Assembly (NCBI GenBank): GCA_017460835.1
Contig: JAFUAD010000046.1
Coordinates: forward strand, 62,001 to 126,000
Direction: 5' to 3'
Origin: Oscillospiraceae bacterium
Lineage (GTDB): Bacteria; Bacillota; Clostridia; Oscillospirales; Ruminococcaceae
DNA: 64,000 nucleotides
Both the position numbers and the translations under genes were made by a program. Positions 1 through 64,000 of the stretch are shown piece by piece (positions within the stretch are counted from its first letter, which is position 1; every line of letters begins with the position of its first letter). Under the pieces are notes generated by a model. It did no database searches. It saw nothing but the letters and a program-made list of their open reading frames with translations, and was not told where the DNA came from.

Positions 1-401
1 GTCGCACGGAGCATCATGCGGTGGCTGATCGAATAGCTCCCGCTTTGCAGGCGGTCGAGCATATCGAGCTCATTCGCCTCAAATGCCGCGAGGAAGCCGA
101 GCGTGCCGGTATTGATTCCGACGAGCCTGCACGGCGCTGTCTGATGCGATTTTGCATAGTGCAGAAGCCTTCTCGCGCATTGCAGGATCGTGCCGTCGCC
201 GCCGATCGCGATGACAAAATCCGCGCCGTCATAGAGCGTCTCCTCCGGCAGAAAGCGGATCCCGTCTGTTCCGGAGAGCGCCTCGGCGGCGGATTCCGGC
301 AGGCAGACAGAAGCGCCGAAGGTGCGCAGCCGTTCTGCCGTCAGGCGGGCGGTCTGCATCGCCCTTTCCTTCGAGAGATTCGGACAGAGAACATATTTCA
401 T
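1..401 (-). CDS. nadK: NAD kinase, N-terminal part (runs off the left edge)
   Basis: NAD kinase phosphorylates NAD to NADP in the cytoplasm. The visible 133 residues start MKYVLCPNLSKERA and contain the family signature GGDGT followed by INTGTLGFLA, the ATP/NAD-binding core of the family. The C-terminal half lies outside the window. The ATG (401-399) overlaps the tlyA stop as ATGA, so it is translationally coupled to tlyA. The order dxs-tlyA-nadK is the usual clostridial one. Function is secure from the motifs; completeness cannot be judged. Confidence 0.93.
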   Translation of the reverse strand, partial: MKYVLCPNLSKERAMQTARLTAERLRTFGASVCLPESAAEALSGTDGIRFLPEETLYDGADFVIAIGGDGTILQCARRLLHYAKSHQTAPCRLVGINTGTLGFLAAFEANELDMLDRLQSGSYSISHRMMLRA

Positions 402-1147
402 GTGCTTCGCCTCGATTCCTGACAGATATGCAGATACAGGAGATACTCGGTATTGCCGCTGCCGCCCTTGATCGGCGATTCGCACGCAGCGTCTGCGAGC
501 ATCCCGTTCTGTGCGGCGCAGTCCTTGATCTCCCGCAGAACCTGCTGCCGGATCTTTTCGTCGCGGACAATGCCGTGCTTATTGAGTGCCGCGCGCCCCG
601 CCTCAAACTGCGGCTTGACCAGCAGAACGGCGGTGCCGTCGTCGGTCAGCAGCGGCGGGAGATGCGGTAAAATCTGCTTCAGTGAGATAAACGAGACATC
701 ACAGGCGGCGAAATCCGCCGGAAGTCCGTCGGTTTTGGGGCCAAGCGCCCGCAGATCGGTGCCCTCCATGACCGTGACACGCGGGTCATCCCGCAGCGAC
801 TGCGCCATCTGGTCATGCCCGACATCCACCGCGAGCACGGACCTTGCGCCGTGCTGGAGCATACAGTCGGTGAAGCCGCCGGTCGAGGCGCCGATATCAA
901 GGCATCGCCTGTCCTTCAGCGAGATCTGAAATTCCGCGAGCGCAAAGCGCAGCTTATACCCGCCGCGCCCGACAAACGGAAGCTGCTCGGTCACGGCGAC
1001 CGCATCGGTCTCGCTGACCTTTTTCGATGCCTTCATGCACACCAGCCCGTTGACCGTGACATGCCCCTCGTCAATCAGGGTCTGTGCGCGGTTCCGGCTC
1101 TCGCAGAGTCCCCGCGCAAGCAGCGCTGCGTCCAGTCTTGCGCTCAT
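398..1147 (-). CDS. tlyA: TlyA-family rRNA 2'-O-methyltransferase
   Basis: 249 aa, normal length. An N-terminal S4 RNA-binding domain (about residues 1-60) is followed by a Rossmann methyltransferase domain with the SAM-binding motif DIGASTGGFTDCML (from residue 84) and a VKPQFEAG motif. TlyA proteins methylate cytidine 2'-OH in 16S and 23S rRNA; some homologues were first described as haemolysins. The start overlaps the dxs stop (ATGA) and the stop overlaps the nadK start, so it sits in a tightly coupled operon. Site specificity cannot be read from sequence. Confidence 0.93.
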   Translation of the reverse strand: MSARLDAALLARGLCESRNRAQTLIDEGHVTVNGLVCMKASKKVSETDAVAVTEQLPFVGRGGYKLRFALAEFQISLKDRRCLDIGASTGGFTDCMLQHGARSVLAVDVGHDQMAQSLRDDPRVTVMEGTDLRALGPKTDGLPADFAACDVSFISLKQILPHLPPLLTDDGTAVLLVKPQFEAGRAALNKHGIVRDEKIRQQVLREIKDCAAQNGMLADAACESPIKGGSGNTEYLLYLHICQESRRST

Positions 1148-3051
1148 CGCAGCAGCTCCCTGACATGCTCCGCGATGCCCGCAGCGGAGAGCCCGCAGGC
1201 ACGCAGCGCATTTTCGACCGGCGCCTGCTGGACAAATCCGTCAATCGCAAGACAGCGGAATCTGCCCTTATAGTCCTCATCGAGCAGCCTTGCCGCGAGC
1301 TTTTCGCCGATGCCGCCCGCTCTGCTGCCCTCCTCCGCAAAGAGGATGCGGTCATACTGCTTTGCGGTCTGCACGGTTTCCTCCGCGATCGGATACACCG
1401 CCGTGAGCTTCAGCAGCCCGCAGGAAATGCCCTCTGAGCGGAGCAGCTCCCTTGCCTCATAGGCCTGCTCGGAGATTCTGCCGTAGGTGATAATCAGCGC
1501 ATCCGCTCCGCTGAGATGGGTGTCAGCAAGGCTCGTCGGAAGCGGGAACTGCGGCGATTCCTGCCCGCGCGGATAGCGCACTGCCGCGATGCCGGTGTCG
1601 TCATAGAGCGCGGCATGCAGACAGAGCTTCAGCTCGGCATAGGTTGCCGGCGAATAGATTTTACAGTTCGGGATCGCGGTCAGCATCGGGATATCGAAGA
1701 TGCCCTGATGCGTTTCGCCGTCCTCGCCGACGATGCCCGCGCGGTCAACGCCGAGCACAAGATGCGTTGAGGCGATCGCGGTGTCGTGGAGAAGCTGGTC
1801 GAATGACCGCTGCAAAAATGTCGAATATACAGCGAAAACAGGCGTTTTGCCCATAGACGCGAGCGCGGCGCAGAAGGTGACGGCATGCTGCTCGGCGATG
1901 CCGACATCATAGAAGCGGTTGGGATGTGCCGCGGCAAAAAACTGCAAGCCTGTCCCGTATTTCATCGCCGCGGTTACGGCGCAGATTTTCTTGTCGGATT
2001 TGGCGAGCTGCACCAGCTCCCTGCCGAAAACGGTCGAATAGCACTCGTCGATCGAGAGCTCCGGGTCATGCGCATCCAGATCAATCCGCGCGATCTCGCC
2101 GTCGGGCATCTCATGCCGCGGGACGCCGTGGTATTCGCCGGGATTCTTCTCCGCGGGCGCATAGCCCTTGCCCTTTTTCGTCTGCACATGCACGACGACC
2201 GGTCTGCGGTAGCTCTTTGCGACCGTCAGCGTTTCGTCGAGCGCCGCGATATCGTGTCCGTCAACCGGTCCCAGATACACAAAGCCCATGTCCTCGAAGA
2301 TCGTCGTCTGCACGATATTGCGGCGCAGGCGGTCTTTCGTATTTTTCAGCGAGCGCACGAGCCTTCCGCCGATTGCCGGCGCCTTTCCGATCACGCGCTC
2401 AACCGTCCATTTTGTGCGGACATAGTCGGTTTTCCGGCGGATTTTCGAGAGATATTTTGCGATCGCGCCGACGTTTTTGGAGATCGCCTGATTGTTGTCA
2501 TTCAGCACGACGATCAGATTGACCGTTGTTTTGCCGGCATTGTTCAGTCCCTCATAGAACATGCCGCCGGTCATGGCGCCGTCACCGACGACGGCAACTG
2601 CATAGCGGTCGTCGTGTCCGTCCATGCGCATCGCCTCCGCCATGCCGAAGGCCGCGGAGACTGCGGTGCTGCTGTGTCCGGTGATGAAGGTATCGTGGAC
2701 GGATTCTGTCGGCTTCGGGAATCCGGCAAGGCCGTTTTCCTGCCGCAGGGTAGAAAGCTGATCGGCGCGCCCTGTCAGGATCTTGTGCACATATGCCTGA
2801 TGGCCGACGTCCCAGACGATGCGGTCCTCCGGCGAACGGAAATTCCGGTGCAGAGACAGGGTCAGCTCAACGACACCGAGATTGGAGGACAGATGCCCGC
2901 CGGTTTTCAGCACGGTGCCGATCAGCAAATTCCGTATTTCGCTGCAAAGCGCGGTACACTGCTGCACTGACAGCTCCGAAAGCTCCTCCGGCAGCTTCAG
3001 ATCGTGCAGCGTGACCGCCTTTTGCAGGTCAAATTGACGTTCTCTGTTCAT
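1144..3051 (-). CDS. dxs: 1-deoxy-D-xylulose-5-phosphate synthase
   Basis: 634 aa. First enzyme of the MEP isoprenoid pathway: pyruvate plus glyceraldehyde-3-phosphate to DXP, TPP-dependent. The TPP motif VVGDGAMTGGMFYEGLNNAG begins near residue 154 with NDNN about 25 residues later; the transketolase middle domain contains YSTFLQRSFDQ. A longer reading frame extends to 3147 but would run into xseB; the ATG at 3051 has GGAGAG about 5 bases upstream and matches the usual N-terminus. Only 31 bp separate it from xseB; the ispA-type prenyl synthase gene often found here is absent. Confidence 0.95.
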   Translation of the reverse strand: MNRERQFDLQKAVTLHDLKLPEELSELSVQQCTALCSEIRNLLIGTVLKTGGHLSSNLGVVELTLSLHRNFRSPEDRIVWDVGHQAYVHKILTGRADQLSTLRQENGLAGFPKPTESVHDTFITGHSSTAVSAAFGMAEAMRMDGHDDRYAVAVVGDGAMTGGMFYEGLNNAGKTTVNLIVVLNDNNQAISKNVGAIAKYLSKIRRKTDYVRTKWTVERVIGKAPAIGGRLVRSLKNTKDRLRRNIVQTTIFEDMGFVYLGPVDGHDIAALDETLTVAKSYRRPVVVHVQTKKGKGYAPAEKNPGEYHGVPRHEMPDGEIARIDLDAHDPELSIDECYSTVFGRELVQLAKSDKKICAVTAAMKYGTGLQFFAAAHPNRFYDVGIAEQHAVTFCAALASMGKTPVFAVYSTFLQRSFDQLLHDTAIASTHLVLGVDRAGIVGEDGETHQGIFDIPMLTAIPNCKIYSPATYAELKLCLHAALYDDTGIAAVRYPRGQESPQFPLPTSLADTHLSGADALIITYGRISEQAYEARELLRSEGISCGLLKLTAVYPIAEETVQTAKQYDRILFAEEGSRAGGIGEKLAARLLDEDYKGRFRCLAIDGFVQQAPVENALRACGLSAAGIAEHVRELLR

Positions 3052-3082
3052 TGTGCTCTCCGTACAGCAATGCTTCTCTTTG

Positions 3083-3301
3083 TTAATTGCTGTCTTCCTC
3101 TGTATTGATGTCTGCTGCCGAAGCGGGCTTTGCCTCAAATTCGGCAACCTTCAGCCTTGCATGCTCCAGTTCCTTTTTGCAGTCAGCGGCGAGCTTTGCG
3201 CCCTCGCCGTAGAGCGTGACGGCCTCCTCAAGCGGAAGCCCGCCTGCCTCCAGCCTTGCGGTGATCTCCGCAAGCTGCTGCATTCCCTCTTCAAAATTCA
3301 T
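3083..3301 (-). CDS. xseB: Exodeoxyribonuclease VII small subunit
   Basis: 72 aa, typical of XseB: a short helical protein (NFEEGMQQLAEITARLEAGG, then EEAVTLYGEGAKL) that forms the multi-subunit rod of exonuclease VII with XseA. The ATG overlaps the xseA stop as ATGA, so the two subunits are translationally coupled. Acts in the cytoplasm on single-stranded DNA ends. Confidence 0.93.
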   Translation of the reverse strand: MNFEEGMQQLAEITARLEAGGLPLEEAVTLYGEGAKLAADCKKELEHARLKVAEFEAKPASAADINTEEDSN

Positions 3302-4512
3302 GTTGATGCTCCTGTTTCGGGTATTTCGGTGCCGGTGACAGCCGCCGTGATGCTGCCCTCGCCGAGCCGGATCCGCAGCGTATCGCCCGCGTGCAGCTCC
3401 GATGCGCTGCGCACCAGCGTATCACCGTGATAAACGAGCGCATAGCCGCGCTGCAAAATTTTAACGGGGCTTGCGGCATCAAGCCTGCCGGCGGTCAGCT
3501 CCCACTGCTGTATTTTCTGCCGGTAGAGGCTGTTCCATGCATATTGCAGCCTTTGTTCTGCATGCTGAAGCTGCTCGCTCTGTGCCGCGACCCGGCTTCT
3601 GAGCGAGAGCCGTTCCAGCCGGAGCGTGCGCGTCTGCAAGTCCTGCGCCTTCTGCTGTATGATTCTCTCGGCTGCCCTGCGCATTCTTCCGCTCAGGGCT
3701 TCGATCTGCTCCGAGAGCGCGCCGATATCCGGTACGGCAAGCTCTGCCGCAGCGGAGGGCGTCGGGGCACGGAGGTCTGCGACCTCGTCCGCGATGCAGT
3801 GATCGGTCTCATGCCCGACGGCGCTGATGACCGGCACCGGCGAACGGAACACGGCATACGCGACCTCCTCGGACTGAAACGCCGAGAGGTCCTCATTTGA
3901 ACCGCCGCCTCTGCCCATGAGGATCACATCGCAGCCGTCCTCAGCGGCATTGCGCAGCGAGGCGGCAACGGATGCCGGGGCTGCATCTCCCTGCACCAGC
4001 GCAGGATAGATGCACACATTCCCGATCGGATAGCGGCGGCTCAGAATTTGCAGCATATCCTGCAAGGCAGCGCCGCTCCGCGAGGTGACAATGCCGATCT
4101 TTTTCGGCATCGGCGGCAGGGAACGCTTGCGCTCCGGGGCAAAGAACCCCAGTTCCGCGAGCTTCTGCCGGAGCTGCTGCAATGCCAGCGCCTGTGCGCC
4201 GAGCCCGTCCGGCTGCATATCCGTCACATTGATCTGGTAGGAGCCGTCCCGCTCATAGAGCGTCACAGTGCCCTGCACGATCATGTGCATGCCGTTCTGC
4301 GGCTGAAATTTCAGCCTGTCCGCATTGGAGCGGAACATGACGGCTTTGACGGTCGCCTCGGCATCGCGCAGGCTGAAATAGCAGTGACCGGAGCGGAAAT
4401 TCCGGGTAAAGTTTGCGATCTCGCCGCGGATTAAGACAGAGCGGAGATGTGCGTCCTCCTTCAGCAGAAAGGCGACATAGCGGTTGAGCTGACTGACGCT
4501 CAGGATCGACAT
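3298..4512 (-). CDS. xseA: Exodeoxyribonuclease VII large subunit
   Basis: 404 aa. An N-terminal OB-fold (SVSQLNRYVAFLLKED, then RGEIANFTRNFRSGH and YFSLRD; about residues 1-100) is followed by the catalytic domain (KKIGIVTSRSGAALQDMLQI, GRGGGSNEDLSAF, ISAVGHETD) and a long helical C-terminal region. It degrades single-stranded DNA to oligonucleotides. The reading frame is open 91 codons further upstream, but the ATG at 4512 has a GGAGATGGAGG ribosome-binding sequence and the family N-terminus; it overlaps the upstream gene by 13 bp. Confidence 0.94.
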   Translation of the reverse strand: MSILSVSQLNRYVAFLLKEDAHLRSVLIRGEIANFTRNFRSGHCYFSLRDAEATVKAVMFRSNADRLKFQPQNGMHMIVQGTVTLYERDGSYQINVTDMQPDGLGAQALALQQLRQKLAELGFFAPERKRSLPPMPKKIGIVTSRSGAALQDMLQILSRRYPIGNVCIYPALVQGDAAPASVAASLRNAAEDGCDVILMGRGGGSNEDLSAFQSEEVAYAVFRSPVPVISAVGHETDHCIADEVADLRAPTPSAAAELAVPDIGALSEQIEALSGRMRRAAERIIQQKAQDLQTRTLRLERLSLRSRVAAQSEQLQHAEQRLQYAWNSLYRQKIQQWELTAGRLDAASPVKILQRGYALVYHGDTLVRSASELHAGDTLRIRLGEGSITAAVTGTEIPETGAST

Positions 4513-5462
4513 GCCTCCATCTCCTTCCTTGCCGCGAAGATCGCAGTGCCGGCGGCGTTGTCGCTGGAAAACACCGGCTCTGCAAATGCGGTTTGCAGCG
4601 GTAATTGCCGCAGCGCATTCTGTATCAGCAGATCGGAGAGCACACCGCCTGCGTAGAGCACCGGCATGCTTCCGTTTTTTTCGATTGCGTCTTTGGTCAT
4701 CGCGAGCAGCACCGCCGAAACGGAATTCAGGCAGTAGCGCGCGATCTCTGCGGGCTCCGAACCCTTTTTGAGCATGGCCCCGCACTGGTTCTGAAGCCCG
4801 GAAAGCGAGCAGCAGCCATCCTTCAGCGTGACGCGCATATGCGCCTTTGTGTCACTTTGCATCGCGAGCGCTTCGAGCTCCGGGCCGCAGGGAAATTTCA
4901 GGCCGAGCATCAGCCCGACGCGGTCGATCGCCTGTCCCGCCTTCAGATCGGAGGAGGCAGAGACCGGCTCAATCCGCAGAACATCCTCCCGGTCGGGCGT
5001 GCAGCGCACACAGTCCGTTGTGCCGCCGCTGACATGGAATGCCAGAAACGGCTGCGCCGGCTGATCGAGCCATGAGAGGCAGTCCGCGGAATAGAGCGCC
5101 GCGAGAATATGTCCCATCTGGTGCGAGGTGCGGTGCAGCGGAATCTGATTTGCCGCCGCGAGCATCCGCGCCGCGCCGGTTCCCGCGAGAAAGCAGGGCA
5201 TATAGGAGCCCGCCGCATTCCGCGGTGCATCGGATACGCCGACTGCATCCGGGAGCAGCTTTCCGCCGCAGTCATCTGCGAGCAGCTCCAGCAGCTCCGG
5301 AAGCTGCCGCACATGATGAAACACCGCATCGCTCTGCCGCAGCCCCGCTTGTCCCTCCGGAACAGGCAGGAGCCTTTTCCGCTGGAGCACCGTGCCGGCT
5401 TCGGTGTCATACCATGCGCATGAGGTGGTATAATTGCTGGTGTCCAGTCCGAGCAGCTTCAT
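4500..5462 (-). CDS. Kae1/TsaD-like (peptidase M22 family) protein
   Basis: 320 aa, ASKHA-fold protein of the Kae1/TsaD superfamily. The N-terminus LGLDTSNYTTSCAWYD and the metal-binding HQMGH (residues 114-118) match the family, as does VSGGTTD. True TsaD makes the t6A tRNA modification; this version, lying between nusB and xseA, is a clostridial paralogue usually called peptidase M22 or glycoprotease, and its role is not established. It is coupled to nusB by an ATGA overlap. I would not name it tsaD without seeing the second copy in the genome. Confidence 0.8.
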   Translation of the reverse strand: MKLLGLDTSNYTTSCAWYDTEAGTVLQRKRLLPVPEGQAGLRQSDAVFHHVRQLPELLELLADDCGGKLLPDAVGVSDAPRNAAGSYMPCFLAGTGAARMLAAANQIPLHRTSHQMGHILAALYSADCLSWLDQPAQPFLAFHVSGGTTDCVRCTPDREDVLRIEPVSASSDLKAGQAIDRVGLMLGLKFPCGPELEALAMQSDTKAHMRVTLKDGCCSLSGLQNQCGAMLKKGSEPAEIARYCLNSVSAVLLAMTKDAIEKNGSMPVLYAGGVLSDLLIQNALRQLPLQTAFAEPVFSSDNAAGTAIFAARKEMEACRS

Positions 5463-5887
5463 GATCTGCTGCCGTCCTGACGGTTCAGCTCTTTGGTATA
5501 GGCGCCGAGCAGCCCGTTGACGAAACGGATATCCTCCTCGGAGGCGGTATAGGTTTCGGTCAGGATGACGGCCTCGGAGACTGCGGCATTTGCCGGCGTG
5601 CCGTCATCATAGAGAATCTCATACATCGCAAGGCGCAGGATCGTCAGATTCAGCTTCGGAATCCGGTTGAGGCTGCGCTTCGGGCTGAGCCGCTGAATCG
5701 TTTCGTCAATGGTATCAAGGTGCGCAAGCGTTCCCCCGACCAGCTCCTTCACTGCGTCATTGACGATGATCTCGTCGATCTCCTCCGCGATGGCATAGAG
5801 CTCCTCGATGGGGTCGTCGCGCAGGGATTTTTCAAACAGCAGCTTCATAGCACTGTCGCGGATTTCACGTCTGTTCGGATTTGCCAT
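5459..5887 (-). CDS. nusB: Transcription antitermination factor NusB
   Basis: 142 aa, all-helical NusB fold: RREIRDSAMKLLFE at the N-terminus and PKLNLTILRLAMYEILYDDG, a strongly conserved NusB block, in the C-terminal half. NusB with NusE (ribosomal protein S10) binds boxA in rRNA leader transcripts and supports antitermination. The ATG at 5887 with AAAGGAA upstream was chosen over a longer frame that would run into asp23. Confidence 0.93.
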   Translation of the reverse strand: MANPNRREIRDSAMKLLFEKSLRDDPIEELYAIAEEIDEIIVNDAVKELVGGTLAHLDTIDETIQRLSPKRSLNRIPKLNLTILRLAMYEILYDDGTPANAAVSEAVILTETYTASEEDIRFVNGLLGAYTKELNRQDGSRS

Positions 5888-5906
5888 ATTCGGTTCCTTT
5901 CGTTTT

Positions 5907-6251
5907 TCAGAATGCGATTCCGGCGGCGACCACATGCACCTTCGAGACAATGACGCCGGTCATGCTCTGGACGTTTTCCTTTACATTCTGCTGTACCTGC
6001 TCTGCGACATTGATGAGGCGGATGCCGTCCTCCAGAACCAGACTGACGGTAATCTCGATCATGTCATTGACGACCTGCACCCTGACCGGCTCTGCGGGGG
6101 AGAGGATATTCCGGAGTCCGCTCTTTTTTTCTTCGAGACCCGCAACACCGTCGATCTCCTTTGCGGCGATGCCGGCAATGGAGCGGATGACATTTTCGGA
6201 GATCCGGACGACACCGTGCGAAACAGCCTTCTTCGGATAATCGTTGCTCAT
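5907..6251 (-). CDS. Asp23/Gls24 family envelope stress protein
   Basis: 114 aa. Asp23 (DUF322) domain over the whole length: VRISENVIRSIAGIAAKEIDG, VAGLEE, then the hallmark NVAEQVQQNVKENVQSMTG. In Staphylococcus, Asp23 is a membrane-anchored cell-wall-stress protein; Clostridia commonly carry a copy before nusB. It is the first gene of the operon, 85 nt downstream of the promoter at 6338-6366, with an AGGAGG ribosome-binding site. Confidence 0.9.
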   Translation of the reverse strand: MSNDYPKKAVSHGVVRISENVIRSIAGIAAKEIDGVAGLEEKKSGLRNILSPAEPVRVQVVNDMIEITVSLVLEDGIRLINVAEQVQQNVKENVQSMTGVIVSKVHVVAAGIAF

Positions 6252-6337
6252 GTTTGTAACCTCCTCAGATTATACAACAAACAGCCGGACAGGCAGGCAG
6301 AGAGTTTTCTGCCGCCTGTCAGTGTCCATACTCTATT

Positions 6338-6366
6338 ATTATAGCAGATTTTTCTGTTTCGCACAA
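6338..6366 (-). promoter_or_regulatory. Sigma-A promoter of the asp23-nusB-...-nadK operon
   Basis: Read on the minus strand: -35 TTGTGC (6366-6361), 17-bp spacer, -10 TATAAT (6343-6338). It lies between spoIIIAH and asp23 and points toward asp23. No GC-rich hairpin was seen between the spoIIIAH stop and this promoter, so read-through from the spoIIIA operon is possible. Confidence 0.75.
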
Positions 6367-6406
6367 CCTTTTTCGGAAAAAAATTTATTTTCTTTTTCTG
6401 AAATGC

Positions 6407-7006
6407 TCAGGGTGCAGCGGAGGCGCCCGGCTTCTGATCGGAAACCTCGAAGATGCGGATGCCCTCGGCGGGAACATCGGCCTCGGTCAGGATGATATCC
6501 TTGATCGCGGCGGCCTGTGCCGCGTCCAGCCCGCTGCTTTCGACGACGACCTTTGCGGTGCTGCCGTCGAGGTACACGACGCAGTCCTGATAGCCCTGCG
6601 AGAGAATCAGGCTCTCGATGACATTTTCGCTCTCGATCAGCTTCGACATGTTGACCGCGTCGATCGCGTTCGTGACCATTTCCTCATTGCTGAGGTCGCC
6701 GCCGCCGATGATGCTTTGCAGCGTCTGGACGGCGCGGTCGCGGCTGTTCTGCTTGTCGAGCCTTGCCTGCGCGAAATAATCCGCCTGTGTCGGCGTCGCG
6801 CTGACCATTTCCGCGGTGCCGTAGTCGGCAAGGTCATCGGCGCCCGCTGCCGCCGTGTCCGCATCGGCAGGGCTGCTTGTCTGTGCGGTCAGCAGTCCGC
6901 GCCCGCCCGCGAGCACATAGTTCATGTAAACCGCCGCGCCGAGCACCAGCGTCAGGATGCTCAGGACGATCTGCTTTTTTCCGATGATGAGGGTCGGTTT
7001 CTTCAT
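6407..7006 (-). CDS. spoIIIAH: Stage III sporulation protein AH
   Basis: 199 aa. A short cytoplasmic N-terminus and one membrane helix (IVLSILTLVLGAAVYMNYVL, residues 12-31) precede an extracytoplasmic domain ending in the YscJ/FliF-like ring-building fold (IESLILSQGYQDCVVYL, then DIILTEADVP). SpoIIIAH on the mother-cell side pairs with forespore SpoIIQ to form the feeding-tube channel. A longer frame continues upstream, but the ATG at 7006 has AAAGGAG and the family N-terminus. Last gene of the spoIIIA operon. Confidence 0.9.
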   Translation of the reverse strand: MKKPTLIIGKKQIVLSILTLVLGAAVYMNYVLAGGRGLLTAQTSSPADADTAAAGADDLADYGTAEMVSATPTQADYFAQARLDKQNSRDRAVQTLQSIIGGGDLSNEEMVTNAIDAVNMSKLIESENVIESLILSQGYQDCVVYLDGSTAKVVVESSGLDAAQAAAIKDIILTEADVPAEGIRIFEVSDQKPGASAAP

Positions 7007-7019
7007 AAATAGTCTCCTT

Positions 7020-7562
7020 TCAGACAGAGCCGGTTTTCCCGACAAATACGCTGGATGCCGGAATCCCCAGAACGGTGGATACCGCGCGGGTGACCGCCTC
7101 CTGCACGGCCGCGTGATCGCCGTTTGTGCAGAGGACGATCGCGCCGATGACAGCGGGGTAGCGCGTCTCCGTGACCAGTGCGGATTCGTTTCCGCCGGAT
7201 TTCGTGATGACATAGGATGCCTCCCGCTGGCTGCTGTGATCGCTTTTGTTCGATCTCACCTCCTCGGCGTAAATCTGCTCGGAGCTTCCGCTCAGGGTGA
7301 TCATGACCTCCGCTTTGCCGATGCCGGCCATCTGCGAGAGCAGATTCGTCAGTCTTTCCTCGAGGGCGGCGCGGTACTGATCGGCGGATTCGCTGACGGC
7401 CTCCTCCTGCGCGGACGGCGCCTCCTTCTGCGATGCCTTCTGCTCCGGCAGGAATCCGGAAATCAGAATCAGCGCCATACCGGTGAGCCCGAGTATCACG
7501 ATCAGCCGGATGCCCTTTTCGCCCTGCATCTTTTCCCTGAGCCTTTCGAGTATTGCGGTCAT
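7020..7562 (-). CDS. spoIIIAG: Stage III sporulation protein AG
   Basis: 180 aa. One N-terminal membrane helix (IRLIVILGLTGMALILISGF) and a periplasm-facing domain with the ring-building motif (LTNLLSQMAGIGKAEVMITL, then GAIVLCTNGDHAAVQEAV). In Bacillus, SpoIIIAG forms a large secretion-like ring in the forespore envelope. The ATG at 7562 overlaps the spoIIIAF stop (ATGA). Confidence 0.9.
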   Translation of the reverse strand: MTAILERLREKMQGEKGIRLIVILGLTGMALILISGFLPEQKASQKEAPSAQEEAVSESADQYRAALEERLTNLLSQMAGIGKAEVMITLSGSSEQIYAEEVRSNKSDHSSQREASYVITKSGGNESALVTETRYPAVIGAIVLCTNGDHAAVQEAVTRAVSTVLGIPASSVFVGKTGSV

Positions 7563-8017
7563 GTGCCGCCTCCTTCCCGGATCGTGACCTTTGCACCGAG
7601 CCATTCCCGCAGATAGACCGTGCCGGTCTGCACATTTCCCGTTATGACAACCTCATTGATACTTATGCTGCGATCTCCGTCAATATGCAGCGCGCACGAG
7701 GAAACCGTGCATTTGACCTGTTTTTCGGCGAGCGCCTGATTGAGCGCCTGACAGACGCTCTCCGCGACGGCGGATTCCTGCGCCGCTCTGAGCTGTTCGG
7801 TTATGGCTTCGGTCTGCTGTGCGGCGGAGTCCGTACCGCCGGAAAAATCGGCGTCCTTCAGATTGAGAACAGGGCGCAGCAGTGCCGAGAGCAGCAGTAC
7901 GGCAGTCAGCAGCCGGATCTGCTTCCCGAATTTTTCGAGCGGCAAAATGCCCTCCGCGAGCGACAGCGCGATTGCCGCAAAGCAGCCGCATAACACCGCA
8001 GTCTGCAAGGATTCCAC
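7559..8017 (-). CDS. spoIIIAF: Stage III sporulation protein AF
   Basis: 152 aa with two hydrophobic helices at the N-terminus (AVLCGCFAAIALSLAEGIL; IRLLTAVLLLSALLRPVL) and a soluble C-terminal domain, the SpoIIIAF layout. The start is GTG (8017) preceded by GAGAGGTGA. It lies 12 bp after spoIIIAE and is coupled to spoIIIAG. Identity rests on topology, size and operon position more than on motifs. Confidence 0.85.
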   Translation of the reverse strand: MESLQTAVLCGCFAAIALSLAEGILPLEKFGKQIRLLTAVLLLSALLRPVLNLKDADFSGGTDSAAQQTEAITEQLRAAQESAVAESVCQALNQALAEKQVKCTVSSCALHIDGDRSISINEVVITGNVQTGTVYLREWLGAKVTIREGGGT

Positions 8018-8029
8018 CTATGTCACCTC

Positions 8030-9169
8030 TCAGGATGCGCCGCCGGTCAGCAGCAGCAGGACGGCGCAGGAAAAAATCAGCATCATAGAAAAACAGATCA
8101 GCATGGCAAATGCCGCCGCGAGCACCGACTGAATATTGCGAAACAGCGCCGAAAGCGTCTTTGTGCCGGCGATTTCCGCGAACATGCCGGAGATGCCGAA
8201 GACTGCGCGGTACAGCATCAGCGAGAGCAGCGGCGGCAGCACCATCCAGAGCAGGATGAAAATGCCGAAGGCGCCGGTTCCGCTCCGGACGAGCCGGATG
8301 CTGCCCTGAACCGTGCCGTAGGCATCAGAGACCGCGCCGCCGACAATCGGGATCAGCGAGGAGGACAGCAGCTTGACCGATTTCGCGGCAAGCGAATCTG
8401 CGGAAACCGACACAAAGCTGCGGATCGAAAGCAGCGCGGAAAACAGCGTCATAAACGTGCCGAGCATCCATTTGACGGCGGAGCGGAAGCCGCTGACAAA
8501 GCTGCCGAGGCGCAGCTCCGGGTTGACCGCGTCGGCAATGCCGATCGCCGCGGACATTTGCAGCAGCGGAAAGAGCAGCCGGTTCGTCAGGTGCATCATG
8601 GTTTCCGTCAGGAACAGGATAAAAAGCTGATAGGTCGCGCCGCTCGCAACCTGTCCGCCGGCGGCGAGGAATGCCGAAAACACCGGTACAAAGCTCAGCA
8701 TGAAGGCCTGTCCGTTTTCGAGGGCTGCGGCGGTTCGCTGAAGGCAGGTGCAGAGCGGCGCTGCCGCCCCCGCCGTACAGATCATCGCGCAGAGCATCCC
8801 GACAAGGCGCCGCATCCCGCTGTCCGCGACGGTATCGCCCAAGCCCCCGAGCAGCGAGGAAAGCAGCGTCAGCGACATCAGCCCCGTCAGCAGCACGACC
8901 GGTGCGCGGAGCTCCTGCACCAGCGTGCCGTTGAAGCTGCGCAGAAAATCGGAGGGGGAGAGCGACAGGAGCGATTCGGGCTCCTCGGCGGAAATGCCGA
9001 GCGCCGCGGCAGGCTCCTGCACCTCCTCCGGAATCACGAAATCGGCATCGCGCAGCGTCCCGGAAATGTCAGGCGGCAGGGTCGTGTCGGCATGGCAGGT
9101 GCGCGCCGTGCAGACCATGCAGAGAAAGCAGCCCGCGAGTATGACGGCGACCCGGATCATGTGACGCAT
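8030..9169 (-). CDS. spoIIIAE: Stage III sporulation protein AE
   Basis: 379 aa polytopic membrane protein with a signal-peptide-like N-terminus (MIRVAVILAGCFLCMVCTA) and many hydrophobic segments. Conserved SpoIIIAE blocks include VNPELRLGSFVSGFRSAVKW and the run through LSSSLIPIVGGAVSDAYG. The ATG at 9169 has AGGAGG 7 nt upstream and overlaps spoIIIAD by 13 bp; a second ATG at 9160 would give an ATGA overlap but lacks as good a ribosome-binding site. It is a membrane component of the engulfment-stage channel needed for late forespore gene expression. Confidence 0.9.
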   Translation of the reverse strand: MRHMIRVAVILAGCFLCMVCTARTCHADTTLPPDISGTLRDADFVIPEEVQEPAAALGISAEEPESLLSLSPSDFLRSFNGTLVQELRAPVVLLTGLMSLTLLSSLLGGLGDTVADSGMRRLVGMLCAMICTAGAAAPLCTCLQRTAAALENGQAFMLSFVPVFSAFLAAGGQVASGATYQLFILFLTETMMHLTNRLLFPLLQMSAAIGIADAVNPELRLGSFVSGFRSAVKWMLGTFMTLFSALLSIRSFVSVSADSLAAKSVKLLSSSLIPIVGGAVSDAYGTVQGSIRLVRSGTGAFGIFILLWMVLPPLLSLMLYRAVFGISGMFAEIAGTKTLSALFRNIQSVLAAAFAMLICFSMMLIFSCAVLLLLTGGAS

Positions 9170-9555
9170 GAGAGCACCTCCTGCATGAGCGAGAGCAGCG
9201 GGGAAATCAGCGGGAGAATGAGCAGCAGCAGCGCCGCCTTGCCGGTCAGTATGACGCCGGAGGCCAGCGCGGAGGCGCCCGCGTCCTTGCAGACATCGGA
9301 GGCGAGCTGTGTCACGCAGCATATGCCGATCGCCTTGCCGATGCTCGCGGTTTCGGCGGGGGAGAGCCCCGCTTTTCCCATCAGGCTGTCGATCTGATTC
9401 AGCACCGGCAGCAGCGCGAGGACGCCCGCGCCGGTCAGAACTGTGCCGAGCAGCAAGGTCAGCATCAGCGCCTGTTCGGCGGCATAGCGCTCCAGCAGCT
9501 TTGCGAGCAGCACGGCCGTCAGCGACATGCCCGCGATCTGCAATGTCGTCACCAT
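9157..9555 (-). CDS. spoIIIAD: Stage III sporulation protein AD
   Basis: 132 aa, almost entirely hydrophobic: four likely membrane helices starting at ALMLTLLLGTVLTGAGVLAL and ending LLLLILPLISPLLSLM. It resembles the C-terminal part of SpoIIIAE in composition, as is usual in the family. It overlaps spoIIIAC by 7 bp and spoIIIAE by 13 bp. Confidence 0.88.
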   Translation of the reverse strand: MVTTLQIAGMSLTAVLLAKLLERYAAEQALMLTLLLGTVLTGAGVLALLPVLNQIDSLMGKAGLSPAETASIGKAIGICCVTQLASDVCKDAGASALASGVILTGKAALLLLILPLISPLLSLMQEVLSCVT

Positions 9556-9746
9556 AGCCCGAACACCGTCTTGACCGTATCAAACAGCTTTTGTATTTCA
9601 CTGATAATCAGCATCAGCACGACAATGAGCCCGGCGAGCGTCGTCAGCATTGCCTGCTCCTCGCGCTCTGCACGCTTCAGCACGAGATTCAGGACTGCGA
9701 CGATGATGCCGATTCCCGCGACCTTGAAGATCAGGTCGATATCCAT
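9549..9746 (-). CDS. spoIIIAC: Stage III sporulation protein AC
   Basis: 65 aa, two membrane helices (LIFKVAGIGIIVAVLNLVL; MLTTLAGLIVVLMLIISEI) separated by the conserved charged loop KRAEREEQA. Length and sequence match SpoIIIAC closely. Sits between spoIIIAB (19-bp gap) and spoIIIAD. Confidence 0.9.
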   Translation of the reverse strand: MDIDLIFKVAGIGIIVAVLNLVLKRAEREEQAMLTTLAGLIVVLMLIISEIQKLFDTVKTVFGLW

Positions 9747-9765
9747 TCCGAATCGCTCCGTTCAT

Positions 9766-10257
9766 TTAGAGTAAGAGAATGACCAGAAACATGCCGCAAA
9801 GCAGCCCCATGCTGCGGAACAGCCCGCCCTTTCTGCGCGAAAGCTCCTCGGCGCGCTCCCGCAGCGTGATGAGCTGCTGCTGACAGAGCCGCAGTGCAGA
9901 CACCTGCCCCTCCAGCGTGGTGCTGCCGAGGGTTTGTCCGACGGTGACGAGCACCTCGCGCACATCCTGCGGCAGTGCGACATCGGTATTGACCGCCTCC
10001 TGCCAGCTTTCCGGGAAGCTGTCCGCCCGCGCCGCCGCAATTTGCAGAAAGTGCAGGCTGCGGAATGCGGGCATCGCCGCAAGCTGCGGGAGCAAGTCCG
10101 CGATAAACGGCAGATTGTGCTGAAGCTCCGTGATGATCGCATCGGTGAGCCGGATGAGCCTTTGGAGAAGCTGCACGCGCTCCCGGAGCTTTGCCGCCAT
10201 CATGCAGCCGCAGAGCATACTTGCCGCGAGCAGCAGCATGGCACCGAGCAGCTTCAT
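9766..10257 (-). CDS. spoIIIAB: Stage III sporulation protein AB
   Basis: 163 aa: an N-terminal membrane helix (LLGAMLLLAASMLCGCMMA), a helical soluble domain (LIRLTDAIITELQHNLPFI), and a C-terminal hydrophobic tail (SMGLLCGMFLVILLL). The fold resembles GspF-type secretion platform proteins. The ATG overlaps the spoIIIAA stop (ATGA), as in other Firmicutes. Confidence 0.88.
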   Translation of the reverse strand: MKLLGAMLLLAASMLCGCMMAAKLRERVQLLQRLIRLTDAIITELQHNLPFIADLLPQLAAMPAFRSLHFLQIAAARADSFPESWQEAVNTDVALPQDVREVLVTVGQTLGSTTLEGQVSALRLCQQQLITLRERAEELSRRKGGLFRSMGLLCGMFLVILLL

Positions 10258-11189
10258 GCTTCCGCCTGCCGGACCGGCATCACCGCAGCAATTTCCCCGC
10301 AGCGAACCCCCGGATGCAGCATGACGATATTGCGGAATGCACCGGCTTGCAGCAGTGTGCGGATCTGCGGGCGGCGGCTGAGCTCCTCCGCAGTACCCGC
10401 GTGCGCCGAGGCGATGAAGGCTGCGCCGGTGCGGAGCGATTGCAGAACAGCATCGGTTTCGTCCTCGCTGCCGAGCTCATCGCAGATGACAAACTGCGGC
10501 GACATGACGCGAACCGCGATCCCGATTGCCTGCGCCTTCGGGTAGCCGTCAAATACATCCGTCTGCAACCCGACGGAAAACTGCGGCTGACCGTTTGTCA
10601 CAGCGGCGAGCTCCCCGCGCTCATCGAGCAGGCTGACGCGGTACTGTGTGCCGAGAATCCGCGCAATATCGCGCAGAACCGTTGTTTTCCCCGATGCCGG
10701 CGGCCCGGCGAGCAGCAGTCCGCCGAGCTGAGATGCACCGCCGAGCCGTGCGGCAATTGCCTCGGCACAGCCGATTCTCTCTGAGGCGATCCGCAGGTTG
10801 ATTCCGCTGACTGCGCGGACGGATTCGATGCTTGTCTGCTGCATGACAGCCGTCCCGCAGAGCCCCGCGCGGCTGCCCCCTGCGATCGTAATGAACCCCT
10901 GCCGGACGGTTCCGAGGACGCTGTGCAGCGAGTGCGCCGAGAGATTCTGGAATGTCGTGTCGATGATCTGCCGGGAGATTTGCAGCGCCTCTGCGGGCTC
11001 TGCCGTCAGCGCGCCCTCCTTTGTGACCGCCCGCTCAGCGCCGTGCATCACAATATGCAGATTCCGCCCAAGCCGCAGGCGGATCTCCTGGATCTCTGCC
11101 GCCTGCTCTGCGGGGATTCTGCTCAGCGGAATCTGAAGCTGCGCCGGAAAATAGGGGAGTGCCTGTCTGAATGCGGAATGAATCTGCAT
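10254..11189 (-). CDS. spoIIIAA: Stage III sporulation protein AA (ATPase)
   Basis: 311 aa. Secretion-ATPase-like protein with Walker A GPPASGKT (residues 162-169), LLDERGELA and a Walker-B-like FVICDELGSEDETDAV. It is thought to power the SpoIIIA channel during sporulation. The frame is open further upstream, but the ATG at 11189 with AAGGCGG upstream gives the family N-terminus. First gene of the eight-gene spoIIIA operon; mother-cell SigE control is expected from the family, but I could not find a convincing SigE promoter in the 60 bp upstream. Confidence 0.93.
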   Translation of the reverse strand: MQIHSAFRQALPYFPAQLQIPLSRIPAEQAAEIQEIRLRLGRNLHIVMHGAERAVTKEGALTAEPAEALQISRQIIDTTFQNLSAHSLHSVLGTVRQGFITIAGGSRAGLCGTAVMQQTSIESVRAVSGINLRIASERIGCAEAIAARLGGASQLGGLLLAGPPASGKTTVLRDIARILGTQYRVSLLDERGELAAVTNGQPQFSVGLQTDVFDGYPKAQAIGIAVRVMSPQFVICDELGSEDETDAVLQSLRTGAAFIASAHAGTAEELSRRPQIRTLLQAGAFRNIVMLHPGVRCGEIAAVMPVRQAEA

Positions 11190-11252
11190 ATTCGGAATGC
11201 CGCCTTTCTGTGGACTTGTTTCATCATATGCGGCGGCAGGGCGGCTTAGAAG

Positions 11253-11288
11253 CAAAAAAAGAGCCTCCTGTAAAAACAGAAAGCTCTC
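11253..11288 (-). terminator. Intrinsic terminator of the zinc-ribbon gene
   Basis: On the minus strand GAGC and CTG segments pair across a T-rich loop with ACAG and GCTC, followed by seven T (11259-11253). It lies 17 bp past the stop at 11306, separating that gene from spoIIIAA. Confidence 0.75.
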
Positions 11289-11305
11289 TCTTGATGCATT
11301 TGGAA

Positions 11306-11746
11306 TCAGATTCCGATATTGCCGGTGCTGTCGGCATTGAAGAACTGATTGCTGGTCTCGGTGTAGTAATCGTTCTCCTCGAGGGATGTGAAATCCTCGT
11401 CCTCCGGGTCAGGCAGTCTTGCACCGCAGACACCGCAAAAGATGTTCTTTTCGCTGTTTTCGGCATCGCATTTCGGGCACATTTTGTAGCCGCGGAGCGT
11501 ATTCAGCTCAAATTTCATCTTCTTGATACGGCGGCGTCGGGTGTCGATATCGTCGCACAGCGCGCGGAATACTGCCGGATCCTCGTCCGGATTCTTATAG
11601 TATTTCTTGCCGAGATCGGCAAAAATTTCGACAATGCGCTCCTCCTCATAGAGGATTTTCCGCTTCAGATTGCTGACCTCCGAGACATTGGAGACCTTTT
11701 CTGAAACGCCTCTGCTCATGTCACTGAATTTACCAAAGATGCCCAT
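11306..11746 (-). CDS. Small zinc-ribbon protein with helical N-terminus
   Basis: 146 aa. Residues 1-85 look helical and charged (SEKVSNVSEVSNLKRKILYE, then EERIVEIFADLGKKYYKNP); residues 90-115 hold a zinc ribbon with two CxxC pairs (MCPKCDAE and FCGVCGARLP); the tail is acidic. Zinc-ribbon proteins of this layout are common in Clostridia, but I know no function. It is monocistronic, with a near-perfect promoter (11842-11870) and an intrinsic terminator. The ATG at 11746 was preferred over a longer frame because the latter would begin in the 5' leader. Confidence 0.75.
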   Translation of the reverse strand: MGIFGKFSDMSRGVSEKVSNVSEVSNLKRKILYEEERIVEIFADLGKKYYKNPDEDPAVFRALCDDIDTRRRRIKKMKFELNTLRGYKMCPKCDAENSEKNIFCGVCGARLPDPEDEDFTSLEENDYYTETSNQFFNADSTGNIGI

Positions 11747-11841
11747 GAAACACACACTCCCATCCGCGCGGGAAAATTGCCGGAACAATTCGCCAGCGGC
11801 ATAATTCAACATTCAGTTCCCCTCGGAACTGCCTATACTCT

Positions 11842-11870
11842 ATTATACACAATCTGCGGTGCATTGTCAA
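11842..11870 (-). promoter_or_regulatory. Consensus sigma-A promoter of the zinc-ribbon gene
   Basis: Minus strand: -35 TTGACA (11870-11865), 17-bp spacer, -10 TATAAT (11847-11842). It matches the consensus at all twelve positions, predicting strong housekeeping expression of the gene starting at 11746, with a leader of roughly 90 nt. Confidence 0.85.
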
Positions 11871-11950
11871 GGGCTTTACAAAAGTTTTTGGCAATTTTGC
11901 GGGGAATGCGCCGCAAATTCATGCAGATTGAACAAATTGGGGGAGCGGGC

Positions 11951-12385
11951 TCAGATTCCGTATGCCTCCTCCGGCTTCAGAATCTCGATGCCGGCGTTCT
12001 GTAATGCAGCGAGTGCGGTTTCCTCGTCATCGACGCGGAAGATGGTGTCAGCCTCACCGGGGGTGCGGTTGACGAATGCATACATGTATTCGACATTGAC
12101 ATTCGCGTCGCTGAGCGCTGCGAGAATGCCGGCGACGCCGCCCGGAACATCGGGCACCTTGACGCCGATGACCGGCGTGATCTTAAAGGTCCAGCCGTTG
12201 TCGCTGAGCAGCGTGCAGGTCTCCTCCGGCTTGTTGACGATGATGCGCAGGATGCCGAAATCGCGGGTATCCGCGAGGCTGAGCGCACAGAGGTCGATGC
12301 CGGCATCGCCGATCAGTCGGGTCAGCTCCGCGAGCTTGCCGGTCTCATTTTCTACGAAAACCGAAATCTGTTGAATACTGTTCAT
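11951..12385 (-). CDS. Tandem ACT-domain protein
   Basis: 144 aa made of two ACT domains (about 1-70: QQISVFVENETGKLAELTRL; about 71-144: GVKVPDVPGGVAGILAALSD). ACT domains bind amino acids and regulate amino-acid enzymes. A tandem ACT protein next to aryl-CoA ligase (paaK) and indolepyruvate oxidoreductase genes is a recurrent arrangement in anaerobes, suggesting a sensor of aromatic or branched amino acids. AAGGAGG lies upstream of the ATG. Here it is separated from paaK by a lipoprotein gene. Confidence 0.85.
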   Translation of the reverse strand: MNSIQQISVFVENETGKLAELTRLIGDAGIDLCALSLADTRDFGILRIIVNKPEETCTLLSDNGWTFKITPVIGVKVPDVPGGVAGILAALSDANVNVEYMYAFVNRTPGEADTIFRVDDEETALAALQNAGIEILKPEEAYGI

Positions 12386-12410
12386 GAGGGAATCCTCCTT
12401 TTTGTGTGAT

Positions 12411-13403
12411 TTAATCTACTTTGATAAAGCAGGGGTAATAGACATCTTCTCCGGACAGATAGAACATCAGCGGCGGAATAATGCTGAAAAGGGTGTCATT
12501 TCCGGCGAGGGAATCCGACGTTGTTGTCAGTGCGATCACGCCCTTATACTTGGAGCTCTCCTGATATTCGCCCTTGTTGATCAGATCGCCCTCGCTGTTT
12601 TTCCATTCCCATTTTCCGCCGGAGAATTTGATCGTGGTTTTGGTGCTGTCCGAATGATATGCTTGTTTGATATGTTCTGCCCGCTGTTCAATCTGTTCCT
12701 TTTTTGCCGATTCGTCTGTACCGGAAATGAAACAATAGGGACAGGTCTCCATCGTTTTGACCGGATCAAATGTGATCGAAAACGATTTTCCGTAACGGTA
12801 GCTGTCCTTCAGCGTATACCCGTAGGTGTCGGTGCAGAGCAGATCACCGAGGCAGCGGAGCGTCATCTTGCCTTTTTCGGCCGAATTGATATATGCGACC
12901 GGATACGCGCTGTAATCAATCGCATTCCTTACCTGTTCAATAGCCGGAAGAATACTGCAATAATACCCGCCGTCCTTGCTCATGTCATAGAGACCCTGTG
13001 CAACCGGATTATCTTCTCTTTCGGATACGTTTATCGTTGATTCACCTCTGGAGGTTCTGACATAGGCCGATTTGTAATTGAGCTGAATCTCGCCGTCATC
13101 AAGCGAAAAAGTCCCGCTGTAATTAAGGAAACCGGTTGCTTGGTTTAATGGCTCAATTGTAAATTTTTTGGATTTGAATTCGATTGTCTCCGCACGTTCA
13201 GAGTTTTTTAACTCGCTGAGCATTTTGTTCAGTCCGTTTTGTTCAAATGTTGATTTCAATTCATTCCCGCCAAGAACATTAAGGCTCAAAGAGACATAGG
13301 TTCCGGAGGGCGTGGAGCCTTTTTCGCTCCCGCATCCTGTTACAGCAGATGTCACACCGAGCAGCAATGCCGAAAGCAGCGCCGCTGTCTTATGTCTTCT
13401 CAT
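12411..13403 (-). CDS. Predicted lipoprotein of unknown function
   Basis: 330 aa. A type II signal peptide (KTAALLSALLLGVTSAVTGC) has its lipobox Cys near residue 24; the mature part is hydrophilic with beta-rich stretches (GTYVSLSLNVLGGNELKSTF, KGKMTLRCLGDLLC). I do not recognise the family. It sits between paaK (15-bp gap) and the ACT gene (25-bp gap) in the same direction, so it is probably co-transcribed, yet nothing in it suggests aromatic metabolism. The DNA looks more AT-rich than its neighbours, so it may be a late insertion into the paaK-ACT pair. Confidence 0.7.
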   Translation of the reverse strand: MRRHKTAALLSALLLGVTSAVTGCGSEKGSTPSGTYVSLSLNVLGGNELKSTFEQNGLNKMLSELKNSERAETIEFKSKKFTIEPLNQATGFLNYSGTFSLDDGEIQLNYKSAYVRTSRGESTINVSEREDNPVAQGLYDMSKDGGYYCSILPAIEQVRNAIDYSAYPVAYINSAEKGKMTLRCLGDLLCTDTYGYTLKDSYRYGKSFSITFDPVKTMETCPYCFISGTDESAKKEQIEQRAEHIKQAYHSDSTKTTIKFSGGKWEWKNSEGDLINKGEYQESSKYKGVIALTTTSDSLAGNDTLFSIIPPLMFYLSGEDVYYPCFIKVD

Positions 13404-13418
13404 GATGATCTCTCCTTA

Positions 13419-14726
13419 TCAGTCATGCAGCTTGCGCTTGTCGATGACGCGAACAGCCTTTCCTTCGCTTCTGGTGATGGACTTCGGGGAGACGAGATGC
13501 ACCTTCGGGCTGATGCCGAGCATGGTCTTGATCGCGCCCGCGAGCTGCTTTTCCTTGTCCTGGATATCCTTCATCTTGTCGGAGAACTGCTCTGCGCTCA
13601 TCTCGACGCTGATATCGAGCGTATCGGAATTGTTCACGCGGTCCACCTCGATCAGGTAGTTCGGGGAGTAGCCCTGCTCGATCAGCACGGTCTCGATCTG
13701 CGACGGGAACACATTGACGCCGCGAATGATCATCATATCGTCGCTTCTGCCCATCGGCTTGGTCATTTTGATGAGCGTTCTGCCGCAGGAGCACTTCTTT
13801 CTGCTCAGGACGCAGAGGTCTCTTGTGCGGTAGCGCAGGAGCGGGAATGCCTCCTTTGTGATGCTCGTGAACACCAGCTCGCCGACGGTTCCGTCCGGCA
13901 GAACCTCTCCGGTATCGGGGTCGATGATCTCCGGGATGAAGTGGTCCTCGTTGATGTGCATGCCGGTCTGCTCCTCACACTCGAAGGACACGCCGGGGCC
14001 GGAGGTCTCGGTCAGGCCGTAGATATCGTATGCCTTGATGCCGAGGGATTTTTCGATCGAGCGGCGCATTTCCTCCGTCCAGGGCTCTGCGCCGAAGATG
14101 CCGGCCTTCAGCTTGATATCGTCGGGCGTAAAGCCCATGTCGTGCAGCGTTTCACCGATGTATGCCGCATAGGAGGGCGTGCAGCAGAGGATGGTCGAGC
14201 CGAGATCGCGCATGAACTGAATCTGCCGCTCGGTATTGCCGGAGGACATCGGCAGGGTCAGGCAGCCGACCTTGTGCGAGCCGCCGTTGAGGCCGGGGCC
14301 GCCGGTGAACAGGCCGTAGCCGTAGCAGACCTGACAGACATCCTCATTGGTGCCGCCTGCTGCGGTGATCGCTCTGGCGCAGCAGTCCTCCCAGAGGTCG
14401 ATGTCGTGCTGCGTATAGAACGCGACGACGCGCCTGCCGGTCGTGCCGGAGGTGGACTGAATCCGGACGCAGTCCGAGAGCGGCTTTGCGAGCAGCCCGT
14501 AGGGGTATGCGTCACGCAGGTCTGCCTTCGAGAGGAAGGGCAGCTTGTGCAGGTCGTCAACCGACTGGATATCATCCGGCGTGACGCCCTTCTCGTCCAT
14601 CAGGTTCCGATAATACGGAACATTTTCGTAGACATGCTTCACCTGCTTGACGAGGCGCTCGCTCTGGAGCTTTTTCATGTCTTCGCGGGACATGCATTCG
14701 ATGTCCGCATTCCAGTACTTTGCCAT
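13419..14726 (-). CDS. paaK: Phenylacetate-CoA ligase family protein
   Basis: 435 aa acyl-adenylate-forming enzyme of the PaaK type. Visible motifs: QSTSGTTGRRVVAFYTQHD (AMP/phosphate loop), YDIYGLTETSGPGVSFEC, and a C-terminal RGVNVFPSQIETVLIEQG. It makes aryl-CoA from an arylacetate plus CoA and ATP. Next to iorAB, the likely substrates are arylacetates linked to aryl-pyruvate metabolism, either as energy conservation or in reverse for amino-acid synthesis. AAAGGAATG precedes the ATG. Substrate specificity is inferred from context. Confidence 0.9.
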   Translation of the reverse strand: MAKYWNADIECMSREDMKKLQSERLVKQVKHVYENVPYYRNLMDEKGVTPDDIQSVDDLHKLPFLSKADLRDAYPYGLLAKPLSDCVRIQSTSGTTGRRVVAFYTQHDIDLWEDCCARAITAAGGTNEDVCQVCYGYGLFTGGPGLNGGSHKVGCLTLPMSSGNTERQIQFMRDLGSTILCCTPSYAAYIGETLHDMGFTPDDIKLKAGIFGAEPWTEEMRRSIEKSLGIKAYDIYGLTETSGPGVSFECEEQTGMHINEDHFIPEIIDPDTGEVLPDGTVGELVFTSITKEAFPLLRYRTRDLCVLSRKKCSCGRTLIKMTKPMGRSDDMMIIRGVNVFPSQIETVLIEQGYSPNYLIEVDRVNNSDTLDISVEMSAEQFSDKMKDIQDKEKQLAGAIKTMLGISPKVHLVSPKSITRSEGKAVRVIDKRKLHD

Positions 14727-14799
14727 TGGGAATCATTCCTTTCAGTTTTGTGTTGAAATCCGTCTTTCTTCCGGTTTGTCCTTGTTGTTCTGTCTTTGC

Positions 14800-15372
14800 T
14801 TATGCGTTTCTGCCGAGTGCAAATGCCTTGCGGTTCATCTCAATGAATTTTTCCGGCACGCACTGATTCAGTGCCTCCTGCCAGACCGATTCATCAAAAT
14901 CCATTTTCTTCGAGACAACGCCCATCAGCACGACATTCGAGGCCTTGGCGCTGCCTGCCTGCTCTGCGAGGGAGAGCGCATCGACTGCGGTGACGTCGAT
15001 TCCCATTCCCTCCAAATTTTTGACGATATCCTGCGGATAGGACGCCGCGCCGGTGATGACCGGCATCGGGTCGAGCGTCTGGGTCGAGGTCACGATCTTT
15101 CCGCCCTTTTTGAGGCAGACAGCCCAGCGTGCCGCTTCGAGCAGCTCAAAGGAGATGATGACATCCGCCTCGCCCTTTTCGACGACCGGTGAATACACGG
15201 CATCGCCGTATTTGACATAGGTCACGACGGAGCCGCCGCGCTGCGACATGCCGTGAACCTCGCTGACCTTGACTTCATAGCCCTGCTGAAGCAGAACATT
15301 TCCGAGAATGCGGCTTGCGAGCAGAGAGCCCTGTCCGCCGACGCCGACGATCATAACAGACTTTGTTTCCAT
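14800..15372 (-). CDS. iorB: Indolepyruvate:ferredoxin oxidoreductase beta subunit
   Basis: 190 aa, the gamma/beta-type domain of 2-oxoacid:ferredoxin oxidoreductases: VGGQGSLLASRILGNVLLQQ at the N-terminus, then HGMSQRGGSVVTYVKYG. Together with IorA it oxidatively decarboxylates aryl-pyruvates to aryl-acetyl-CoA, reducing ferredoxin. It follows iorA by 23 bp. Confidence 0.93.
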   Translation of the reverse strand: METKSVMIVGVGGQGSLLASRILGNVLLQQGYEVKVSEVHGMSQRGGSVVTYVKYGDAVYSPVVEKGEADVIISFELLEAARWAVCLKKGGKIVTSTQTLDPMPVITGAASYPQDIVKNLEGMGIDVTAVDALSLAEQAGSAKASNVVLMGVVSKKMDFDESVWQEALNQCVPEKFIEMNRKAFALGRNA

Positions 15373-15395
15373 AGGTTACTCCTTCACAACTATTC

Positions 15396-17123
15396 TTACT
15401 TTGCAATGGCGTCAAATTTGCAGAGCTCCTCACAGATTCCGCAGCCGACGCACTGGGTGTGGTCGATGCATGCCTTGCCGTTCTTCATGGAGATCGCCGG
15501 GCAGCCGAGTTTCAGGCACATCTTGCAGCTTCTGCACTTGTCGCTGTCAACATGCAGCGGCGGGTTGTGCTTGACATATTTCAGCAGCGCACAGGGGCGG
15601 CGGCTGATGATGACCGAGGGCTCATCGACGGCGAGCTCCTCGAGGATCGCCTGCTCCATTTCCGCGAGATGATAGGGGTCTGCGACGCGGACGCGCTTGA
15701 TGCCGATTGCATGGCAGAGCGCGACGAGATCGACGGCTGCTGCCGGGTCGCCCTTGAGGTTCTTGCCGGTGGTCGGGTTCTGCTGGTGGCCGGTCATGCC
15801 GGTGATCGAGTTATCGAGGATGATGACCGTGGAATTCGATGCATTGTATGCGACATTGACCAGAGAATTGAGCCCGGAGTGCATAAAGGTCGAGTCACCG
15901 ATAACAGCAACGCTCTTGTTCTGCGAGCCCTCGCCGAGCACCTTGTTGAAGCCGTGCAGGCAGGAGACCGACGAGCCCATGCAGATCGTCCAGTCCATCG
16001 AGTTCAGCGGCTTTGCGGCGCCGAGCGTATAGCAGCCGATATCGCCCGAAACGGTGATCTTGTGCTTTGCCAGCGTATAGAACACGCCTCTGTGCGGACA
16101 TCCCGCGCACATGACCGGCGGACGGATCGGCAGCTCCTCCGGATACGGCGTGATCTCCGGCTTCTGTCCGAGCAGCTTTTCTGCGATGATGACCTGATTC
16201 AGCTCGCCGATGCAGCCGAAGATTTCCTTGCCCTTGCATTCGATGCCGAGCGCCTTTGCGTGCTGTTCAAGGATGCCGTCCAGCTCCTCAATGATGTAAA
16301 CGGTCTTGCACTTTGCGGCAAAATCGAGGAAAAGCTGACTGGGCAGCGGGTTGGTCATGCCGAGCTTTAAGTAATTGACCTTGTCGCCGAGCGCATCCTT
16401 TGCATACTGATAGGCAGCGCCGCAGGTGATGACGCCGATCTCGGAGCCGTTGTCCTCGGTTCTGTTGATCGGTGCGGTCTCGGCGTAGGCGATGAGCTTC
16501 TTTGTGCGCTCCTCGACGACCACATGTCTGCCCTTTGCAAATGCGGGCATCATGACATACTTCGCCGGATTCTTCTCATAGGGCTTGAGCGCCTTCTCCT
16601 GACGCGGGAGCTGCTCGACCGCGCTCTGCGAGTGCGCCACTCTGGTCGCGGTGCGGATCAGCACCGGTGTATCAAACTGCTCGGAGATCTCATAGCCGAG
16701 CATCGCAAATTCCTTGCACTCCTGCGAATCGGACGGCTCCAGCATCGGCACCTTCGAGGCGATCGCATGGTGGCGGCTGTCCTGCTCATTCTGCGAGGAA
16801 TGCATGCCCGGATCGTCGGCAACTGCAATGACCAGACCGCCGTTGACGCCGGTGTACGATGCGGTATAGAGCGGGTCGGCGGCAACATTCAGTCCGACAT
16901 GCTTCATTGCCGCAAAGGCTCTTGCTCCGGCAAAGGATGCGCCGAGTGCGGATTCGACCGCGACCTTTTCATTCGGCGCCCATTCCGCATAGACCTCATC
17001 GTATTTCGCGATTGTCTCCGTGATTTCCGTCGAAGGCGTGCCGGGATAGCTCGAGGCAAATCTGCATCCTGCCTCGTACAATCCGCGTGCAAACGCTTCG
17101 TTTCCGAGCATGAGTTTCTTCAT
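15396..17123 (-). CDS. iorA: Indolepyruvate:ferredoxin oxidoreductase alpha subunit
   Basis: 575 aa. An N-terminal pyrimidine-binding domain (GNEAFARGLYEAGCRFASSY) and a TPP-binding domain (CAGCPHRGVFYTL, SGDIGCYTLGA, GDSTFMHSGLNSL, NSITGMTGHQQ) are followed by two C-terminal 4Fe-4S motifs (CRSCKMCLKLGCP and CVGCGICEELC). Substrates are transaminated aromatic amino acids. It starts 13 bp after the HAD phosphatase gene. Confidence 0.95.
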   Translation of the reverse strand: MKKLMLGNEAFARGLYEAGCRFASSYPGTPSTEITETIAKYDEVYAEWAPNEKVAVESALGASFAGARAFAAMKHVGLNVAADPLYTASYTGVNGGLVIAVADDPGMHSSQNEQDSRHHAIASKVPMLEPSDSQECKEFAMLGYEISEQFDTPVLIRTATRVAHSQSAVEQLPRQEKALKPYEKNPAKYVMMPAFAKGRHVVVEERTKKLIAYAETAPINRTEDNGSEIGVITCGAAYQYAKDALGDKVNYLKLGMTNPLPSQLFLDFAAKCKTVYIIEELDGILEQHAKALGIECKGKEIFGCIGELNQVIIAEKLLGQKPEITPYPEELPIRPPVMCAGCPHRGVFYTLAKHKITVSGDIGCYTLGAAKPLNSMDWTICMGSSVSCLHGFNKVLGEGSQNKSVAVIGDSTFMHSGLNSLVNVAYNASNSTVIILDNSITGMTGHQQNPTTGKNLKGDPAAAVDLVALCHAIGIKRVRVADPYHLAEMEQAILEELAVDEPSVIISRRPCALLKYVKHNPPLHVDSDKCRSCKMCLKLGCPAISMKNGKACIDHTQCVGCGICEELCKFDAIAK

Positions 17124-17136
17124 AGTGATTTCTCCT

Positions 17137-17985
17137 TCAGATGTGTTTTGAATACCGAATTTTGAATACCGAATACAGATACTCTGCGACTGCGTCGTCT
17201 GTATTTCTTCCGATGATGATGTCGGCCTGTGCTTTCAGCTCCTCCGCGGCATTGCCGACCGCGATCTTCACGTCGCATGCGCGAAAGAGCGGGAAGTCAT
17301 TGTGATTGTCCCCGAAGCCGACGACGGTTTTTGCACCGGTGATCTCTTTCAGCCTGCATATCCCGTGATATTTGGAGGCGTCCGGTGCCGTGACCTCCAG
17401 ATACCAGATTCCCGGCTCATACACATCGCGGTAATAGGCGACGGAGATGCCGCGGAGCTCCTGCAATGCGGCATGGAGCGGGTCGAGCCGTTCCTTCGGT
17501 GCATTGAGCGAGAGAAAGACCGGATTGTATCCATTGAGCTCGCAAAGCGATGCGACCTGTTTGAACGGCTTGTCATAGCGATCCCTGCGCTCCTGATAGT
17601 AGCGCCGCATATGTTCGGTCGTCAGCTCAGTGTAGCAGCACTCAAGCCGGCTTCCCGGCACGCAGAATACAAAGCCGTTGAACCGAAACTGCGAAAACAG
17701 CTCCAGAACCTGCAAAAATGCATCCGGTTTGATGACCGCCGCCGAGACGACGGAATCCGTCACGGGGTCATGCAGGACAGCGCCGTTCTGGAGAATCAGC
17801 GGGAGCTTCAGCGGCAGCCCGCGCAGAATCGGCATGACCGAAAAGCTCGTGCGCGCGGTTGCAGCGGTCAGCGGCAGTCCGTCCTCCAGCAGCTCCGAGA
17901 GAATCCGGAATGATTTATCCGAGACCGAAACATCCGGCTGAAGCAGTGTGCCGTCGAGATCGGTCACATATAATGTATCAGTCAC
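17137..17985 (-). CDS. HAD-superfamily (Cof-type) phosphatase
   Basis: 282 aa from the GTG at 17985. HAD motif I TDLDGTLL, motif II TAATART, and C-terminal GFGDNHNDFPLFRACD (motif IV) with a large Cof-type cap domain. Cof phosphatases act on sugar phosphates, FMN or PLP; the substrate is unknown here. The GTG start overlaps the upstream stop by 8 bp and puts the catalytic Asp near residue 9 as in relatives; an ATG at 18006 would add seven residues. Cotranscription with a cytoplasmic glycosidase suggests sugar-phosphate handling, but that is inference. Confidence 0.85.
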   Translation of the reverse strand: MTDTLYVTDLDGTLLQPDVSVSDKSFRILSELLEDGLPLTAATARTSFSVMPILRGLPLKLPLILQNGAVLHDPVTDSVVSAAVIKPDAFLQVLELFSQFRFNGFVFCVPGSRLECCYTELTTEHMRRYYQERRDRYDKPFKQVASLCELNGYNPVFLSLNAPKERLDPLHAALQELRGISVAYYRDVYEPGIWYLEVTAPDASKYHGICRLKEITGAKTVVGFGDNHNDFPLFRACDVKIAVGNAAEELKAQADIIIGRNTDDAVAEYLYSVFKIRYSKHI

Positions 17986-19420
17986 GGCTCGGCTCGATCG
18001 GGGCATAGGCGATCCGGATATCCGGCAGCGCCGTGATCTCGGTGTAGCTGTTTTGCAGCCCGTCCGGCAGCGTCAGATCGTTTTTGCCGTCTGCGGGCGG
18101 CGCAAAGAGTTTCAGTGTCAGGTCACAGGCGGAGCGCAGCGGCTTTTCAAAGAATGCCGGCATCAGATCGACGAACTTCGTTTCCGGGGATTTATAGAAC
18201 CATCTGCCGTTCAGTTCGATCATATAGTTCCCGTCATCCTTGAAATTGAGCTCGCAGAAATGCGGATTTGCGTCAAAATGCAGCCGGATTCCGAGCCCCT
18301 CTGCGTCCTCTGCATTGCCCCAGCGCAGCCTGACCGGCAGCGTCACGGCATCCTGCTCCGCGATTTCCGGCAGGAACAGGCTGTCCTGAATCCAAGACCT
18401 GAATGTCTGCATGACCGGCTGTGCGATGCCGGTATCGGGGCAGGCGGGGTCTTCGATCTCAAGCCCCAGCCGGCCTCTGTCTCGGAACTGGTAGAAGTTG
18501 ATGCCGGTGAGCCATGTTTCCGGGTCATCCTTCAGCAGCCGGAAGAAGCCGTCCACCATCTCACACTGGTCATAGGGCCCTGTCACATCGCCGTCCGCAT
18601 TGAATTCGCTCATGACCATCGGCTTTGCTGTTCCGCCGTTCAGCTCCGTGAACCGGCGGAAGGAGCGCTTGGTCATCTCATAGGTCTCTTGATAGCTGCC
18701 GCGGCTGTGGGAGTGCCCGCCCTTTTCGGCGACATCATACGGCCAGCCCCAGTGCAGCGCCATGTACTTATCGACCGACCAGATATCGGCGGCGGGGATT
18801 GTGCAGGCAAATTCCGCTTCCTTCACAATTTCGGAGGCGTTCGGGTCCTCAATGCCGCCGATGCAGATGATCGTCTGCACATTCGGGGCATGTGCGCGGA
18901 TGACCTCGCTCGCGTGAACAAAGAACCTTGCCACATCCGCGTAGCTTGCGCGCTTGTTGAAGGAAAACCAGTTTCCGGTCGCCTCGTGATTGAGCCGCAG
19001 CAGCACTCTGCCGTAGGGCTTCAGATCCTCGGCAATCGCGGTCAGGTGCTCGTCGGAGACATTCGGGTCGCATGTGAGCGTCAGTGTCACATCCTGCCCG
19101 TGCCGGCGGATATCCGCCATCTGCCGGAAGACCTCACCGTCGCGGCTGCCGTTCAGCCCGCCGGTGTAGGGGAAGTAGTCATCATAGGGGTAATCCCACT
19201 GGAACGACACCTCCTTGTCGGCGAAGGCATCTCTTGCGCGCGCCGGGAAGGTCTCATCGAGCGGGTAGTAGCAGTACATCAGGTTGACAGAGCGCATCGG
19301 CCTGCCGAGCGTGTGCAGGATGTAGTCCTGCGATACATATTCGCCGCGCTCGCTGCCGTCGGTCAGGTCTGCGGCGCAGCGCGCCCCCTTCATGTGAATG
19401 CGGAAAACTGAATCGTTCAT
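17978..19420 (-). CDS. Cytoplasmic (beta/alpha)8 glycoside hydrolase, GH26/GH-A-like
   Basis: 480 aa, no signal peptide. The N-terminal two-thirds looks like a clan GH-A barrel: the likely acid/base is in LRLNHEATGNWFSF (HEATGNW resembles the GH26 HExNGxW signature) and the nucleophile in KPMVMSEFNADG. A beta-rich C-terminal domain follows (WGNAEDAEGLGIRLHFDANP). That suggests hydrolysis of imported beta-linked oligosaccharides, perhaps mannosides, in the cytosol. Family assignment is tentative. It lies 21 bp after pncB and overlaps the HAD gene. Confidence 0.7.
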   Translation of the reverse strand: MNDSVFRIHMKGARCAADLTDGSERGEYVSQDYILHTLGRPMRSVNLMYCYYPLDETFPARARDAFADKEVSFQWDYPYDDYFPYTGGLNGSRDGEVFRQMADIRRHGQDVTLTLTCDPNVSDEHLTAIAEDLKPYGRVLLRLNHEATGNWFSFNKRASYADVARFFVHASEVIRAHAPNVQTIICIGGIEDPNASEIVKEAEFACTIPAADIWSVDKYMALHWGWPYDVAEKGGHSHSRGSYQETYEMTKRSFRRFTELNGGTAKPMVMSEFNADGDVTGPYDQCEMVDGFFRLLKDDPETWLTGINFYQFRDRGRLGLEIEDPACPDTGIAQPVMQTFRSWIQDSLFLPEIAEQDAVTLPVRLRWGNAEDAEGLGIRLHFDANPHFCELNFKDDGNYMIELNGRWFYKSPETKFVDLMPAFFEKPLRSACDLTLKLFAPPADGKNDLTLPDGLQNSYTEITALPDIRIAYAPIEPSRD

Positions 19421-19441
19421 GGGTGATCCTCTCTGTAGTAT

Positions 19442-20920
19442 TTATTCTGCAAAGTACCGGTCGAGCATCTCGCGCTTCAGCTTCCAGAGCGGCTCGGAGA
19501 GATCGACATAATATGCATGCGGATTTTCAAAGCGCTTGACCTCATCCCAGATCAGCTCAAGCTGCTCTGCGCAGTAGCCGCGGATCTCCTTGATCGGCGG
19601 GCATTCGTAGACGCATTCGCCGTTTTTGAAGATCTGCACCTGCAATTTTCTTGCGGTGAAATCGGTCAGCGTTTTTCTCTTGTAGGTGAATTCCGGGTCG
19701 AAGATGACATAGGGCTTGGTGTCGTCGATGACCTCGTCCGCGAGGGTGATGACATCCGCGATCGCCATACCGGATTCGTTGTCAAAGAGCCGCCAGACCG
19801 CCTTGTGGCCGGGGTTCGTGATCTTTGATGCATTTTCGGAGAGCTTGATCTTCGGCACCAGCGCATCCGGCGCCTCGGCGGAGCCGCAGGCCGCGAGCTT
19901 ATACACGCCGCCGAATACCGGCTCGGAGCGAGAGGTCACAAGCCGTTCCCCGACGCCGAAGCTGTCGATCTGCGCACCCTGAACCAGCAGGTCGCGGATC
20001 AGATACTCGTCAAGCGAATTGGATGCGATGATCCTGACCTCGGTCAGCCCGGCTTCATCGAGCATGATGCGCGCCTTTTTGGAGAGGTAGGCGATATCGC
20101 CGCTGTCGATGCGGATGCCCTGCGGGACATACCCCTCGGCCTTGAGCTCCTGAAACACCTTGATCGCATTCGGCACGCCGGATTTGAGCACATGGTAGGT
20201 ATCGACCAGCAGCGTGCAGGCATCGGGATAGATTTTTGCATAGGCGCGGAATGCTTCAAGCTCCGTCGGGAACATCTGTACCCAGCTGTGCGCCATTGTC
20301 CCGAGCGCCGGCACATCGAATTCGCGGTCGCAGATCGCACAGGCCGTACCCGCAGCGCCGGCGATATACGCCGCACGCGCACCGTACAGCGCGCCGTCTG
20401 CGCCCTGTGCCCTGCGCGAGCCGAATTCCATGACGGGTCTGCCCGCGGCCGCACGGACAATGCGGTTTGCCTTTGTCGCGATCAGCGACTGGTGATTGAT
20501 CGTGAGGAGCAGCATGGTCTCGATAAACTGCGCCTGCATCGCCGGGCCGCAGACGGTCAGCAGCGGCTCATGCGGAAAGATCGGCGTTCCCTCGGGAATC
20601 GCCCAGACATCGCAGGCAAAGCGGAAATCCGCCAGATACTGCAAAAACCGTTCGGAAAAGATGCGCTTTTCCCGCAGATACCAGATATCCGCCTCGGTAA
20701 AGCGCAGTGCCTTCAGGTAGTCGATCGCCTGCTCCAGTCCTGCGAGAATCGCATAGCCGCCGTCATCGGGCACCTTGCGGAAGAATAGGTCAAAGCAGGT
20801 CCGGACCTCGCCGAGCCCGTTTTCCAGAAAGCCGTTTGCCATGGTCAGCTCGTAGAAATCGACCAGCATCGTCAGATTGCGTGCGGCAGAAAGGGATTCA
20901 TTTGCAGATTCCGTACTCAT
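19442..20920 (-). CDS. pncB: Nicotinate phosphoribosyltransferase
   Basis: 492 aa. Nicotinate plus PRPP to nicotinate mononucleotide, the entry of the Preiss-Handler NAD route. Motifs: LVDFYELTMANGFLENG at the N-terminus, GSRRAQGADGALYGARAAY, and DTYHVLKSGVPNAIKV, then RIDSGDIAYLSKKAR. The ATG at 20920 follows AAAAGGAG; an upstream in-frame ATG at 20938 lacks a site. First gene of a long minus-strand series, with a consensus promoter at 21043-21071 and a structured leader. Confidence 0.94.
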   Translation of the reverse strand: MSTESANESLSAARNLTMLVDFYELTMANGFLENGLGEVRTCFDLFFRKVPDDGGYAILAGLEQAIDYLKALRFTEADIWYLREKRIFSERFLQYLADFRFACDVWAIPEGTPIFPHEPLLTVCGPAMQAQFIETMLLLTINHQSLIATKANRIVRAAAGRPVMEFGSRRAQGADGALYGARAAYIAGAAGTACAICDREFDVPALGTMAHSWVQMFPTELEAFRAYAKIYPDACTLLVDTYHVLKSGVPNAIKVFQELKAEGYVPQGIRIDSGDIAYLSKKARIMLDEAGLTEVRIIASNSLDEYLIRDLLVQGAQIDSFGVGERLVTSRSEPVFGGVYKLAACGSAEAPDALVPKIKLSENASKITNPGHKAVWRLFDNESGMAIADVITLADEVIDDTKPYVIFDPEFTYKRKTLTDFTARKLQVQIFKNGECVYECPPIKEIRGYCAEQLELIWDEVKRFENPHAYYVDLSEPLWKLKREMLDRYFAE

Positions 20921-20946
20921 ACCGTTTCTCCTTTTCATTCACAGCG

Positions 20947-21020
20947 CGGCTGTCCGCCGGCACACCGCAGCAGACAGCCGTTGATATTCCGTATTCCGCG
21001 TATCTGCCGAAAGGGGCAGA
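20947..21020 (-). other. Structured 5' leader of pncB (two hairpins)
   Basis: The predicted pncB leader is about 115 nt. It holds an 8-bp hairpin CGGCTGTC/GACAGCCG (20947-20954 with 20973-20980) and a 6-bp hairpin TCTGCC/GGCAGA (21003-21008 with 21015-21020). No U-tract terminator follows, so any control would act on translation or RNA stability. It does not match a riboswitch I know. Confidence 0.45.
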
Positions 21021-21042
21021 ATGCACATTCATACACTTTAAC

Positions 21043-21071
21043 ATTTTACTACAAAATCGGGATTTCGTCAA
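21043..21071 (-). promoter_or_regulatory. Sigma-A promoter of pncB
   Basis: Minus strand: -35 TTGACG (21071-21066), 17-bp spacer, -10 TAAAAT (21048-21043). It diverges from the ahcY promoter 50 bp away in an AT-rich intergenic stretch. Confidence 0.8.
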
Positions 21072-21120
21072 GTATTTCTTGAAAAATACACATGTAAATA
21101 TAAAAAATTATGCAATTCGC

Positions 21121-21149
21121 TTGCATTTTACCCGAAAATATGGTAAAAT
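21121..21149 (+). promoter_or_regulatory. Sigma-A promoter of the ahcY operon
   Basis: -35 TTGCAT (21121-21126), 17-bp spacer, -10 TAAAAT (21144-21149), giving a leader of about 30 nt to the ahcY ATG, whose ribosome-binding site is AAAGGAAG. The leader is too short for a SAM or SAH riboswitch. Confidence 0.75.
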
Positions 21150-21185
21150 AAAAGGAAAGTTTTTGTCAGAAAGGAAGCACCTGTT

Positions 21186-22445
21186 ATGAGCACGATCAGT
21201 GAGATCCGCGATGAATCCCTCTGGGAGAGCGGAGAACGGAAAATCCAGTGGGTAAAGGGCAATATGCCGCTGCTGCGCGGAATCGAGGAGGATTTTGCAG
21301 CGACAAAGCCCCTTGCCGGAAAGCGCATTGCGCTCTCCATTCACCTTGAGGCGAAGACCGCCTATCTCTGCCGGGTTCTGGCGGCGGGCGGCGCGGAAAT
21401 GTATATCACCGGCTCCAATCCGCTCTCGACGCAGGACGACGTCGCCGCGGCACTGGTTCACGGCGGACTGAATGTCTTTGCATGGCACGGCACGACGCCG
21501 GAGGAATATGAAGCGCACACCCGCCGCGTGATCGAGGCAAAGCCGCATTTCATCATTGATGACGGCGGCGATCTCGTGACGCTGATTCACAATGAGTATC
21601 CCGAACTGCTGGAGAACGTGATCGGCGGCTGCGAGGAGACGACAACCGGTATTCTGCGGCTGCGCGTCATGGCGGATGCCGGCACGCTGAAATTCCCGAT
21701 GATGCTGGTCAATGACGCAGACTGCAAGCACCTGTTCGACAACCGCTACGGCACCGGGCAGTCCGTCTGGGACGGCATCAACCGGACGACCAACCTGATC
21801 GTCGCGGGAAAGACCGTCGTCATCGCGGGCTACGGCTGGTGCGGCAAGGGCGCCGCGATGCGCGCAAAGGGGCTCGGCGCAAAGGTCATCGTGACCGAGA
21901 TCGACCCGGTCAAGGCGATCGAAGCGGTCATGGACGGCTTTACCGTGATGAAAATGGAGGAGGCGGCGAAAATCGGCGACTTCTTCGTGACCGTGACCGG
22001 ATGCAGCCGCGTGATCGCGGAAAACAGCTTCCTGAATATGCATGAGGGCGCGATCCTCTGCAACGCCGGGCATTTCGATGTCGAGGTGGATATGGCAGGG
22101 CTGCGGGCGCTCGCGGTTGAAGCCTTCCCGGCGCGGAACAATATCACCGGTTACCGCCTGCCGAACGGCAGAACGATCTATGTCATCGCGGAGGGCAGGC
22201 TCGTGAATCTCGCGGCGGGCGACGGCCACCCGGCTGAGATCATGGACATGAGCTTTGCGATTCAGGCGCTGAGCGCAAAGTGGCTGATCGAAAACCGCGG
22301 AACCGTCAGCGAAATGCTGAACAATGTGCCGCGCGCGGTCGATGAGGACGTCGCGTGGCGGAAGCTCCGCAGCATGGGGCTGGAGATCGACACGCTGACC
22401 CCGGAGCAGAGAGCCTATCTCTACGGAGAAACAGCAGAAGCGTAA
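21186..22445 (+). CDS. ahcY: Adenosylhomocysteinase family protein (SAH or SIH hydrolase)
   Basis: 419 aa, the shorter AhcY class without the roughly 40-residue insertion of many bacterial enzymes. NAD-binding GYGWCGKGAAMRAKGLGA starts at residue 215; substrate-site landmarks include IHLEAKTAYL, GCEETTTGI and NAGHFDVEVDM. It releases homocysteine from S-adenosylhomocysteine; short-form homologues in methanogens instead use S-inosylhomocysteine. Because mtaD (MTA/SAH deaminase) and pnp are in the same operon, the inosyl route is plausible here, but substrate choice cannot be read from sequence. Confidence 0.93.
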   Translation: MSTISEIRDESLWESGERKIQWVKGNMPLLRGIEEDFAATKPLAGKRIALSIHLEAKTAYLCRVLAAGGAEMYITGSNPLSTQDDVAAALVHGGLNVFAWHGTTPEEYEAHTRRVIEAKPHFIIDDGGDLVTLIHNEYPELLENVIGGCEETTTGILRLRVMADAGTLKFPMMLVNDADCKHLFDNRYGTGQSVWDGINRTTNLIVAGKTVVIAGYGWCGKGAAMRAKGLGAKVIVTEIDPVKAIEAVMDGFTVMKMEEAAKIGDFFVTVTGCSRVIAENSFLNMHEGAILCNAGHFDVEVDMAGLRALAVEAFPARNNITGYRLPNGRTIYVIAEGRLVNLAAGDGHPAEIMDMSFAIQALSAKWLIENRGTVSEMLNNVPRAVDEDVAWRKLRSMGLEIDTLTPEQRAYLYGETAEA

Positions 22446-22481
22446 TTTTTGTATAAATCAAATCAGATCGGAGGGATCATC

Positions 22482-23198
22482 ATGAGCGAACAGATGAACG
22501 AAATGATGCAGATGCAGGAGCAGCTTGCAAGGGTAGAGGCGAAGCTCACGGCGAGCGAGACCCGCTCCCAGCTGATCGCGGACCGCTTGGAGCGGCTGCT
22601 CGATGCGCAGGAAAAGCAGGATGCGCGGCTGGAGCGGTATATGACCGTGATGCAGAAGAAGGTTTCGACTGCATTCCGCGAGATCTACACGATGCAGGTG
22701 TCGCATATGGAGCTGGTCGGGGAGACCTTTGCCGATATCCAGAACCATGTGGCATCCATGCGCAAGGAGCTGACCGACCTGATGCAGACCGGCATGGACC
22801 TGCTGGACGAGCGCAGTCAGGAGGGCATCGCGCGCATGGCGGAGGAGTTCGATCAGCTTCAGAATGCCGTCGCGACGAACAATGACCTGATTACCGATCA
22901 CGGCAATTCGATTCATAATACCGTGCTCGACAGCTTTGCGCAGATGGCGTCGATGCAGGAGGCCGATATCGAATTGCAGGATGACCGGAATGCCAGAGTT
23001 ACGCAGAAGATCTCTGCGGCATTTGAGCAGCTCTATACCATGCTGCTGACCAATATGGATCTTGTCAACGACAGCTTCATAAAGACCGAGGGCATGCTGA
23101 AGGCGGTCGGGGAGCGCTCGACTGCGATGCACGAGACCACTGCCGATCTGCTCGACGACCGCATTGCGCGGCTGGAGCAGCAGTTTTCCGAGCGGTAA
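22482..23198 (+). CDS. Coiled-coil protein with an internal duplication
   Basis: 238 aa, almost wholly helical and charged, no membrane segment. It starts at the ATG at 22482 (GGAGG upstream). Two regions resemble each other: VSTAFREIYTMQVSHMELVG in the first half and ISAAFEQLYTMLLTNMDLVN in the second, each followed by a segment containing LLDER or LLDDR then IARM/IARL, so the protein arose by duplication of a roughly 100-residue unit. Function unknown; it lies 36 bp after ahcY and 14 bp before pnp, so it shares their transcript. Confidence 0.75.
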   Translation: MSEQMNEMMQMQEQLARVEAKLTASETRSQLIADRLERLLDAQEKQDARLERYMTVMQKKVSTAFREIYTMQVSHMELVGETFADIQNHVASMRKELTDLMQTGMDLLDERSQEGIARMAEEFDQLQNAVATNNDLITDHGNSIHNTVLDSFAQMASMQEADIELQDDRNARVTQKISAAFEQLYTMLLTNMDLVNDSFIKTEGMLKAVGERSTAMHETTADLLDDRIARLEQQFSER

Positions 23199-23212
23199 CG
23201 GAGGGGATACAG

Positions 23213-24043
23213 ATGAATGGAAAGGAACAGCTTGATGCGTGCTATGCCTATGTGTCGGCGCGCATCGCATTCAGGCCGAGGATCGCGCTGATTCTCGGCT
23301 CCGGGCTCGGCGCATTCGCCGATCATATTGATATCGAATCGACGCTTGACTATGCGGAGATTCCGGGCTTTCCGGTTTCGACCGTCGCCGGGCACGCCGG
23401 ACGCTTTGTGTTCGGGTACTGCGACGGTATTCCGGTTGCGGTCATGCAGGGCAGAGTGCATATGTACGAGGGCTACACTCCGCAGGAGGCGGTGCTGCCG
23501 GTTCGCCTGCTGCACCTGCTCGGCGCGGAGATCCTGTTCCTGACGAATGCTGCGGGCGGCATCCAGCCCGGCATGCATGCGGGCGAGTTTATGCTGATTA
23601 CCGATCAGATTTCGAGCTTTGTGCCGTCGCCGCTGCGCGGGGCCAATCTCGATGAGCTCGGCGTCCGGTTCCCGGATATGAGCGAAATATACAGCACGCG
23701 GCTGAACCGGATCATCCGGAAAATCGCCGTCAATGCGGACATTCCGCTGAAGGAGGGCGTCTATGTGCAGACCGCGGGGCCTGCGTATGAATCGCCCGCA
23801 GAAATCCGGATGTTCCGGCTGCTCGGCGCGGATGCCGTCGGCATGAGCACCGCGATCGAAGCGATTGCGGCACGGCACTGCGGCATGGAGATCTGCGGCG
23901 TGTCCTGCATCAGCAATCTCGCTGCGGGCATCTCTCCGCATCCGCTGACCCATGAGGAGGTCAAGGAGGCCGGCGACAAGGCAGCACCGCAGTTTGAAAA
24001 GCTGGTGCGCGCGGCAATCGCGGAAATGGGGAAGGCAGAGTGA
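23213..24043 (+). CDS. Purine-nucleoside phosphorylase (trimeric type)
   Basis: 276 aa. Class I PNP landmarks: ALILGSGLGAFADHI, TVAGHAGRFVFGY, GRVHMYEGYTPQEAV, TNAAGGI, VQTAGPAYESPAEIRMFRLL, and GMSTAIEAIAARHCGMEI. It phosphorolyses inosine or guanosine to the base plus ribose-1-phosphate. In this operon it would remove the nucleoside released by AhcY, pulling SAH hydrolysis forward. Confidence 0.94.
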   Translation: MNGKEQLDACYAYVSARIAFRPRIALILGSGLGAFADHIDIESTLDYAEIPGFPVSTVAGHAGRFVFGYCDGIPVAVMQGRVHMYEGYTPQEAVLPVRLLHLLGAEILFLTNAAGGIQPGMHAGEFMLITDQISSFVPSPLRGANLDELGVRFPDMSEIYSTRLNRIIRKIAVNADIPLKEGVYVQTAGPAYESPAEIRMFRLLGADAVGMSTAIEAIAARHCGMEICGVSCISNLAAGISPHPLTHEEVKEAGDKAAPQFEKLVRAAIAEMGKAE

Positions 24044-24050
24044 ACCGGAC

Positions 24051-24824
24051 ATGGATCAGAATCATAAGTATCTTGATACTTTTTTCATGACGGACGAACA
24101 GATCAGGGAAGTCAAGGAGATTGCATATGCCAATCATACGATCGCTTTGCTTCTGATTTTCTGTGCTTGTCCTTCCGTTTTGATCTTTCTTATGGAGCTC
24201 ATGGGGACCGGTCTGGCTGATGCATCCGTTCTGACGGCCGTGGTCTTTGCCAGCATGCTGTTTGCAGTCGCATCCTTCGGGATGAGTGTGTTTCTCCGGG
24301 TGTTCATAAATGCCGAAAGGATGAGAAGCAGGCTGTACGGCGCAGGCCGGAATGCCGCCGCACTGAAAAAGCGTCCCCAGATCCCCCTGAAAAGAATGGG
24401 CAAGGGCGTCAAGATCACATTCGGCATCATATACGCATTCTGTCTGGTTTTTACTCCGGTTTACGACATAGATCAAGGCCTTGACCCGGATACCGGCATC
24501 GGTGCGTTTATTCCGCAGATCATTTCATTGATCGGGCTGATTGTCTCGCTGATCGTTCTGGCATACGGCGACTATCTGCTGTCAAAGCATGCAGCGAAAA
24601 AAGCGCGTCAGACGGCGGATGAACCGGAGGACCCTGCGGTGAAGCGCGGCGAAAGGAGATACAAACGGCGAATGGCCGGGGCAGCCGTTCTCTATATCTG
24701 CTGCATTGTTCTGGCTGCGGTGTCCGTTGCGGCAAAGCTGTCCTTTGCTGTGCTGCTGCTCCCTGCCGTACTGATCGGCGCCGTTTTCTTCATGAGCATC
24801 ATCCTCGCGATGCTTTTATCATGA
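24051..24824 (+). CDS. Polytopic membrane protein, unknown function
   Basis: 257 aa with about six hydrophobic segments, in three pairs: residues about 25-85 (TIALLLIFCACPSVLIFLME; LTAVVFASMLFAVASFGMSV), about 125-180 (FGIIYAFCLVFTPV; FIPQIISLIGLIVSLIVLAY) and about 215-257 (AAVLYICCIVLAAVSVAA; FAVLLLPAVLIGAVFF), with basic loops. No family recognised. The ATG is 8 bp after the pnp stop with only a weak AAGGCAGAG ribosome-binding site, so it may be coupled to pnp. Confidence 0.65.
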   Translation: MDQNHKYLDTFFMTDEQIREVKEIAYANHTIALLLIFCACPSVLIFLMELMGTGLADASVLTAVVFASMLFAVASFGMSVFLRVFINAERMRSRLYGAGRNAAALKKRPQIPLKRMGKGVKITFGIIYAFCLVFTPVYDIDQGLDPDTGIGAFIPQIISLIGLIVSLIVLAYGDYLLSKHAAKKARQTADEPEDPAVKRGERRYKRRMAGAAVLYICCIVLAAVSVAAKLSFAVLLLPAVLIGAVFFMSIILAMLLS

Positions 24825-24934
24825 CGGCTTTCATGACCGCGGCATTCGCCCTGCGGATGACGGGACGGCAGAAGCTGCATTGAGGCCGGCTTTGGCTTTT
24901 TGTGATAGTTTGGAACAGGAGTGAGAGAAACAGC

Positions 24935-25564
24935 GTGCAGAGATTTACAAAGGAAGAAAAAACACTGCGGCAGCTTCTGGAATGGGGCAGAAAGCATCTC
25001 CGGATGCGCACGAAGGTCAATTACAACTTTGCCCTGACCGCTGACGATGCACTGAACAGAAACCGGAATGACGAATACCGGCGCTGCTTTGTCACAAAGG
25101 AATATGAGTATATCTCGGATACCGCGCGGCATTTTCCGCTCGGTGAATACGGCGAGACCGTGAACGGCTGGCTGCAAAGTGTCCGTCAGCTCACGGAGGT
25201 GTTCCGCGAGCGGCATGATATGCGCACACAGCTTGAAAAGCTGCTGCGGGATGATCCGCTCTATGACAGAATGGAGGCGATCTTCTACGATCTTGCCGCG
25301 AGAATGCTGCATCTGCTCAGCTTTTTTCAGTATGACAGAATCGGCAATGACCGCTACCGGGAGGCCATGCAGAGCCGGATCGGCAATCTGCTTCAGCGTT
25401 CGGGGCTTCTGCTTGATTACTACGGCTCTTATCTGAGCTTTCAGTCCTCCTCCGCCTATGCCGACGACACGGATGAGATCGACCATATCCAGATCGCCGT
25501 GGAGGCGATGCAGGAGGCGCTGGAGCAGTCAAAGGGCAATACGATGAAAGGACAGGAAACATGA
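24935..25564 (+). CDS. Helical protein of unknown function
   Basis: 209 aa from a GTG at 24935 preceded by AGGAGTGAGAG; an earlier GTG at 24902 has no ribosome-binding site. The product is soluble and helical, with an aromatic-rich stretch (LLDYYGSYLSFQSSSAYADD) and an acidic end. No family recognised. The stop overlaps the mtaD start (ATGA), indicating translational coupling to the deaminase. Confidence 0.65.
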   Translation: MQRFTKEEKTLRQLLEWGRKHLRMRTKVNYNFALTADDALNRNRNDEYRRCFVTKEYEYISDTARHFPLGEYGETVNGWLQSVRQLTEVFRERHDMRTQLEKLLRDDPLYDRMEAIFYDLAARMLHLLSFFQYDRIGNDRYREAMQSRIGNLLQRSGLLLDYYGSYLSFQSSSAYADDTDEIDHIQIAVEAMQEALEQSKGNTMKGQET

Positions 25565-26829
25565 TTCGATTTTACAACGCACGGATTCTGACAATGGAGG
25601 AGCCGCTGGAGATCATATCCGGCGAGCTCTGGACAGACGGCGATAAAATTTCCTATATCGGGGAGACGCCCGCGGAGCTTCCGGAATTTGCGCGCGGGAT
25701 TGACTGCAAGGGCAATCTGCTGATGCCGAGCTTCAAGAACGCGCACACGCATTCCGCGATGACCTTTCTCCGCTCCTTTGCGGAGGATGTGCCGCTTCAG
25801 ACATGGCTGTTTGAAAAGGTATTCCCGTATGAGGACAGGCTGACCGCGGAGGATGTCTATGCCTTTGACCGGCTGGCAATTCTGGAATATCTCGCAGCAG
25901 GCACGACCGCCTTTTTCGATATGTATTTTTACCCGGAGAGCACGGTGCAGGCCGCGATTGAAAGCGGCATCCGTGCGGTGCTCTGCGGCAGTGTCAGCGG
26001 CTCCGCGAAGGATGTTGAGCGGCTCGATGAACAGTACCGCCGCTATCGGAGCATGCACCCGCGCATCGGCTACCGGCTCGGATTCCATGCGGAATACACG
26101 AGCGACGAGAGCCTGCACCGCGAGATCGTCAGGCTCTCACAAGCGGAAAAGGAGCCGGTATATACGCATATCAGCGAGACACGCTCTGAGCACGACGGCT
26201 GCATCGAGCGGCACGGCGCCTCGCCCGCGCAGTATTTTGAGTCCATCGGCATGTGGGAGATGGGCGGCGGCGGCTTCCACGGCGTCTGGTTCGATCAGGC
26301 AGACCGGGCAGTCTTCCGGCGGAACGGGCTCTGGATGGTCTCCTGCCCCTGCTCGAATGCCAAGCTCGCGAGCGGCATTGCGCCGATCAGGGAGTATTTG
26401 CAGGAGGGCGTGAATCTCGCGCTCGGTACGGACGGCGCCGCATCCAACAATGCACTGGATCCGTTCCGGGAGATGTATCTCGGAACCGTGCTGCAAAAGC
26501 TCAGAACGATGGATGCTGCGGCGATTCCGGCGGCTGCGATGCTGAAGGCGGCGACCGTCGGCTCGGCGCGCGCAATGGGGCTGCACGACTGCGACATTCT
26601 CGCTGAGGGCAAGCAGGCAGACCTGATTCTGATTGATCTGCACGCTGCAAATTTGCAGCCGCTGCACCATATTCCGGAGAGCCTTGTGCTGAGCGGCGAC
26701 CGCAGCAATGTGAAGCTGACGATGTGCGCCGGCGCGATTTTGTATGAGGACGGCGTGTACCATATCGGCGCAGAGCCGGAGGAGATCCTCGCGGACACGG
26801 AAAAGAGGATCAGACGGCTGACAGAGTGA
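25561..26829 (+). CDS. mtaD: MTA/SAH deaminase family amidohydrolase
   Basis: 422 aa metal-dependent amidohydrolase. The metal ligands HTH are at residues 62-64 (FKNAHTHSAM); YTHISET, FHGVW and the signature GTDGAASNNALDPFREM follow. The family deaminates 5'-methylthioadenosine and S-adenosylhomocysteine to the inosyl forms; guanine and cytosine deaminases are more distant relatives. With ahcY and pnp in the same operon, a role in SAM by-product salvage fits well. Confidence 0.88.
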   Translation: MIRFYNARILTMEEPLEIISGELWTDGDKISYIGETPAELPEFARGIDCKGNLLMPSFKNAHTHSAMTFLRSFAEDVPLQTWLFEKVFPYEDRLTAEDVYAFDRLAILEYLAAGTTAFFDMYFYPESTVQAAIESGIRAVLCGSVSGSAKDVERLDEQYRRYRSMHPRIGYRLGFHAEYTSDESLHREIVRLSQAEKEPVYTHISETRSEHDGCIERHGASPAQYFESIGMWEMGGGGFHGVWFDQADRAVFRRNGLWMVSCPCSNAKLASGIAPIREYLQEGVNLALGTDGAASNNALDPFREMYLGTVLQKLRTMDAAAIPAAAMLKAATVGSARAMGLHDCDILAEGKQADLILIDLHAANLQPLHHIPESLVLSGDRSNVKLTMCAGAILYEDGVYHIGAEPEEILADTEKRIRRLTE

Positions 26830-26877
26830 TGTTTGTATGACATTTGATTGCTTGTATGACTTTTGAGGGGGAGAATT

Positions 26878-29502
26878 ATGAAAAGACGCATCTTTTGCGG
26901 AATGCTTGCGCTGACCGTTGCTGCTGCGGCGATGCCCGCAATGCCCGCATCCGCAGCACAGGAGCCCGGACTTCTCGATGTGAGCGGGTTCTCGGTCATG
27001 GACGAAAATCTTGTATATATCGGCGCGGATTATCTCAATCCGGCATCGGTGCTGTTCAACGATCAGGACAAGGTGCCGGCGTCGCCGGACAATACTGCGG
27101 TCGATTCGGAATTGTGGAAGGCGACCGATAAATCGAAAAACTGGAAGCCGAATTTGCAGTCGGAGTTCGGGGAGGATTCCTTTTATCTCGATCTCGGCGC
27201 AAATTATGTCATCACCGGCATCTGCTTTCTCGACAACAACGGCATACAGGACTGGCTGATTCAGGACGGCGAGCCGTTTGCGTGGAAGGAGCGCGGCAGC
27301 TTCACGACGGACTGGTATCAGGCGTGGCGCGGCGTGAGCTTTGAAAATCCGCGCGCGACGCGGTATCTGCGCTTCTCGACGCCCTGCGGCGACAGCGGCG
27401 TCAGCGAGCTTGCGATCTACGGCTACAAGGCATCGGAGCTGACCGCCGAGCAGCTCGCAAAAACTGCATCGCATCCGGCAGCGGGGGAGAAAACCAATCT
27501 GACCGCCGGGCAGCGCATCGGCTTCAACGCGTTTATCGACGACCCGATGACCGCGATCATGGCGGCGGGAAATGTCCGCGAATACCACAATTTCAGCTGG
27601 CTGCTCGATGCAGACGGAAGGGTGAAATTCACGCAGGGCACATGGGGCGATATGGACAGCTATTACGGCGCGATGAAGGCGCAGGGCATCAGCATCATCC
27701 CGTGCTTTCAGGCGAGCAGCCCCGTGATCTACGGCGAGGACAAGGCGCCGGAGATCGCCGTGAAAAAGGGCGATGACACGACCGACCCGCAGAGCTATGC
27801 GCTCCATGCGCAGGCGATGTATCAGGTCGCGGCGCGCTACGGCAGTAACCCTGACGTCGATCCTGAGACGCTCAATGTCGCAGACGGCTCCGAGCCGAAG
27901 ATCGGGCTCGGACTGCTGGAGGCTGCCGAGAACTGCAATGAGCCGAACAAGACATGGAGCGGAAAGGCGAGCTTTTACAGCCCCTATGAGCTTGCGGCGA
28001 TGTGCTCTGCGGACTACGACGGGCATGAGGGCGCGATTCCGAATGCCGGCGTGAAGCAGGCAGACCCGGATTTCAAGCTCGCGATGGGCGGCATGCTCTC
28101 GACGGCTTCGCTGCTCGATTATCTCTCCGAGATGAAGCTCTGGTTCAATTATCACCGCAGCGACGGAATGTTTGCCGTCGATATCATCAATGTGCATCTC
28201 GGGCCGGATACATACAATCCGGAGGATTCCTCGTTTGTGGAGCGCATCCGGGAGATTCAGGCGTGGATGGACGAAAACGCGCCCGGCACCGAGCTCTGGA
28301 TCTCGGAATTTGAGATTCCGATGGCCGACGCCGAAACCGAAGGCACCGATAATCATGACAACGAGCAGTATCAGCTCCGCTATGCGCAGCGTGTTGCGCG
28401 GACCTACCTTGCCGCAGTCGGCGCAGGAGTAGACCGCATGACCAAGTTCCAGCTCCGCGACGAGGGCGAGGGTGTGTATTACAATTCCGGTCTCGTCACC
28501 GGAAAGGGCGAGTGGAACAAAAAGCTCGCGTGGTATTACACCGCATGCATGACCAATGTGCTGAAAAACGCGGATTTCACCGCGGATGAATCCGCGGACG
28601 GCATCTGCAAGTATGTGTTCACCGACCGGATCACCGGCGATGTGATCTACTGCCTCTGGTCGCCGACCAGTGAGGACAAGGTCGTGAAGGGCTACAGCCT
28701 TGCCCTGCCGATGAACGGCAATGCCTATCTGACCGTACCCGGCACCTATGCCGAGGGCACCGTGACCGAGCTTTCTGCCGGCAAGCGCAGCGTTTCGGTC
28801 GATGTCTCCGAGACGCCGGTGTTCGTGACGGTCTCTGCGCAGAAAAAGCAGATCGTGAACGGCAAGGGTCAGTACATCAAACCGCAGTCGCTCTGCCTGA
28901 CTGCCGATCAGAGCACGGAGGTCTGCGACCTCAGCACCGCGCCCGCAGACAGCAAGCTCAACCAGTTTTACCGGATGTTTGACGAGCCGGATACCATGCC
29001 GGAGATGATCTACGGCGACACCGCAGCGCTCGCAAAGCCGGAGACCAACGTCAACCAGTCGAATATTACCTGCTATGTCACGCTGGACCGCCCGTATGTC
29101 ATCACCGGCTTCAGCATTTACGATACTTACGGCACCGGCAGCTTTGAGATTTACGATGCCGCGACCGATACGCTGCTGTTTTCCTCCGGAATGGGCGGGT
29201 ACATGTCCCGCGACACCGTTCTGATCCCGGATTCCGCCCCGACCGCGACGCTGAAGATCGTCAAGGGCGGCGGCGACCTCAACGAGTGTGCCGTATACGG
29301 CTATCCGGCGCCCGCAGAATGCGCGATGGACGTCACCGGAGACGGAATCTTTGATCTCCGCGATGCTGTTGCCCTGAGCCGCTGGCTCTGTGAGGGCAGC
29401 TCCCCGCAGATGGTCAACTGGAAGGCGGGCGACTGCAACCTTGACGGAAAGCTGAACGCAGTTGACCTGACTTTGATGAAGCGCGCCCTGATGAAAGGAT
29501 AA
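26878..29502 (+). CDS. Secreted dockerin-bearing glycosidase-like protein
   Basis: 874 aa. Signal peptide (residues 1-27, cleaved after ASA), a discoidin-like beta domain (about 40-185; FYLDLGANYVITGICFLDN), a clan GH-A-like barrel with probable acid/base in AENCNEPNKTW (E355) and nucleophile in ELWISEFEIP (E477), a second discoidin-like region (about 700-810), and a type I dockerin at about 815-874 with two Ca-binding repeats (DVTGDGIFDLRDAVALSRWL; DCNLDGKLNAVDLTLMKRAL). It should be carried on a cellulosome through cohesin binding. The glycan target is unknown. GAGGGGGAG precedes the ATG. Confidence 0.8.
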   Translation: MKRRIFCGMLALTVAAAAMPAMPASAAQEPGLLDVSGFSVMDENLVYIGADYLNPASVLFNDQDKVPASPDNTAVDSELWKATDKSKNWKPNLQSEFGEDSFYLDLGANYVITGICFLDNNGIQDWLIQDGEPFAWKERGSFTTDWYQAWRGVSFENPRATRYLRFSTPCGDSGVSELAIYGYKASELTAEQLAKTASHPAAGEKTNLTAGQRIGFNAFIDDPMTAIMAAGNVREYHNFSWLLDADGRVKFTQGTWGDMDSYYGAMKAQGISIIPCFQASSPVIYGEDKAPEIAVKKGDDTTDPQSYALHAQAMYQVAARYGSNPDVDPETLNVADGSEPKIGLGLLEAAENCNEPNKTWSGKASFYSPYELAAMCSADYDGHEGAIPNAGVKQADPDFKLAMGGMLSTASLLDYLSEMKLWFNYHRSDGMFAVDIINVHLGPDTYNPEDSSFVERIREIQAWMDENAPGTELWISEFEIPMADAETEGTDNHDNEQYQLRYAQRVARTYLAAVGAGVDRMTKFQLRDEGEGVYYNSGLVTGKGEWNKKLAWYYTACMTNVLKNADFTADESADGICKYVFTDRITGDVIYCLWSPTSEDKVVKGYSLALPMNGNAYLTVPGTYAEGTVTELSAGKRSVSVDVSETPVFVTVSAQKKQIVNGKGQYIKPQSLCLTADQSTEVCDLSTAPADSKLNQFYRMFDEPDTMPEMIYGDTAALAKPETNVNQSNITCYVTLDRPYVITGFSIYDTYGTGSFEIYDAATDTLLFSSGMGGYMSRDTVLIPDSAPTATLKIVKGGGDLNECAVYGYPAPAECAMDVTGDGIFDLRDAVALSRWLCEGSSPQMVNWKAGDCNLDGKLNAVDLTLMKRALMKG

Positions 29503-29534
29503 GCAAATATAATATGTGAGTAAGGAATCCTATT

Positions 29535-30971
29535 ATGTCTGACAGAAATCTGAATTCCGTTACACCCGAACGGATGTATCAACTCGCAGGCAAATGCTTT
29601 GCCGGATATCTCGGGTACCCCTCCATTGAGCACATGCTGAGGAAATCGAGCTGCTTTGCTGCCGATCTGATCCGGAACTCCGTCAGCGGACTGTACCTGA
29701 CGGAGCCGCTGCGGCATCTGTATCCGCAGATGAAGCAGGCGGATTTTGAAACAGTGCTGGAGCTGCTCTCGGAGAAGTGCCGGGCAGTTGAGCCCGACCC
29801 GCCCCTCAGCACGATGTTTTCGCCGGATACGCTCCTCTCCCGGTTTCAGGCGGGGGAGCAGTATGTGCAGACGGAGGTGAACTGCTCTCTGATGGGCATT
29901 GCCTACCGGCTGCTGATCGGCTGCGCGCTGTATGAGGATGCAGCGGGCATCTGTGCGTTGTTTTTGATCTGCAATGTCACGCAGATGCAGGAATCGGACA
30001 GCCGCCTGATGCGCATGGTGGAATTTGACGGCCTGACGGGGCTCTATAACCGCAGCGCCGGCGATGTGCATATCATGGATTATTTCCGGCATTATCCGCA
30101 GGACAGCGCCGCGGTTTTGCTGATCGACCTTGACTATTTCAAGCGGTTCAATGACCAGTACGGCCATGATATCGGCGATCTGGTGCTGCGGGCGGCTGCG
30201 CGGCAGATGGAAAAATGCTTCGGGCGCGACAGCGTGATCGTCCGCAACGGCGGCGACGAATTCCTGATCCTGCTGAAAAACCGCACACAGAAGGAGGCCG
30301 AGGAGGAGATCGGACGGTTCTTCGCCGAGCCGCATCTTGTCACGAAGCAGGAAAAAACCTACCGGTTCTCGTTCTCGATCGGCTATGCGATGTACCCCGA
30401 GCAGGGCACGGAATATCACGACCTTGCGATGAAGGCGGATATCGCGATGTACCATGTCAAGATGCATCACCGCAGCAATTTTGTGCAGTTCCGGCAGGAT
30501 ATGCGCAACCAGAAGCGGACGCAGCTCAGCTTCCATCTGGGCGATCTGGTCTCCGGGATTCCCGGCGCGATTTTGGTATATAAGGCGGATGAGACCGAGG
30601 AGATCCTTTTTGCAAATGACCAGCTCTATGCGCTGTTTGAGTGCGATTCGATGCAGGAACTGCTGCAATTCAGCGGCGACAGCTTCCGGAATATCGTGCA
30701 TCCGGACGATCTCGACCGCGTCGAGCGGGAGATTTTCTCGCAGCTCAAAACCAATCCGCACGGGCTGGACTATGTCAGCTACCGGATCATCACCAAAACC
30801 GGAAAAATCAAAATGATCGACGACATCGGGCATCTGGTACACAGCCCGCGCTACGGCAATATTTTCTATGTGTTCCTCTATGACCGGCTGCAAAAGGAGC
30901 AGATCGTCGCAGAGGGCAAGGAGATCGAGCTGGCGGAGGCAGAGGCCGCGGAACAGGAGGGAACGTCTTGA
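29535..30971 (+). CDS. Diguanylate cyclase (GGDEF) with C-terminal PAS-like domain
   Basis: 478 aa, no membrane helix. Residues 1-155 are an unrecognised sensor-like region; the GGDEF domain (about 160-320) has FDGLTGLYNR, LLIDLDYFKRFNDQYGHDIG and an intact active-site GGDEF at 239-243, so it should make cyclic-di-GMP. A PAS-like domain follows at about 345-455 (EEILFANDQLYALFECDSM, IVHPDDLDRVEREIF). Sensor domain after GGDEF reverses the commonest order. Its stop overlaps the TTG start of the GH3 gene. Confidence 0.85.
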   Translation: MSDRNLNSVTPERMYQLAGKCFAGYLGYPSIEHMLRKSSCFAADLIRNSVSGLYLTEPLRHLYPQMKQADFETVLELLSEKCRAVEPDPPLSTMFSPDTLLSRFQAGEQYVQTEVNCSLMGIAYRLLIGCALYEDAAGICALFLICNVTQMQESDSRLMRMVEFDGLTGLYNRSAGDVHIMDYFRHYPQDSAAVLLIDLDYFKRFNDQYGHDIGDLVLRAAARQMEKCFGRDSVIVRNGGDEFLILLKNRTQKEAEEEIGRFFAEPHLVTKQEKTYRFSFSIGYAMYPEQGTEYHDLAMKADIAMYHVKMHHRSNFVQFRQDMRNQKRTQLSFHLGDLVSGIPGAILVYKADETEEILFANDQLYALFECDSMQELLQFSGDSFRNIVHPDDLDRVEREIFSQLKTNPHGLDYVSYRIITKTGKIKMIDDIGHLVHSPRYGNIFYVFLYDRLQKEQIVAEGKEIELAEAEAAEQEGTS

Positions 30972-33751
30972 AACGGGTACTGGACTGGAATCGGTATTTG
31001 CAGCTTGCCGCCGATGCGGTTTCGGAGGGCATTGTCATGCTCCGGAACGAAAACCGCGCGCTGCCGCTTCCGCAGGGAGAGCAGATTGCGGTGTTCGGGC
31101 GGATGCAGCTTCATTATTATAAAAGCGGCACCGGCTCCGGCGGCATGGTCAATGTATCAAAGGTCACCGGAATTTTAGACGGGCTGCTGGAGGCGGGCGT
31201 GCGGGTTTATGAGCCGCTGCTCGCGGTTTACCGAAAATGGGACGAAGCGCACCCCTATGACCTCGGCGAGGGCTGGGGCGGCGAGCCGTGGTCTCAGGAG
31301 GAGATGCCGCTCAGCGACGCGCTCGTACAGCAGGCAGCGGCGGTATGCAGCCGCGCCGTTGTCGTCATCGGCAGGACTGCCGGCGAGGAGCAGGATAACC
31401 GGCTTGCAAAGGGCTCCTTTTACCTCACCGATCAGGAAAATGAAATGCTCCGGCTTTGCAGGGCGCATTTTCAGTATGTCATTGTGCTGCTGAACACCGG
31501 AAATCTCGTAGATATGCACTTTGTCGAGGCGTATGCGCCCGATTCCGTGCTGTATGTCTGGCAGGGCGGCATGACCGGCGGCACTGGCACCGCCGCGGTA
31601 CTGACCGGCGCGGTGTCTCCGAGCGGCAAGCTCCCCGATACGATTGCGCGGGAGATCCGCGATTACCCCTCCGACAAAAACTTCGGGAATCCCGACGTCA
31701 ATTACTATCAGGAGGATATCTACGTCGGCTACCGGTACTTCGAGACCTTTGCGCGGGACTGCGTTCTGTATCCCTTCGGCTTCGGCCTATCGTATACATC
31801 GTTTTCCGTGCATTCCTTGCAGGACGGCAGAAGAATCCGCGTGACCGTGACCAATACCGGCGCTGCTGCCGGAAAAGAGGTCGTGCAGCTATACTGCGAG
31901 GCGCCGCAGGGCAAGCTCGGCAAGCCCTCGCGCCTGCTGCTTGCCTTCCGCAAGACCCGTCTGCTTCAGCCCGGCGAGTCGGAGCAGATGCTGTTCTGTG
32001 CGGAGGTTCCGGGCTCATACGACGACAGCGGCGTGACCGGGCATGCGCATGCTTGGGTGATCGAGGCGGGGGAGTACCGCTATTATGTCGGCACAAGCGT
32101 CCGCGATGCAGAATATATCGGCTGCTTGCAGCAGGATGAGCTGCTCGTCGTGCTGCAATGCAGGCAGGCGATGCCGCCCGTCCGGGCATTCCAGCGTATG
32201 AAGCCGGAGGTCGTCCGCGGCGGCATCCGGGTCGCTTATGAGGATGTTCCGCTGATGCAGTTTGATGAAGCGGCGCGGCGGATGGAATCGCTGCCGGATG
32301 CTTTGCCGGAGAAGAAGGCCGGCATTGTGCTCGCCGATGTGCTGCGCGGCGATGCGGATATGGACAGCTTTATCGCACAGCTCTCCGATTCCGAGCTTGC
32401 GCAGATGATGCGCGGCGAGGGCATGGGCAGCCCGCGCGTGACACCGGGCACCGCCTCGGCGTTCGGCGGCGTGACCGATGCGCTCAGCGCTTACGGGATT
32501 CCGGCGGGCTGCTGCTCGGACGGCCCCTCCGGGATGCGGCTGGACTGCGGCACCAAGGCATTCAGTCTGCCGAACGGCACGATGCTGGCATCGACCTTCA
32601 ATCCGCCGCTGCTGACCGGAATGTTCACCTGCGTCGGGCTGGAAATGGCGGCAAATCATGTGGACTGCCTGCTCGGCCCCGGCATGAATCTGCACCGCCA
32701 CCCCTTGAACGGGCGCAATTTCGAGTATTTCTCGGAGGATCCGTATCTGACCGGCATGATCGCGGCGGCAGAGCTCAGAGGGCTGCATGCAGCCGGCGTC
32801 ACCGGTACGCTCAAGCATTTCTGCGGAAACAATCAGGAGACCCGCCGTCATTTTCTCGATGGCGTTGTCTCCGAACGCGCCCTGCGCGAGCTGTATCTGA
32901 GGAGCTTCGAGATCGCCGTGATCGAGGGCGAGGCGCAGTCGGTCATGACGACCTACGGCTCGGTGAACGGGCTCTGGACCGCCGGAAATTACGATCTCGT
33001 CACCGAAATTCTCCGGAAGGAATGGGGATTCACGGGCTTTGTGATGACGGACTGGTGGGCGAATATCAACGAGCGCGGGCAGGGGCCCGATCAGCGGGAT
33101 TTCGCGGCAATGGTCCGCGCACAGAACGATGTTTACATGGTCTGCGCCGACTGCGAGACGCATGATGACAATATTATGGAAGCGCTGCGTGAGGGCACGC
33201 TGACCCGCGGTGAATTGCAGCGGAATGCGGCGAATATCTGCCGGTTTTTGCTGCATACGAATGCGATGAAGCGGCTGCTCGGCGAGGACACTGAGCCTCA
33301 GATCGTGAACCGCCCGGCGGAGGAGCAGGACAGCGGTGAGCCGGTCGTGTTCTATGAGCTGCCGGATTCACTGACGATTCCGCTTTCCGGCATCTGTACC
33401 GACCGCGGTACCTCGTTCTCGTTCGCGCTTGATGCGAAAACGCCCGGCTGGTACCGCGTGACGCTGACCGCCTCCTCGACGCAGGGTGCGCTCGCGCAGA
33501 TTCCGGTGACGCTGTTCAGCATGGGTACCGCGAGCGGCACTTTCACATGGAACGGCACGGACGGCAAGCCGGTTTCCTTCAGCAAAAAGATTCCGATTTT
33601 CTCGCGTTACAGTGCGCTGCGGCTGTATTTTGCACAGAGCGGCCTGCACATGGAGTCGATCCGCTTCGATGCGCTGCATGAGGAGCCGGTCGATCTCTCG
33701 GCGCTTGCAGAGCAGCATTCTGATGAAATGGAGCGCAAGCTCGATTCGTGA
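30968..33751 (+). CDS. GH3 beta-glycosidase with permuted domain order
   Basis: 927 aa, no signal peptide, so cytoplasmic. The usual C-terminal alpha/beta-sandwich (GIVMLRNENRALPLPQGE, then GQ-like WQGGMTGGTGTAAVLTGA and FGFGLSYTSF) and a fibronectin-like domain come first; the catalytic barrel follows, with SDGPSGMRLD, GPGMNLHRHPLNGRNFEYFS, TLKHFCGNNQE and the nucleophile D695 in GFVMTDWWAN. Permuted GH3 beta-glucosidases occur in Ruminococcus. It probably cleaves imported cello-oligosaccharides. TTG start at 30968, preceded by AGGAGG, overlaps the GGDEF stop. Confidence 0.9.
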   Translation: MKRVLDWNRYLQLAADAVSEGIVMLRNENRALPLPQGEQIAVFGRMQLHYYKSGTGSGGMVNVSKVTGILDGLLEAGVRVYEPLLAVYRKWDEAHPYDLGEGWGGEPWSQEEMPLSDALVQQAAAVCSRAVVVIGRTAGEEQDNRLAKGSFYLTDQENEMLRLCRAHFQYVIVLLNTGNLVDMHFVEAYAPDSVLYVWQGGMTGGTGTAAVLTGAVSPSGKLPDTIAREIRDYPSDKNFGNPDVNYYQEDIYVGYRYFETFARDCVLYPFGFGLSYTSFSVHSLQDGRRIRVTVTNTGAAAGKEVVQLYCEAPQGKLGKPSRLLLAFRKTRLLQPGESEQMLFCAEVPGSYDDSGVTGHAHAWVIEAGEYRYYVGTSVRDAEYIGCLQQDELLVVLQCRQAMPPVRAFQRMKPEVVRGGIRVAYEDVPLMQFDEAARRMESLPDALPEKKAGIVLADVLRGDADMDSFIAQLSDSELAQMMRGEGMGSPRVTPGTASAFGGVTDALSAYGIPAGCCSDGPSGMRLDCGTKAFSLPNGTMLASTFNPPLLTGMFTCVGLEMAANHVDCLLGPGMNLHRHPLNGRNFEYFSEDPYLTGMIAAAELRGLHAAGVTGTLKHFCGNNQETRRHFLDGVVSERALRELYLRSFEIAVIEGEAQSVMTTYGSVNGLWTAGNYDLVTEILRKEWGFTGFVMTDWWANINERGQGPDQRDFAAMVRAQNDVYMVCADCETHDDNIMEALREGTLTRGELQRNAANICRFLLHTNAMKRLLGEDTEPQIVNRPAEEQDSGEPVVFYELPDSLTIPLSGICTDRGTSFSFALDAKTPGWYRVTLTASSTQGALAQIPVTLFSMGTASGTFTWNGTDGKPVSFSKKIPIFSRYSALRLYFAQSGLHMESIRFDALHEEPVDLSALAEQHSDEMERKLDS

Positions 33752-33760
33752 CAGAAAATG

Positions 33761-33782
33761 CCCCGTTCAGCAATGAGCGGGG
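33761..33782 (+). terminator. Hairpin after GH3
   Basis: CCCCG pairs with CGGGG (33761-33765 with 33778-33782), extended by weaker pairs, 10 bp after the GH3 stop. There is no clear T-run after it, so it may stabilise the mRNA end or terminate weakly. Confidence 0.45.
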
Positions 33783-33846
33783 TAGATTCATCGGATTTCG
33801 GATATCATAATGCTGGTAAAAAATAGCTTTTTTTATAAAAAAGTAC

Positions 33847-33875
33847 TTGACAAATCCGTCTGACAGTGATATAAT
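33847..33875 (+). promoter_or_regulatory. Consensus sigma-A promoter of the TerD-like gene
   Basis: -35 TTGACA (33847-33852), 17-bp spacer, -10 TATAAT (33870-33875): a perfect match. The leader is about 58 nt. Codons upstream of 33937 that are in frame with the gene lie inside this promoter and leader and are not used. Confidence 0.85.
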
Positions 33876-33939
33876 GATAAGCTATCCGCTGAATCCAAAC
33901 AGGCCGCAGCGGAAATTTTACCGATCACGGAGGCGCATG

Positions 33940-35949
33940 ATGCTTTACGAACAACTGCTTTTCTCCGAGCTCCGGCTCGCTGCTGTTTCCTTTGACACGG
34001 CGCCGCTGTGCGAGGAAAACCTGATCAAGGCGATGACGGTCAATGAGGAGCTGCTCGCGCTTGGCTATACCCTTGCCCCGAAGGACATTGTCGTGCTCGC
34101 AAAATCGGACGGACTCACCGGCTTTGCCGACCGGATCCGCAGCGATATCGGCGATGTGAAGGCCGCGCCGATGTACCCCGATTTCCCTTCGCAGGTCATG
34201 GAGACGGATGAAGCGGTATTCCGCTTTCACCAGCTCCTGCACTATCTTTCGACCTACGGCGTTGAGGAGATCACCGGGATGCCGGTCACAAGGGGGTGGC
34301 TGCCGGACATGCAGCAAACCGAAAAGCTCGAGCCCGACGATACGCTGCTCAGTGCCAAGACGCTCGCGCTGATTGACCGCAGCGAGCAGTACATCACCCC
34401 GTACCGGAGGATCATGACCAAAACTGAGCGCGTGACCGACAAGGAGCTCATGATGATCCGGGAGTGCGCAGAGCAGCTTCCTGCGGAGGCGCTCGCCGGC
34501 GTGACGGTGACCTTCAAGCAGAATCTGCTGCCCGTATTCCAGAGTATTTTTGCGGACGGCGTGCTGTCATCGGCTCAGAAGCTCATCTGTCTGCACGCGA
34601 TTTGCCAGCATACCGGCGATGTCTGGAAGTGCATGGACTATGCGCTCACCAGAACGCGCTTCCATTTCAGAACATCGCAGAAGCGTCTGATCGTGAAGCT
34701 GCTGGAAAGCTACCCGATCGGGGATTTCCGCGAAAACCTCGTGATCTCCGGCAAAAAGCGGGAGCGCACGATTCTGATGCTCCAGTATCTTGATTTCAAC
34801 ATGTACTCCCGCAAGCCCGAGTATGCGGCGGCAGTCGCAGAGCTCCGCGCAGGCAGACTGCGTTCTTGGGAATCGCAGGTCAAGCGGATGGTCGCGGAGA
34901 AAGCGCCGGAGGTGCTCGAAGTCTATGCGGCGCGCCCCGGCATGATGCTCCGGCACCTGACCTACCTCATGCGGAACGGCTATTCGCTGACGGATATCTT
35001 CTCCGCGATCGCACCCAATGCCGCGAGGCTGAAAACGCAGACGCTCGTGAGCCTTGTGTCCTTCTTCTCGCGGGATGAGGCAAATGAGCTGCCGGAAAGC
35101 CGCTATCAGGAGGCAGTCCAGCTCCGGCTCATGCTCCGGCAGCTTCTCCGGCTCAGGCTCTCTGCCAATGAGACCCCGCTGAAGCAGAAAAAGGTCTGCA
35201 TCCGCATGCCGGAGTATGACCTTAGCCTTTCGACGGTCAGCACCGGAGACAAATCTTCGGAGGGCGGCTATATCCGCTCGGGCATTGCCTACCGGATTCC
35301 GGAGAATGCCCGGTACATCCGCTTCTTTGTCTACTGGAATGACAAGGAGCGCGTGGATGTTGACCTGCACGGTGCGGCCTTCTCGACGGAGGGCGAGGAA
35401 ATTGATATCGGCTGGAACGCGAAATTCAAGTCCGGCGAGCTGGTGTTCAGCGGCGATATCACGCATTCCGATGCCGCAGAATACATCGACCTCGATCTGG
35501 AAACCGCGAAAAAGACCCTGCGCCATGTCAGCCTGAACATCAATCTTTACAGCGGCCATGATTCCTTCCGCGAGATCGACGAGTGCTTTGTCGGCATTAT
35601 GGCAGTTTCCAAAACCGGAACGGACATCAAGCTCTATGACCCGAAAAACTGCTTCTTTACGCATTATCTCACGGGCGATTACAGAACGCTCAACTACGGG
35701 TACATTGATGTGCAGAACCGCGTGCTGATCTTTGACGGCAAGCCCGATCCGTCCCGGAGCTATTACGGCACGGCGCCGCGGAACAATGCATTCAGTCTCC
35801 GCGAATATCTGGAGATTCTGTTTGCGGCACAGGGCGCCGAGGCGGTCTCCGAGCCCGGTCAGGCGGATGTGATTCTGGTCATGGGCAAGCCCGCCGCAGA
35901 AAACGAGCTGAGTCTCATCGACAGCAATTTCTTTATGGAATCCGAGTAA
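33940..35949 (+). CDS. Large protein with C-terminal TerD-like domain
   Basis: 669 aa, no signal peptide or membrane helix. Residues 1-430 are largely helical and unrecognised (TSQKRLIVKLLESYPIGDF, then GKKRERTILMLQYLD). Residues about 450-570 resemble the Ca-binding TerD fold of tellurite/stress proteins: RFFVYWNDKERVDVDLHGAAF, SGDITHSDAAEYIDLDLE, DECFVGIMAVSKTG. The final 90 residues look alpha/beta. TerD proteins are linked to chemical and phage stress, but mechanism is unsettled. The second of two adjacent ATGs (33937, 33940) sits 6 nt from GGAGG. Next to it lies the RNA unit at 35990. Confidence 0.7.
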   Translation: MLYEQLLFSELRLAAVSFDTAPLCEENLIKAMTVNEELLALGYTLAPKDIVVLAKSDGLTGFADRIRSDIGDVKAAPMYPDFPSQVMETDEAVFRFHQLLHYLSTYGVEEITGMPVTRGWLPDMQQTEKLEPDDTLLSAKTLALIDRSEQYITPYRRIMTKTERVTDKELMMIRECAEQLPAEALAGVTVTFKQNLLPVFQSIFADGVLSSAQKLICLHAICQHTGDVWKCMDYALTRTRFHFRTSQKRLIVKLLESYPIGDFRENLVISGKKRERTILMLQYLDFNMYSRKPEYAAAVAELRAGRLRSWESQVKRMVAEKAPEVLEVYAARPGMMLRHLTYLMRNGYSLTDIFSAIAPNAARLKTQTLVSLVSFFSRDEANELPESRYQEAVQLRLMLRQLLRLRLSANETPLKQKKVCIRMPEYDLSLSTVSTGDKSSEGGYIRSGIAYRIPENARYIRFFVYWNDKERVDVDLHGAAFSTEGEEIDIGWNAKFKSGELVFSGDITHSDAAEYIDLDLETAKKTLRHVSLNINLYSGHDSFREIDECFVGIMAVSKTGTDIKLYDPKNCFFTHYLTGDYRTLNYGYIDVQNRVLIFDGKPDPSRSYYGTAPRNNAFSLREYLEILFAAQGAEAVSEPGQADVILVMGKPAAENELSLIDSNFFMESE

Positions 35950-35954
35950 ACCGC

Positions 35955-35983
35955 TTGATTTTTTTGCGGCAATCTGCTATAAT
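35955..35983 (+). promoter_or_regulatory. Sigma-A promoter of the structured RNA
   Basis: -35 TTGATT (35955-35960), 17-bp spacer, -10 TATAAT (35978-35983). It starts 6 bp after the TerD-like stop codon, giving a predicted transcript start near 35990 with no open reading frame of note downstream. Confidence 0.8.
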
Positions 35984-35989
35984 AGCACT

Positions 35990-36378
35990 ACAGCCAAGCG
36001 GAATCCTGCACGTTTTCGGCAGCTTCCTTTTCATGACGCTGAACTTATCCCCGATCGGGGATAAGCATAATGTGCAGGACATTGTTCGCTGCCGGATTGC
36101 TTGGCACGGCGCATACAGGCGTTGCATCGGGCGGCAGTATCATGCTGCCTTGTGACATCCTTTTATCCGTTGAATAAACGGTTCGATGAGTTTGCCCGAT
36201 GCAGTCTGTCACAGGATAGCCTGTATCATATTGTAAGCGTTCTGCGCCGGAGTGCCCGATAGGGCGGATGATGACTTCCTTTTCTCTGAGGTGTGTTAAG
36301 ACCCGGCGTGCTGAGTTTGTCATCAGATTGCTTACAAAGAACCGGTGCGGATGTAACAGTCCGCACCGGTTTTGTTTT
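35990..36378 (+). ncRNA. Structured noncoding RNA with three pseudoknotted modules
   Basis: About 390 nt between a sigma-A promoter and an intrinsic terminator. Hand folding gives three tandem modules. Module 1: outer stem 35993-35999/36099-36105; helix A 36004-36011/36072-36079; helix B 36017-36023/36088-36094, interleaved with A; hairpin 36044-36065. Module 2: outer 36113-36120/36219-36226; A 36123-36132/36194-36203; B 36151-36157/36207-36213. Module 3: outer 36231-36238/36330-36337; A 36245-36250/36303-36308; B 36269-36275/36319-36325. Every listed pair is perfectly complementary. In each module (T)TCCTTTT directly follows the 5' strand of B (36024, 36158, 36276). It does not resemble tmRNA, RNase P, SRP or 6S RNA as I know them. 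Confidence 0.82.
36340..36378 (+). terminator. Intrinsic terminator of the structured RNA
   Basis: A 12-bp perfect stem, AACCGGTGCGGA (36340-36351) with its complement at 36360-36371, an 8-nt loop, and TTTTGTTTT after it. Strong Rho-independent terminator. Confidence 0.92.
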
Positions 36379-36603
36379 ATTATGATACTCCCATTCAGGA
36401 AAAGTGTTCCTGCGATCAATCAAACCTTATAGGCTTTCACTTATCAAATGAACAATTATATGGGTTTCCGTTTTTTCGTCATCAACAGAGTGGCGAAATT
36501 TTGTTATTTCTATTTAATTACCACAGTATTCAAGTCTTGCTTCCGTAGATTATTTCACCTCTGTATTCCGATTTATCTTAACAACACAATTCTTAAAAGT
36601 GAC
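36379..36603. other. AT-rich intergenic stretch
   Basis: About 220 bp, clearly more AT-rich than the rest of the window, between the RNA terminator and the stop of the DUF218 gene. I see no ribosome-binding site with an ORF, no clear promoter and no hairpin terminator in it. Confidence 0.5.
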
Positions 36604-37518
36604 TTATGATAAAGGCGGCTTTACCACATTTGCAAAATCGTGATAATACTGCGAGGCGAGCGCGCTGTTTCCGATCAGCTCGAACATGCCGCCCGCTTCC
36701 CAGTGCAGCAGATCGTCGCGAGGGAAGGTCGTGTCCTCGACAACACAGGCGCAGTTTGAGATGACATGAATCTCCGGTGTCCGGTTTTCGTATGCCGATC
36801 TCAGAAATGCGGTCTCAAACATCAGCGCGCCCCATGCAATATGATAATCGCTGCTGATGAGCACGACCGAATCGACCTGCGGATAACTGCTGCGCAGAAT
36901 CTCATAGGTATTGCAGGCATTTGCCGCCGTGGAGAGGGAACGGTCCTCAATGATAAGGCGGCTTTCGGGAATGCCGTGCGCCAGCATCCATTCGCCCATG
37001 AGCCCGCCCTCTGTCACATCCTGCCGTAGCATCGCCGTGCCGCCGCCCGTACAGATGACATAGGCATTCGGATACTGCTCGGCGCAGTGCAGGGCAGCCG
37101 TCAGGCGGGCGGTCAGCTCGTCCTTCATCGTGCCGTCCGGGTTCAGCGAGTACCCCAGCACCGTCAGCGCCAGACTGTCGTCATCCGGCAGCCCGTCCGG
37201 CAGCCTGTCGATGTGGAGCTCCATTTCCGTATCGGCATACTGCCAGTAATCCATGATTTTTGTCCAGAGCTCGCCCTGTGCGCTGTCCTGCTCCCTGAGC
37301 TCGGCGAGCAGCAGCCGGATTCTGCCGTCTGCCTCTGCGCCGTAGCATCCGCGATAGGCGATCATCTCCTCGATCAGCTCCTCCGGCGGGCGCGGCGGTT
37401 CGGGCTCGGGCGCAGAAACCGGCTCAGTAATCCCGCAGCCGATTATGAGGCAGAGCATCGCCGCAGCCGCAGAAAAGCTGCGCATGATCTGCCGGAATGT
37501 GCTTCCAAATCGTTTCAT
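36604..37518 (-). CDS. DUF218/YdcF-like lipoprotein
   Basis: 304 aa. The N-terminus has a lipobox (AAAAMLCLIIGCG) and a Pro/Glu-rich linker (PVSAPEPEPPRPPEEL), then a DUF218 domain: VLGYSLNPDGTMKDELTARL, ICTGGGTAML, EGGLMGEWMLAHGIPESRLI, and DSVVLISSDYHIAWG. DUF218 proteins (YdcF, SanA, ElyC) are implicated in envelope polysaccharide or barrier functions; the biochemical activity is not settled. The ATG at 37518 overlaps the PHP stop (ATGA); an ATG at 37527 is the alternative. Confidence 0.82.
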   Translation of the reverse strand: MKRFGSTFRQIMRSFSAAAAMLCLIIGCGITEPVSAPEPEPPRPPEELIEEMIAYRGCYGAEADGRIRLLLAELREQDSAQGELWTKIMDYWQYADTEMELHIDRLPDGLPDDDSLALTVLGYSLNPDGTMKDELTARLTAALHCAEQYPNAYVICTGGGTAMLRQDVTEGGLMGEWMLAHGIPESRLIIEDRSLSTAANACNTYEILRSSYPQVDSVVLISSDYHIAWGALMFETAFLRSAYENRTPEIHVISNCACVVEDTTFPRDDLLHWEAGGMFELIGNSALASQYYHDFANVVKPPLS

Positions 37519-38408
37519 CCGGCGCATTTCCCCTCGATCTCATGCAGAAACCGCTGCATTCCCTCCGGAAGCTCTGCGGATGCACCGAGCCCGGTGTCTC
37601 CGAGCGAAATCTGCTTGTTTGTTCCGTGATAGTCGCTGCCGGCGGTGACATACAGCCCAAAGCGCGCAGCAAATGCGAGCATTTCCTCCCTGATCTCCGC
37701 GGAAAACTGAGAATAGAAGCACTCCATGCCCTGAAGGCCGGAGGCGGTCAGACGGGTTAGGCGCTGCTCCATTTCCCCGCCGCGGATCATCTGGTCGCCG
37801 CTGCCGAATGCAGGATGCGCCAGAACCGGAATCCCGCCGCTTTCCAGAATCGCGCGGATTGCGTCCCCGGGCGGGATGCAGTCGCTGTGCTCATGCAGCC
37901 GGTTGAGGTATTCGCGGATTGCCTGCTCCTTTGATTCGGCAAAGCCGCACTGCACCATGAGATTTCCGATATGCGGCTTGCCGGGGTTGTGCATCGCATA
38001 CAGGCGGCGAACCTCCTCCTCCGGAAAGGTAAAGCCGAATTCCTGCTCCAGAAAATCCAGCCGCCGGCGCAGCTTTTTCATGCGGTAGGAATGCCCGCGC
38101 GCAACGAGCTCCTGAATCGGCTGAGCGTCGGGATCATAGCCGTAGCCGAGGATGTGATACTGCCCCTGCTGATCGCGGCATGAGAATTCGACGCCGGAGA
38201 GAAACCGCGTGCCGCCCTTTGCGCAAAGCGCCGGCATGATTCTGCTGCTTTCAATTGAATCGTGGTCGGTCACGGAAAATAGCCCGATTCCGGCGGCTCT
38301 GACACGGCTCAGGAGTTCATCCGGCGTGTCGGTTCCGTCCGAAAAAACGGAGTGCATGTGGAGGTCGGTTTTTGCTGGTGCTTTGCTGAAATTCTGCTTG
38401 CCGTTCAT
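37515..38408 (-). CDS. PHP-domain phosphoesterase (YciV/RNase AM-like)
   Basis: 297 aa. PHP motifs in order: DLHMHSVFSDG (motif I), TDHDSIES (motif II), GVEFSC (motif III), PVLAHPAFG and a late SDYHG. This layout matches the YciV family, whose members hydrolyse 3',5'-nucleoside bisphosphates and short 5' RNA ends. The promoter is at 38449-38477 and GGGTGAAG precedes the ATG. Substrate inferred from family only. Confidence 0.87.
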   Translation of the reverse strand: MNGKQNFSKAPAKTDLHMHSVFSDGTDTPDELLSRVRAAGIGLFSVTDHDSIESSRIMPALCAKGGTRFLSGVEFSCRDQQGQYHILGYGYDPDAQPIQELVARGHSYRMKKLRRRLDFLEQEFGFTFPEEEVRRLYAMHNPGKPHIGNLMVQCGFAESKEQAIREYLNRLHEHSDCIPPGDAIRAILESGGIPVLAHPAFGSGDQMIRGGEMEQRLTRLTASGLQGMECFYSQFSAEIREEMLAFAARFGLYVTAGSDYHGTNKQISLGDTGLGASAELPEGMQRFLHEIEGKCAG

Positions 38409-38448
38409 ACTGCTTCACCCTTTCATTTTTCACCTGATTGTCAGTTAT

Positions 38449-38477
38449 ATGATACCATATCCAGAGAAAAATTGCAA
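38449..38477 (-). promoter_or_regulatory. Sigma-A promoter of the PHP-DUF218 pair
   Basis: Minus strand: -35 TTGCAA (38477-38472), 17-bp spacer, -10 TATCAT (38454-38449). Leader about 35 nt. Confidence 0.65.
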
Positions 38478-38540
38478 TAGGAGACGGAGGAAAGCTATAT
38501 GCAGACTATGCGCGGAATTTTTAATTTTCTGTGAAAGCTC

Positions 38541-38568
38541 TTGACTATTTGTCGGATTGTGCTATAAT
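38541..38568 (+). promoter_or_regulatory. Sigma-A promoter of the dockerin-protein gene
   Basis: -35 TTGACT (38541-38546), 16-bp spacer, -10 TATAAT (38563-38568). Leader about 40 nt to the ATG at 38616. Confidence 0.78.
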
Positions 38569-38615
38569 AAAAGCACAGGGGGAACTGACATAATCTAACA
38601 GAAAGGATGAGAATT

Positions 38616-39746
38616 ATGACAAAAAGAAACAGAACAGCAGCCCTTGTATCCGCAGCGATGATGCTCTGCACCGTTCCGCAGCTTCCGGCCTATGCGCTGG
38701 ATCCGGTTCCGGCCGCGCCGGACTGGGTTCCGGCAAGCTATGCCGAGGCCGTTTCGTTCACAAACGAATACGGCATGACCCGTGTCGATGACGGCTTTAT
38801 CTGCATTGTCCGGATTCAGGAGCCGGACAATGACCGCACATATGATGTGCAGTACAGCGGTATTCCGAATTATGATGAGGTCTCGGATACGCTGTATTCC
38901 TTTGAAGCGCCAGAGGATCCGGGCGAAAATGACGGAAGCGAGGATTACTGGAAGCGGCGCAGCGAGTATGAAGACTATCAGCGGAATATTGAATATGCAG
39001 GCGAGGATTTTATTGCGCATATTCCGAAGTATGAGGTCATTGTCGTGATGCCGGAATCCGTCGGCGAGCTGAAGGTTGAGCTCCGGGCGTTTCAGAAAGC
39101 ACTTGCTGATCCGTATGTGCAGGAGCTGACCTTTGCATATGACGGCAGAACCTTGGAGGAAACGGATCTTCGCGCGTGGCTGCCGGATTCCGTCAAGGAA
39201 TACAATATTTATACGAGGGAAAACGGCACGGTTTCCGTTCATGACGATCTGATCGCGGTCTGCGCGGACTGCAATTACAGTACGGGCGCGAAGCTGACGG
39301 TCGGGCTGAACGGCGCAGAGTACGAGCAGGTGACAAAGATGTATGTTTCAGAAAACCGTCTGCTCCCGGTTCCGATCGCCGGAGAAACCAGCCGGATTGT
39401 GGAGGTGTACCGTCCTGCGGGCGATGTGCAGATCACAGTGTTTGTCGGTCGGGAGTGGAGTCTCGATTATCCTGATGATGAGACCGCGAAGATGATCGAG
39501 GTTCAGCCGGACGGCAGCCTGACCGTGAAGGAGCCGGTTGCGGGCGATCTGAATGCCGACGGGTATCTCGGAATCGCCGATGCCGTGCTGCTGAGCAAAT
39601 TCCTGTATGCAGAGCAGGAGCTGAATGCCGCGCAGATCATGATTGCCGACCTGAGCGGCGACCGGCATGTGAATGCGGTCGATCTGACGGTGATGAAGCG
39701 GGCGCTGTTTTCCGAAATCATCCGGATCGACGACCCGGTTATCTGA
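38616..39746 (+). CDS. Secreted dockerin protein of unknown function
   Basis: 376 aa. Signal peptide (residues 1-28, TAALVSAAMMLCTVPQLPAY), an unrecognised domain starting PASYAEAVSFTNEYGMTRVD, a middle part with AWLPDSVKEYNIYTRENGTV and CADCNYSTGAKL, then a type I dockerin at about 310-367 (DLNADGYLGIADAVLLSKFL; DLSGDRHVNAVDLTVMKRAL). No catalytic motif is visible, so it may be a structural or binding cellulosome component. From memory, Ruminococcus genomes carry many dockerin proteins of this N-terminal type. The ATG at 38616 is spaced properly from AAAGGA, unlike the ATG at 38607. Confidence 0.82.
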   Translation: MTKRNRTAALVSAAMMLCTVPQLPAYALDPVPAAPDWVPASYAEAVSFTNEYGMTRVDDGFICIVRIQEPDNDRTYDVQYSGIPNYDEVSDTLYSFEAPEDPGENDGSEDYWKRRSEYEDYQRNIEYAGEDFIAHIPKYEVIVVMPESVGELKVELRAFQKALADPYVQELTFAYDGRTLEETDLRAWLPDSVKEYNIYTRENGTVSVHDDLIAVCADCNYSTGAKLTVGLNGAEYEQVTKMYVSENRLLPVPIAGETSRIVEVYRPAGDVQITVFVGREWSLDYPDDETAKMIEVQPDGSLTVKEPVAGDLNADGYLGIADAVLLSKFLYAEQELNAAQIMIADLSGDRHVNAVDLTVMKRALFSEIIRIDDPVI

Positions 39747-39783
39747 TCTTCGGAAGATACAGCATCAACAAAATATGAAAAGC

Positions 39784-39815
39784 ATCCCCTCTCCGCGGCA
39801 AAACGGAGAGGGGAT
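39784..39815. terminator. Bidirectional hairpin between dockerin and ABC genes
   Basis: A 12-bp perfect stem, ATCCCCTCTCCG (39784-39795) with its complement at 39804-39815, between convergent stops at 39746 and 39820. On the minus strand it is followed by a T-rich run; on the plus strand by CTTGTT. Confidence 0.75.
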
Positions 39816-39819
39816 CTTG

Positions 39820-41529
39820 TTATGTATTGCTTTCCGGCGAAAAATCGACGGTTCTGTTGCAGATTTCCAGTGCAGCCGGACGGTGCGTCACAATGACGAC
39901 GGTTTTGTCGGTCATCTGCCGCAGATTTTGCAGCAGGCGCCGCTCGGTTTCGGCATCGAGCGCAGAGGTCGCCTCATCGAGCAGCAGAACCGGGCTCTGC
40001 GAAAACACCGCTCTGGCAATGGCAAGGCGCTGCATCTGCCCCTCGGAAAGGCCGGTTCCGCGCTCGCCGAGCAGGGTATCGGTGCCGTGTTCAAGCCCTA
40101 AGACGAACTCCTCGGCGCAGGCGATTTTCAGCGCCTCCCGGATGCGGACGTCGTCCTGCATCGCGGATTTATCGGCAAAGCACACAACCTCGCGGATCGT
40201 CCCGCTCATGAGCTGATTGCCCTGCGGCACATAGGCAAAGAGCCGGTGCCATTCCGGCGAGAGCGGCTCCTCTGAGCCGTCGGCGTTTTCGAGATACCGC
40301 TCGCCGCCGTCCAGCGTGTAAATGCTCATCAGCAGCTTCAGAACCGTGGATTTTCCGCAGCCGCTCTGCCCGGTAAATGCGACAAATTCGCCCTTGCCGA
40401 TCGAAATGCTGAGCCCCTTGATGACAGCGGGCATGGAATCCTTTGTGAGCGATCTGAGATCGTCCACTGCCGGATAGTAGGTGAAATCCGCGTTCCGCAG
40501 GCCGAATGCGCGGAACTGTCCGGTATAATACCGCCTGACCGTTTCGATGTCGTGCGCAGGCCGGTCGCTTTCGCTGCGGAATGCCTCGATCTCCATAAGC
40601 CGCTCGGCGCTCGCCGTCATGGCATAGAATTTCGGGAGATACCCTGCGATGTTCGCGAACGGCGCCTGAATCTGTGTAATGAGCTGTGTGATCGCGGTCA
40701 GCGTGCCATAGGTGATCGTGCCGCGCAGAATGCCGTAGCCGCAGTAGCCGATGCCGAACAGATACATGCCGTTCATCGCGGCGCCGAGCCCGATGTTGCA
40801 GATATTGGAGAGCAGCGTTCTTGTCATTCGGATGCTCATATGCGCCTGCATTTTTTCATCGGCCTCGCGGGCGGTCTGCTCCTCTGCGGAAAAGGAGCGA
40901 ATCATCATCATGCTGCCGATATGCTCCTGCATGAACACGCGGAGCCTGCCGTCTCGCTCCTGCACCTGCTTGTGCAGCAGCTTCAGCCTTTTGCGGAAGC
41001 CGTAGGTGAAGAAGATCATCAGGCAGCCGCAGGGCATCAGAATCAGCGCAAAGCGCAGGTCGAGCACCATCATCATGACGACGGCGCTGATGAGCTTCAC
41101 GACGGTTCCGACAAGCCCCGGCAGAATCTCGACATAGCTGGACGCGACAACCACCGTGTCATTGGTGAGGCGGTTGAGCCATTCGCCGGAGTGAACCGCG
41201 CTGATGAGGGAGAAATCCTTGTGCAGAATCTGTTGCAGCAGGCGCGCCTTGAACAGATTTTCAAAGGAGGCCTTTGCGCGTTCATTCAGCCAGCGGATCA
41301 TCGCCCGCAGTGCGAGCTGCGCCAGCACCAGCAGAATCGTCAGGATCACAAATCTGCGGAAGCCATCTGTGTCATGCTCCGTTGCATGATCGACAATGTT
41401 CCGCAGCAGCAGTGCATACAGCACGCCGCTGCCGCCCTGAAGCGCCTGAAGCAGAATCAGCGCGAGGATATAGAGCTTTTTGCGCTTCGGGACGGCATAA
41501 AGCCATCTGATCGTGTGATTATTTTCCAT
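39820..41529 (-). CDS. ABC exporter (fused membrane and ATPase domains)
   Basis: 569 aa half-transporter. An N-terminal membrane domain with about six helices (residues 1-310; LYILALILLQALQGGSGVLY onward) and a nucleotide-binding domain with Walker A TGQSGCGKST, signature LSEGQMQRLAIARA and Walker B VLLLDEATSALD. No peptidase C39 domain. It overlaps the S26 peptidase gene by 11 bp, so it belongs to the PqqD/HprK-like/S26 cluster and probably exports that cluster's product, most likely a peptide. Substrate is inference. Confidence 0.88.
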   Translation of the reverse strand: MENNHTIRWLYAVPKRKKLYILALILLQALQGGSGVLYALLLRNIVDHATEHDTDGFRRFVILTILLVLAQLALRAMIRWLNERAKASFENLFKARLLQQILHKDFSLISAVHSGEWLNRLTNDTVVVASSYVEILPGLVGTVVKLISAVVMMMVLDLRFALILMPCGCLMIFFTYGFRKRLKLLHKQVQERDGRLRVFMQEHIGSMMMIRSFSAEEQTAREADEKMQAHMSIRMTRTLLSNICNIGLGAAMNGMYLFGIGYCGYGILRGTITYGTLTAITQLITQIQAPFANIAGYLPKFYAMTASAERLMEIEAFRSESDRPAHDIETVRRYYTGQFRAFGLRNADFTYYPAVDDLRSLTKDSMPAVIKGLSISIGKGEFVAFTGQSGCGKSTVLKLLMSIYTLDGGERYLENADGSEEPLSPEWHRLFAYVPQGNQLMSGTIREVVCFADKSAMQDDVRIREALKIACAEEFVLGLEHGTDTLLGERGTGLSEGQMQRLAIARAVFSQSPVLLLDEATSALDAETERRLLQNLRQMTDKTVVIVTHRPAALEICNRTVDFSPESNT

Positions 41530-41953
41530 ATTTTCGTTTTAACCGTTTCGGGACGGACTTTGCCGTCAGGATGAAGGCACGGAGCGGAAACAGATCACAC
41601 CACAGATGCGCATACATCCGGCAGCGCAGCGCGGTCATGGGAATCTCCTTTCCGTCCCGCACGACTGCGGTCAGCACACCGATGATCTGCCGGTCGGTGA
41701 TGCCGGTTTCCTTCCTCCGCCGGTTGTCGCCGCAGAGGACATAATCCTGTGCGCGCACCTTCAGGATCCGGTGCAGCACATACTGTCCGCTTTGGCGCCG
41801 GTAGAGCGGAATATCGTATTTTTTCAGCCTTCCGTGCGGCTTTTCGATGATAAGCAGGTCTCTGCCCTGCCGGATCAGCGGCTCCATGCTGGTTCCGACA
41901 TTGGTGAAGACCAGTCTGCCGTTCTGTTCGAGCTCCTGTTCAAATGTCGTCAT
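41519..41953 (-). CDS. S26-type (SipW/ER-like) signal-peptidase-like protease
   Basis: 144 aa. The nucleophile Ser lies in FTNVGTSMEPLI; the general-base position is His (QYVLHRILKV), as in SipW and eukaryotic/archaeal signal peptidases rather than the Lys of LepB; YVLCGDNRRRKE follows. There is no convincing N-terminal membrane anchor, which is unusual for a signal peptidase and favours leader cleavage of a cytosolic or membrane-associated peptide. ATGA overlap with the kinase-like gene. Confidence 0.75.
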   Translation of the reverse strand: MTTFEQELEQNGRLVFTNVGTSMEPLIRQGRDLLIIEKPHGRLKKYDIPLYRRQSGQYVLHRILKVRAQDYVLCGDNRRRKETGITDRQIIGVLTAVVRDGKEIPMTALRCRMYAHLWCDLFPLRAFILTAKSVPKRLKRKYGK

Positions 41954-42675
41954 TGCATTCCCTCATAGGCGACTCTTGCCGCCGAAATATCCATATTGCA
42001 CCGCAGCCGGTACAGGCAAACCCTGACGGCTAGGCGGTCGGTCAGCGCGAGCGTTTTCTGCATGGCAAGCGGGTCGGCGGGGCGGTAAACCTGCTGCATC
42101 AGGAACGGATATGCTGCCTCTGCGGTGACCGGCTCAATGCTGTTTTCCGCCCCTCTGGTCAGGATGCAGACCGCCCGCAGCGGCACCGCGATATTCGCGC
42201 CGAGCCGGTGCTTGCCGTTGTAGGGCGTCCCGTAGGCCGTGACCGTATCGGCTATGTGCAGCAGCGGCTTGTCATCGTTGACCATAACGGCTCTGTCGCC
42301 GAAATATTCCCGCCAGAGCCGGGAGTGTGTGGATTTTCCCGTGCCGGATTTCGCCGTGAACAGATACCCGATCCCGTCCACGGCGATCACCGAGCCGTGA
42401 AACAGCACGGTGTCATATTGCAGCATCTGCACCGCGATCCTGCGGTAGACCGCGAGCTCCTCAAGGTAGCTGTCCGGATACTGCCGGACCGGAACGCCGG
42501 CGAGCGCATCCTCCCGCGCAGATTTTTCCCGCTCGTATTCGATGTCCGCCTGCGTCGTCACGACGGCATAATCTGCCTTCTCATCCGTCCGGTAGGCAGC
42601 GCAAAGGCTGTGAACCGTATCGTAAACGGAGGTAATCTCCGCGGTTTTATCTGCGATTTTGTATCTTCCTGTCAT
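41950..42675 (-). CDS. HprK-like kinase domain protein
   Basis: 241 aa. An HPr-kinase-like P-loop FTAKSGTGKSTHSRLW (Walker A about 108-116), preceded by LFHGSVIAVDG (H93) and followed by VNDDKPLL (D134, D135). It lacks the N-terminal domain of real HprK and is not near ptsH. Such HprK-like kinases occur in peptide natural-product clusters, where some phosphorylate a precursor serine. Here it sits between a PqqD homologue and a peptidase, which supports a peptide substrate; this is inference. Confidence 0.78.
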   Translation of the reverse strand: MTGRYKIADKTAEITSVYDTVHSLCAAYRTDEKADYAVVTTQADIEYEREKSAREDALAGVPVRQYPDSYLEELAVYRRIAVQMLQYDTVLFHGSVIAVDGIGYLFTAKSGTGKSTHSRLWREYFGDRAVMVNDDKPLLHIADTVTAYGTPYNGKHRLGANIAVPLRAVCILTRGAENSIEPVTAEAAYPFLMQQVYRPADPLAMQKTLALTDRLAVRVCLYRLRCNMDISAARVAYEGMQ

Positions 42676-42717
42676 GGTGATAATTCCTCAGAGCCCGGCT
42701 CCCCCGGTATCTCTGCA

Positions 42718-42981
42718 TTATTCGATGACCGCGCCGATCGAGCGCAGCTTTCCGATGACCCTTGCCACATCCCGCGCTACGGTTTCGCGGTCTGCACCGG
42801 AATATTTCGCGAGCACCTGATCGGTGATTTTGCGCTCGGTCGTGTCCGTTTTCAGGCATTCGGCAATAAATGCGGTGGTTTCGTTGCACTTTACCATTCC
42901 GTTGAATCGGGTGCTGTCCGTGCTGACAATATAATGCACACCGCCGGTCTCGTGCATCAGAAATTTCGGGTTCAGTTTCAT
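42718..42981 (-). CDS. PqqD-family peptide-recognition protein
   Basis: 87 aa. Matches the PqqD/RRE winged-helix layout: KLNPKFLMHETGGVHYIV (beta strands), FNGMVKCNETTAFIAECL (the NET-aF motif of Firmicute PqqD proteins), and a helical end. PqqD domains bind leader peptides of ribosomally made peptides and pass them to modifying enzymes. The ATG at 42981 sits 8 nt from GGAGG. First gene of the cluster, driven from 43002-43030. Confidence 0.85.
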   Translation of the reverse strand: MKLNPKFLMHETGGVHYIVSTDSTRFNGMVKCNETTAFIAECLKTDTTERKITDQVLAKYSGADRETVARDVARVIGKLRSIGAVIE

Positions 42982-43001
42982 TCGGAACACCTCCTGCGCA
43001 T

Positions 43002-43030
43002 ATTATAGCATATTAAGCCAGAAAACGCAA
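43002..43030 (-). promoter_or_regulatory. Sigma-A promoter of the PqqD cluster
   Basis: Minus strand: -35 TTGCGT (43030-43025), 17-bp spacer, -10 TATAAT (43007-43002). A near-copy of this promoter (TTGCGT, 17 bp, TATAAG) lies at 43145-43173 as part of the direct repeat. Confidence 0.7.
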
Positions 43031-43038
43031 TGGGAGCG
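43003..43038. repeat. Direct repeat, copy 1 (carries PqqD promoter)
   Basis: About 36 bp starting TTATAGCATATTAAGCC and ending AACGCAATGGGAGCG, repeated at 43146-43181 with about four differences and the same orientation, 143 bp apart. Confidence 0.8.
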
Positions 43039-43084
43039 TAAGAAAAATACATACAGAAAAGACTGCCTTGGAGTTGAAACGGAG

Positions 43085-43130
43085 GGCGCATGTTTGCTAT
43101 GCAAACTGCGCGGTTTCACAGCGTGAAACC
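43085..43130. repeat. Two adjacent palindromes between the direct repeats
   Basis: GTTTGC/GCAAAC around TAT, flanked by GCGCA/TGCGC, then immediately GGTTTCAC/GTGAAACC around AGC. The pair resembles a small palindromic repetitive or MITE-like element. No transposase is near. Confidence 0.6.
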
Positions 43131-43145
43131 GGGGGCACTGCCGCC

Positions 43146-43181
43146 TTATAGCATATTATGCCGGAAAACGCAATGGGGGAG
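43146..43181. repeat. Direct repeat, copy 2
   Basis: Second copy of the 36-bp repeat (TTATAGCATATTATGCC ... AACGCAATGGGGGAGG). It retains a promoter-like TTGCGT-17-TATAAG on the minus strand and ends just before the thiD promoter. Confidence 0.8.
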
Positions 43182-43182
43182 G

Positions 43183-43211
43183 TTGACAGCCGGCAAAAAA
43201 AGGAATATAAT
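43183..43211 (+). promoter_or_regulatory. Consensus sigma-A promoter of thiD
   Basis: -35 TTGACA (43183-43188), 17-bp spacer, -10 TATAAT (43206-43211): perfect match. The leader of about 27 nt is too short for a TPP riboswitch. Confidence 0.85.
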
Positions 43212-43243
43212 AACAGGGTGAATGACAGAAAGGAGCATGATCC

Positions 43244-44053
43244 ATGAAAACAGCACTGACCATTGCAGGCAGCGACTCCGCCGGCGGCGCCGGGATACAG
43301 GCTGACCTGAAAACCATGACCGCAAACGGCGTATTCGGCATGAGCGCCGTCACGGCACTGACCGCGCAGAACACGCTCGGCGTGACCGGAATCTTTGAAT
43401 CAACGCCGGAATTTCTGGCATTGCAGCTCGATGCGGTATTCACGGATATCGTACCGGATGCGGTAAAAATCGGCATGGTGTCCTCTGCGGAGCTGATTCG
43501 CGTCATCGGAGAAAAGCTGCGGCAGTATGAGGCAAAGCATGTTGTCCTTGACCCGGTCATGGTCGCGACGAGCGGCGCAAAGCTGCTGCAGGACAGCGCA
43601 GTCGCTGCGCTGACAGAGGAGCTGATTCCGCTCGCTGAAATCGTAACGCCGAACATCCCAGAGGCAGAGGTGCTCTGCGGAAAGGAGATCCGCTCCGCCG
43701 AGGATATGGAGCATGCCGCAAAGGAAATCTCCGCGCGCTGGCACTGCGCCGTACTGCTGAAGGGCGGACATCAGCTCAATGACGCAAACGATCTGCTCTG
43801 TGAGGCGGGAGCATGCCGCTGGTTTTACGGCGACCGGATTCAGAATCCGAATACGCACGGGACGGGCTGCACGCTCTCCAGCGCGATCGCATCGAATCTG
43901 GCGAAGGGCTTTTCGATGCCGGACTCGGTCATGCGGGCAAAGCGGTATATTTCCGGTGCGCTCGGCGCGATGCTGAATCTCGGACAGGGCAGCGGGCCGA
44001 TGAACCACGCCTTCGCGATCCGGAACGAATACACGGAGGAATGCGAAGCATAA
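43244..44053 (+). CDS. thiD: Hydroxymethylpyrimidine/phosphomethylpyrimidine kinase
   Basis: 269 aa ribokinase-fold kinase. [20 protein letters not shown] and [16 protein letters not shown] at the N-terminus, [17 protein letters not shown], and the C-terminal [18 protein letters not shown] with the catalytic Asp-equivalent region. It phosphorylates HMP and HMP-P in thiamine synthesis or salvage; close homologues use pyridoxal. It stands alone, with its own promoter and terminator and no other thi genes nearby. AAAGGAGC precedes the ATG. Confidence 0.9.
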
Positions 44054-44061
44054 TACAGATA

Positions 44062-44098
44062 AACGGGAGAAGGCACATTGCTGCGGCCTTCTCCCGTT
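44062..44098. terminator. Bidirectional terminator between thiD and mgtE
   Basis: A 13-bp perfect stem, AACGGGAGAAGGC (44062-44074) with its complement at 44086-44098, followed by CCTATTTATTT on the plus strand. It separates convergent stops at 44053 and 44109. Confidence 0.82.
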
Positions 44099-44108
44099 CC
44101 TATTTATT

Positions 44109-45512
44109 TCATCCCAGATGCAGCACATTGAGCAGTAAAATCCAGCTGATTCCGTAGTATGTCACAACCGCAACAAGGTCGTTGACCGTTGTAATCAGCG
44201 GGCCGGACGCCACGGCAGGGTCTACCTTGATCTTCTTGAAAAACAGCGGAATCAGCGTGCCGACCGCACTGGAGATCAGCATGGCGAGCATCAGCGAGAT
44301 GCCGATGCAGCCTGAAACCGCGAATGAAAACAGCGCCGTCCGCCGCTTGACCGCAAGGATAAACACCCCGACAAAGAGGAAGGACAGCAGCCCGAGCAGA
44401 AGCCCGTTGCAGAGCCCCACGCGCATTTCCTTGATGACCAGATGCCATTTCTGCTTAAAGGTCAGGTTTTCGTCCATCAGCACGCGGATGGTCACCGCAA
44501 GCGACTGCGTGCCGACATTACCTGCCATGTCAAGAATCAGCGACTGGAACGCCATAATCAGCGTGAGCTGCGAGATGACCTTCTCAAATACGCCGACAAC
44601 CGAGGAGACCAGCAGCCCGAGCCCGAGCAGAATCAGCAGCCACGGCAGGCGCTTCTTCATGCTCTGTGTCAGCGGCTCCTGCAAATCCTCCTCCGCAGTC
44701 AGGCCGGCGAACTTCGCGTAATCCTCGCCCATCTCATCGTCTACGACCTCGATGATGCTCTGGGAGGTGATGACGCCGAGCATTTTGTTTGCATTGTCGA
44801 GCACCGGAATGATGCTCTCGGAATAATCCTTCAGCTTTTCGATACAGTCGTCGATCGTCTCCGTTGCATAGACATACGGGAAGGAGGTCACGATCAGGCT
44901 TTCGAGCGCGGTCGAGCTCCGTGCCGTGATGAGCTCCTTTAGGTCGAGTGCGCCGTAGAATTCGCCGCTCTCGTCGGTCACGAACAGCGTCGCGATATTG
45001 TCGTTTTCCTCCGCCTGATGCACCAGCTCATTCATCGCCTGCTTGACCGTCAGGTTTTCGCGGATGATGATACAGTTCGTGGTCATTTTGCTGCCGATCT
45101 CGTCCTCGTCAAAGGATGCGATCAGGCGGATTTCCTTCCGGATATCCGGCGCGATCGCCTCGATAATCAGCTTGCGCTTTTCCTTTTCGATGGCATGCAG
45201 GACATTCGCGGCGGTATCGGTTTCGAGCTCTGAGATGACCGCAGCGGCCTTCTGAATGTCCATTTCATTCAGGTAAGCGCCGGCCTCCTCCTCATCGACA
45301 TGCTCAAAGACCTCCGCGAGCATTTCGGCAGTCGAGACGCGGTAGAGCTTTCTGCGCTCCTGAATCGTGATCGTATCCAGAATCTGCGCGATGTCGTTCC
45401 CGTGGTAGTCCTCCAGCCGGTTCTGGATGGACTTCGGGGAAGCGTTGCTGCGGATGATGCCGATGATTTCCGCAGCGTAATCCGGCTTCCCGGTCAGTTC
45501 TTCGTTGTTCAT
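44109..45512 (-). CDS. mgtE: Magnesium transporter MgtE
   Basis: 467 aa. N-terminal superhelical domain (residues about 25-130; IQERRKLYRVSTAEMLAEVF), two CBS domains (about 140-270; KQAMNELVHQAEENDNIATL; PYVYATETIDDCIEKLKDYS), then five membrane helices with MAGNVGTQSLAVTIRVL and a final PLITTVNDLVAVVTYYGISW. A dimeric Mg2+ channel gated by cytosolic Mg2+ through the N and CBS domains. Its 245-nt leader carries a short ORF and an intrinsic terminator. Confidence 0.95.
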   Translation of the reverse strand: MNNEELTGKPDYAAEIIGIIRSNASPKSIQNRLEDYHGNDIAQILDTITIQERRKLYRVSTAEMLAEVFEHVDEEEAGAYLNEMDIQKAAAVISELETDTAANVLHAIEKEKRKLIIEAIAPDIRKEIRLIASFDEDEIGSKMTTNCIIIRENLTVKQAMNELVHQAEENDNIATLFVTDESGEFYGALDLKELITARSSTALESLIVTSFPYVYATETIDDCIEKLKDYSESIIPVLDNANKMLGVITSQSIIEVVDDEMGEDYAKFAGLTAEEDLQEPLTQSMKKRLPWLLILLGLGLLVSSVVGVFEKVISQLTLIMAFQSLILDMAGNVGTQSLAVTIRVLMDENLTFKQKWHLVIKEMRVGLCNGLLLGLLSFLFVGVFILAVKRRTALFSFAVSGCIGISLMLAMLISSAVGTLIPLFFKKIKVDPAVASGPLITTVNDLVAVVTYYGISWILLLNVLHLG

Positions 45513-45580
45513 GTTTTTCCCTCCGTTTCATTCGTTGAAGCTGTGCTGAAATTCAACGCTGACGTAAGGGGCAAATGGAC

Positions 45581-45612
45581 AAAAAACCTGTGCATGACGG
45601 GTCATACACAGG
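45581..45612 (-). terminator. Attenuator terminator in the mgtE leader
   Basis: Minus strand: CCTGTGTATGAC (45612-45601) pairs with GTCATGCACAGG (45598-45587) with one G-U pair, followed by six T (45586-45581). It lies 10 nt after the leader-ORF stop and about 70 nt before the mgtE ATG, so transcription must bypass it to reach mgtE. Confidence 0.85.
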
Positions 45613-45621
45613 GAGACAGCA

Positions 45622-45726
45622 TTATCTGTTCAGGAGAAAGAAAGCGGCCGCGTGCAGCACCGGCTGTCTTTCATGACAGAAATTGCATAATCGCCCGTTT
45701 GACCCGCAACTGTCGCCGTTTGCCAC
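45622..45726 (-). CDS. 34-codon leader peptide upstream of mgtE
   Basis: GTG start at 45726 with GGAGG 8 nt upstream, TAA stop at 45622. The product begins VANGDSCGSNGRLCNFCHER (first residue Met when translated) and ends in a hydrophobic stretch HAAAFFLLN; it has three Cys, CNFCH being notable. Stop codon and terminator are 10 nt apart, so a ribosome finishing the ORF would cover the 5' arm of the terminator. Such an arrangement is typical of leader-peptide attenuation; the signal sensed is unknown. It is too short for homology-based certainty. Confidence 0.65.
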   Translation of the reverse strand: MANGDSCGSNGRLCNFCHERQPVLHAAAFFLLNR

Positions 45727-45764
45727 TTTCTTCACCTCCGTAGGATCTGTTTTACAGCAAAAAT

Positions 45765-45793
45765 ATTATACCACAAAAACCCCCGCTTGTCAA
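45765..45793 (-). promoter_or_regulatory. Consensus sigma-A promoter of the mgtE leader
   Basis: Minus strand: -35 TTGACA (45793-45788), 17-bp spacer, -10 TATAAT (45770-45765): perfect match. Transcript start near 45758, leaving a leader of about 245 nt. Confidence 0.87.
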
Positions 45794-45819
45794 CAGGCAT
45801 GCAAAGATTCTTCCGCCTC

Positions 45820-45862
45820 AAAAAAAGCAGGACGGGGAACGCGCATGGGCATTCCCCGTCCT
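45820..45862 (-). terminator. Intrinsic terminator after the Spo0A-C-like gene
   Basis: An 11-bp stem, AGGACGGGGAA/TTCCCCGTCCT (45862-45852 with 45839-45829 on the minus strand), then GC and seven T. It ends the unit before the mgtE promoter. Confidence 0.85.
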
Positions 45863-45868
45863 TTTGGG

Positions 45869-46237
45869 TCATTCTTCTGTTTTGCTGAGACTGATCTGTG
45901 TGTGCGCGATCGTCAGGAGCTCTGAGATGTACGGCTTCTGTCTCTTGTAATAAAACACAGAATGCAGCTTTTCGGGATCCTCCGACTCAGCCCGTTCGAT
46001 CGCGCTGCGGATTCCCCGCTCGACGGCGAAGGGCGTGATGCCGTAATGCTCTGCAACCTCCGGATAAAGCGCACCGGTCAGAGCGTGCAGAAGCTGCGGA
46101 TTCCGGACGGAGCATACGATCGCAGTAATCAGATAGTGATATCCCCTGCGGTTTGAGCGTATCCCGATCTGCTGTACGAACCGTATTGCGGCCTCCTCCA
46201 GCTTTTTATCATTCTGATTTTCACTTTGGATTGACAT
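45869..46237 (-). CDS. Stand-alone Spo0A C-terminal-domain-like protein
   Basis: 122 aa. The region GYHYLITAIVCSVRNPQLLH and YPEVAEHYGITPFAVERGIR, then SAIERA, matches the DNA-binding effector domain of Spo0A, including the recognition-helix stretch. There is no receiver domain, so it is not phosphorylation-controlled. It could be a DNA-binding regulator or an antagonist of Spo0A sites. AAGGAG precedes the ATG. The upstream secreted-protein gene ends 63 bp before it in the same direction. Confidence 0.8.
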   Translation of the reverse strand: MSIQSENQNDKKLEEAAIRFVQQIGIRSNRRGYHYLITAIVCSVRNPQLLHALTGALYPEVAEHYGITPFAVERGIRSAIERAESEDPEKLHSVFYYKRQKPYISELLTIAHTQISLSKTEE

Positions 46238-46300
46238 CGCGTATCTCCTTTTTCACTGCATTTTCCGGCACATCGCTGCTGCTCCCGGCGGGCGGACAGG

Positions 46301-46768
46301 TTACGGAACCCAGAGGACATTCGAGTATTTCGGGATCTCCTCGATCAGAGAATTCGATGCGGAGGTTGCCCTTGCGTAGTGCTTCAGATAGACGCGGTAA
46401 TAATATCCGCCGACAACGGTGATCGGGAAATCTTCGATCTCACTGCTGTCCGTATTTCCGTCAATATTATTGCCCACAAACTTTTCCGAAGACCATCCGC
46501 TTGTGCCGTTGGCGCTTCTCTGAACGTACATCTCCGTAAGCCCGATCCGGTACATGGTACTTGCTGACTCTGTTCCGGCTGTCAGATAAATCGTTTTTGT
46601 GCCTTTGGAAATCGACCGCCATGTATTTGAAATCAGTCCGACAGAGTTTACGATCTCATCCTCCGCCTCGGGCGGCGCGGATTCCTCTGCGAATGCCGGA
46701 GCAGACGGGATGCAGACCAGCATCATGCAGAGTGCAAACAGGAAACAAAAGAGCTTTCTGCGCTTCAT
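46301..46768 (-). CDS. Secreted protein of unknown function
   Basis: 155 aa. Sec signal peptide (LFCFLFALCMMLVCIPSAPA, cleavage near AFA) and a small beta-rich mature domain (STMYRIGLTEMYVQRSANGT, GGYYYRVYLKHYA). No family named with confidence. GGAGG lies 8 nt from the ATG at 46768; an in-frame GTG at 46777 falls inside the ribosome-binding site. It may be co-transcribed with the Spo0A-C-like gene. Confidence 0.7.
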   Translation of the reverse strand: MKRRKLFCFLFALCMMLVCIPSAPAFAEESAPPEAEDEIVNSVGLISNTWRSISKGTKTIYLTAGTESASTMYRIGLTEMYVQRSANGTSGWSSEKFVGNNIDGNTDSSEIEDFPITVVGGYYYRVYLKHYARATSASNSLIEEIPKYSNVLWVP

Positions 46769-46956
46769 GTGCTTCACCTCCCCTCTGGTCTGATATGGTT
46801 CCGGTGTGCCTCTGATGGTTTATGCTTTTTATGTATCATTTCTTAGGAGATTTTTTTGAAAAAAGTCAATTTCGTATGAATGCACAAATTCTTCCGTGTA
46901 TCATCCTCGATAATTGTTAAAAATTGCAGGTACAATCAAGATGCGGCGTTCTGCAT

Positions 46957-47799
46957 TCAGGTCATGGATACCCTGCTGTCTATGATCGACTTCAGAATCC
47001 GCTGACTCTCGTTATAATCCAGTTTGTCCGTGTACAGTATATACTGCGTCAGGCCGACCTGAAATACTGCCCAGAACTGCTGCTCCTCGGTCTGGACATG
47101 CACGGTCAGATCCCCGAATTGCTGCGGTGCAATATTGTGTTCATCGCTTGGAATGTCAGCCGGCATGACTCTGTAATAATTGACAAATTCCTTAATATAC
47201 AAGTTTACCTTTGCATCGTCCCGCATGAAGAAAAAGTTTAATTTCTTTGAGAAACTGTTTTCACGGTACTTCCCGTATACCTCTGTCGGCTCAAAGCCTT
47301 CCGGAAGGTAAAGCGGAACCATGGTCGTGGAGTCAATCCCGTGGGCTGCGTAGATATCGCGCATTTCCCTTTCGTAGGGATTATCGCCGTAGAGCTCCGG
47401 GTGTTCCTTTCGCACGTCGATCGTGACGCTGCCCTCCGAGAACTGATACACTGCGGAGAACACATTGACGCCGTATGCTGCATACGACCAGATATTGGAG
47501 ACGGCGAGAATGAGTGCGGCGCAGGCAGCGGCAATTTTGGTTCGGCGGAGCCGGAGGCGCTTTTTCTCCGGTACAAGATGCGTCTTCAGCTTTTGGATCC
47601 CCTCCTGCGTTTTTTCCGCAGTGACCCGGTCTGAGCCGGTGATAATGTCGATGGTTTCCGTGATTCTGGCGACCCGTTCGGGGTCGAACGCATCCTCGGG
47701 CTTTTCAAGCTCGGTCTCCAGATGCTTCCGGAGTGCGGCGAGCATGATCTCATTGGTGTCGTCTGCCTGAATGGCTTTCAGCAGGTCTTTGTCTGACAT
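46957..47799 (-). CDS. Probable membrane anti-sigma factor (DUF4367-like)
   Basis: 280 aa. A cytoplasmic N-terminus of about 85 residues, one membrane helix (TKIAAACAALILAVSNIWSY), and an extracytoplasmic domain resembling DUF4367 (TMVPLYLPEGFEPTEVYGKY, then DLTVHVQTEEQQFWAVFQVG). This layout directly after an ECF sigma gene is typical for anti-sigma factors in Clostridia. The 84-bp gap to the sigma gene contains no terminator. Confidence 0.75.
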   Translation of the reverse strand: MSDKDLLKAIQADDTNEIMLAALRKHLETELEKPEDAFDPERVARITETIDIITGSDRVTAEKTQEGIQKLKTHLVPEKKRLRLRRTKIAAACAALILAVSNIWSYAAYGVNVFSAVYQFSEGSVTIDVRKEHPELYGDNPYEREMRDIYAAHGIDSTTMVPLYLPEGFEPTEVYGKYRENSFSKKLNFFFMRDDAKVNLYIKEFVNYYRVMPADIPSDEHNIAPQQFGDLTVHVQTEEQQFWAVFQVGLTQYILYTDKLDYNESQRILKSIIDSRVSMT

Positions 47800-47883
47800 G
47801 ATATCACGTCCTTTCTGCCCTTATATGCTGTTTCGGGGAGATTTCTTAGCACTTCCGCAAAACTTTGTAGCATTGCACAATAT

Positions 47884-48399
47884 TCAATCCGGTTTTCGCT
47901 TTCCTTTTGTATGCTTTATCTTCGATTTGATCACAAAGATTCGCTGATACAGCGCATTTACCGTGATGCCGAGCTCGTTTGCAAGCGCCCCGCGCGATGC
48001 CCTGTCCACAGTATAATACCGCAGCAGCAGACTGTATTCATCATCCGTCAGGACGTCGAATTCCGACGCACGATCGGCAGGCTCCGGTGCGCAATCGGCA
48101 GGCACCTGCGTCCTGTCCGGGATATTCTCGGAGAATTCCATCTCGTTGGCGGTATGCTCCGCCTTTTCCCGCAGATATTTTTTCGAGATGCGCGACGCCG
48201 ATGCAATCAGCCACCGGTCGATCGGCCCGTTGAGATCCAGCTCGTCCGCCTTCTTCAGAAGCAGCAGGAATACATCCTGCGTGCATTCCTCCGCGCCGTG
48301 GATGTCGCCGCGCAGCACCGCATTGCAGAACCGGAAGACCGCTGCATAGTGCGCTTCTATGATTTTTTCGCATTGCCTGAGCTGCCTGAGACTTTTCAC
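47884..48399 (-). CDS. ECF-type RNA polymerase sigma factor
   Basis: 171 aa. Region 2 (HYAAVFRFCNAVLRGDIHGA, EECTQDVFLLLLKKADEL) with the -10-binding helix DRWLIASASRISKKYLREKA, a linker, then region 4 (LLRYYTVDRASRGALANELG and ITVNALYQRIFVIKSKIKH), which reads the -35. GTG start at 48399 with GGAGGGAGA upstream. It pairs with the anti-sigma-like gene downstream. The promoter at 48434-48463 is of the housekeeping type, with no obvious autoregulated ECF promoter. Confidence 0.87.
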   Translation of the reverse strand: MKSLRQLRQCEKIIEAHYAAVFRFCNAVLRGDIHGAEECTQDVFLLLLKKADELDLNGPIDRWLIASASRISKKYLREKAEHTANEMEFSENIPDRTQVPADCAPEPADRASEFDVLTDDEYSLLLRYYTVDRASRGALANELGITVNALYQRIFVIKSKIKHTKGKRKPD

Positions 48400-48433
48400 C
48401 GCGATCTCCCTCCGTTCTTTTATATTATACTTT

Positions 48434-48463
48434 ATTTTATCATATTCGCGCTGTGCTTGTCAA
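48434..48463 (-). promoter_or_regulatory. Sigma-A-like promoter of the ECF sigma operon
   Basis: Minus strand: -35 TTGACA (48463-48458), 18-bp spacer, -10 TAAAAT (48439-48434). Confidence 0.65.
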
Positions 48464-48496
48464 GAAAAAAGCATCTGCAAACCCGCCGGCAGCTGC

Positions 48497-48525
48497 TTGA
48501 CAAAACGGGCGTTTCATGGTATAAT
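48497..48525 (+). promoter_or_regulatory. Consensus sigma-A promoter P1 upstream of the atp operon
   Basis: -35 TTGACA (48497-48502), 17-bp spacer, -10 TATAAT (48520-48525), perfect match. Transcription would start near 48532 and meet a terminator about 60 nt later. Confidence 0.85.
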
Positions 48526-48531
48526 ACGGAC

Positions 48532-48591
48532 GGATGCAACGGTGCGCCTTACAGAACTGCATGGGGTCATGCGGAGATGTAAGGCTTTTTT
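48532..48591 (+). ncRNA. ~60-nt RNA or terminated leader upstream of atp
   Basis: Bounded by promoter P1 and an intrinsic terminator. The 3' part folds as GCCTTACA (48546-48553) with TGTAAGGC (48578-48585), a symmetric internal loop GAACT/GGAGA, and an inner hairpin GCATG-GGGT-CATGC (48559-48572), ending in six T (48586-48591). No ribosome-binding site. It could be a small RNA, or an attenuated leader of the atp operon whose read-through is regulated. Confidence 0.65.
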
Positions 48592-48632
48592 GCAGCCCTG
48601 CGCAGAATCGGGCAATTCTTTGAGTTTGCCCA

Positions 48633-48661
48633 TTGCTTTTTTCCGGAATTTATGGTATACT
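48633..48661 (+). promoter_or_regulatory. Sigma-A promoter P2 of the atp operon
   Basis: -35 TTGCTT (48633-48638), 17-bp spacer, -10 TATACT (48656-48661), about 25 nt before the first gene's ATG. Weaker than P1, but placed after the terminator, so it can drive atp independently. Confidence 0.7.
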
Positions 48662-48692
48662 GTGAGTGAATCCCGAAGAAGGAGGCAGGCAT

Positions 48693-49106
48693 ATGCCGGA
48701 GGATGTGATGCTGCGAGAGCTGAAAATGCTGGCAAAGCGGTCTGTATTTCTGAATCTTGCCGCATATCTTGTCAGCGTGATCGTGCTCGGCGTGACACTG
48801 TCCTTTGCGCTGGGGCTTCTGCTTGGGACAGCCGTGCTCATCGGCACTCTGCTCCTGATGCGGTACAGCCTGCTCCGCATGGCGGGGGAGGCAAAACGCA
48901 CCGGCGTGACCAGCAGGCGGCGCTGGCAGCTTTTCTATGCGCTGCGGCTGCTGCTGTTCGGCGCGGCTTTCGCTGCGGCACTGCTTCTGCGCCGGTATCT
49001 TTCGCCGGTCGGCGTCGCAGTTCCGATGCTGTATCCGCGGCTGATCTATACCGCGGGTGCGGTCTTTCACCGGAGGGATTCCGATTCCCGTATGAAAAAG
49101 AGGTGA
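48693..49106 (+). CDS. atpI: ATP synthase protein I-like membrane protein
   Basis: 137 aa with four hydrophobic segments (FLNLAAYLVSVIVLGVTLSF, LGLLLGTAVLIGTLLLM, LFYALRLLLFGAAFAAALLL and a shorter last one), the AtpI/DUF4491-like layout, directly before atpB. AtpI helps assemble the c-ring and may aid Mg2+ handling. The GGAGG is 7 nt from the ATG at 48693. Identity rests on topology and position. Confidence 0.7.
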   Translation: MPEDVMLRELKMLAKRSVFLNLAAYLVSVIVLGVTLSFALGLLLGTAVLIGTLLLMRYSLLRMAGEAKRTGVTSRRRWQLFYALRLLLFGAAFAAALLLRRYLSPVGVAVPMLYPRLIYTAGAVFHRRDSDSRMKKR

Positions 49107-49118
49107 GATCTTACATAT

Positions 49119-49877
49119 ATGGCACTCCCAAAAGTTTTGCGCGGCCCCGAGGAGCTGAGCGTAGACGGGCCGAAGGTCATCAGGAGCTTTGATGTGTTCG
49201 GCGTGAAAATCAACTTCACGGAGACGATCGTGCTGGAATGGTTCGTCATCGGCATCATACTGCTTGTGGTGTTCATTCTGACACGGAACATGAAGGTGCG
49301 CGGCACCTCAAAACGGCAGGCGATCGCGGAAATGGCGGTCGAGGTGATCACAAACCTCGTGCGGGACACGATGGGGAAGCGCTGGCTGTGGTTTACGCCG
49401 TACATCGCGACGGTGTTCTGCTTCTCGATCTTCGGAAGCCTCATCAGTCTGCTCGGCGTCCGGGCGGTGACCTCGGATTTCTCGGTTCTGCTCTCATGGG
49501 CTGCGGTGACATTTCTTCTGATTACCGCGACCAAGATCCGGTACGGCGGCGTTCGGGGCTATCTCAAAGGCTTCGTCGATCCGATCCCCGTGATGCTGCC
49601 GATCAACATTCTCAGCGAGGTATCAACGCCCGCTGCAATGGCGCTGCGTCACTTCGGCAACATCGCCGGCGGCTCGATCATCATGGGACTGATCTATTAC
49701 GGGCTGGCAAACCTGAGTCACATGATTCATCTTCAGGTGCCTGTCCTGATGGTCGGCATCCCGGCAATTCTTTCGCTGTATTTTGATCTGTTCTCAGATT
49801 TTATGCAGGCATTCATCTTTATTATGCTGACAATGGTGTTTATATCCAATGCGGGCCCCGCAGAGGGTGAGACGTAA
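49119..49877 (+). CDS. atpB: F-type ATP synthase subunit a
   Basis: 252 aa, about five membrane helices. The essential Arg of the ion channel is in the block STPAAMALRHFGNIAGG, and FIFIMLTMVFIS near the C-terminus is typical. It forms the ion half-channels against the c-ring. Second gene of the atp operon; the start follows GAGGTGAGATC. Confidence 0.93.
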   Translation: MALPKVLRGPEELSVDGPKVIRSFDVFGVKINFTETIVLEWFVIGIILLVVFILTRNMKVRGTSKRQAIAEMAVEVITNLVRDTMGKRWLWFTPYIATVFCFSIFGSLISLLGVRAVTSDFSVLLSWAAVTFLLITATKIRYGGVRGYLKGFVDPIPVMLPINILSEVSTPAAMALRHFGNIAGGSIIMGLIYYGLANLSHMIHLQVPVLMVGIPAILSLYFDLFSDFMQAFIFIMLTMVFISNAGPAEGET

Positions 49878-49911
49878 TCCAATACCGTTTATAATATATT
49901 TCAGGAGGTAA

Positions 49912-50169
<258 letters not shown>

Positions 50170-50215
50170 TCGGCAGAGCGGAATACAGAATACCGATAAG
50201 AAGGGCTGAAAAAAC

Positions 50216-50716
50216 ATGAAACTCGGATTTTTATCCATTGACCTCGGCACCATATTATTCACGCTGGCAAATACGCTGATTCTTTTTCTGGGGCTGCGGC
50301 ATTTCCTGTTCAAGCCCGTCAATCAGATCTTGGAGAAGCGGCAGGCAGCCGTCGATCAGTCGCTGCTGGATGCCGAAGAGGCACGCTCCCGCGCCGAATC
50401 CGCCGAAGCTGAATATAAGCAGAAGCTCGATCAGGCAAAGGAGGAATCCGCCGAGATGATGCGCGATGCAAGCCGGAAGGCGCAGAAGCGCTCGGATGAG
50501 ATCATTGCGCAGGCAAAGGCGGAGGCCGCCGGCATTATGCAGCAGAATGCGGAGGAGCTCGAACGCGAAAAGCGCCGTGCGGAGCACGAGCTGCGCGGAG
50601 AGGTCTCCGGGCTTGCGGTCATGGTCGCGGAAAAGGTTGTCGGACGTGAAATCAATCCGGAGGATCATGCAAGACTGATTGACGAGTTTATAGATTCGGT
50701 GGGTGATGCGGAGTGA
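50216..50716 (+). CDS. atpF: F-type ATP synthase subunit b
   Basis: 166 aa: one N-terminal membrane helix (TILFTLANTLILFLGLRHFL) and a long charged coiled coil (EARSRAESAEAEYKQKLDQA onward) forming the peripheral stalk. The stop overlaps the GTG of atpH. Confidence 0.93.
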   Translation: MKLGFLSIDLGTILFTLANTLILFLGLRHFLFKPVNQILEKRQAAVDQSLLDAEEARSRAESAEAEYKQKLDQAKEESAEMMRDASRKAQKRSDEIIAQAKAEAAGIMQQNAEELEREKRRAEHELRGEVSGLAVMVAEKVVGREINPEDHARLIDEFIDSVGDAE

Positions 50717-51243
50717 GCTCTGAGGTGTCTGCGGTATACGCAAATGCACTGTTTTCCCTCGCCAGAGAGCAGGGCGATGCATCGCTTCAGGAGACCCGTG
50801 CCGATCTGAGACAGCTTGCAGTGCTGTTCTCGCTGAATCCCGATCTGACAAGGCTGCTCTCGCTCCCGACGCTTTCTGTATCAGAGCGCGTCGGCATCGC
50901 GAAAACAATCTTCGGGGACAAGGGCAATGCCTGCTCGCTGCTGTTTTTGCTGATCGACCACGGCAGAGTGCCGTTCCTGCATGAGATCGCGGACGATTTC
51001 GATGCGCAGATGCTCGATTATCAGGGCACTGTCGAGGTGCATGTCACAACGGCGGTCGCACTGAATCCGGAGCAGAAGGAGCGCCTGCGAAGCGCACTTG
51101 CAAAAAAACTCGGCAAAACCGTCCGGATGACGGAGCATATCGACCGGACGATTCTCGGCGGCGTGATCGTGCAGTACGGCGACACGCGGATTGATAACAG
51201 TGTGAAATATCGGCTGGATGCGCTGAAGGCAAGGCTTTCGTAG
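50713..51243 (+). CDS. atpH: F-type ATP synthase subunit delta
   Basis: 176 aa. Helical N-domain ([20 protein letters not shown]) and the conserved C-terminal [19 protein letters not shown], then [17 protein letters not shown]. It links the b stalk to the top of F1. GTG start overlapping the atpF stop. Confidence 0.93.
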
Positions 51244-51268
51244 CGCGCCGGCTTCAAGAAGGTGTAAC

Positions 51269-52774
51269 ATGAATTTAAGACCAGATGAAATCACCGGCAT
51301 CATCAAGGAGCAGCTCAAGCACTATGAGGCGAAGCTGAGCCTTGCCGATGTCGGTACGGTAATAACGGTCGGAGACGGCATTGCCAATGTCCACGGGCTC
51401 GAGCAGTGCATGTCCGGAGAGCTGCTGGAGTTTGAGGGCGGCGTTTCCGGCATGGCGCTGAATCTGGAGCATGATTTCGTCGGCGCGGTGCTGCTTGGCT
51501 CCGATCAGAATATCAAGGAGGGCACCGCCGTCAAGCGGACGAAGCAGATCGTTTCGGTTCCGGTCGGCGAGGAGCTCCTCGGCAGAGTGGTCAATGCGCT
51601 CGGCGAGCCGATCGACGGCAAGGGCGCGATCCGGACAGCGGAGCGCAAGCCGATCGAAAAGATCGCCCCCGGCATCATCACCAGAAAATCGGTGCATGAG
51701 CCGCTGCAAACCGGAATCAAGGCGATCGACTCCATGATTCCGATCGGCAGGGGACAGCGTGAGCTGATCATCGGCGACCGCCAGACCGGCAAGACCACCA
51801 TCGCGCTCGATACGATCATGAACCAGAAGGGCAAGAATGTCATCTGCATCTATGTCGCGATCGGCCAGAAGCGCTCGACTGTCGCAAATGTCGTCGAAAT
51901 GCTGACGAAGGCGGAGGCAATGCCCTATACGATCGTAGTCTCGGCAACGGCCTCCGAGCTCGCGCCGCTGCAATATATCGCGCCGTATTCCGGCTGCACA
52001 ATGGGCGAATACTTCACCGATCAGGGCAAGGATGTGCTGATCGTGTACGATGATCTCTCAAAGCATGCGGTCGCATACAGAACGCTTTCGCTGCTGCTGA
52101 AGCGCCCGCCGGGACGCGAGGCGTTTCCGGGCGATGTGTTCTATCTGCATTCGCGCCTGCTGGAGCGCGCCTGCTGCCTGAACGAAAACTACGGCGGCGG
52201 CTCTCTGACCGCGCTGCCGATCATCGAGACACAGGCAGGCGACGTTTCGGCGTATATCCCGACGAATGTTATTTCGATCACGGACGGTCAGATTTTCCTC
52301 GAAACCGATCTGTTCAATGCGGGCGTCCGTCCGGCGGTGAATCCCGGTATCTCGGTATCCCGTGTCGGTTCTGCGGCGCAGATTCCGGCGATGAAAAAGG
52401 TTTCCGGCTCGCTGAAGCTGACCTATTCGCAATACCGCGAATTGCAGGCATTCTCGCAGTTCGGCTCCGATCTGGATAAGGATACCAAGGAGCGTCTTGC
52501 ACTGGGCGAGCGCGTCGTCGAGGTGCTGAAGCAGGGCAAGAGCAGCCCGCTCTCGGCTCCCGATCAGGTCGTGATTCTCTACGCGGTCACCAATAACCTG
52601 CTGCGGGATATCCCTGTAAACCGGATCGCCGAATTTGAGGACGCCCTGCTGACCGAGGTCAATGAGGCGCACGGCGATCTTATCTCGGAGATCGTGCAGA
52701 CCGGCAAGCTCTCGAAGGAGACCGAGAACGCGCTGAAAACCGTCATTACGGAATTTGCCGCACGCTTTGTCTGA
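51269..52774 (+). CDS. atpA: F-type ATP synthase subunit alpha
   Basis: 501 aa. Walker A GDRQTGKT, the alpha signature [17 protein letters not shown], and an N-terminal beta barrel ([20 protein letters not shown]). Non-catalytic nucleotide-binding subunit of F1. Normal length, all motifs intact. Confidence 0.96.
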
Positions 52775-52789
52775 TCGGAGGTGTGAGAG

Positions 52790-53656
52790 ATGGCTGCTTC
52801 CAATATGAAAGCAATCAAGCGCCGGATCAAGAGCGTCGAGAGCACCATGCAGATCACAAAGGCAATGGAGCTGGTCTCCTCCTCCAAGCTGCGCCATGCA
52901 AAGGAGCGCGCTGAGCAGGCGGTGCCGTTTTTCAATCTGCTGTATGAGACCATGAGCGAGGTCGCGTCGGAGGCGGTCGGCTTCCATTCTGCATACACGG
53001 AGCTGCGCGAAAAGGGCGCGGCGCTGCTGATCGTCATGGCAGGCGACCGCGGACTTGCGGGCGGCTTCAATATCAACGTGTTCCGCCTTGCCGACAAGCG
53101 CATCAAGGAGCTTGAGGCAGAGGGCAGAGAGGTCATTCTGATGACCGTCGGCAAGAAAGCCTCCGAGCACTATGCGAAATCGTCAAACCGGATTCTCGGC
53201 ACATTTGACAATGTTGCGGAGAAGATCACGACCTACACCGCACTCCATATGGCGGAGCATATCGTGCATCTCTTTGACGAGGGGCATCTTGCGCTCGTCG
53301 AGGTGTTCTTCACGAACATGGTCTCTCCGCTGACGCAGGAGGCGCGGCAGATGCAGGTCATTCCGGTGCCGAATCTCGAAAAGGCGGAGGGCGTGCAAAG
53401 CCTCACGAATTATGAGCCGAGCCCGGAGGCGGTGTTCAATTCCCTGATTCCGCAGTATCTCGCGGGCATCCTGTACTGCACGGTCGTCGATACCTACGCC
53501 TCCGAGCAGGCAGCCCGCCGCATGGCAATGGAGAACGCGACCGACAATGCGCAGGAGATGATCGACGATCTTTCGCTGAAATACAACCGCGCACGGCAGG
53601 CGTCCATTACGCAGGAGCTGACCGAGATCGTCAGCGGCGCAAATGCGCAGGAATAA
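52790..53656 (+). CDS. atpG: F-type ATP synthase subunit gamma
   Basis: 288 aa central-stalk subunit: N-terminal IKRRIKSVESTMQITKAMEL and C-terminal MENATDNAQEMIDDLSLKYN, then RARQASITQELTEIVSGA, the two helices of the rotor coiled coil. GGAGGTGTGAGAG precedes the ATG. Confidence 0.95.
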   Translation: MAASNMKAIKRRIKSVESTMQITKAMELVSSSKLRHAKERAEQAVPFFNLLYETMSEVASEAVGFHSAYTELREKGAALLIVMAGDRGLAGGFNINVFRLADKRIKELEAEGREVILMTVGKKASEHYAKSSNRILGTFDNVAEKITTYTALHMAEHIVHLFDEGHLALVEVFFTNMVSPLTQEARQMQVIPVPNLEKAEGVQSLTNYEPSPEAVFNSLIPQYLAGILYCTVVDTYASEQAARRMAMENATDNAQEMIDDLSLKYNRARQASITQELTEIVSGANAQE

Positions 53657-53710
53657 CCGCGGAGAGCTATGCGCTTTTGGGCGGATGCGATATCTTTTTA
53701 CAGAAAGTGA

Positions 53711-55141
<1,431 letters not shown>

Positions 55142-55552
55142 GTGAGCACATTTCCGCTTCAGATCATCACGCCGGAAAAGATCTTCTTTGAGGGCGATGT
55201 GCAGCGGGTGATCGTCCGCACCTCAGAGGGCGACCTCGGAATCCTCGCAAAGCATGAAAAATATGTTGCGGCACTGCCTGCCGGCCCCGTGAAGATCATC
55301 ATGGAGGACGGCACGGAGCGGATCGCGGCGCTTTCGGGCGGTGCGGTCAAGGTTTCGCCGGTTCGTACCGCCATTCTCGCAAACGCGGTGGAATGGGCGG
55401 AGGAAATTGACATCGACTGGGCAAAGCGCTCGGAGGAGGACGCGCGGCGCCGTAAGGAGAACAGCAAGAACAAGGAGGATCAGAAGTACGCGGAGCTGAA
55501 GCTCCGGCGTGCGCTGAACCGCCTCAAGGTGTCCTCCATGAAAAACGGCTGA
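55142..55552 (+). CDS. atpC: F-type ATP synthase subunit epsilon
   Basis: 136 aa. N-terminal beta sandwich (PLQIITPEKIFFEGDVQRVI, TSEGDLGILAKHEKYVAAL) and a C-terminal helical region rich in Lys/Glu. GTG start immediately after the atpD stop. Last gene of the operon. Confidence 0.92.
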   Translation: MSTFPLQIITPEKIFFEGDVQRVIVRTSEGDLGILAKHEKYVAALPAGPVKIIMEDGTERIAALSGGAVKVSPVRTAILANAVEWAEEIDIDWAKRSEEDARRRKENSKNKEDQKYAELKLRRALNRLKVSSMKNG

Positions 55553-55582
55553 CACAATTCTGTATGGAAAAGGGAGTAAGAG

Positions 55583-56245
55583 ATGAAAGCAACAAAGGCA
55601 TTTTTGATCGGCGCACTGGTGATGGCGGTGTTTGCAATCGCGCTGCTGACGGATTTTCCGAAATGGTACAAGTATCGGAAGGGCGATGTGAAAAATTTTA
55701 ATGAGATTTCATCCGCAGAGCTGAATGAGGGAGATCTGGTCAAGGGGCATATTTATGTGACCTACGGTGCTGCCGTAGAGCGGCAGGAGACCAAAAAGCG
55801 CTTCGGCATTACGACCTCCAAATCGACGACCATGAAGTATTACTGCGTGCTGACGACGGATAAGCAGTGCATTCTTTACAGCACGAACAAGAGCGATGAA
55901 TACGCCCTGCTTGACCGGTATGCGAACGATCTTGAGGCATTTTATACAAAGCTGAACGGTGACCCGGACAGCCTTACGGAGAATGATGTGCCGGTGCTGG
56001 AGCTGCCGTTTGAGGCAGTGGTGCAGAAGCTGCCGAAGGACGTCAACAATCTCTTTGCAGAATGGTACGAAGACGGCTATGAGGAGGATTGCAATTCAAA
56101 AGTGTATCTTTCCAGAGCAAATTTCGACGGCTATCAGACCACTGTGTTCATCGGCTTCGGCCTTGCCGGCGGCGCCGTAATTCTTCTGGTGCTGTTTATC
56201 TTCTTTACGGTCAAGGGCAAGAAGGGCGCACAGTACGGATATTAA
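55583..56245 (+). CDS. Membrane protein of unknown function
   Basis: 220 aa with a membrane helix at each end (AFLIGALVMAVFAIALLTDF; TVFIGFGLAGGAVILLVLFI) and an extracytoplasmic domain of about 150 residues between (EGDLVKGHIYVTYGAAVERQ, then MKYYCVLTTDKQCILYSTNK). No family named. It is 30 bp after atpC and could be read through from the atp operon; AAAAGGGAG precedes the ATG. Confidence 0.7.
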   Translation: MKATKAFLIGALVMAVFAIALLTDFPKWYKYRKGDVKNFNEISSAELNEGDLVKGHIYVTYGAAVERQETKKRFGITTSKSTTMKYYCVLTTDKQCILYSTNKSDEYALLDRYANDLEAFYTKLNGDPDSLTENDVPVLELPFEAVVQKLPKDVNNLFAEWYEDGYEEDCNSKVYLSRANFDGYQTTVFIGFGLAGGAVILLVLFIFFTVKGKKGAQYGY

Positions 56246-56255
56246 AAAATGCAAT

Positions 56256-56286
56256 ACCGCACAGGGTGAAATTTGCTTTGTGCGGT
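56256..56286 (+). terminator. Hairpin before the GH5 gene
   Basis: ACCGCACA (56256-56263) pairs with TGTGCGGT (56279-56286), followed by CTTGTC; a weak U-tract, so a moderate terminator at best. It would close the atp/membrane-protein unit. Confidence 0.55.
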
Positions 56287-56335
56287 CTTGTCATACAAAT
56301 TTGTACCGCAATGAAAAAAGAGGGGATGAGTTTTT

Positions 56336-58018
56336 ATGAGAGGAAAAAAACTGACCGCACTGCTCTCTGCCGGGCTGATGCTCGTGACGCAGGGACTGTC
56401 GCTGCCGGCGCAGGCACCGACGGTCGCCGCCGCAGTTGACGACACACAGGATGACTGGCTGCATGTCGAGGGCGACAAGATCGTGGACATGAACGGCAAC
56501 GAGGTCTGGCTGACCGGCGTCAACTGGTTCGGCTACAATGTCGGCTCACAGGTGTTTGACGGCGTCTGGTCGCAGAACATGCACTGGTGTTTGGAACTGA
56601 TTGCCGACCACGGCTTCAATCTGCTCCGCGTGCCGATGTCCACCCAGATTCTGCTGCAATGGAAAAACCGCGAGGCGGAGGGGCCGCTCGTCAAGGTCAA
56701 CACCTATGAGAATCCTGAGCTGACCGAGGAGGGCATCGAGGGCGGCACGCCGAAATACAGCCTTGATATCTGGAATCAGGCGGTCGAGTGGTGCAAGGAG
56801 CTTGGCCTGAAGATCATGATTGACATTCACTGCGCGACAACCGCCTCAAACGGTCACCAGCTTCCGCTTTGGTATGACAGCAACTATTCCGAGGACGACT
56901 GGATCGAGGCGCTGGAGTGGGTTGCCGAGACCTATAAGAATGACGACACCATCCTTGCGATCGACCTGAAAAACGAGCCGCACGGCAAGCCTGAGGAGGG
57001 CAGCTTTGCCAAGTGGGACGACTCCTCCGATGCAAACAACTGGAAGCGTGCCGCGGAGCGCGGTGCGGAGGCTGTGCTCAAGATCAATCCGAATATGCTG
57101 ATTATGGTCGAGGGCATCGAGTGCTATCCGGACTTTTCCAGAGGCGCCGACTGGTCAACGCCGTCGGTGGATTATGCGCATTACGACGAGCCGAGTAAAA
57201 TTTTCGGCGCATGGTGGGGCGCGAATTTCCGCGGCGTGCGCGATTATCCGATTGATGAAAAATACAAGAAGCAGCTTGTATATTCGCCGCATGACTACGG
57301 CCCGGAGGTCTGGAAGCAGAGCTGGTTCTATCTGGAGGATACAAGCAAGACCTTCACCCGCGAGACGCTGCTCGATGACTACTGGCGCGACACATGGGCG
57401 TTCATTGCCGAGGAGCATATCGCACCGCTGCTGATGGGCGAATGGGGCGGCTGGGTCGATGAAGAGCACGACAAGACCGGCGAAAATGTCCACTGGCTTC
57501 AGGAAATCCGCGATTACATGATCGACATGCATATTCACCACACCTTCTGGTGCTTCAACGAGAATTCGTCCGATACCGGCGGTCTGGTCTATGACAATTT
57601 CGGCAAATGGGACGATGTGAAGTACGAGTTCATCAAGGATGCGATCTGGCAGGATGAAAACGGCGTGTTCATCAGCCTCGACCACCAGCGTCCGATCGGC
57701 GCGAACGGCCAGTCGCTCTCCGATTATTACGGCGGGTCGCACCCCTATACACAGCCGACGATCACGACCGAGACCACGACCCCGCCGGTTCTGACAGACG
57801 GAAAGCCCGGCGATGTGGACTGCAACGGCTCGATCGACGTGCTTGACGCGGTGATGCTGGCGCGGATCGCCTCGGAGGACACCGGAACCGGCGTGACCGA
57901 TCAGGGCAAGAAAAATGCGGACTGCGACGGAAAATCCGGCGTGAATGCCGGCGATCTTCAGGCGCTTCTCAAATATCTTGCAGGGCTGCTCACGGAGAAG
58001 GATCTGAAAAGCAGCTAA
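56336..58018 (+). CDS. Secreted GH5 cellulase with dockerin
   Basis: 560 aa. Signal peptide (residues 1-33), GH5 catalytic domain (about 40-450) with VNWFGYNVGS, IMIDIHC, acid/base E214 in IDLKNEPHG, HDYGPEV and nucleophile E369 in LMGEWGGW; a Thr/Pro linker (about 473-488); and a type I dockerin (about 490-552; GDVDCNGSIDVLDAVMLARI and DCDGKSGVNAGDLQALLKYL). It cleaves internal beta-1,4-glucan bonds on a cellulosome; GH5 also includes xyloglucanases and mannanases, so cellulose is the likeliest, not the only, substrate. Confidence 0.92.
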   Translation: MRGKKLTALLSAGLMLVTQGLSLPAQAPTVAAAVDDTQDDWLHVEGDKIVDMNGNEVWLTGVNWFGYNVGSQVFDGVWSQNMHWCLELIADHGFNLLRVPMSTQILLQWKNREAEGPLVKVNTYENPELTEEGIEGGTPKYSLDIWNQAVEWCKELGLKIMIDIHCATTASNGHQLPLWYDSNYSEDDWIEALEWVAETYKNDDTILAIDLKNEPHGKPEEGSFAKWDDSSDANNWKRAAERGAEAVLKINPNMLIMVEGIECYPDFSRGADWSTPSVDYAHYDEPSKIFGAWWGANFRGVRDYPIDEKYKKQLVYSPHDYGPEVWKQSWFYLEDTSKTFTRETLLDDYWRDTWAFIAEEHIAPLLMGEWGGWVDEEHDKTGENVHWLQEIRDYMIDMHIHHTFWCFNENSSDTGGLVYDNFGKWDDVKYEFIKDAIWQDENGVFISLDHQRPIGANGQSLSDYYGGSHPYTQPTITTETTTPPVLTDGKPGDVDCNGSIDVLDAVMLARIASEDTGTGVTDQGKKNADCDGKSGVNAGDLQALLKYLAGLLTEKDLKSS

Positions 58019-58036
58019 TCCCGATTCGATTCAGAT

Positions 58037-58068
58037 AACAGGCGGCAGCGGTGTCTGTCGCCTGTTTT
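58037..58068 (+). terminator. Intrinsic terminator after GH5
   Basis: A 12-bp stem AACAGGCGGCAG (58037-58048) with CTGTCGCCTGTT (58055-58066, one G-U), ending in TTTT. The hydF ribosome-binding site AGGAGG follows at once, so hydF expression may depend on read-through or on an unseen promoter. Confidence 0.72.
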
Positions 58069-58084
58069 ATAGGAGGAAAACAGA

Positions 58085-59275
58085 ATGGGCATCAATGAGG
58101 TTCCGGCATCCGAGCGGGTGCATATCGGCTTTTTCGGCGCGCGCAATGCCGGAAAATCCAGCCTTGTGAATGCGCTGACCGGTCAGGAGGTGTCGATCGT
58201 CTCCGAGGTTGCGGGCACGACGACCGATGCGGTCATCAAGAGCATGGAGCTGCTGCCGATCGGCCCTGTGACGGTTACGGACACTGCCGGCTTCGATGAC
58301 GACGACGCGCAGCTCGGAATGCAGCGAATCGAAAAGACCAAGCGTGAGCTTTTCCGGACGGATATTGCCGTTCTGGTCGTGAATGCCGCGCTGCCGTTTT
58401 CCGATACGGAGGAAACGCTGCTGCGGCTGTTCCGGGAGGAGAATATCCCGTATCTGATCGCGCTGAGCCAGTGTGACAGGCTGACGGAGCGCCCGGCAGC
58501 ACCGGAGCATGCCCTGTATGTCAGCGCGAAAACAGGGGAGGGGATTCACGAGCTCAAGGAGGCGCTCGGCCGATTTGCAGGATCCGGCGGGCAGGAGCGG
58601 TTCATCATCCGCGACCTGATCGCGAAGGGCGACACGGTCGTGCTCGTGACGCCGATCGACGAATCTGCGCCGAAGGGCAGGCTGATTCTCCCGCAGCAGC
58701 AGACGCTCCGCGAGGTGCTGGATGCGGAAGCCTGCGCATTGCTGGTGCAGCCGGAGCAGCTCGAAGGGCTCCTCAAGGGGCTCAATGCCCCGCCGCGCAT
58801 GGTCGTGACCGACAGCCAGGCATTTGCGCAGGTCTCGCAGACCGTGCCGGACAGCATCCCGCTGACCTCGTTCTCCATTCTCATGGCGCGGTACAAGGGC
58901 TTCCTACAAACCGCAGTCGCGGGCGTATCGGCGCTGCAAGGGCTCCCTGAGGGCGCGCATATCCTCATCGCCGAGGGCTGCACGCATCACAGGCAGTGCG
59001 GCGATATCGGAACGGTCAAGCTGCCGAATGCGATCAGGCGGCTCACCGGAAAGCAGTTTTCGCTGTCATTCTGCTCCGGCGGCACCTTTCCGGAGGATCT
59101 TTCCGGGGTGGATCTGGTCATTCACTGCGGCGGCTGCATGCGCACCGAGCGCGAGCTGCAATGGCGGATGCGGACGGCGCTGGCGCAGGGTGTGCCGTTT
59201 ACGAATTACGGCGTGACACTTGCTGCCTGCACCGGCATTCTGGCGCGGGCAATCGCCGGCATTCCGGATGTGTGA
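58085..59275 (+). CDS. hydF: [FeFe]-hydrogenase maturation GTPase HydF
   Basis: 396 aa. GTPase domain (G1 GARNAGKSS at 18-26, TVTDTAGF, SQCD), a dimerisation domain, and a C-terminal Fe-S domain with EGCTHHRQCGD (C299, H301) and IHCGGC (H347, C348, C351), the HydF cluster ligands. HydF is the scaffold on which HydE and HydG build the diiron centre before transfer to the hydrogenase. Its presence predicts H2-evolving fermentation. hydE and hydG are not in the window. Confidence 0.94.
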   Translation: MGINEVPASERVHIGFFGARNAGKSSLVNALTGQEVSIVSEVAGTTTDAVIKSMELLPIGPVTVTDTAGFDDDDAQLGMQRIEKTKRELFRTDIAVLVVNAALPFSDTEETLLRLFREENIPYLIALSQCDRLTERPAAPEHALYVSAKTGEGIHELKEALGRFAGSGGQERFIIRDLIAKGDTVVLVTPIDESAPKGRLILPQQQTLREVLDAEACALLVQPEQLEGLLKGLNAPPRMVVTDSQAFAQVSQTVPDSIPLTSFSILMARYKGFLQTAVAGVSALQGLPEGAHILIAEGCTHHRQCGDIGTVKLPNAIRRLTGKQFSLSFCSGGTFPEDLSGVDLVIHCGGCMRTERELQWRMRTALAQGVPFTNYGVTLAACTGILARAIAGIPDV

Positions 59276-59342
59276 GCCGCCTGTGTTTTCAAATCTGACG
59301 GCGCTTCCGGATGATCTGACGGTATCAGCAGACAATTGTGCA

Positions 59343-59371
59343 TTGACAAGTGACGGAATCTCCTGTATAAT
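59343..59371 (+). promoter_or_regulatory. Consensus sigma-A promoter of the SBP-GH105 pair
   Basis: -35 TTGACA (59343-59348), 17-bp spacer, -10 TATAAT (59366-59371), perfect match. Leader about 57 nt. Confidence 0.85.
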
Positions 59372-59391
59372 GAGAGACAGGATGGAAAACT

Positions 59392-59418
59392 GATGTCCTC
59401 CGTGCTCCGGAGGGCATC
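59392..59418 (+). other. Stable hairpin in the leader of the SBP gene
   Basis: GATGTCCTCCG (59392-59402) pairs with CGGAGGGCATC (59408-59418) with one G-U pair and a 5-nt loop. It ends about 6 nt before the CGGAG ribosome-binding site. No U-tract, so it is not a terminator; it could affect ribosome access or mRNA stability. Confidence 0.55.
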
Positions 59419-59435
59419 CCGAAACGGAGTATGTT

Positions 59436-60722
59436 ATGCGAAAACGTGTGGGGACGCTGTGCATAACTGCTGCAATTCTTCTGAATAACGCCGGCTGCGG
59501 CACAGCCTCCGGCGGCAAAAACGAGATCCGGTTTTCATGGTGGGGCGGGGAATCGCGCCACAAGGCAACATCCGAGGCCGTCAATGCCTTTCTGTCATCG
59601 CAGAGCGAAATTACGGTGCGCTGTGAATACGGGGCATGGAGCGGCTGGGAGGATGCTGCCGCGGCCGCGCTCTATGCCGGAACCGAACCGGATGTGATGC
59701 AGGTCAACTGGAACTGGCTCACGGATTACAACTCTGAGCAGTCCGGCTTTCTCGATCTGTACCGGTTTCGCGACATCATGGATTTGCAGCAATATGATAC
59801 AGATGTATTGGAGATGTGTACCGTAGACGGCGAGCTGCGCTGCATCCCTGTCAGCGAGACCGGCCGGGTGTTTTTCTGGAATGCTTCCCTCTATGAGCGG
59901 GCGGGGATTCCGGTCCCGGACAGCTTTGCGGCGCTCTGCGATGCGGGGGCTGTCTTCCGCGAAAAGCTCGGCGATGAATACTATCCGCTGGCGCTGGGCT
60001 GGTATGACCGGATGCTCTTTGCCGTGTATTATCTGCAATGCAAATACGGCAGGGAGTGGGTCACGGACGGTGTACTGCAATACTCGGAGGCGGAGCTTGC
60101 CGAGGCACTCGGCGTGATTCAGGACATGGAGCAGGGGCATGTGATTCCGCCGCTCAGACAGATCGCCGGCGGCGGCGCAGACAGCTTTGACAAGGACGAA
60201 AACTGGATTACCGGAAAATACGGCGGCATCTATGAATGGGACTCCTCAGCGGGAAAATTCATTGATTCGCTCGCAGACGGTCAGCGCCTGACCGTCGGGG
60301 ACTATTTCCGGGATATCGGCGCATACAGGGGCGGATTCTCAAAGATCGCCCTCGGCTTTGCCGTCTCCAAGCATGCGGATAACCCGGAGGCGTGCGCAAA
60401 GCTCATATCCTATCTGGTCAGCGATGAGACCGCCGTCAGAACGCTCGGCACCGAGCGCGGCGTCCCGCTGAACCACAAAGCCTATCAGATTTGCAGCGAT
60501 GCGGGACTGTTGGGGGACATTACCGCAGAGGCCTATAACAAGATGAACGACTGGGTCACCTTCCGGATCGACCCGGCGTTTGAGAATGCTGCGCTGAAGG
60601 GCGTCAACGGTGTCTACGAGGATGTATTCACCGGAATCAGCTATGGTGATTATACGGTTTCCCAGGGTGCAGAACGGCTCTATGCCGGAATTCAGGCTGC
60701 CCTTGCCGGAGAAAACCCATGA
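59436..60722 (+). CDS. Sugar ABC transporter solute-binding lipoprotein
   Basis: 428 aa. Lipobox ending NNAGC near residue 20, then the family-1 solute-binding fold: IRFSWWGGESRHKATSEAVN, GTEPDVMQVNWNWLTDY, PVSETGRVFFWNASLYERAG and IALGFAVSKHADNPEACAKL. It captures an oligosaccharide outside the membrane for an ABC importer. No permease or ATPase gene is nearby, so its transporter is elsewhere. The stop overlaps the GH105 start (ATGA), which suggests the ligand is an unsaturated rhamnogalacturonide. Confidence 0.88.
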   Translation: MRKRVGTLCITAAILLNNAGCGTASGGKNEIRFSWWGGESRHKATSEAVNAFLSSQSEITVRCEYGAWSGWEDAAAAALYAGTEPDVMQVNWNWLTDYNSEQSGFLDLYRFRDIMDLQQYDTDVLEMCTVDGELRCIPVSETGRVFFWNASLYERAGIPVPDSFAALCDAGAVFREKLGDEYYPLALGWYDRMLFAVYYLQCKYGREWVTDGVLQYSEAELAEALGVIQDMEQGHVIPPLRQIAGGGADSFDKDENWITGKYGGIYEWDSSAGKFIDSLADGQRLTVGDYFRDIGAYRGGFSKIALGFAVSKHADNPEACAKLISYLVSDETAVRTLGTERGVPLNHKAYQICSDAGLLGDITAEAYNKMNDWVTFRIDPAFENAALKGVNGVYEDVFTGISYGDYTVSQGAERLYAGIQAALAGENP

Positions 60723-61825
60723 CAGAACGATTTTTCAAGGAATACTTAGCCCGGTTCAAGCCGTTCAAGACCTACTGGAACTACGAGGACGGCTGTCTGC
60801 TGCTGGGCTGTCAGAGAATGTTTGAGGCGACGGGGCGCTCGCTCTATGCGGAATTTGTGCTGCGGTATCTCTCGCAGCGCATCGAGCAGAACGGCTCGAT
60901 TCCGACCTACCTGACGGATGCCCACAGCCTTGACAGCTTCAACTGCGGCAAGGTGCTCTTTTTCGCGGCCGATCTGACCAATGAGGACCGTTACCGGAGG
61001 GCTGCGGACTGGATCGCGGAGCAGATTCAGGCTCACCCGCGCACGAAAAGCGGCTTTTGCTGGCATAAGGAGATCTATCCGGAGCAGATCTGGATCGACG
61101 GCGTGTATATGGCCGCGCCGTTCTTTGCACAGTATGCCGGCCGGACGCGCAATGACCGGGTGTATCAGGAGATCGGGCGCTGGTTTGCCTTTGTGAAAAA
61201 GCACATGCGCAATCCCGAAAACGGGCTGTATTATCACGGGCTCGATGAGGCGAGGGCGCAGCGCTGGGCAAACCCGCAGACCGGGCTTTCCCGCTCGCAC
61301 TGGCTGCGCGGGGAGGGCTGGCTGCTGATGGCGCTGACCGATACGCTTGCGCTGCTGCCCGAATCGCAGCATGAGCTGCGTGCGCTGCTCAGCGGCATGC
61401 TGCGGGATGCGGAGGCATCGCTTCGCCCCTTCCGCAATGCGGACGGCTGCTTCCTTCAGGTCATCGACCGGCAGGATGCGGAGGGGAATTATACAGAAAC
61501 CTCCGGCAATCTGATGATCGCGTATGCGTTCATGCGGGGTGCGGAAATGGGGGTTCTCGATGCTGCGGCAGGGCAGTGCGGCGCGCAGATTCTCAATACG
61601 ATCAAATCCGAGAAGCTCATTCAGAGCCCGGACGGCATGCACCTGACCGGCATATGCAGTGCGGCGGGGCTCGGCGGCATCACCGACCGCGACGGGAGCT
61701 GCGCCTATTATCTCTCCGAGCCGGTTGTGTCCGATGACCCGAAGGGGGTCGGCGTGCTGATGCTGGCGGAGGCTGTGCGGCTTCAGGCGGCGCAGCGCCG
61801 GAATCATCAGAAAAATGCGGTATAA
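60719..61825 (+). CDS. GH105 unsaturated rhamnogalacturonyl hydrolase
   Basis: 368 aa, (alpha/alpha)6-barrel hydrolase of the YteR/YesR type: YWNYEDGCLLLGCQRMFEAT, the catalytic Asp in QIWIDGVYMAAPFFAQYA, YYHGLDEARAQRWANPQTG and RSHWLRGEGWLLMAL. It removes the unsaturated galacturonyl residue left by rhamnogalacturonan lyases. No signal peptide, so it acts after import by the SBP-linked transporter. Confidence 0.9.
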   Translation: MTERFFKEYLARFKPFKTYWNYEDGCLLLGCQRMFEATGRSLYAEFVLRYLSQRIEQNGSIPTYLTDAHSLDSFNCGKVLFFAADLTNEDRYRRAADWIAEQIQAHPRTKSGFCWHKEIYPEQIWIDGVYMAAPFFAQYAGRTRNDRVYQEIGRWFAFVKKHMRNPENGLYYHGLDEARAQRWANPQTGLSRSHWLRGEGWLLMALTDTLALLPESQHELRALLSGMLRDAEASLRPFRNADGCFLQVIDRQDAEGNYTETSGNLMIAYAFMRGAEMGVLDAAAGQCGAQILNTIKSEKLIQSPDGMHLTGICSAAGLGGITDRDGSCAYYLSEPVVSDDPKGVGVLMLAEAVRLQAAQRRNHQKNAV

Positions 61826-61832
61826 CGCAGCG

Positions 61833-61871
61833 CACCGGATATGCAGCATTTTGCATACCCGGTGTGTTTTC
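61833..61871 (+). terminator. Intrinsic terminator after GH105
   Basis: CACCGG/CCGGTG and TATGCA/TGCATA form a stem with one mismatched position (61833-61845 with 61852-61864), followed by TGTTTT. Lies between convergent genes. Confidence 0.72.
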
Positions 61872-61885
61872 CTGTGTGTGATTGT

Positions 61886-62599
61886 TTATTTCAGCAGCGG
61901 CAGATTGCATTTCCGGCAGCGGTCAGCCTCGACCGGATTTCGTTTGCCGCAGCTCACGCAGCCCAGATACGGCGCATTTGCCTTGTCGCAGCGCTCATAC
62001 GGAAAATGAAACTGCGGATGACAGCGGAACCGGTCGCCGATATTCAGATAGTGAAATGCGATGACCTGACTGCCGTCGTGTTCGGTGATCTTCTTGCGCT
62101 TGCCCTCGGTCGTCTGCACGACCGTGATGTATTCCGTCACCATGCCGCGGTCATCGGAATTGCCGTGGCGGTAGGTCTCTGAGGTGCGCTTGTCGATGAC
62201 CACAGCCTCATAGGTATTCACGGCGCGCTCTTTGATGAAGCTGAACAGCGCGAACACCAGAAATACGGCGGAAACGATCGCGCCGATCTTCACCGCCTCC
62301 GCCGTCTCCATCTGATCGCTGACCAGACTGTAAATCACGAAGCCGAGCAGCGGCAGCGGGACAATGAAAAACGCGGCGATGCCGGCTGCCTTTCGGTTCT
62401 TTTTGACCGCGGCGAGGATTTCCGGGTGCTGCACTCTGTCAGAGAAGCCGGGCGCGGGGATTCCCTGCCGGACAGCGCCGGTTCCGGCATGGATCTGAGC
62501 AGGGGGCGGCGCATAGCCCGCGGGCGCGAACGGCGTGCCGCAGGTCGGGCAGAACCTTGCGGTTTCTGCGACGGGATTTCTGCAATTCGGACAGTACAT
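61886..62599 (-). CDS. Membrane protein with zinc ribbons at both ends
   Basis: 237 aa. N-terminal zinc ribbon (YCPNCRNPVAETARFCPTC), a Pro/Ala linker, two membrane helices (about residues 75-95 IAAFFIVPLPLLGFVIYSL; about 105-125 IGAIVSAVFLVFALFSFI), a cytosolic beta-rich domain (YEAVVIDKRTSETYRHGNSD) and a second C-terminal ribbon (LGCVSCGKRN, CRKCNLPLL). Function unknown. The ATG at 62599 has AGGTGAT upstream; a longer frame would start in a region with no site. Confidence 0.75.
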   Translation of the reverse strand: MYCPNCRNPVAETARFCPTCGTPFAPAGYAPPPAQIHAGTGAVRQGIPAPGFSDRVQHPEILAAVKKNRKAAGIAAFFIVPLPLLGFVIYSLVSDQMETAEAVKIGAIVSAVFLVFALFSFIKERAVNTYEAVVIDKRTSETYRHGNSDDRGMVTEYITVVQTTEGKRKKITEHDGSQVIAFHYLNIGDRFRCHPQFHFPYERCDKANAPYLGCVSCGKRNPVEADRCRKCNLPLLK

Positions 62600-62722
62600 C
62601 GTATCACCTGCTTTCGCATGAGCTTCTTCCTTGAGTATAGCATATCTCACCGGAAAAAGCAAGGCAATTTTGAAATAAATTTAATGATTCTCCTGCAAGG
62701 GCGATCCGACGCATAAAACGGG

Positions 62723-62747
62723 AATGCCTATTGACAAAATAGGAATT
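62723..62747. promoter_or_regulatory. Inverted repeat over the -35 (possible operator)
   Basis: AATGCCTATT (62723-62732) and AATAGGAATT (62738-62747) are complementary at 9 of 10 positions with a 5-bp spacer. The repeat covers the -35 of the next promoter, where a repressor would block transcription. The cognate regulator is unknown. Confidence 0.5.
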
Positions 62748-62759
62748 GTGTGATATAAT
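62731..62759 (+). promoter_or_regulatory. Consensus sigma-A promoter of the glutamate-cysteine ligase gene
   Basis: -35 TTGACA (62731-62736), 17-bp spacer, -10 TATAAT (62754-62759), perfect match. Leader about 77 nt, no obvious structure. Confidence 0.85.
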
Positions 62760-62842
62760 ACTATATGTTCTATTGATTTACTAGGATATTGACACAGCAA
62801 TGCCGGAACAGAATTGTGTTGGATTCAGCAGGAGGTAACGCT

Positions 62843-64000
62843 ATGAATTCCGAACAGCTCAGTGCAGCGCTGTATGAAAAATACATCTCCCCGACCAAAA
62901 AGCGCCGCGCACCATCCATCGGCATCGAGATTGAAATGCCGGTCGTCAATCTGAACGGGGAGGCTGTCAGTGAGGAAACGATCATCCGGACAGCCGATGC
63001 CTTCCGTGCGCACTTTGGCTTTGAACCCTCGGGCACGGATGCAAACGGCGACGTCAATTCGATGACCGAACCCGAAACGGGCGACAATCTCTCATTCGAC
63101 TGCTCCTATTCCAATCTGGAGCTTTCCTTCGGGAAGGATGACTCGCTGCATGCGCTGCATCAGCGGTTTGTTTCTTATTACCGATGTCTTCAGGATTTGC
63201 TTGCCCCGCACGGCTATACACTGACCGGCATGGGCATCAACCCGAACTACAATATCAACCACAACCAGCCAATCCCGAACGAGCGCTACCGGATGCTGTA
63301 TCACTATCTGCATTCATATTCGGAATACGGCGCGGAGCCGGGCAGACGCTTTCATGAGCGGCCGGATTTCGGCACCTTTACCAGCGCCTCGCAGGTGCAG
63401 CTTGATGCCGAATACGATACGCTGATTGACACGATCAACGTGTTCGGCCTGCTGGAGCCCTATAAGGCACTGCTGTTTGCGAATTCCTATCTGCCGGACT
63501 ATCCGGACTACCTCTGCTCGCGCAATATGCTCTGGGAGCACAGCATGCAGGGGTACAATCCGCACAATATCGGCATGTTCGCGCAGCCGCTCCGCTCGGT
63601 TGACGAGCTGCTCGAATACATCAAGTCGCAGTCGGTTTACTGCACGATGCGCGACGGGAAATATGTCAATTTCAAGCCGGTCGCGGTGCGCGATTACTTC
63701 ACGCGCAGCGAGATCAGCGGGGAATACTTCGACGGCAAGACATACCGCAGCATCCGGTTCGCGCCGGAGCGCGGCGATCTGCAATACCTGCGCACCTTCA
63801 AATTCGAGGATCTGACCTACCGCGGGACGATCGAATACCGCAGCTCCTGCTGCCAGCCGATCCGCGATGTCATGACCGTTGCGGCATTCCATACCGGGCT
63901 CAGCACGCAGCTTCCGGCGCTCCGCGAGCTGCTGGAGCACGACACCGTGATCTACGGCCACGGATACAGTGCCGACGAATTGCAGCATATGCTCTCGCTG
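62843..64000 (+). CDS. Glutamate-cysteine ligase family protein, 3' end outside the window
   Basis: 386 residues visible. ATG at 62843 with AGGAGG upstream. N-terminal SIGIEIEMPVVNLNGEAVSE and SNLELSFG match the GCS2/GshA ATP-grasp-like ligase superfamily (the EIE carboxylates bind Mg-ATP); FTSASQVQLD and YRGTIEYRSSCCQPIRD are further conserved-looking blocks. The likely reaction is gamma-glutamyl-cysteine formation, but carboxylate-amine ligases with other amines share the fold. Frame is open to the right edge. Confidence 0.8.
   Translation, partial: MNSEQLSAALYEKYISPTKKRRAPSIGIEIEMPVVNLNGEAVSEETIIRTADAFRAHFGFEPSGTDANGDVNSMTEPETGDNLSFDCSYSNLELSFGKDDSLHALHQRFVSYYRCLQDLLAPHGYTLTGMGINPNYNINHNQPIPNERYRMLYHYLHSYSEYGAEPGRRFHERPDFGTFTSASQVQLDAEYDTLIDTINVFGLLEPYKALLFANSYLPDYPDYLCSRNMLWEHSMQGYNPHNIGMFAQPLRSVDELLEYIKSQSVYCTMRDGKYVNFKPVAVRDYFTRSEISGEYFDGKTYRSIRFAPERGDLQYLRTFKFEDLTYRGTIEYRSSCCQPIRDVMTVAAFHTGLSTQLPALRELLEHDTVIYGHGYSADELQHMLSL

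Follow-up and report, generated by a model that had tools for sequence, protein, structure and literature searches.

The window, that is, the whole 64,000-nucleotide stretch of an Oscillospiraceae bacterium genome analysed here, contains a gene (33937..35949, + strand) for a protein of ~670 amino acids in which a Ro60-like (TROVE-like) helical region is joined to a TerD domain. The open reading frame is listed from a TTG at 33847, and homologues start near 33937. The helical region spans residues 151-412 (34387..35172, +), with Rsr, Ro60 and TROVE structures as its highest PDB matches, and the TerD domain, which matched the TerD fold when tested, spans residues 453-616 (35293..35784, +). Directly 3' of the stop codon of this gene (35949) stands a promoter, TTGATT-17-TATAAT (35955-35983, +; 10 of 12 consensus matches), and ~390 nt separate it from a terminator-like stem of 15 pairs followed by GTTTTATTAT (36338..36373, +); both signals come from consensus scans only. 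In genomes of the genus, the promoter word (window 35955-35985) and the terminator (36338-36378) are each matched at several other places at 86-93% identity, as if reused. A protein with a dockerin type I domain is encoded at window positions 38607-39746.

Between the two signals lie three tandem pseudoknotted modules, each of ~110 nt, on a plan common to relatives: module 1 (35993..36105, +), module 2 (36113..36226, +), and module 3 (36231..36337, +), which score 50.5, 60.4, and 59.0 bits, respectively, against the covariance model R1 described below. In every module an outer stem O encloses two interleaved helices with strand order A B A' B'. Module 1 is built from helices O1 (35993-35999/36099-36105), A1 (36004-36014/36069-36079, with one G-U), and B1 (36017-36023/36088-36094), and has an extra 11-bp inverted repeat at 36044-36065. 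The corresponding helices of module 2 are O2 (36113-36120/36219-36226), A2 (36123-36132/36194-36203), and B2 (36151-36157/36207-36213), and those of module 3 are O3 (36231-36238/36330-36337), A3 (36245-36250/36303-36308, with two further G-U pairs outward), and B3 (36269-36275/36319-36325). A pyrimidine-rich core tract directly follows the 5' strand of helix B; it reads TTCCTTTTC in module 1 (36024..36032, +) and again in module 3 (36276..36284, +), and ATCCTTTTA in module 2 (36157..36165, +).

The minimum free energy of the element has a z-score of -6.5 (100 shuffles, none equally good). No Rfam family reached its gathering threshold in the window; weak hits in the region (xerDC, archaeal snoRNA, and CsrB) were all far below threshold, and a search of 11 relatives returned only a tRNA and an L10 leader, both outside the modules. 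A coding role was also considered. Open reading frames run across the element (among others one of 66 aa on the + strand and one of 124 aa on the - strand), but we did not count them as genes, since in relatives the pairing is kept and the modules vary in length. An earlier note on this DNA had described an undescribed-looking structured RNA of ~390 nt, bounded by this promoter and a terminator and made of nine helices in three modules with UCCUUUU tracts at 36024, 36158, and 36276. The signals, the helices with their coordinates and A B A' B' order, and the tracts are all present in the sequence as described there, and the Rfam search agrees that no known family covers them.

DNA searches located the element in several genomes of the genus, with 2, 3, 4, or 5 modules, and an alignment of 23 modules has the fixed points GCG, TCCTTTT, and GAT.GC. 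A scanner was run over 71 loci found via the neighbouring protein, each accompanied by a single letter-shuffled control; the top shuffled score was 20, hits were counted from 21, and modules were found in many of the 71 loci. The covariance model R1 was then built on 41 modules, its pairs limited to O and B. It gave 129 matches at E<=1, spread over 72 sources, to diverged modules of ~75-195 nt. All 127 matches at E 0.0081 or better share the strand of the gene. Of these, 3 belong to the window, 3 to the partial locus L094, and 121 fall entirely to one side of the gene; the other two of the 129 have E-values of 0.46 and 0.55. The record of Sarcina sp. DSM 11001 (L108) contains both the gene and a module. 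Searches with R1 on samples of more than 40 genomes used stricter filters, at which weak matches are lost. At L055 the array occurs a second time (6511-6735); judged by eye, this copy has a promoter and a terminator to itself, and its third module is reduced in size.

The structure is kept across these relatives, which is why we regard the modules as more than chance. In 109 matches, O and B form pairs in 97.1% of cells, against 24-52% in slid controls, a count that leans towards these helices since the modules in A4 and R1 had been preselected on the outer stem and helix B. Double changes occur at 12 of 14 O/B pairs, a number that 44 of 500 shuffles also reach; the other four measures of the same test were reached by none of the 500. 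Since O and B had a part in the choice of the 109 matches, further tests on A and B matter. For helix B, 23 modules were picked by tract and outer stem only, with helix B left out of the selection; all five B pairs are formed in 23/23, and the observed mean was reached in 0 of 20,000 permutations. For helix A, which is absent from R1 yet had a share in the earlier scanner score, 114 of the 129 R1 matches were taken and reduced to 95 non-redundant modules. Here A strands paired with their own partner score a mean of 19.6, compared with 11.3 for partners from other modules, and the highest permuted mean among 10,000 permutations did not exceed 12.6. The true A stems lie above the 95th percentile of mispaired stems in 66% of cases, and in 37/95 modules no other partner scores higher than the own one. 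A sequences differ widely between modules, and the pseudoknot is therefore held by compensatory change. All three helices, including the interleaved A and B, are thus supported, and the RNA is real, well conserved, and outside the families of Rfam. The earlier proposal of duplicated modules with retained structure holds up: B pairs form in all 23 modules tested, and A strands pair better on average with their own partners; loss of helix complementarity in homologues, named there as a finding that would speak against it, is not what we see (0/20,000 permutations for B; 0/10,000 for A).

The core tract could be placed in 94 of the 95 non-redundant modules. WUMCUUYU stands directly 3' of B in 85 of these, and the other nine differ in the first letter only. 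Columns 2, 4, 5, 6, and 8 never vary; column 3 has 60 C and 34 A, column 7 has 86 U and 8 C, and the ninth letter is A in 77/94. Sister RNAs of divergent homologues of the protein, described below, carry mostly UUACUUCU at the same place, directly 3' of helix B. Such variation fits a structural or protein-contact motif better than pairing with ribosome-binding sites.

A tight link of RNA and gene emerges from the same loci. Modules lie within 430 nt of the gene, on the gene strand, in 63 of 67 near-complete gene loci (the 71 loci minus four partial genes, L094, L112, L120, and L121), a count that includes weak matches down to E 0.0081. They follow the gene in 29 loci and precede it in 34, and no locus has them on both sides. 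Downstream arrays have 2-5 modules in 26/29 cases, and upstream there is a single module in 30/34, with 26-194 nt between the end of the nearest module and the point where the protein match begins. No module was hit near the gene in four loci: for L062, L073, and L075 the genome carries modules beyond the retrieved region, and for L110 two weak hits (E 0.015 and 0.019) appear once the filters are turned off. In 21 of the 29 downstream loci a promoter-like string stands between the gene and its first module, by a loose pattern used without a control (the string at L074 looks spurious). Unlinked arrays also stand in gene-bearing genomes, one of four modules (L142, 6181-6650) and one of a single module (L143, 1179-1287), which means that the RNA is more than a segment of the gene's mRNA; one of the two adjoins a PEPCK-like ORF, named by eye. 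A contig from a viral collection carries the gene together with three modules, beside mnmE-like and recombinase-like ORFs (also named by eye).

The two also co-occur in the sampled genus and family. Protein and RNA are found in the same 11 of 30 genomes of the genus and in the same 9 of 297 genomes of the family; combined, 322 distinct genomes comprise 17 with both, 305 with neither, and 0 with one alone (Fisher p 1.3e-28, which is overstated, as it assumes independence of genomes that are related). An order sample, searched with R1 only and under the stricter filters, gave matches in 1 of 394 genomes, the window's own. Within the family of G827, R1 matched 1 of 200 genomes and the protein profile 6, the five extra protein-bearing genomes having divergent versions of the protein and no window-type RNA.

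The helical region of the protein finds its best non-TerD folds in Rsr and Ro60, and this comparison lends moderate support to a predicted TROVE fold. At the sequence level, neither Pfam TROVE (PF05731) nor NCBIfam Rsr matched the window protein, a set of 10 longer homologues, or a set of 15 homologues. The window protein matches nothing in PADLOC and nothing in Pfam at threshold, searches of PDB sequences with phmmer and with a profile of the protein gave no hit, and the profile detected nothing when set against one Clostridia TROVE protein. The family that does match is NF041916 (MXAN_6230/SCO0854), with E 1.4e-19 for the window protein, 4e-27 for L170, and 3e-120 for L196, all below the 600-bit cut-off; the best stretch of the window protein corresponds to profile positions 549-700 of 842 only. 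A full-text literature search for SCO0854 and MXAN_6230 found no papers, nor did we find a paper on a TROVE-TerD protein with an RNA. Several homologues (L086, L106, L109, L113, L117, and others) have insertions of ~55-270 residues between the helical region and TerD, and weak matches of coiled-coil type occur in some of them. The protein alignments exclude L033, which has in-frame stops.

The connection to Y RNAs comes from the five divergent homologues in the family of G827. Four of them were aligned as A7, and profile comparison of the protein alignment A3 with A7 gives a probability of 99.1% and E 2e-18 over 547 columns, within columns 44-648. Upstream of three of the four genes (G1002, G844, and G1017) we identified by eye permuted T-arm, acceptor, and D-arm sequences, and at two of the four loci the best Rfam match is YrlA (E 3.1e-8 and 1e-7; 47 and 45 bits, where the gathering score is 69). 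The four loci hold eight units of the form O5-AGCUA-B-UUAYUUC...B'-O3, and exact (A/G)AUAUC follows B' in 6/8; these units were picked by the AGCTA and tract pattern, and for some there are several candidates for B'. The fifth homologue (G1036; A3 profile E 5e-20, NF041916 E 3e-120) has a YrlA-like RNA and two further units 3' of it, and all three cores read AUCCUUCUA. The best YrlA score of the 200 genomes belongs to G934, with two units, where the gene is interrupted and has a short open start beside an IS21-type transposase gene (by eye only). WUMCUUYU fits 11 of the 13 sister units, two G1017 units reading UUAUUUC, and AUCCUUCUA is exact in 4/94 window-type modules. R1 gave no significant score on the sister RNAs.

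When the YrlA model was run over the 200 genomes, 191 had a match at E<=1 and none passed the cut-off; these hits are taken to be mostly background because 11 of 14 control genomes also respond. Of the 12 best places, four overlap tRNA genes, three adjoin RtcB, one a DUF2828/DUF7788 protein, and four homologues of the partner protein. The YrlA-like RNAs with permuted tRNA-like domains beside partner homologues are at L178 497-600, L177 628-695, L196 3720-3825, and L191 2802-2922 (interrupted start, by eye). Three YrlA-like places (L193 3813-3880, L194 3852-3919, and L197 3675-3785) adjoin RtcB RNA ligase genes, and one (L192 3855-3950) stands with a DUF2828/DUF7788 protein (4098-5600), possibly another Ro60-like partner. 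In the Erysipelotrichaceae loci L090 and L110, inspection by eye suggests a pseudoknot plan that encloses a T-arm-like hairpin; R1 scores both weakly. Such a hairpin is found in 5/95 modules, compared with a mean of 0.53 and a maximum of 3 in mononucleotide shuffles.

Taken together, the element is probably a noncoding RNA gene whose three Y-RNA-like modules act as the RNA partner of the upstream Ro60-like/TerD protein. By model search the window RNA falls outside YrlA, and that it works like a Y RNA is a matter of argument: the main reason for reading it so is that core form, helix, and protein family recur in RNAs with and without the YrlA domain. The earlier note was right about the structured RNA and saw neither how closely it goes with the upstream gene nor its likeness to Y RNAs. 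The basal part, namely the outer stem, a GUU/GAU internal element, helix B, and the WUMCUUYU tract, would dock on the HEAT-like ring of the protein, and its conservation makes the stem, the internal element, and the core the most likely docking surface. By analogy, the pseudoknotted upper part may gate the ring or recruit other factors, and arrays of 2-5 modules may gather several protein copies in tandem or be cut into single Y RNAs. We would expect the array to be transcribed and bound by the protein, with a possible role in RNA quality control. On a broader view, it seems somewhat better than an even bet that these loci represent an undescribed branch of Ro60-type RNPs in gut and rumen Bacillota, in which a Ro60-like ring fused to TerD, a domain linked to stress, is assembled on arrays of Y RNAs whose pseudoknot stands in for the tRNA-like domain, and one transcript organises several rings.

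An RNA-binding protein could also autoregulate, and in the 34 loci where the nearest module ends 26-194 nt before the protein region a leader role is possible; the pseudoknots would then be a cis-acting leader or 3' UTR that binds the gene's own protein and controls its expression, with no trans-acting RNA. We consider this unlikely as a general account, given the downstream position of the array in 29 loci, 21 with a promoter-like string (loose pattern, no control), and the unlinked arrays that have no gene beside them (L142 6181-6650; L143 1179-1287). Type III toxin-antitoxin RNAs are short near-identical tandem repeats that precede a toxin gene of that class. A system of this kind, in which the tandem pseudoknot RNA inhibits the adjacent protein, would account for the adjoining protein gene and for the close pairing of RNA and gene. 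The window modules are instead ~110 nt long (~75-195 nt in R1 matches), diverged, and placed after the gene, as in 29 loci, and the protein has no toxin-family match, no match at the Pfam threshold or in PADLOC, and best folds of Ro60 type and TerD, so that we give this reading very little credence.

The earlier note had offered two possible jobs, a scaffold or protein-binding RNA, which the analysis supports, and pairing with ribosome-binding sites, which fares poorly. As a trans-acting antisense regulator or sponge, the RNA would use its pyrimidine tracts to pair with AAAGGA-type ribosome-binding sites; the tract is indeed repeated in each module outside the nine helices, and UCCUUUU resembles an anti-Shine-Dalgarno sequence. 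Yet the tract reads UACUUUU in 34/94 modules and mostly UUACUUCU in the sister RNAs, it is tied to helix B, and 0/322 genomes have the RNA without the partner protein, which makes this the least probable of the readings considered.

The preferred reading, a Y-RNA-like partner of the upstream protein, is best judged against YrlA (RF02553). YrlA stands beside a Ro60-family gene and the window RNA beside a gene for a putative Ro60-like protein, a status that rests on the fold matches and on the YrlA-like RNAs of its homologues; in both RNAs the 5' and 3' ends form a two-part basal stem interrupted by a conserved internal loop element, and loci with more than one unit exist. Some sister RNAs carry the T-arm/acceptor/D-arm domain of YrlA, whereas the window RNA does not: its modules have an interleaved helix A that makes a pseudoknot, and no complete tRNA-like domain. 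Neither RF02553 nor another Y RNA family matched the window region (E<=5) or the module L105 (E<=10), and a tRNA-like domain in the window was supported by neither a YrlA nor a tRNA family match. Ro60 itself has a vWA domain after its helical region. The partner protein resembles Rsr/Ro60 (TROVE) RNPs, for example Deinococcus Rsr with Y RNA and PNPase, in the top fold matches of its helical region, and differs in that its TROVE character is not detectable in sequence and TerD follows the helical region; the MXAN_6230/SCO0854 family (NF041916) is matched by the protein and its divergent homologues alike, below the cut-off. In published work, the stem of a Y RNA binds the outer face of the Ro60 ring and its loops recruit other proteins (PMC4030889), the tRNA-like domain of YrlA joins Rsr to PNPase (PMC8394870), and YrlA is encoded with rsr and in some bacteria also with rtcBA, so that the rsr-yrlBA-rtcBA operon offers the same kind of gene-RNA neighbourhood (PMC7790460). 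TerD proteins are described as ligand-binding parts of stress and conflict systems (PMC7824862; PMC7159879), and work on bacterial Ro60/Y RNA particles covers few bacteria (PMC7790460). A second architecture, with pseudoknots for the tRNA mimic and 1-5 modules per locus, would help to separate the parts of a Y RNA that Ro60 binding needs from those that adapt; it would tie Y RNA biology to TerD proteins, with the sister loci as natural intermediates.
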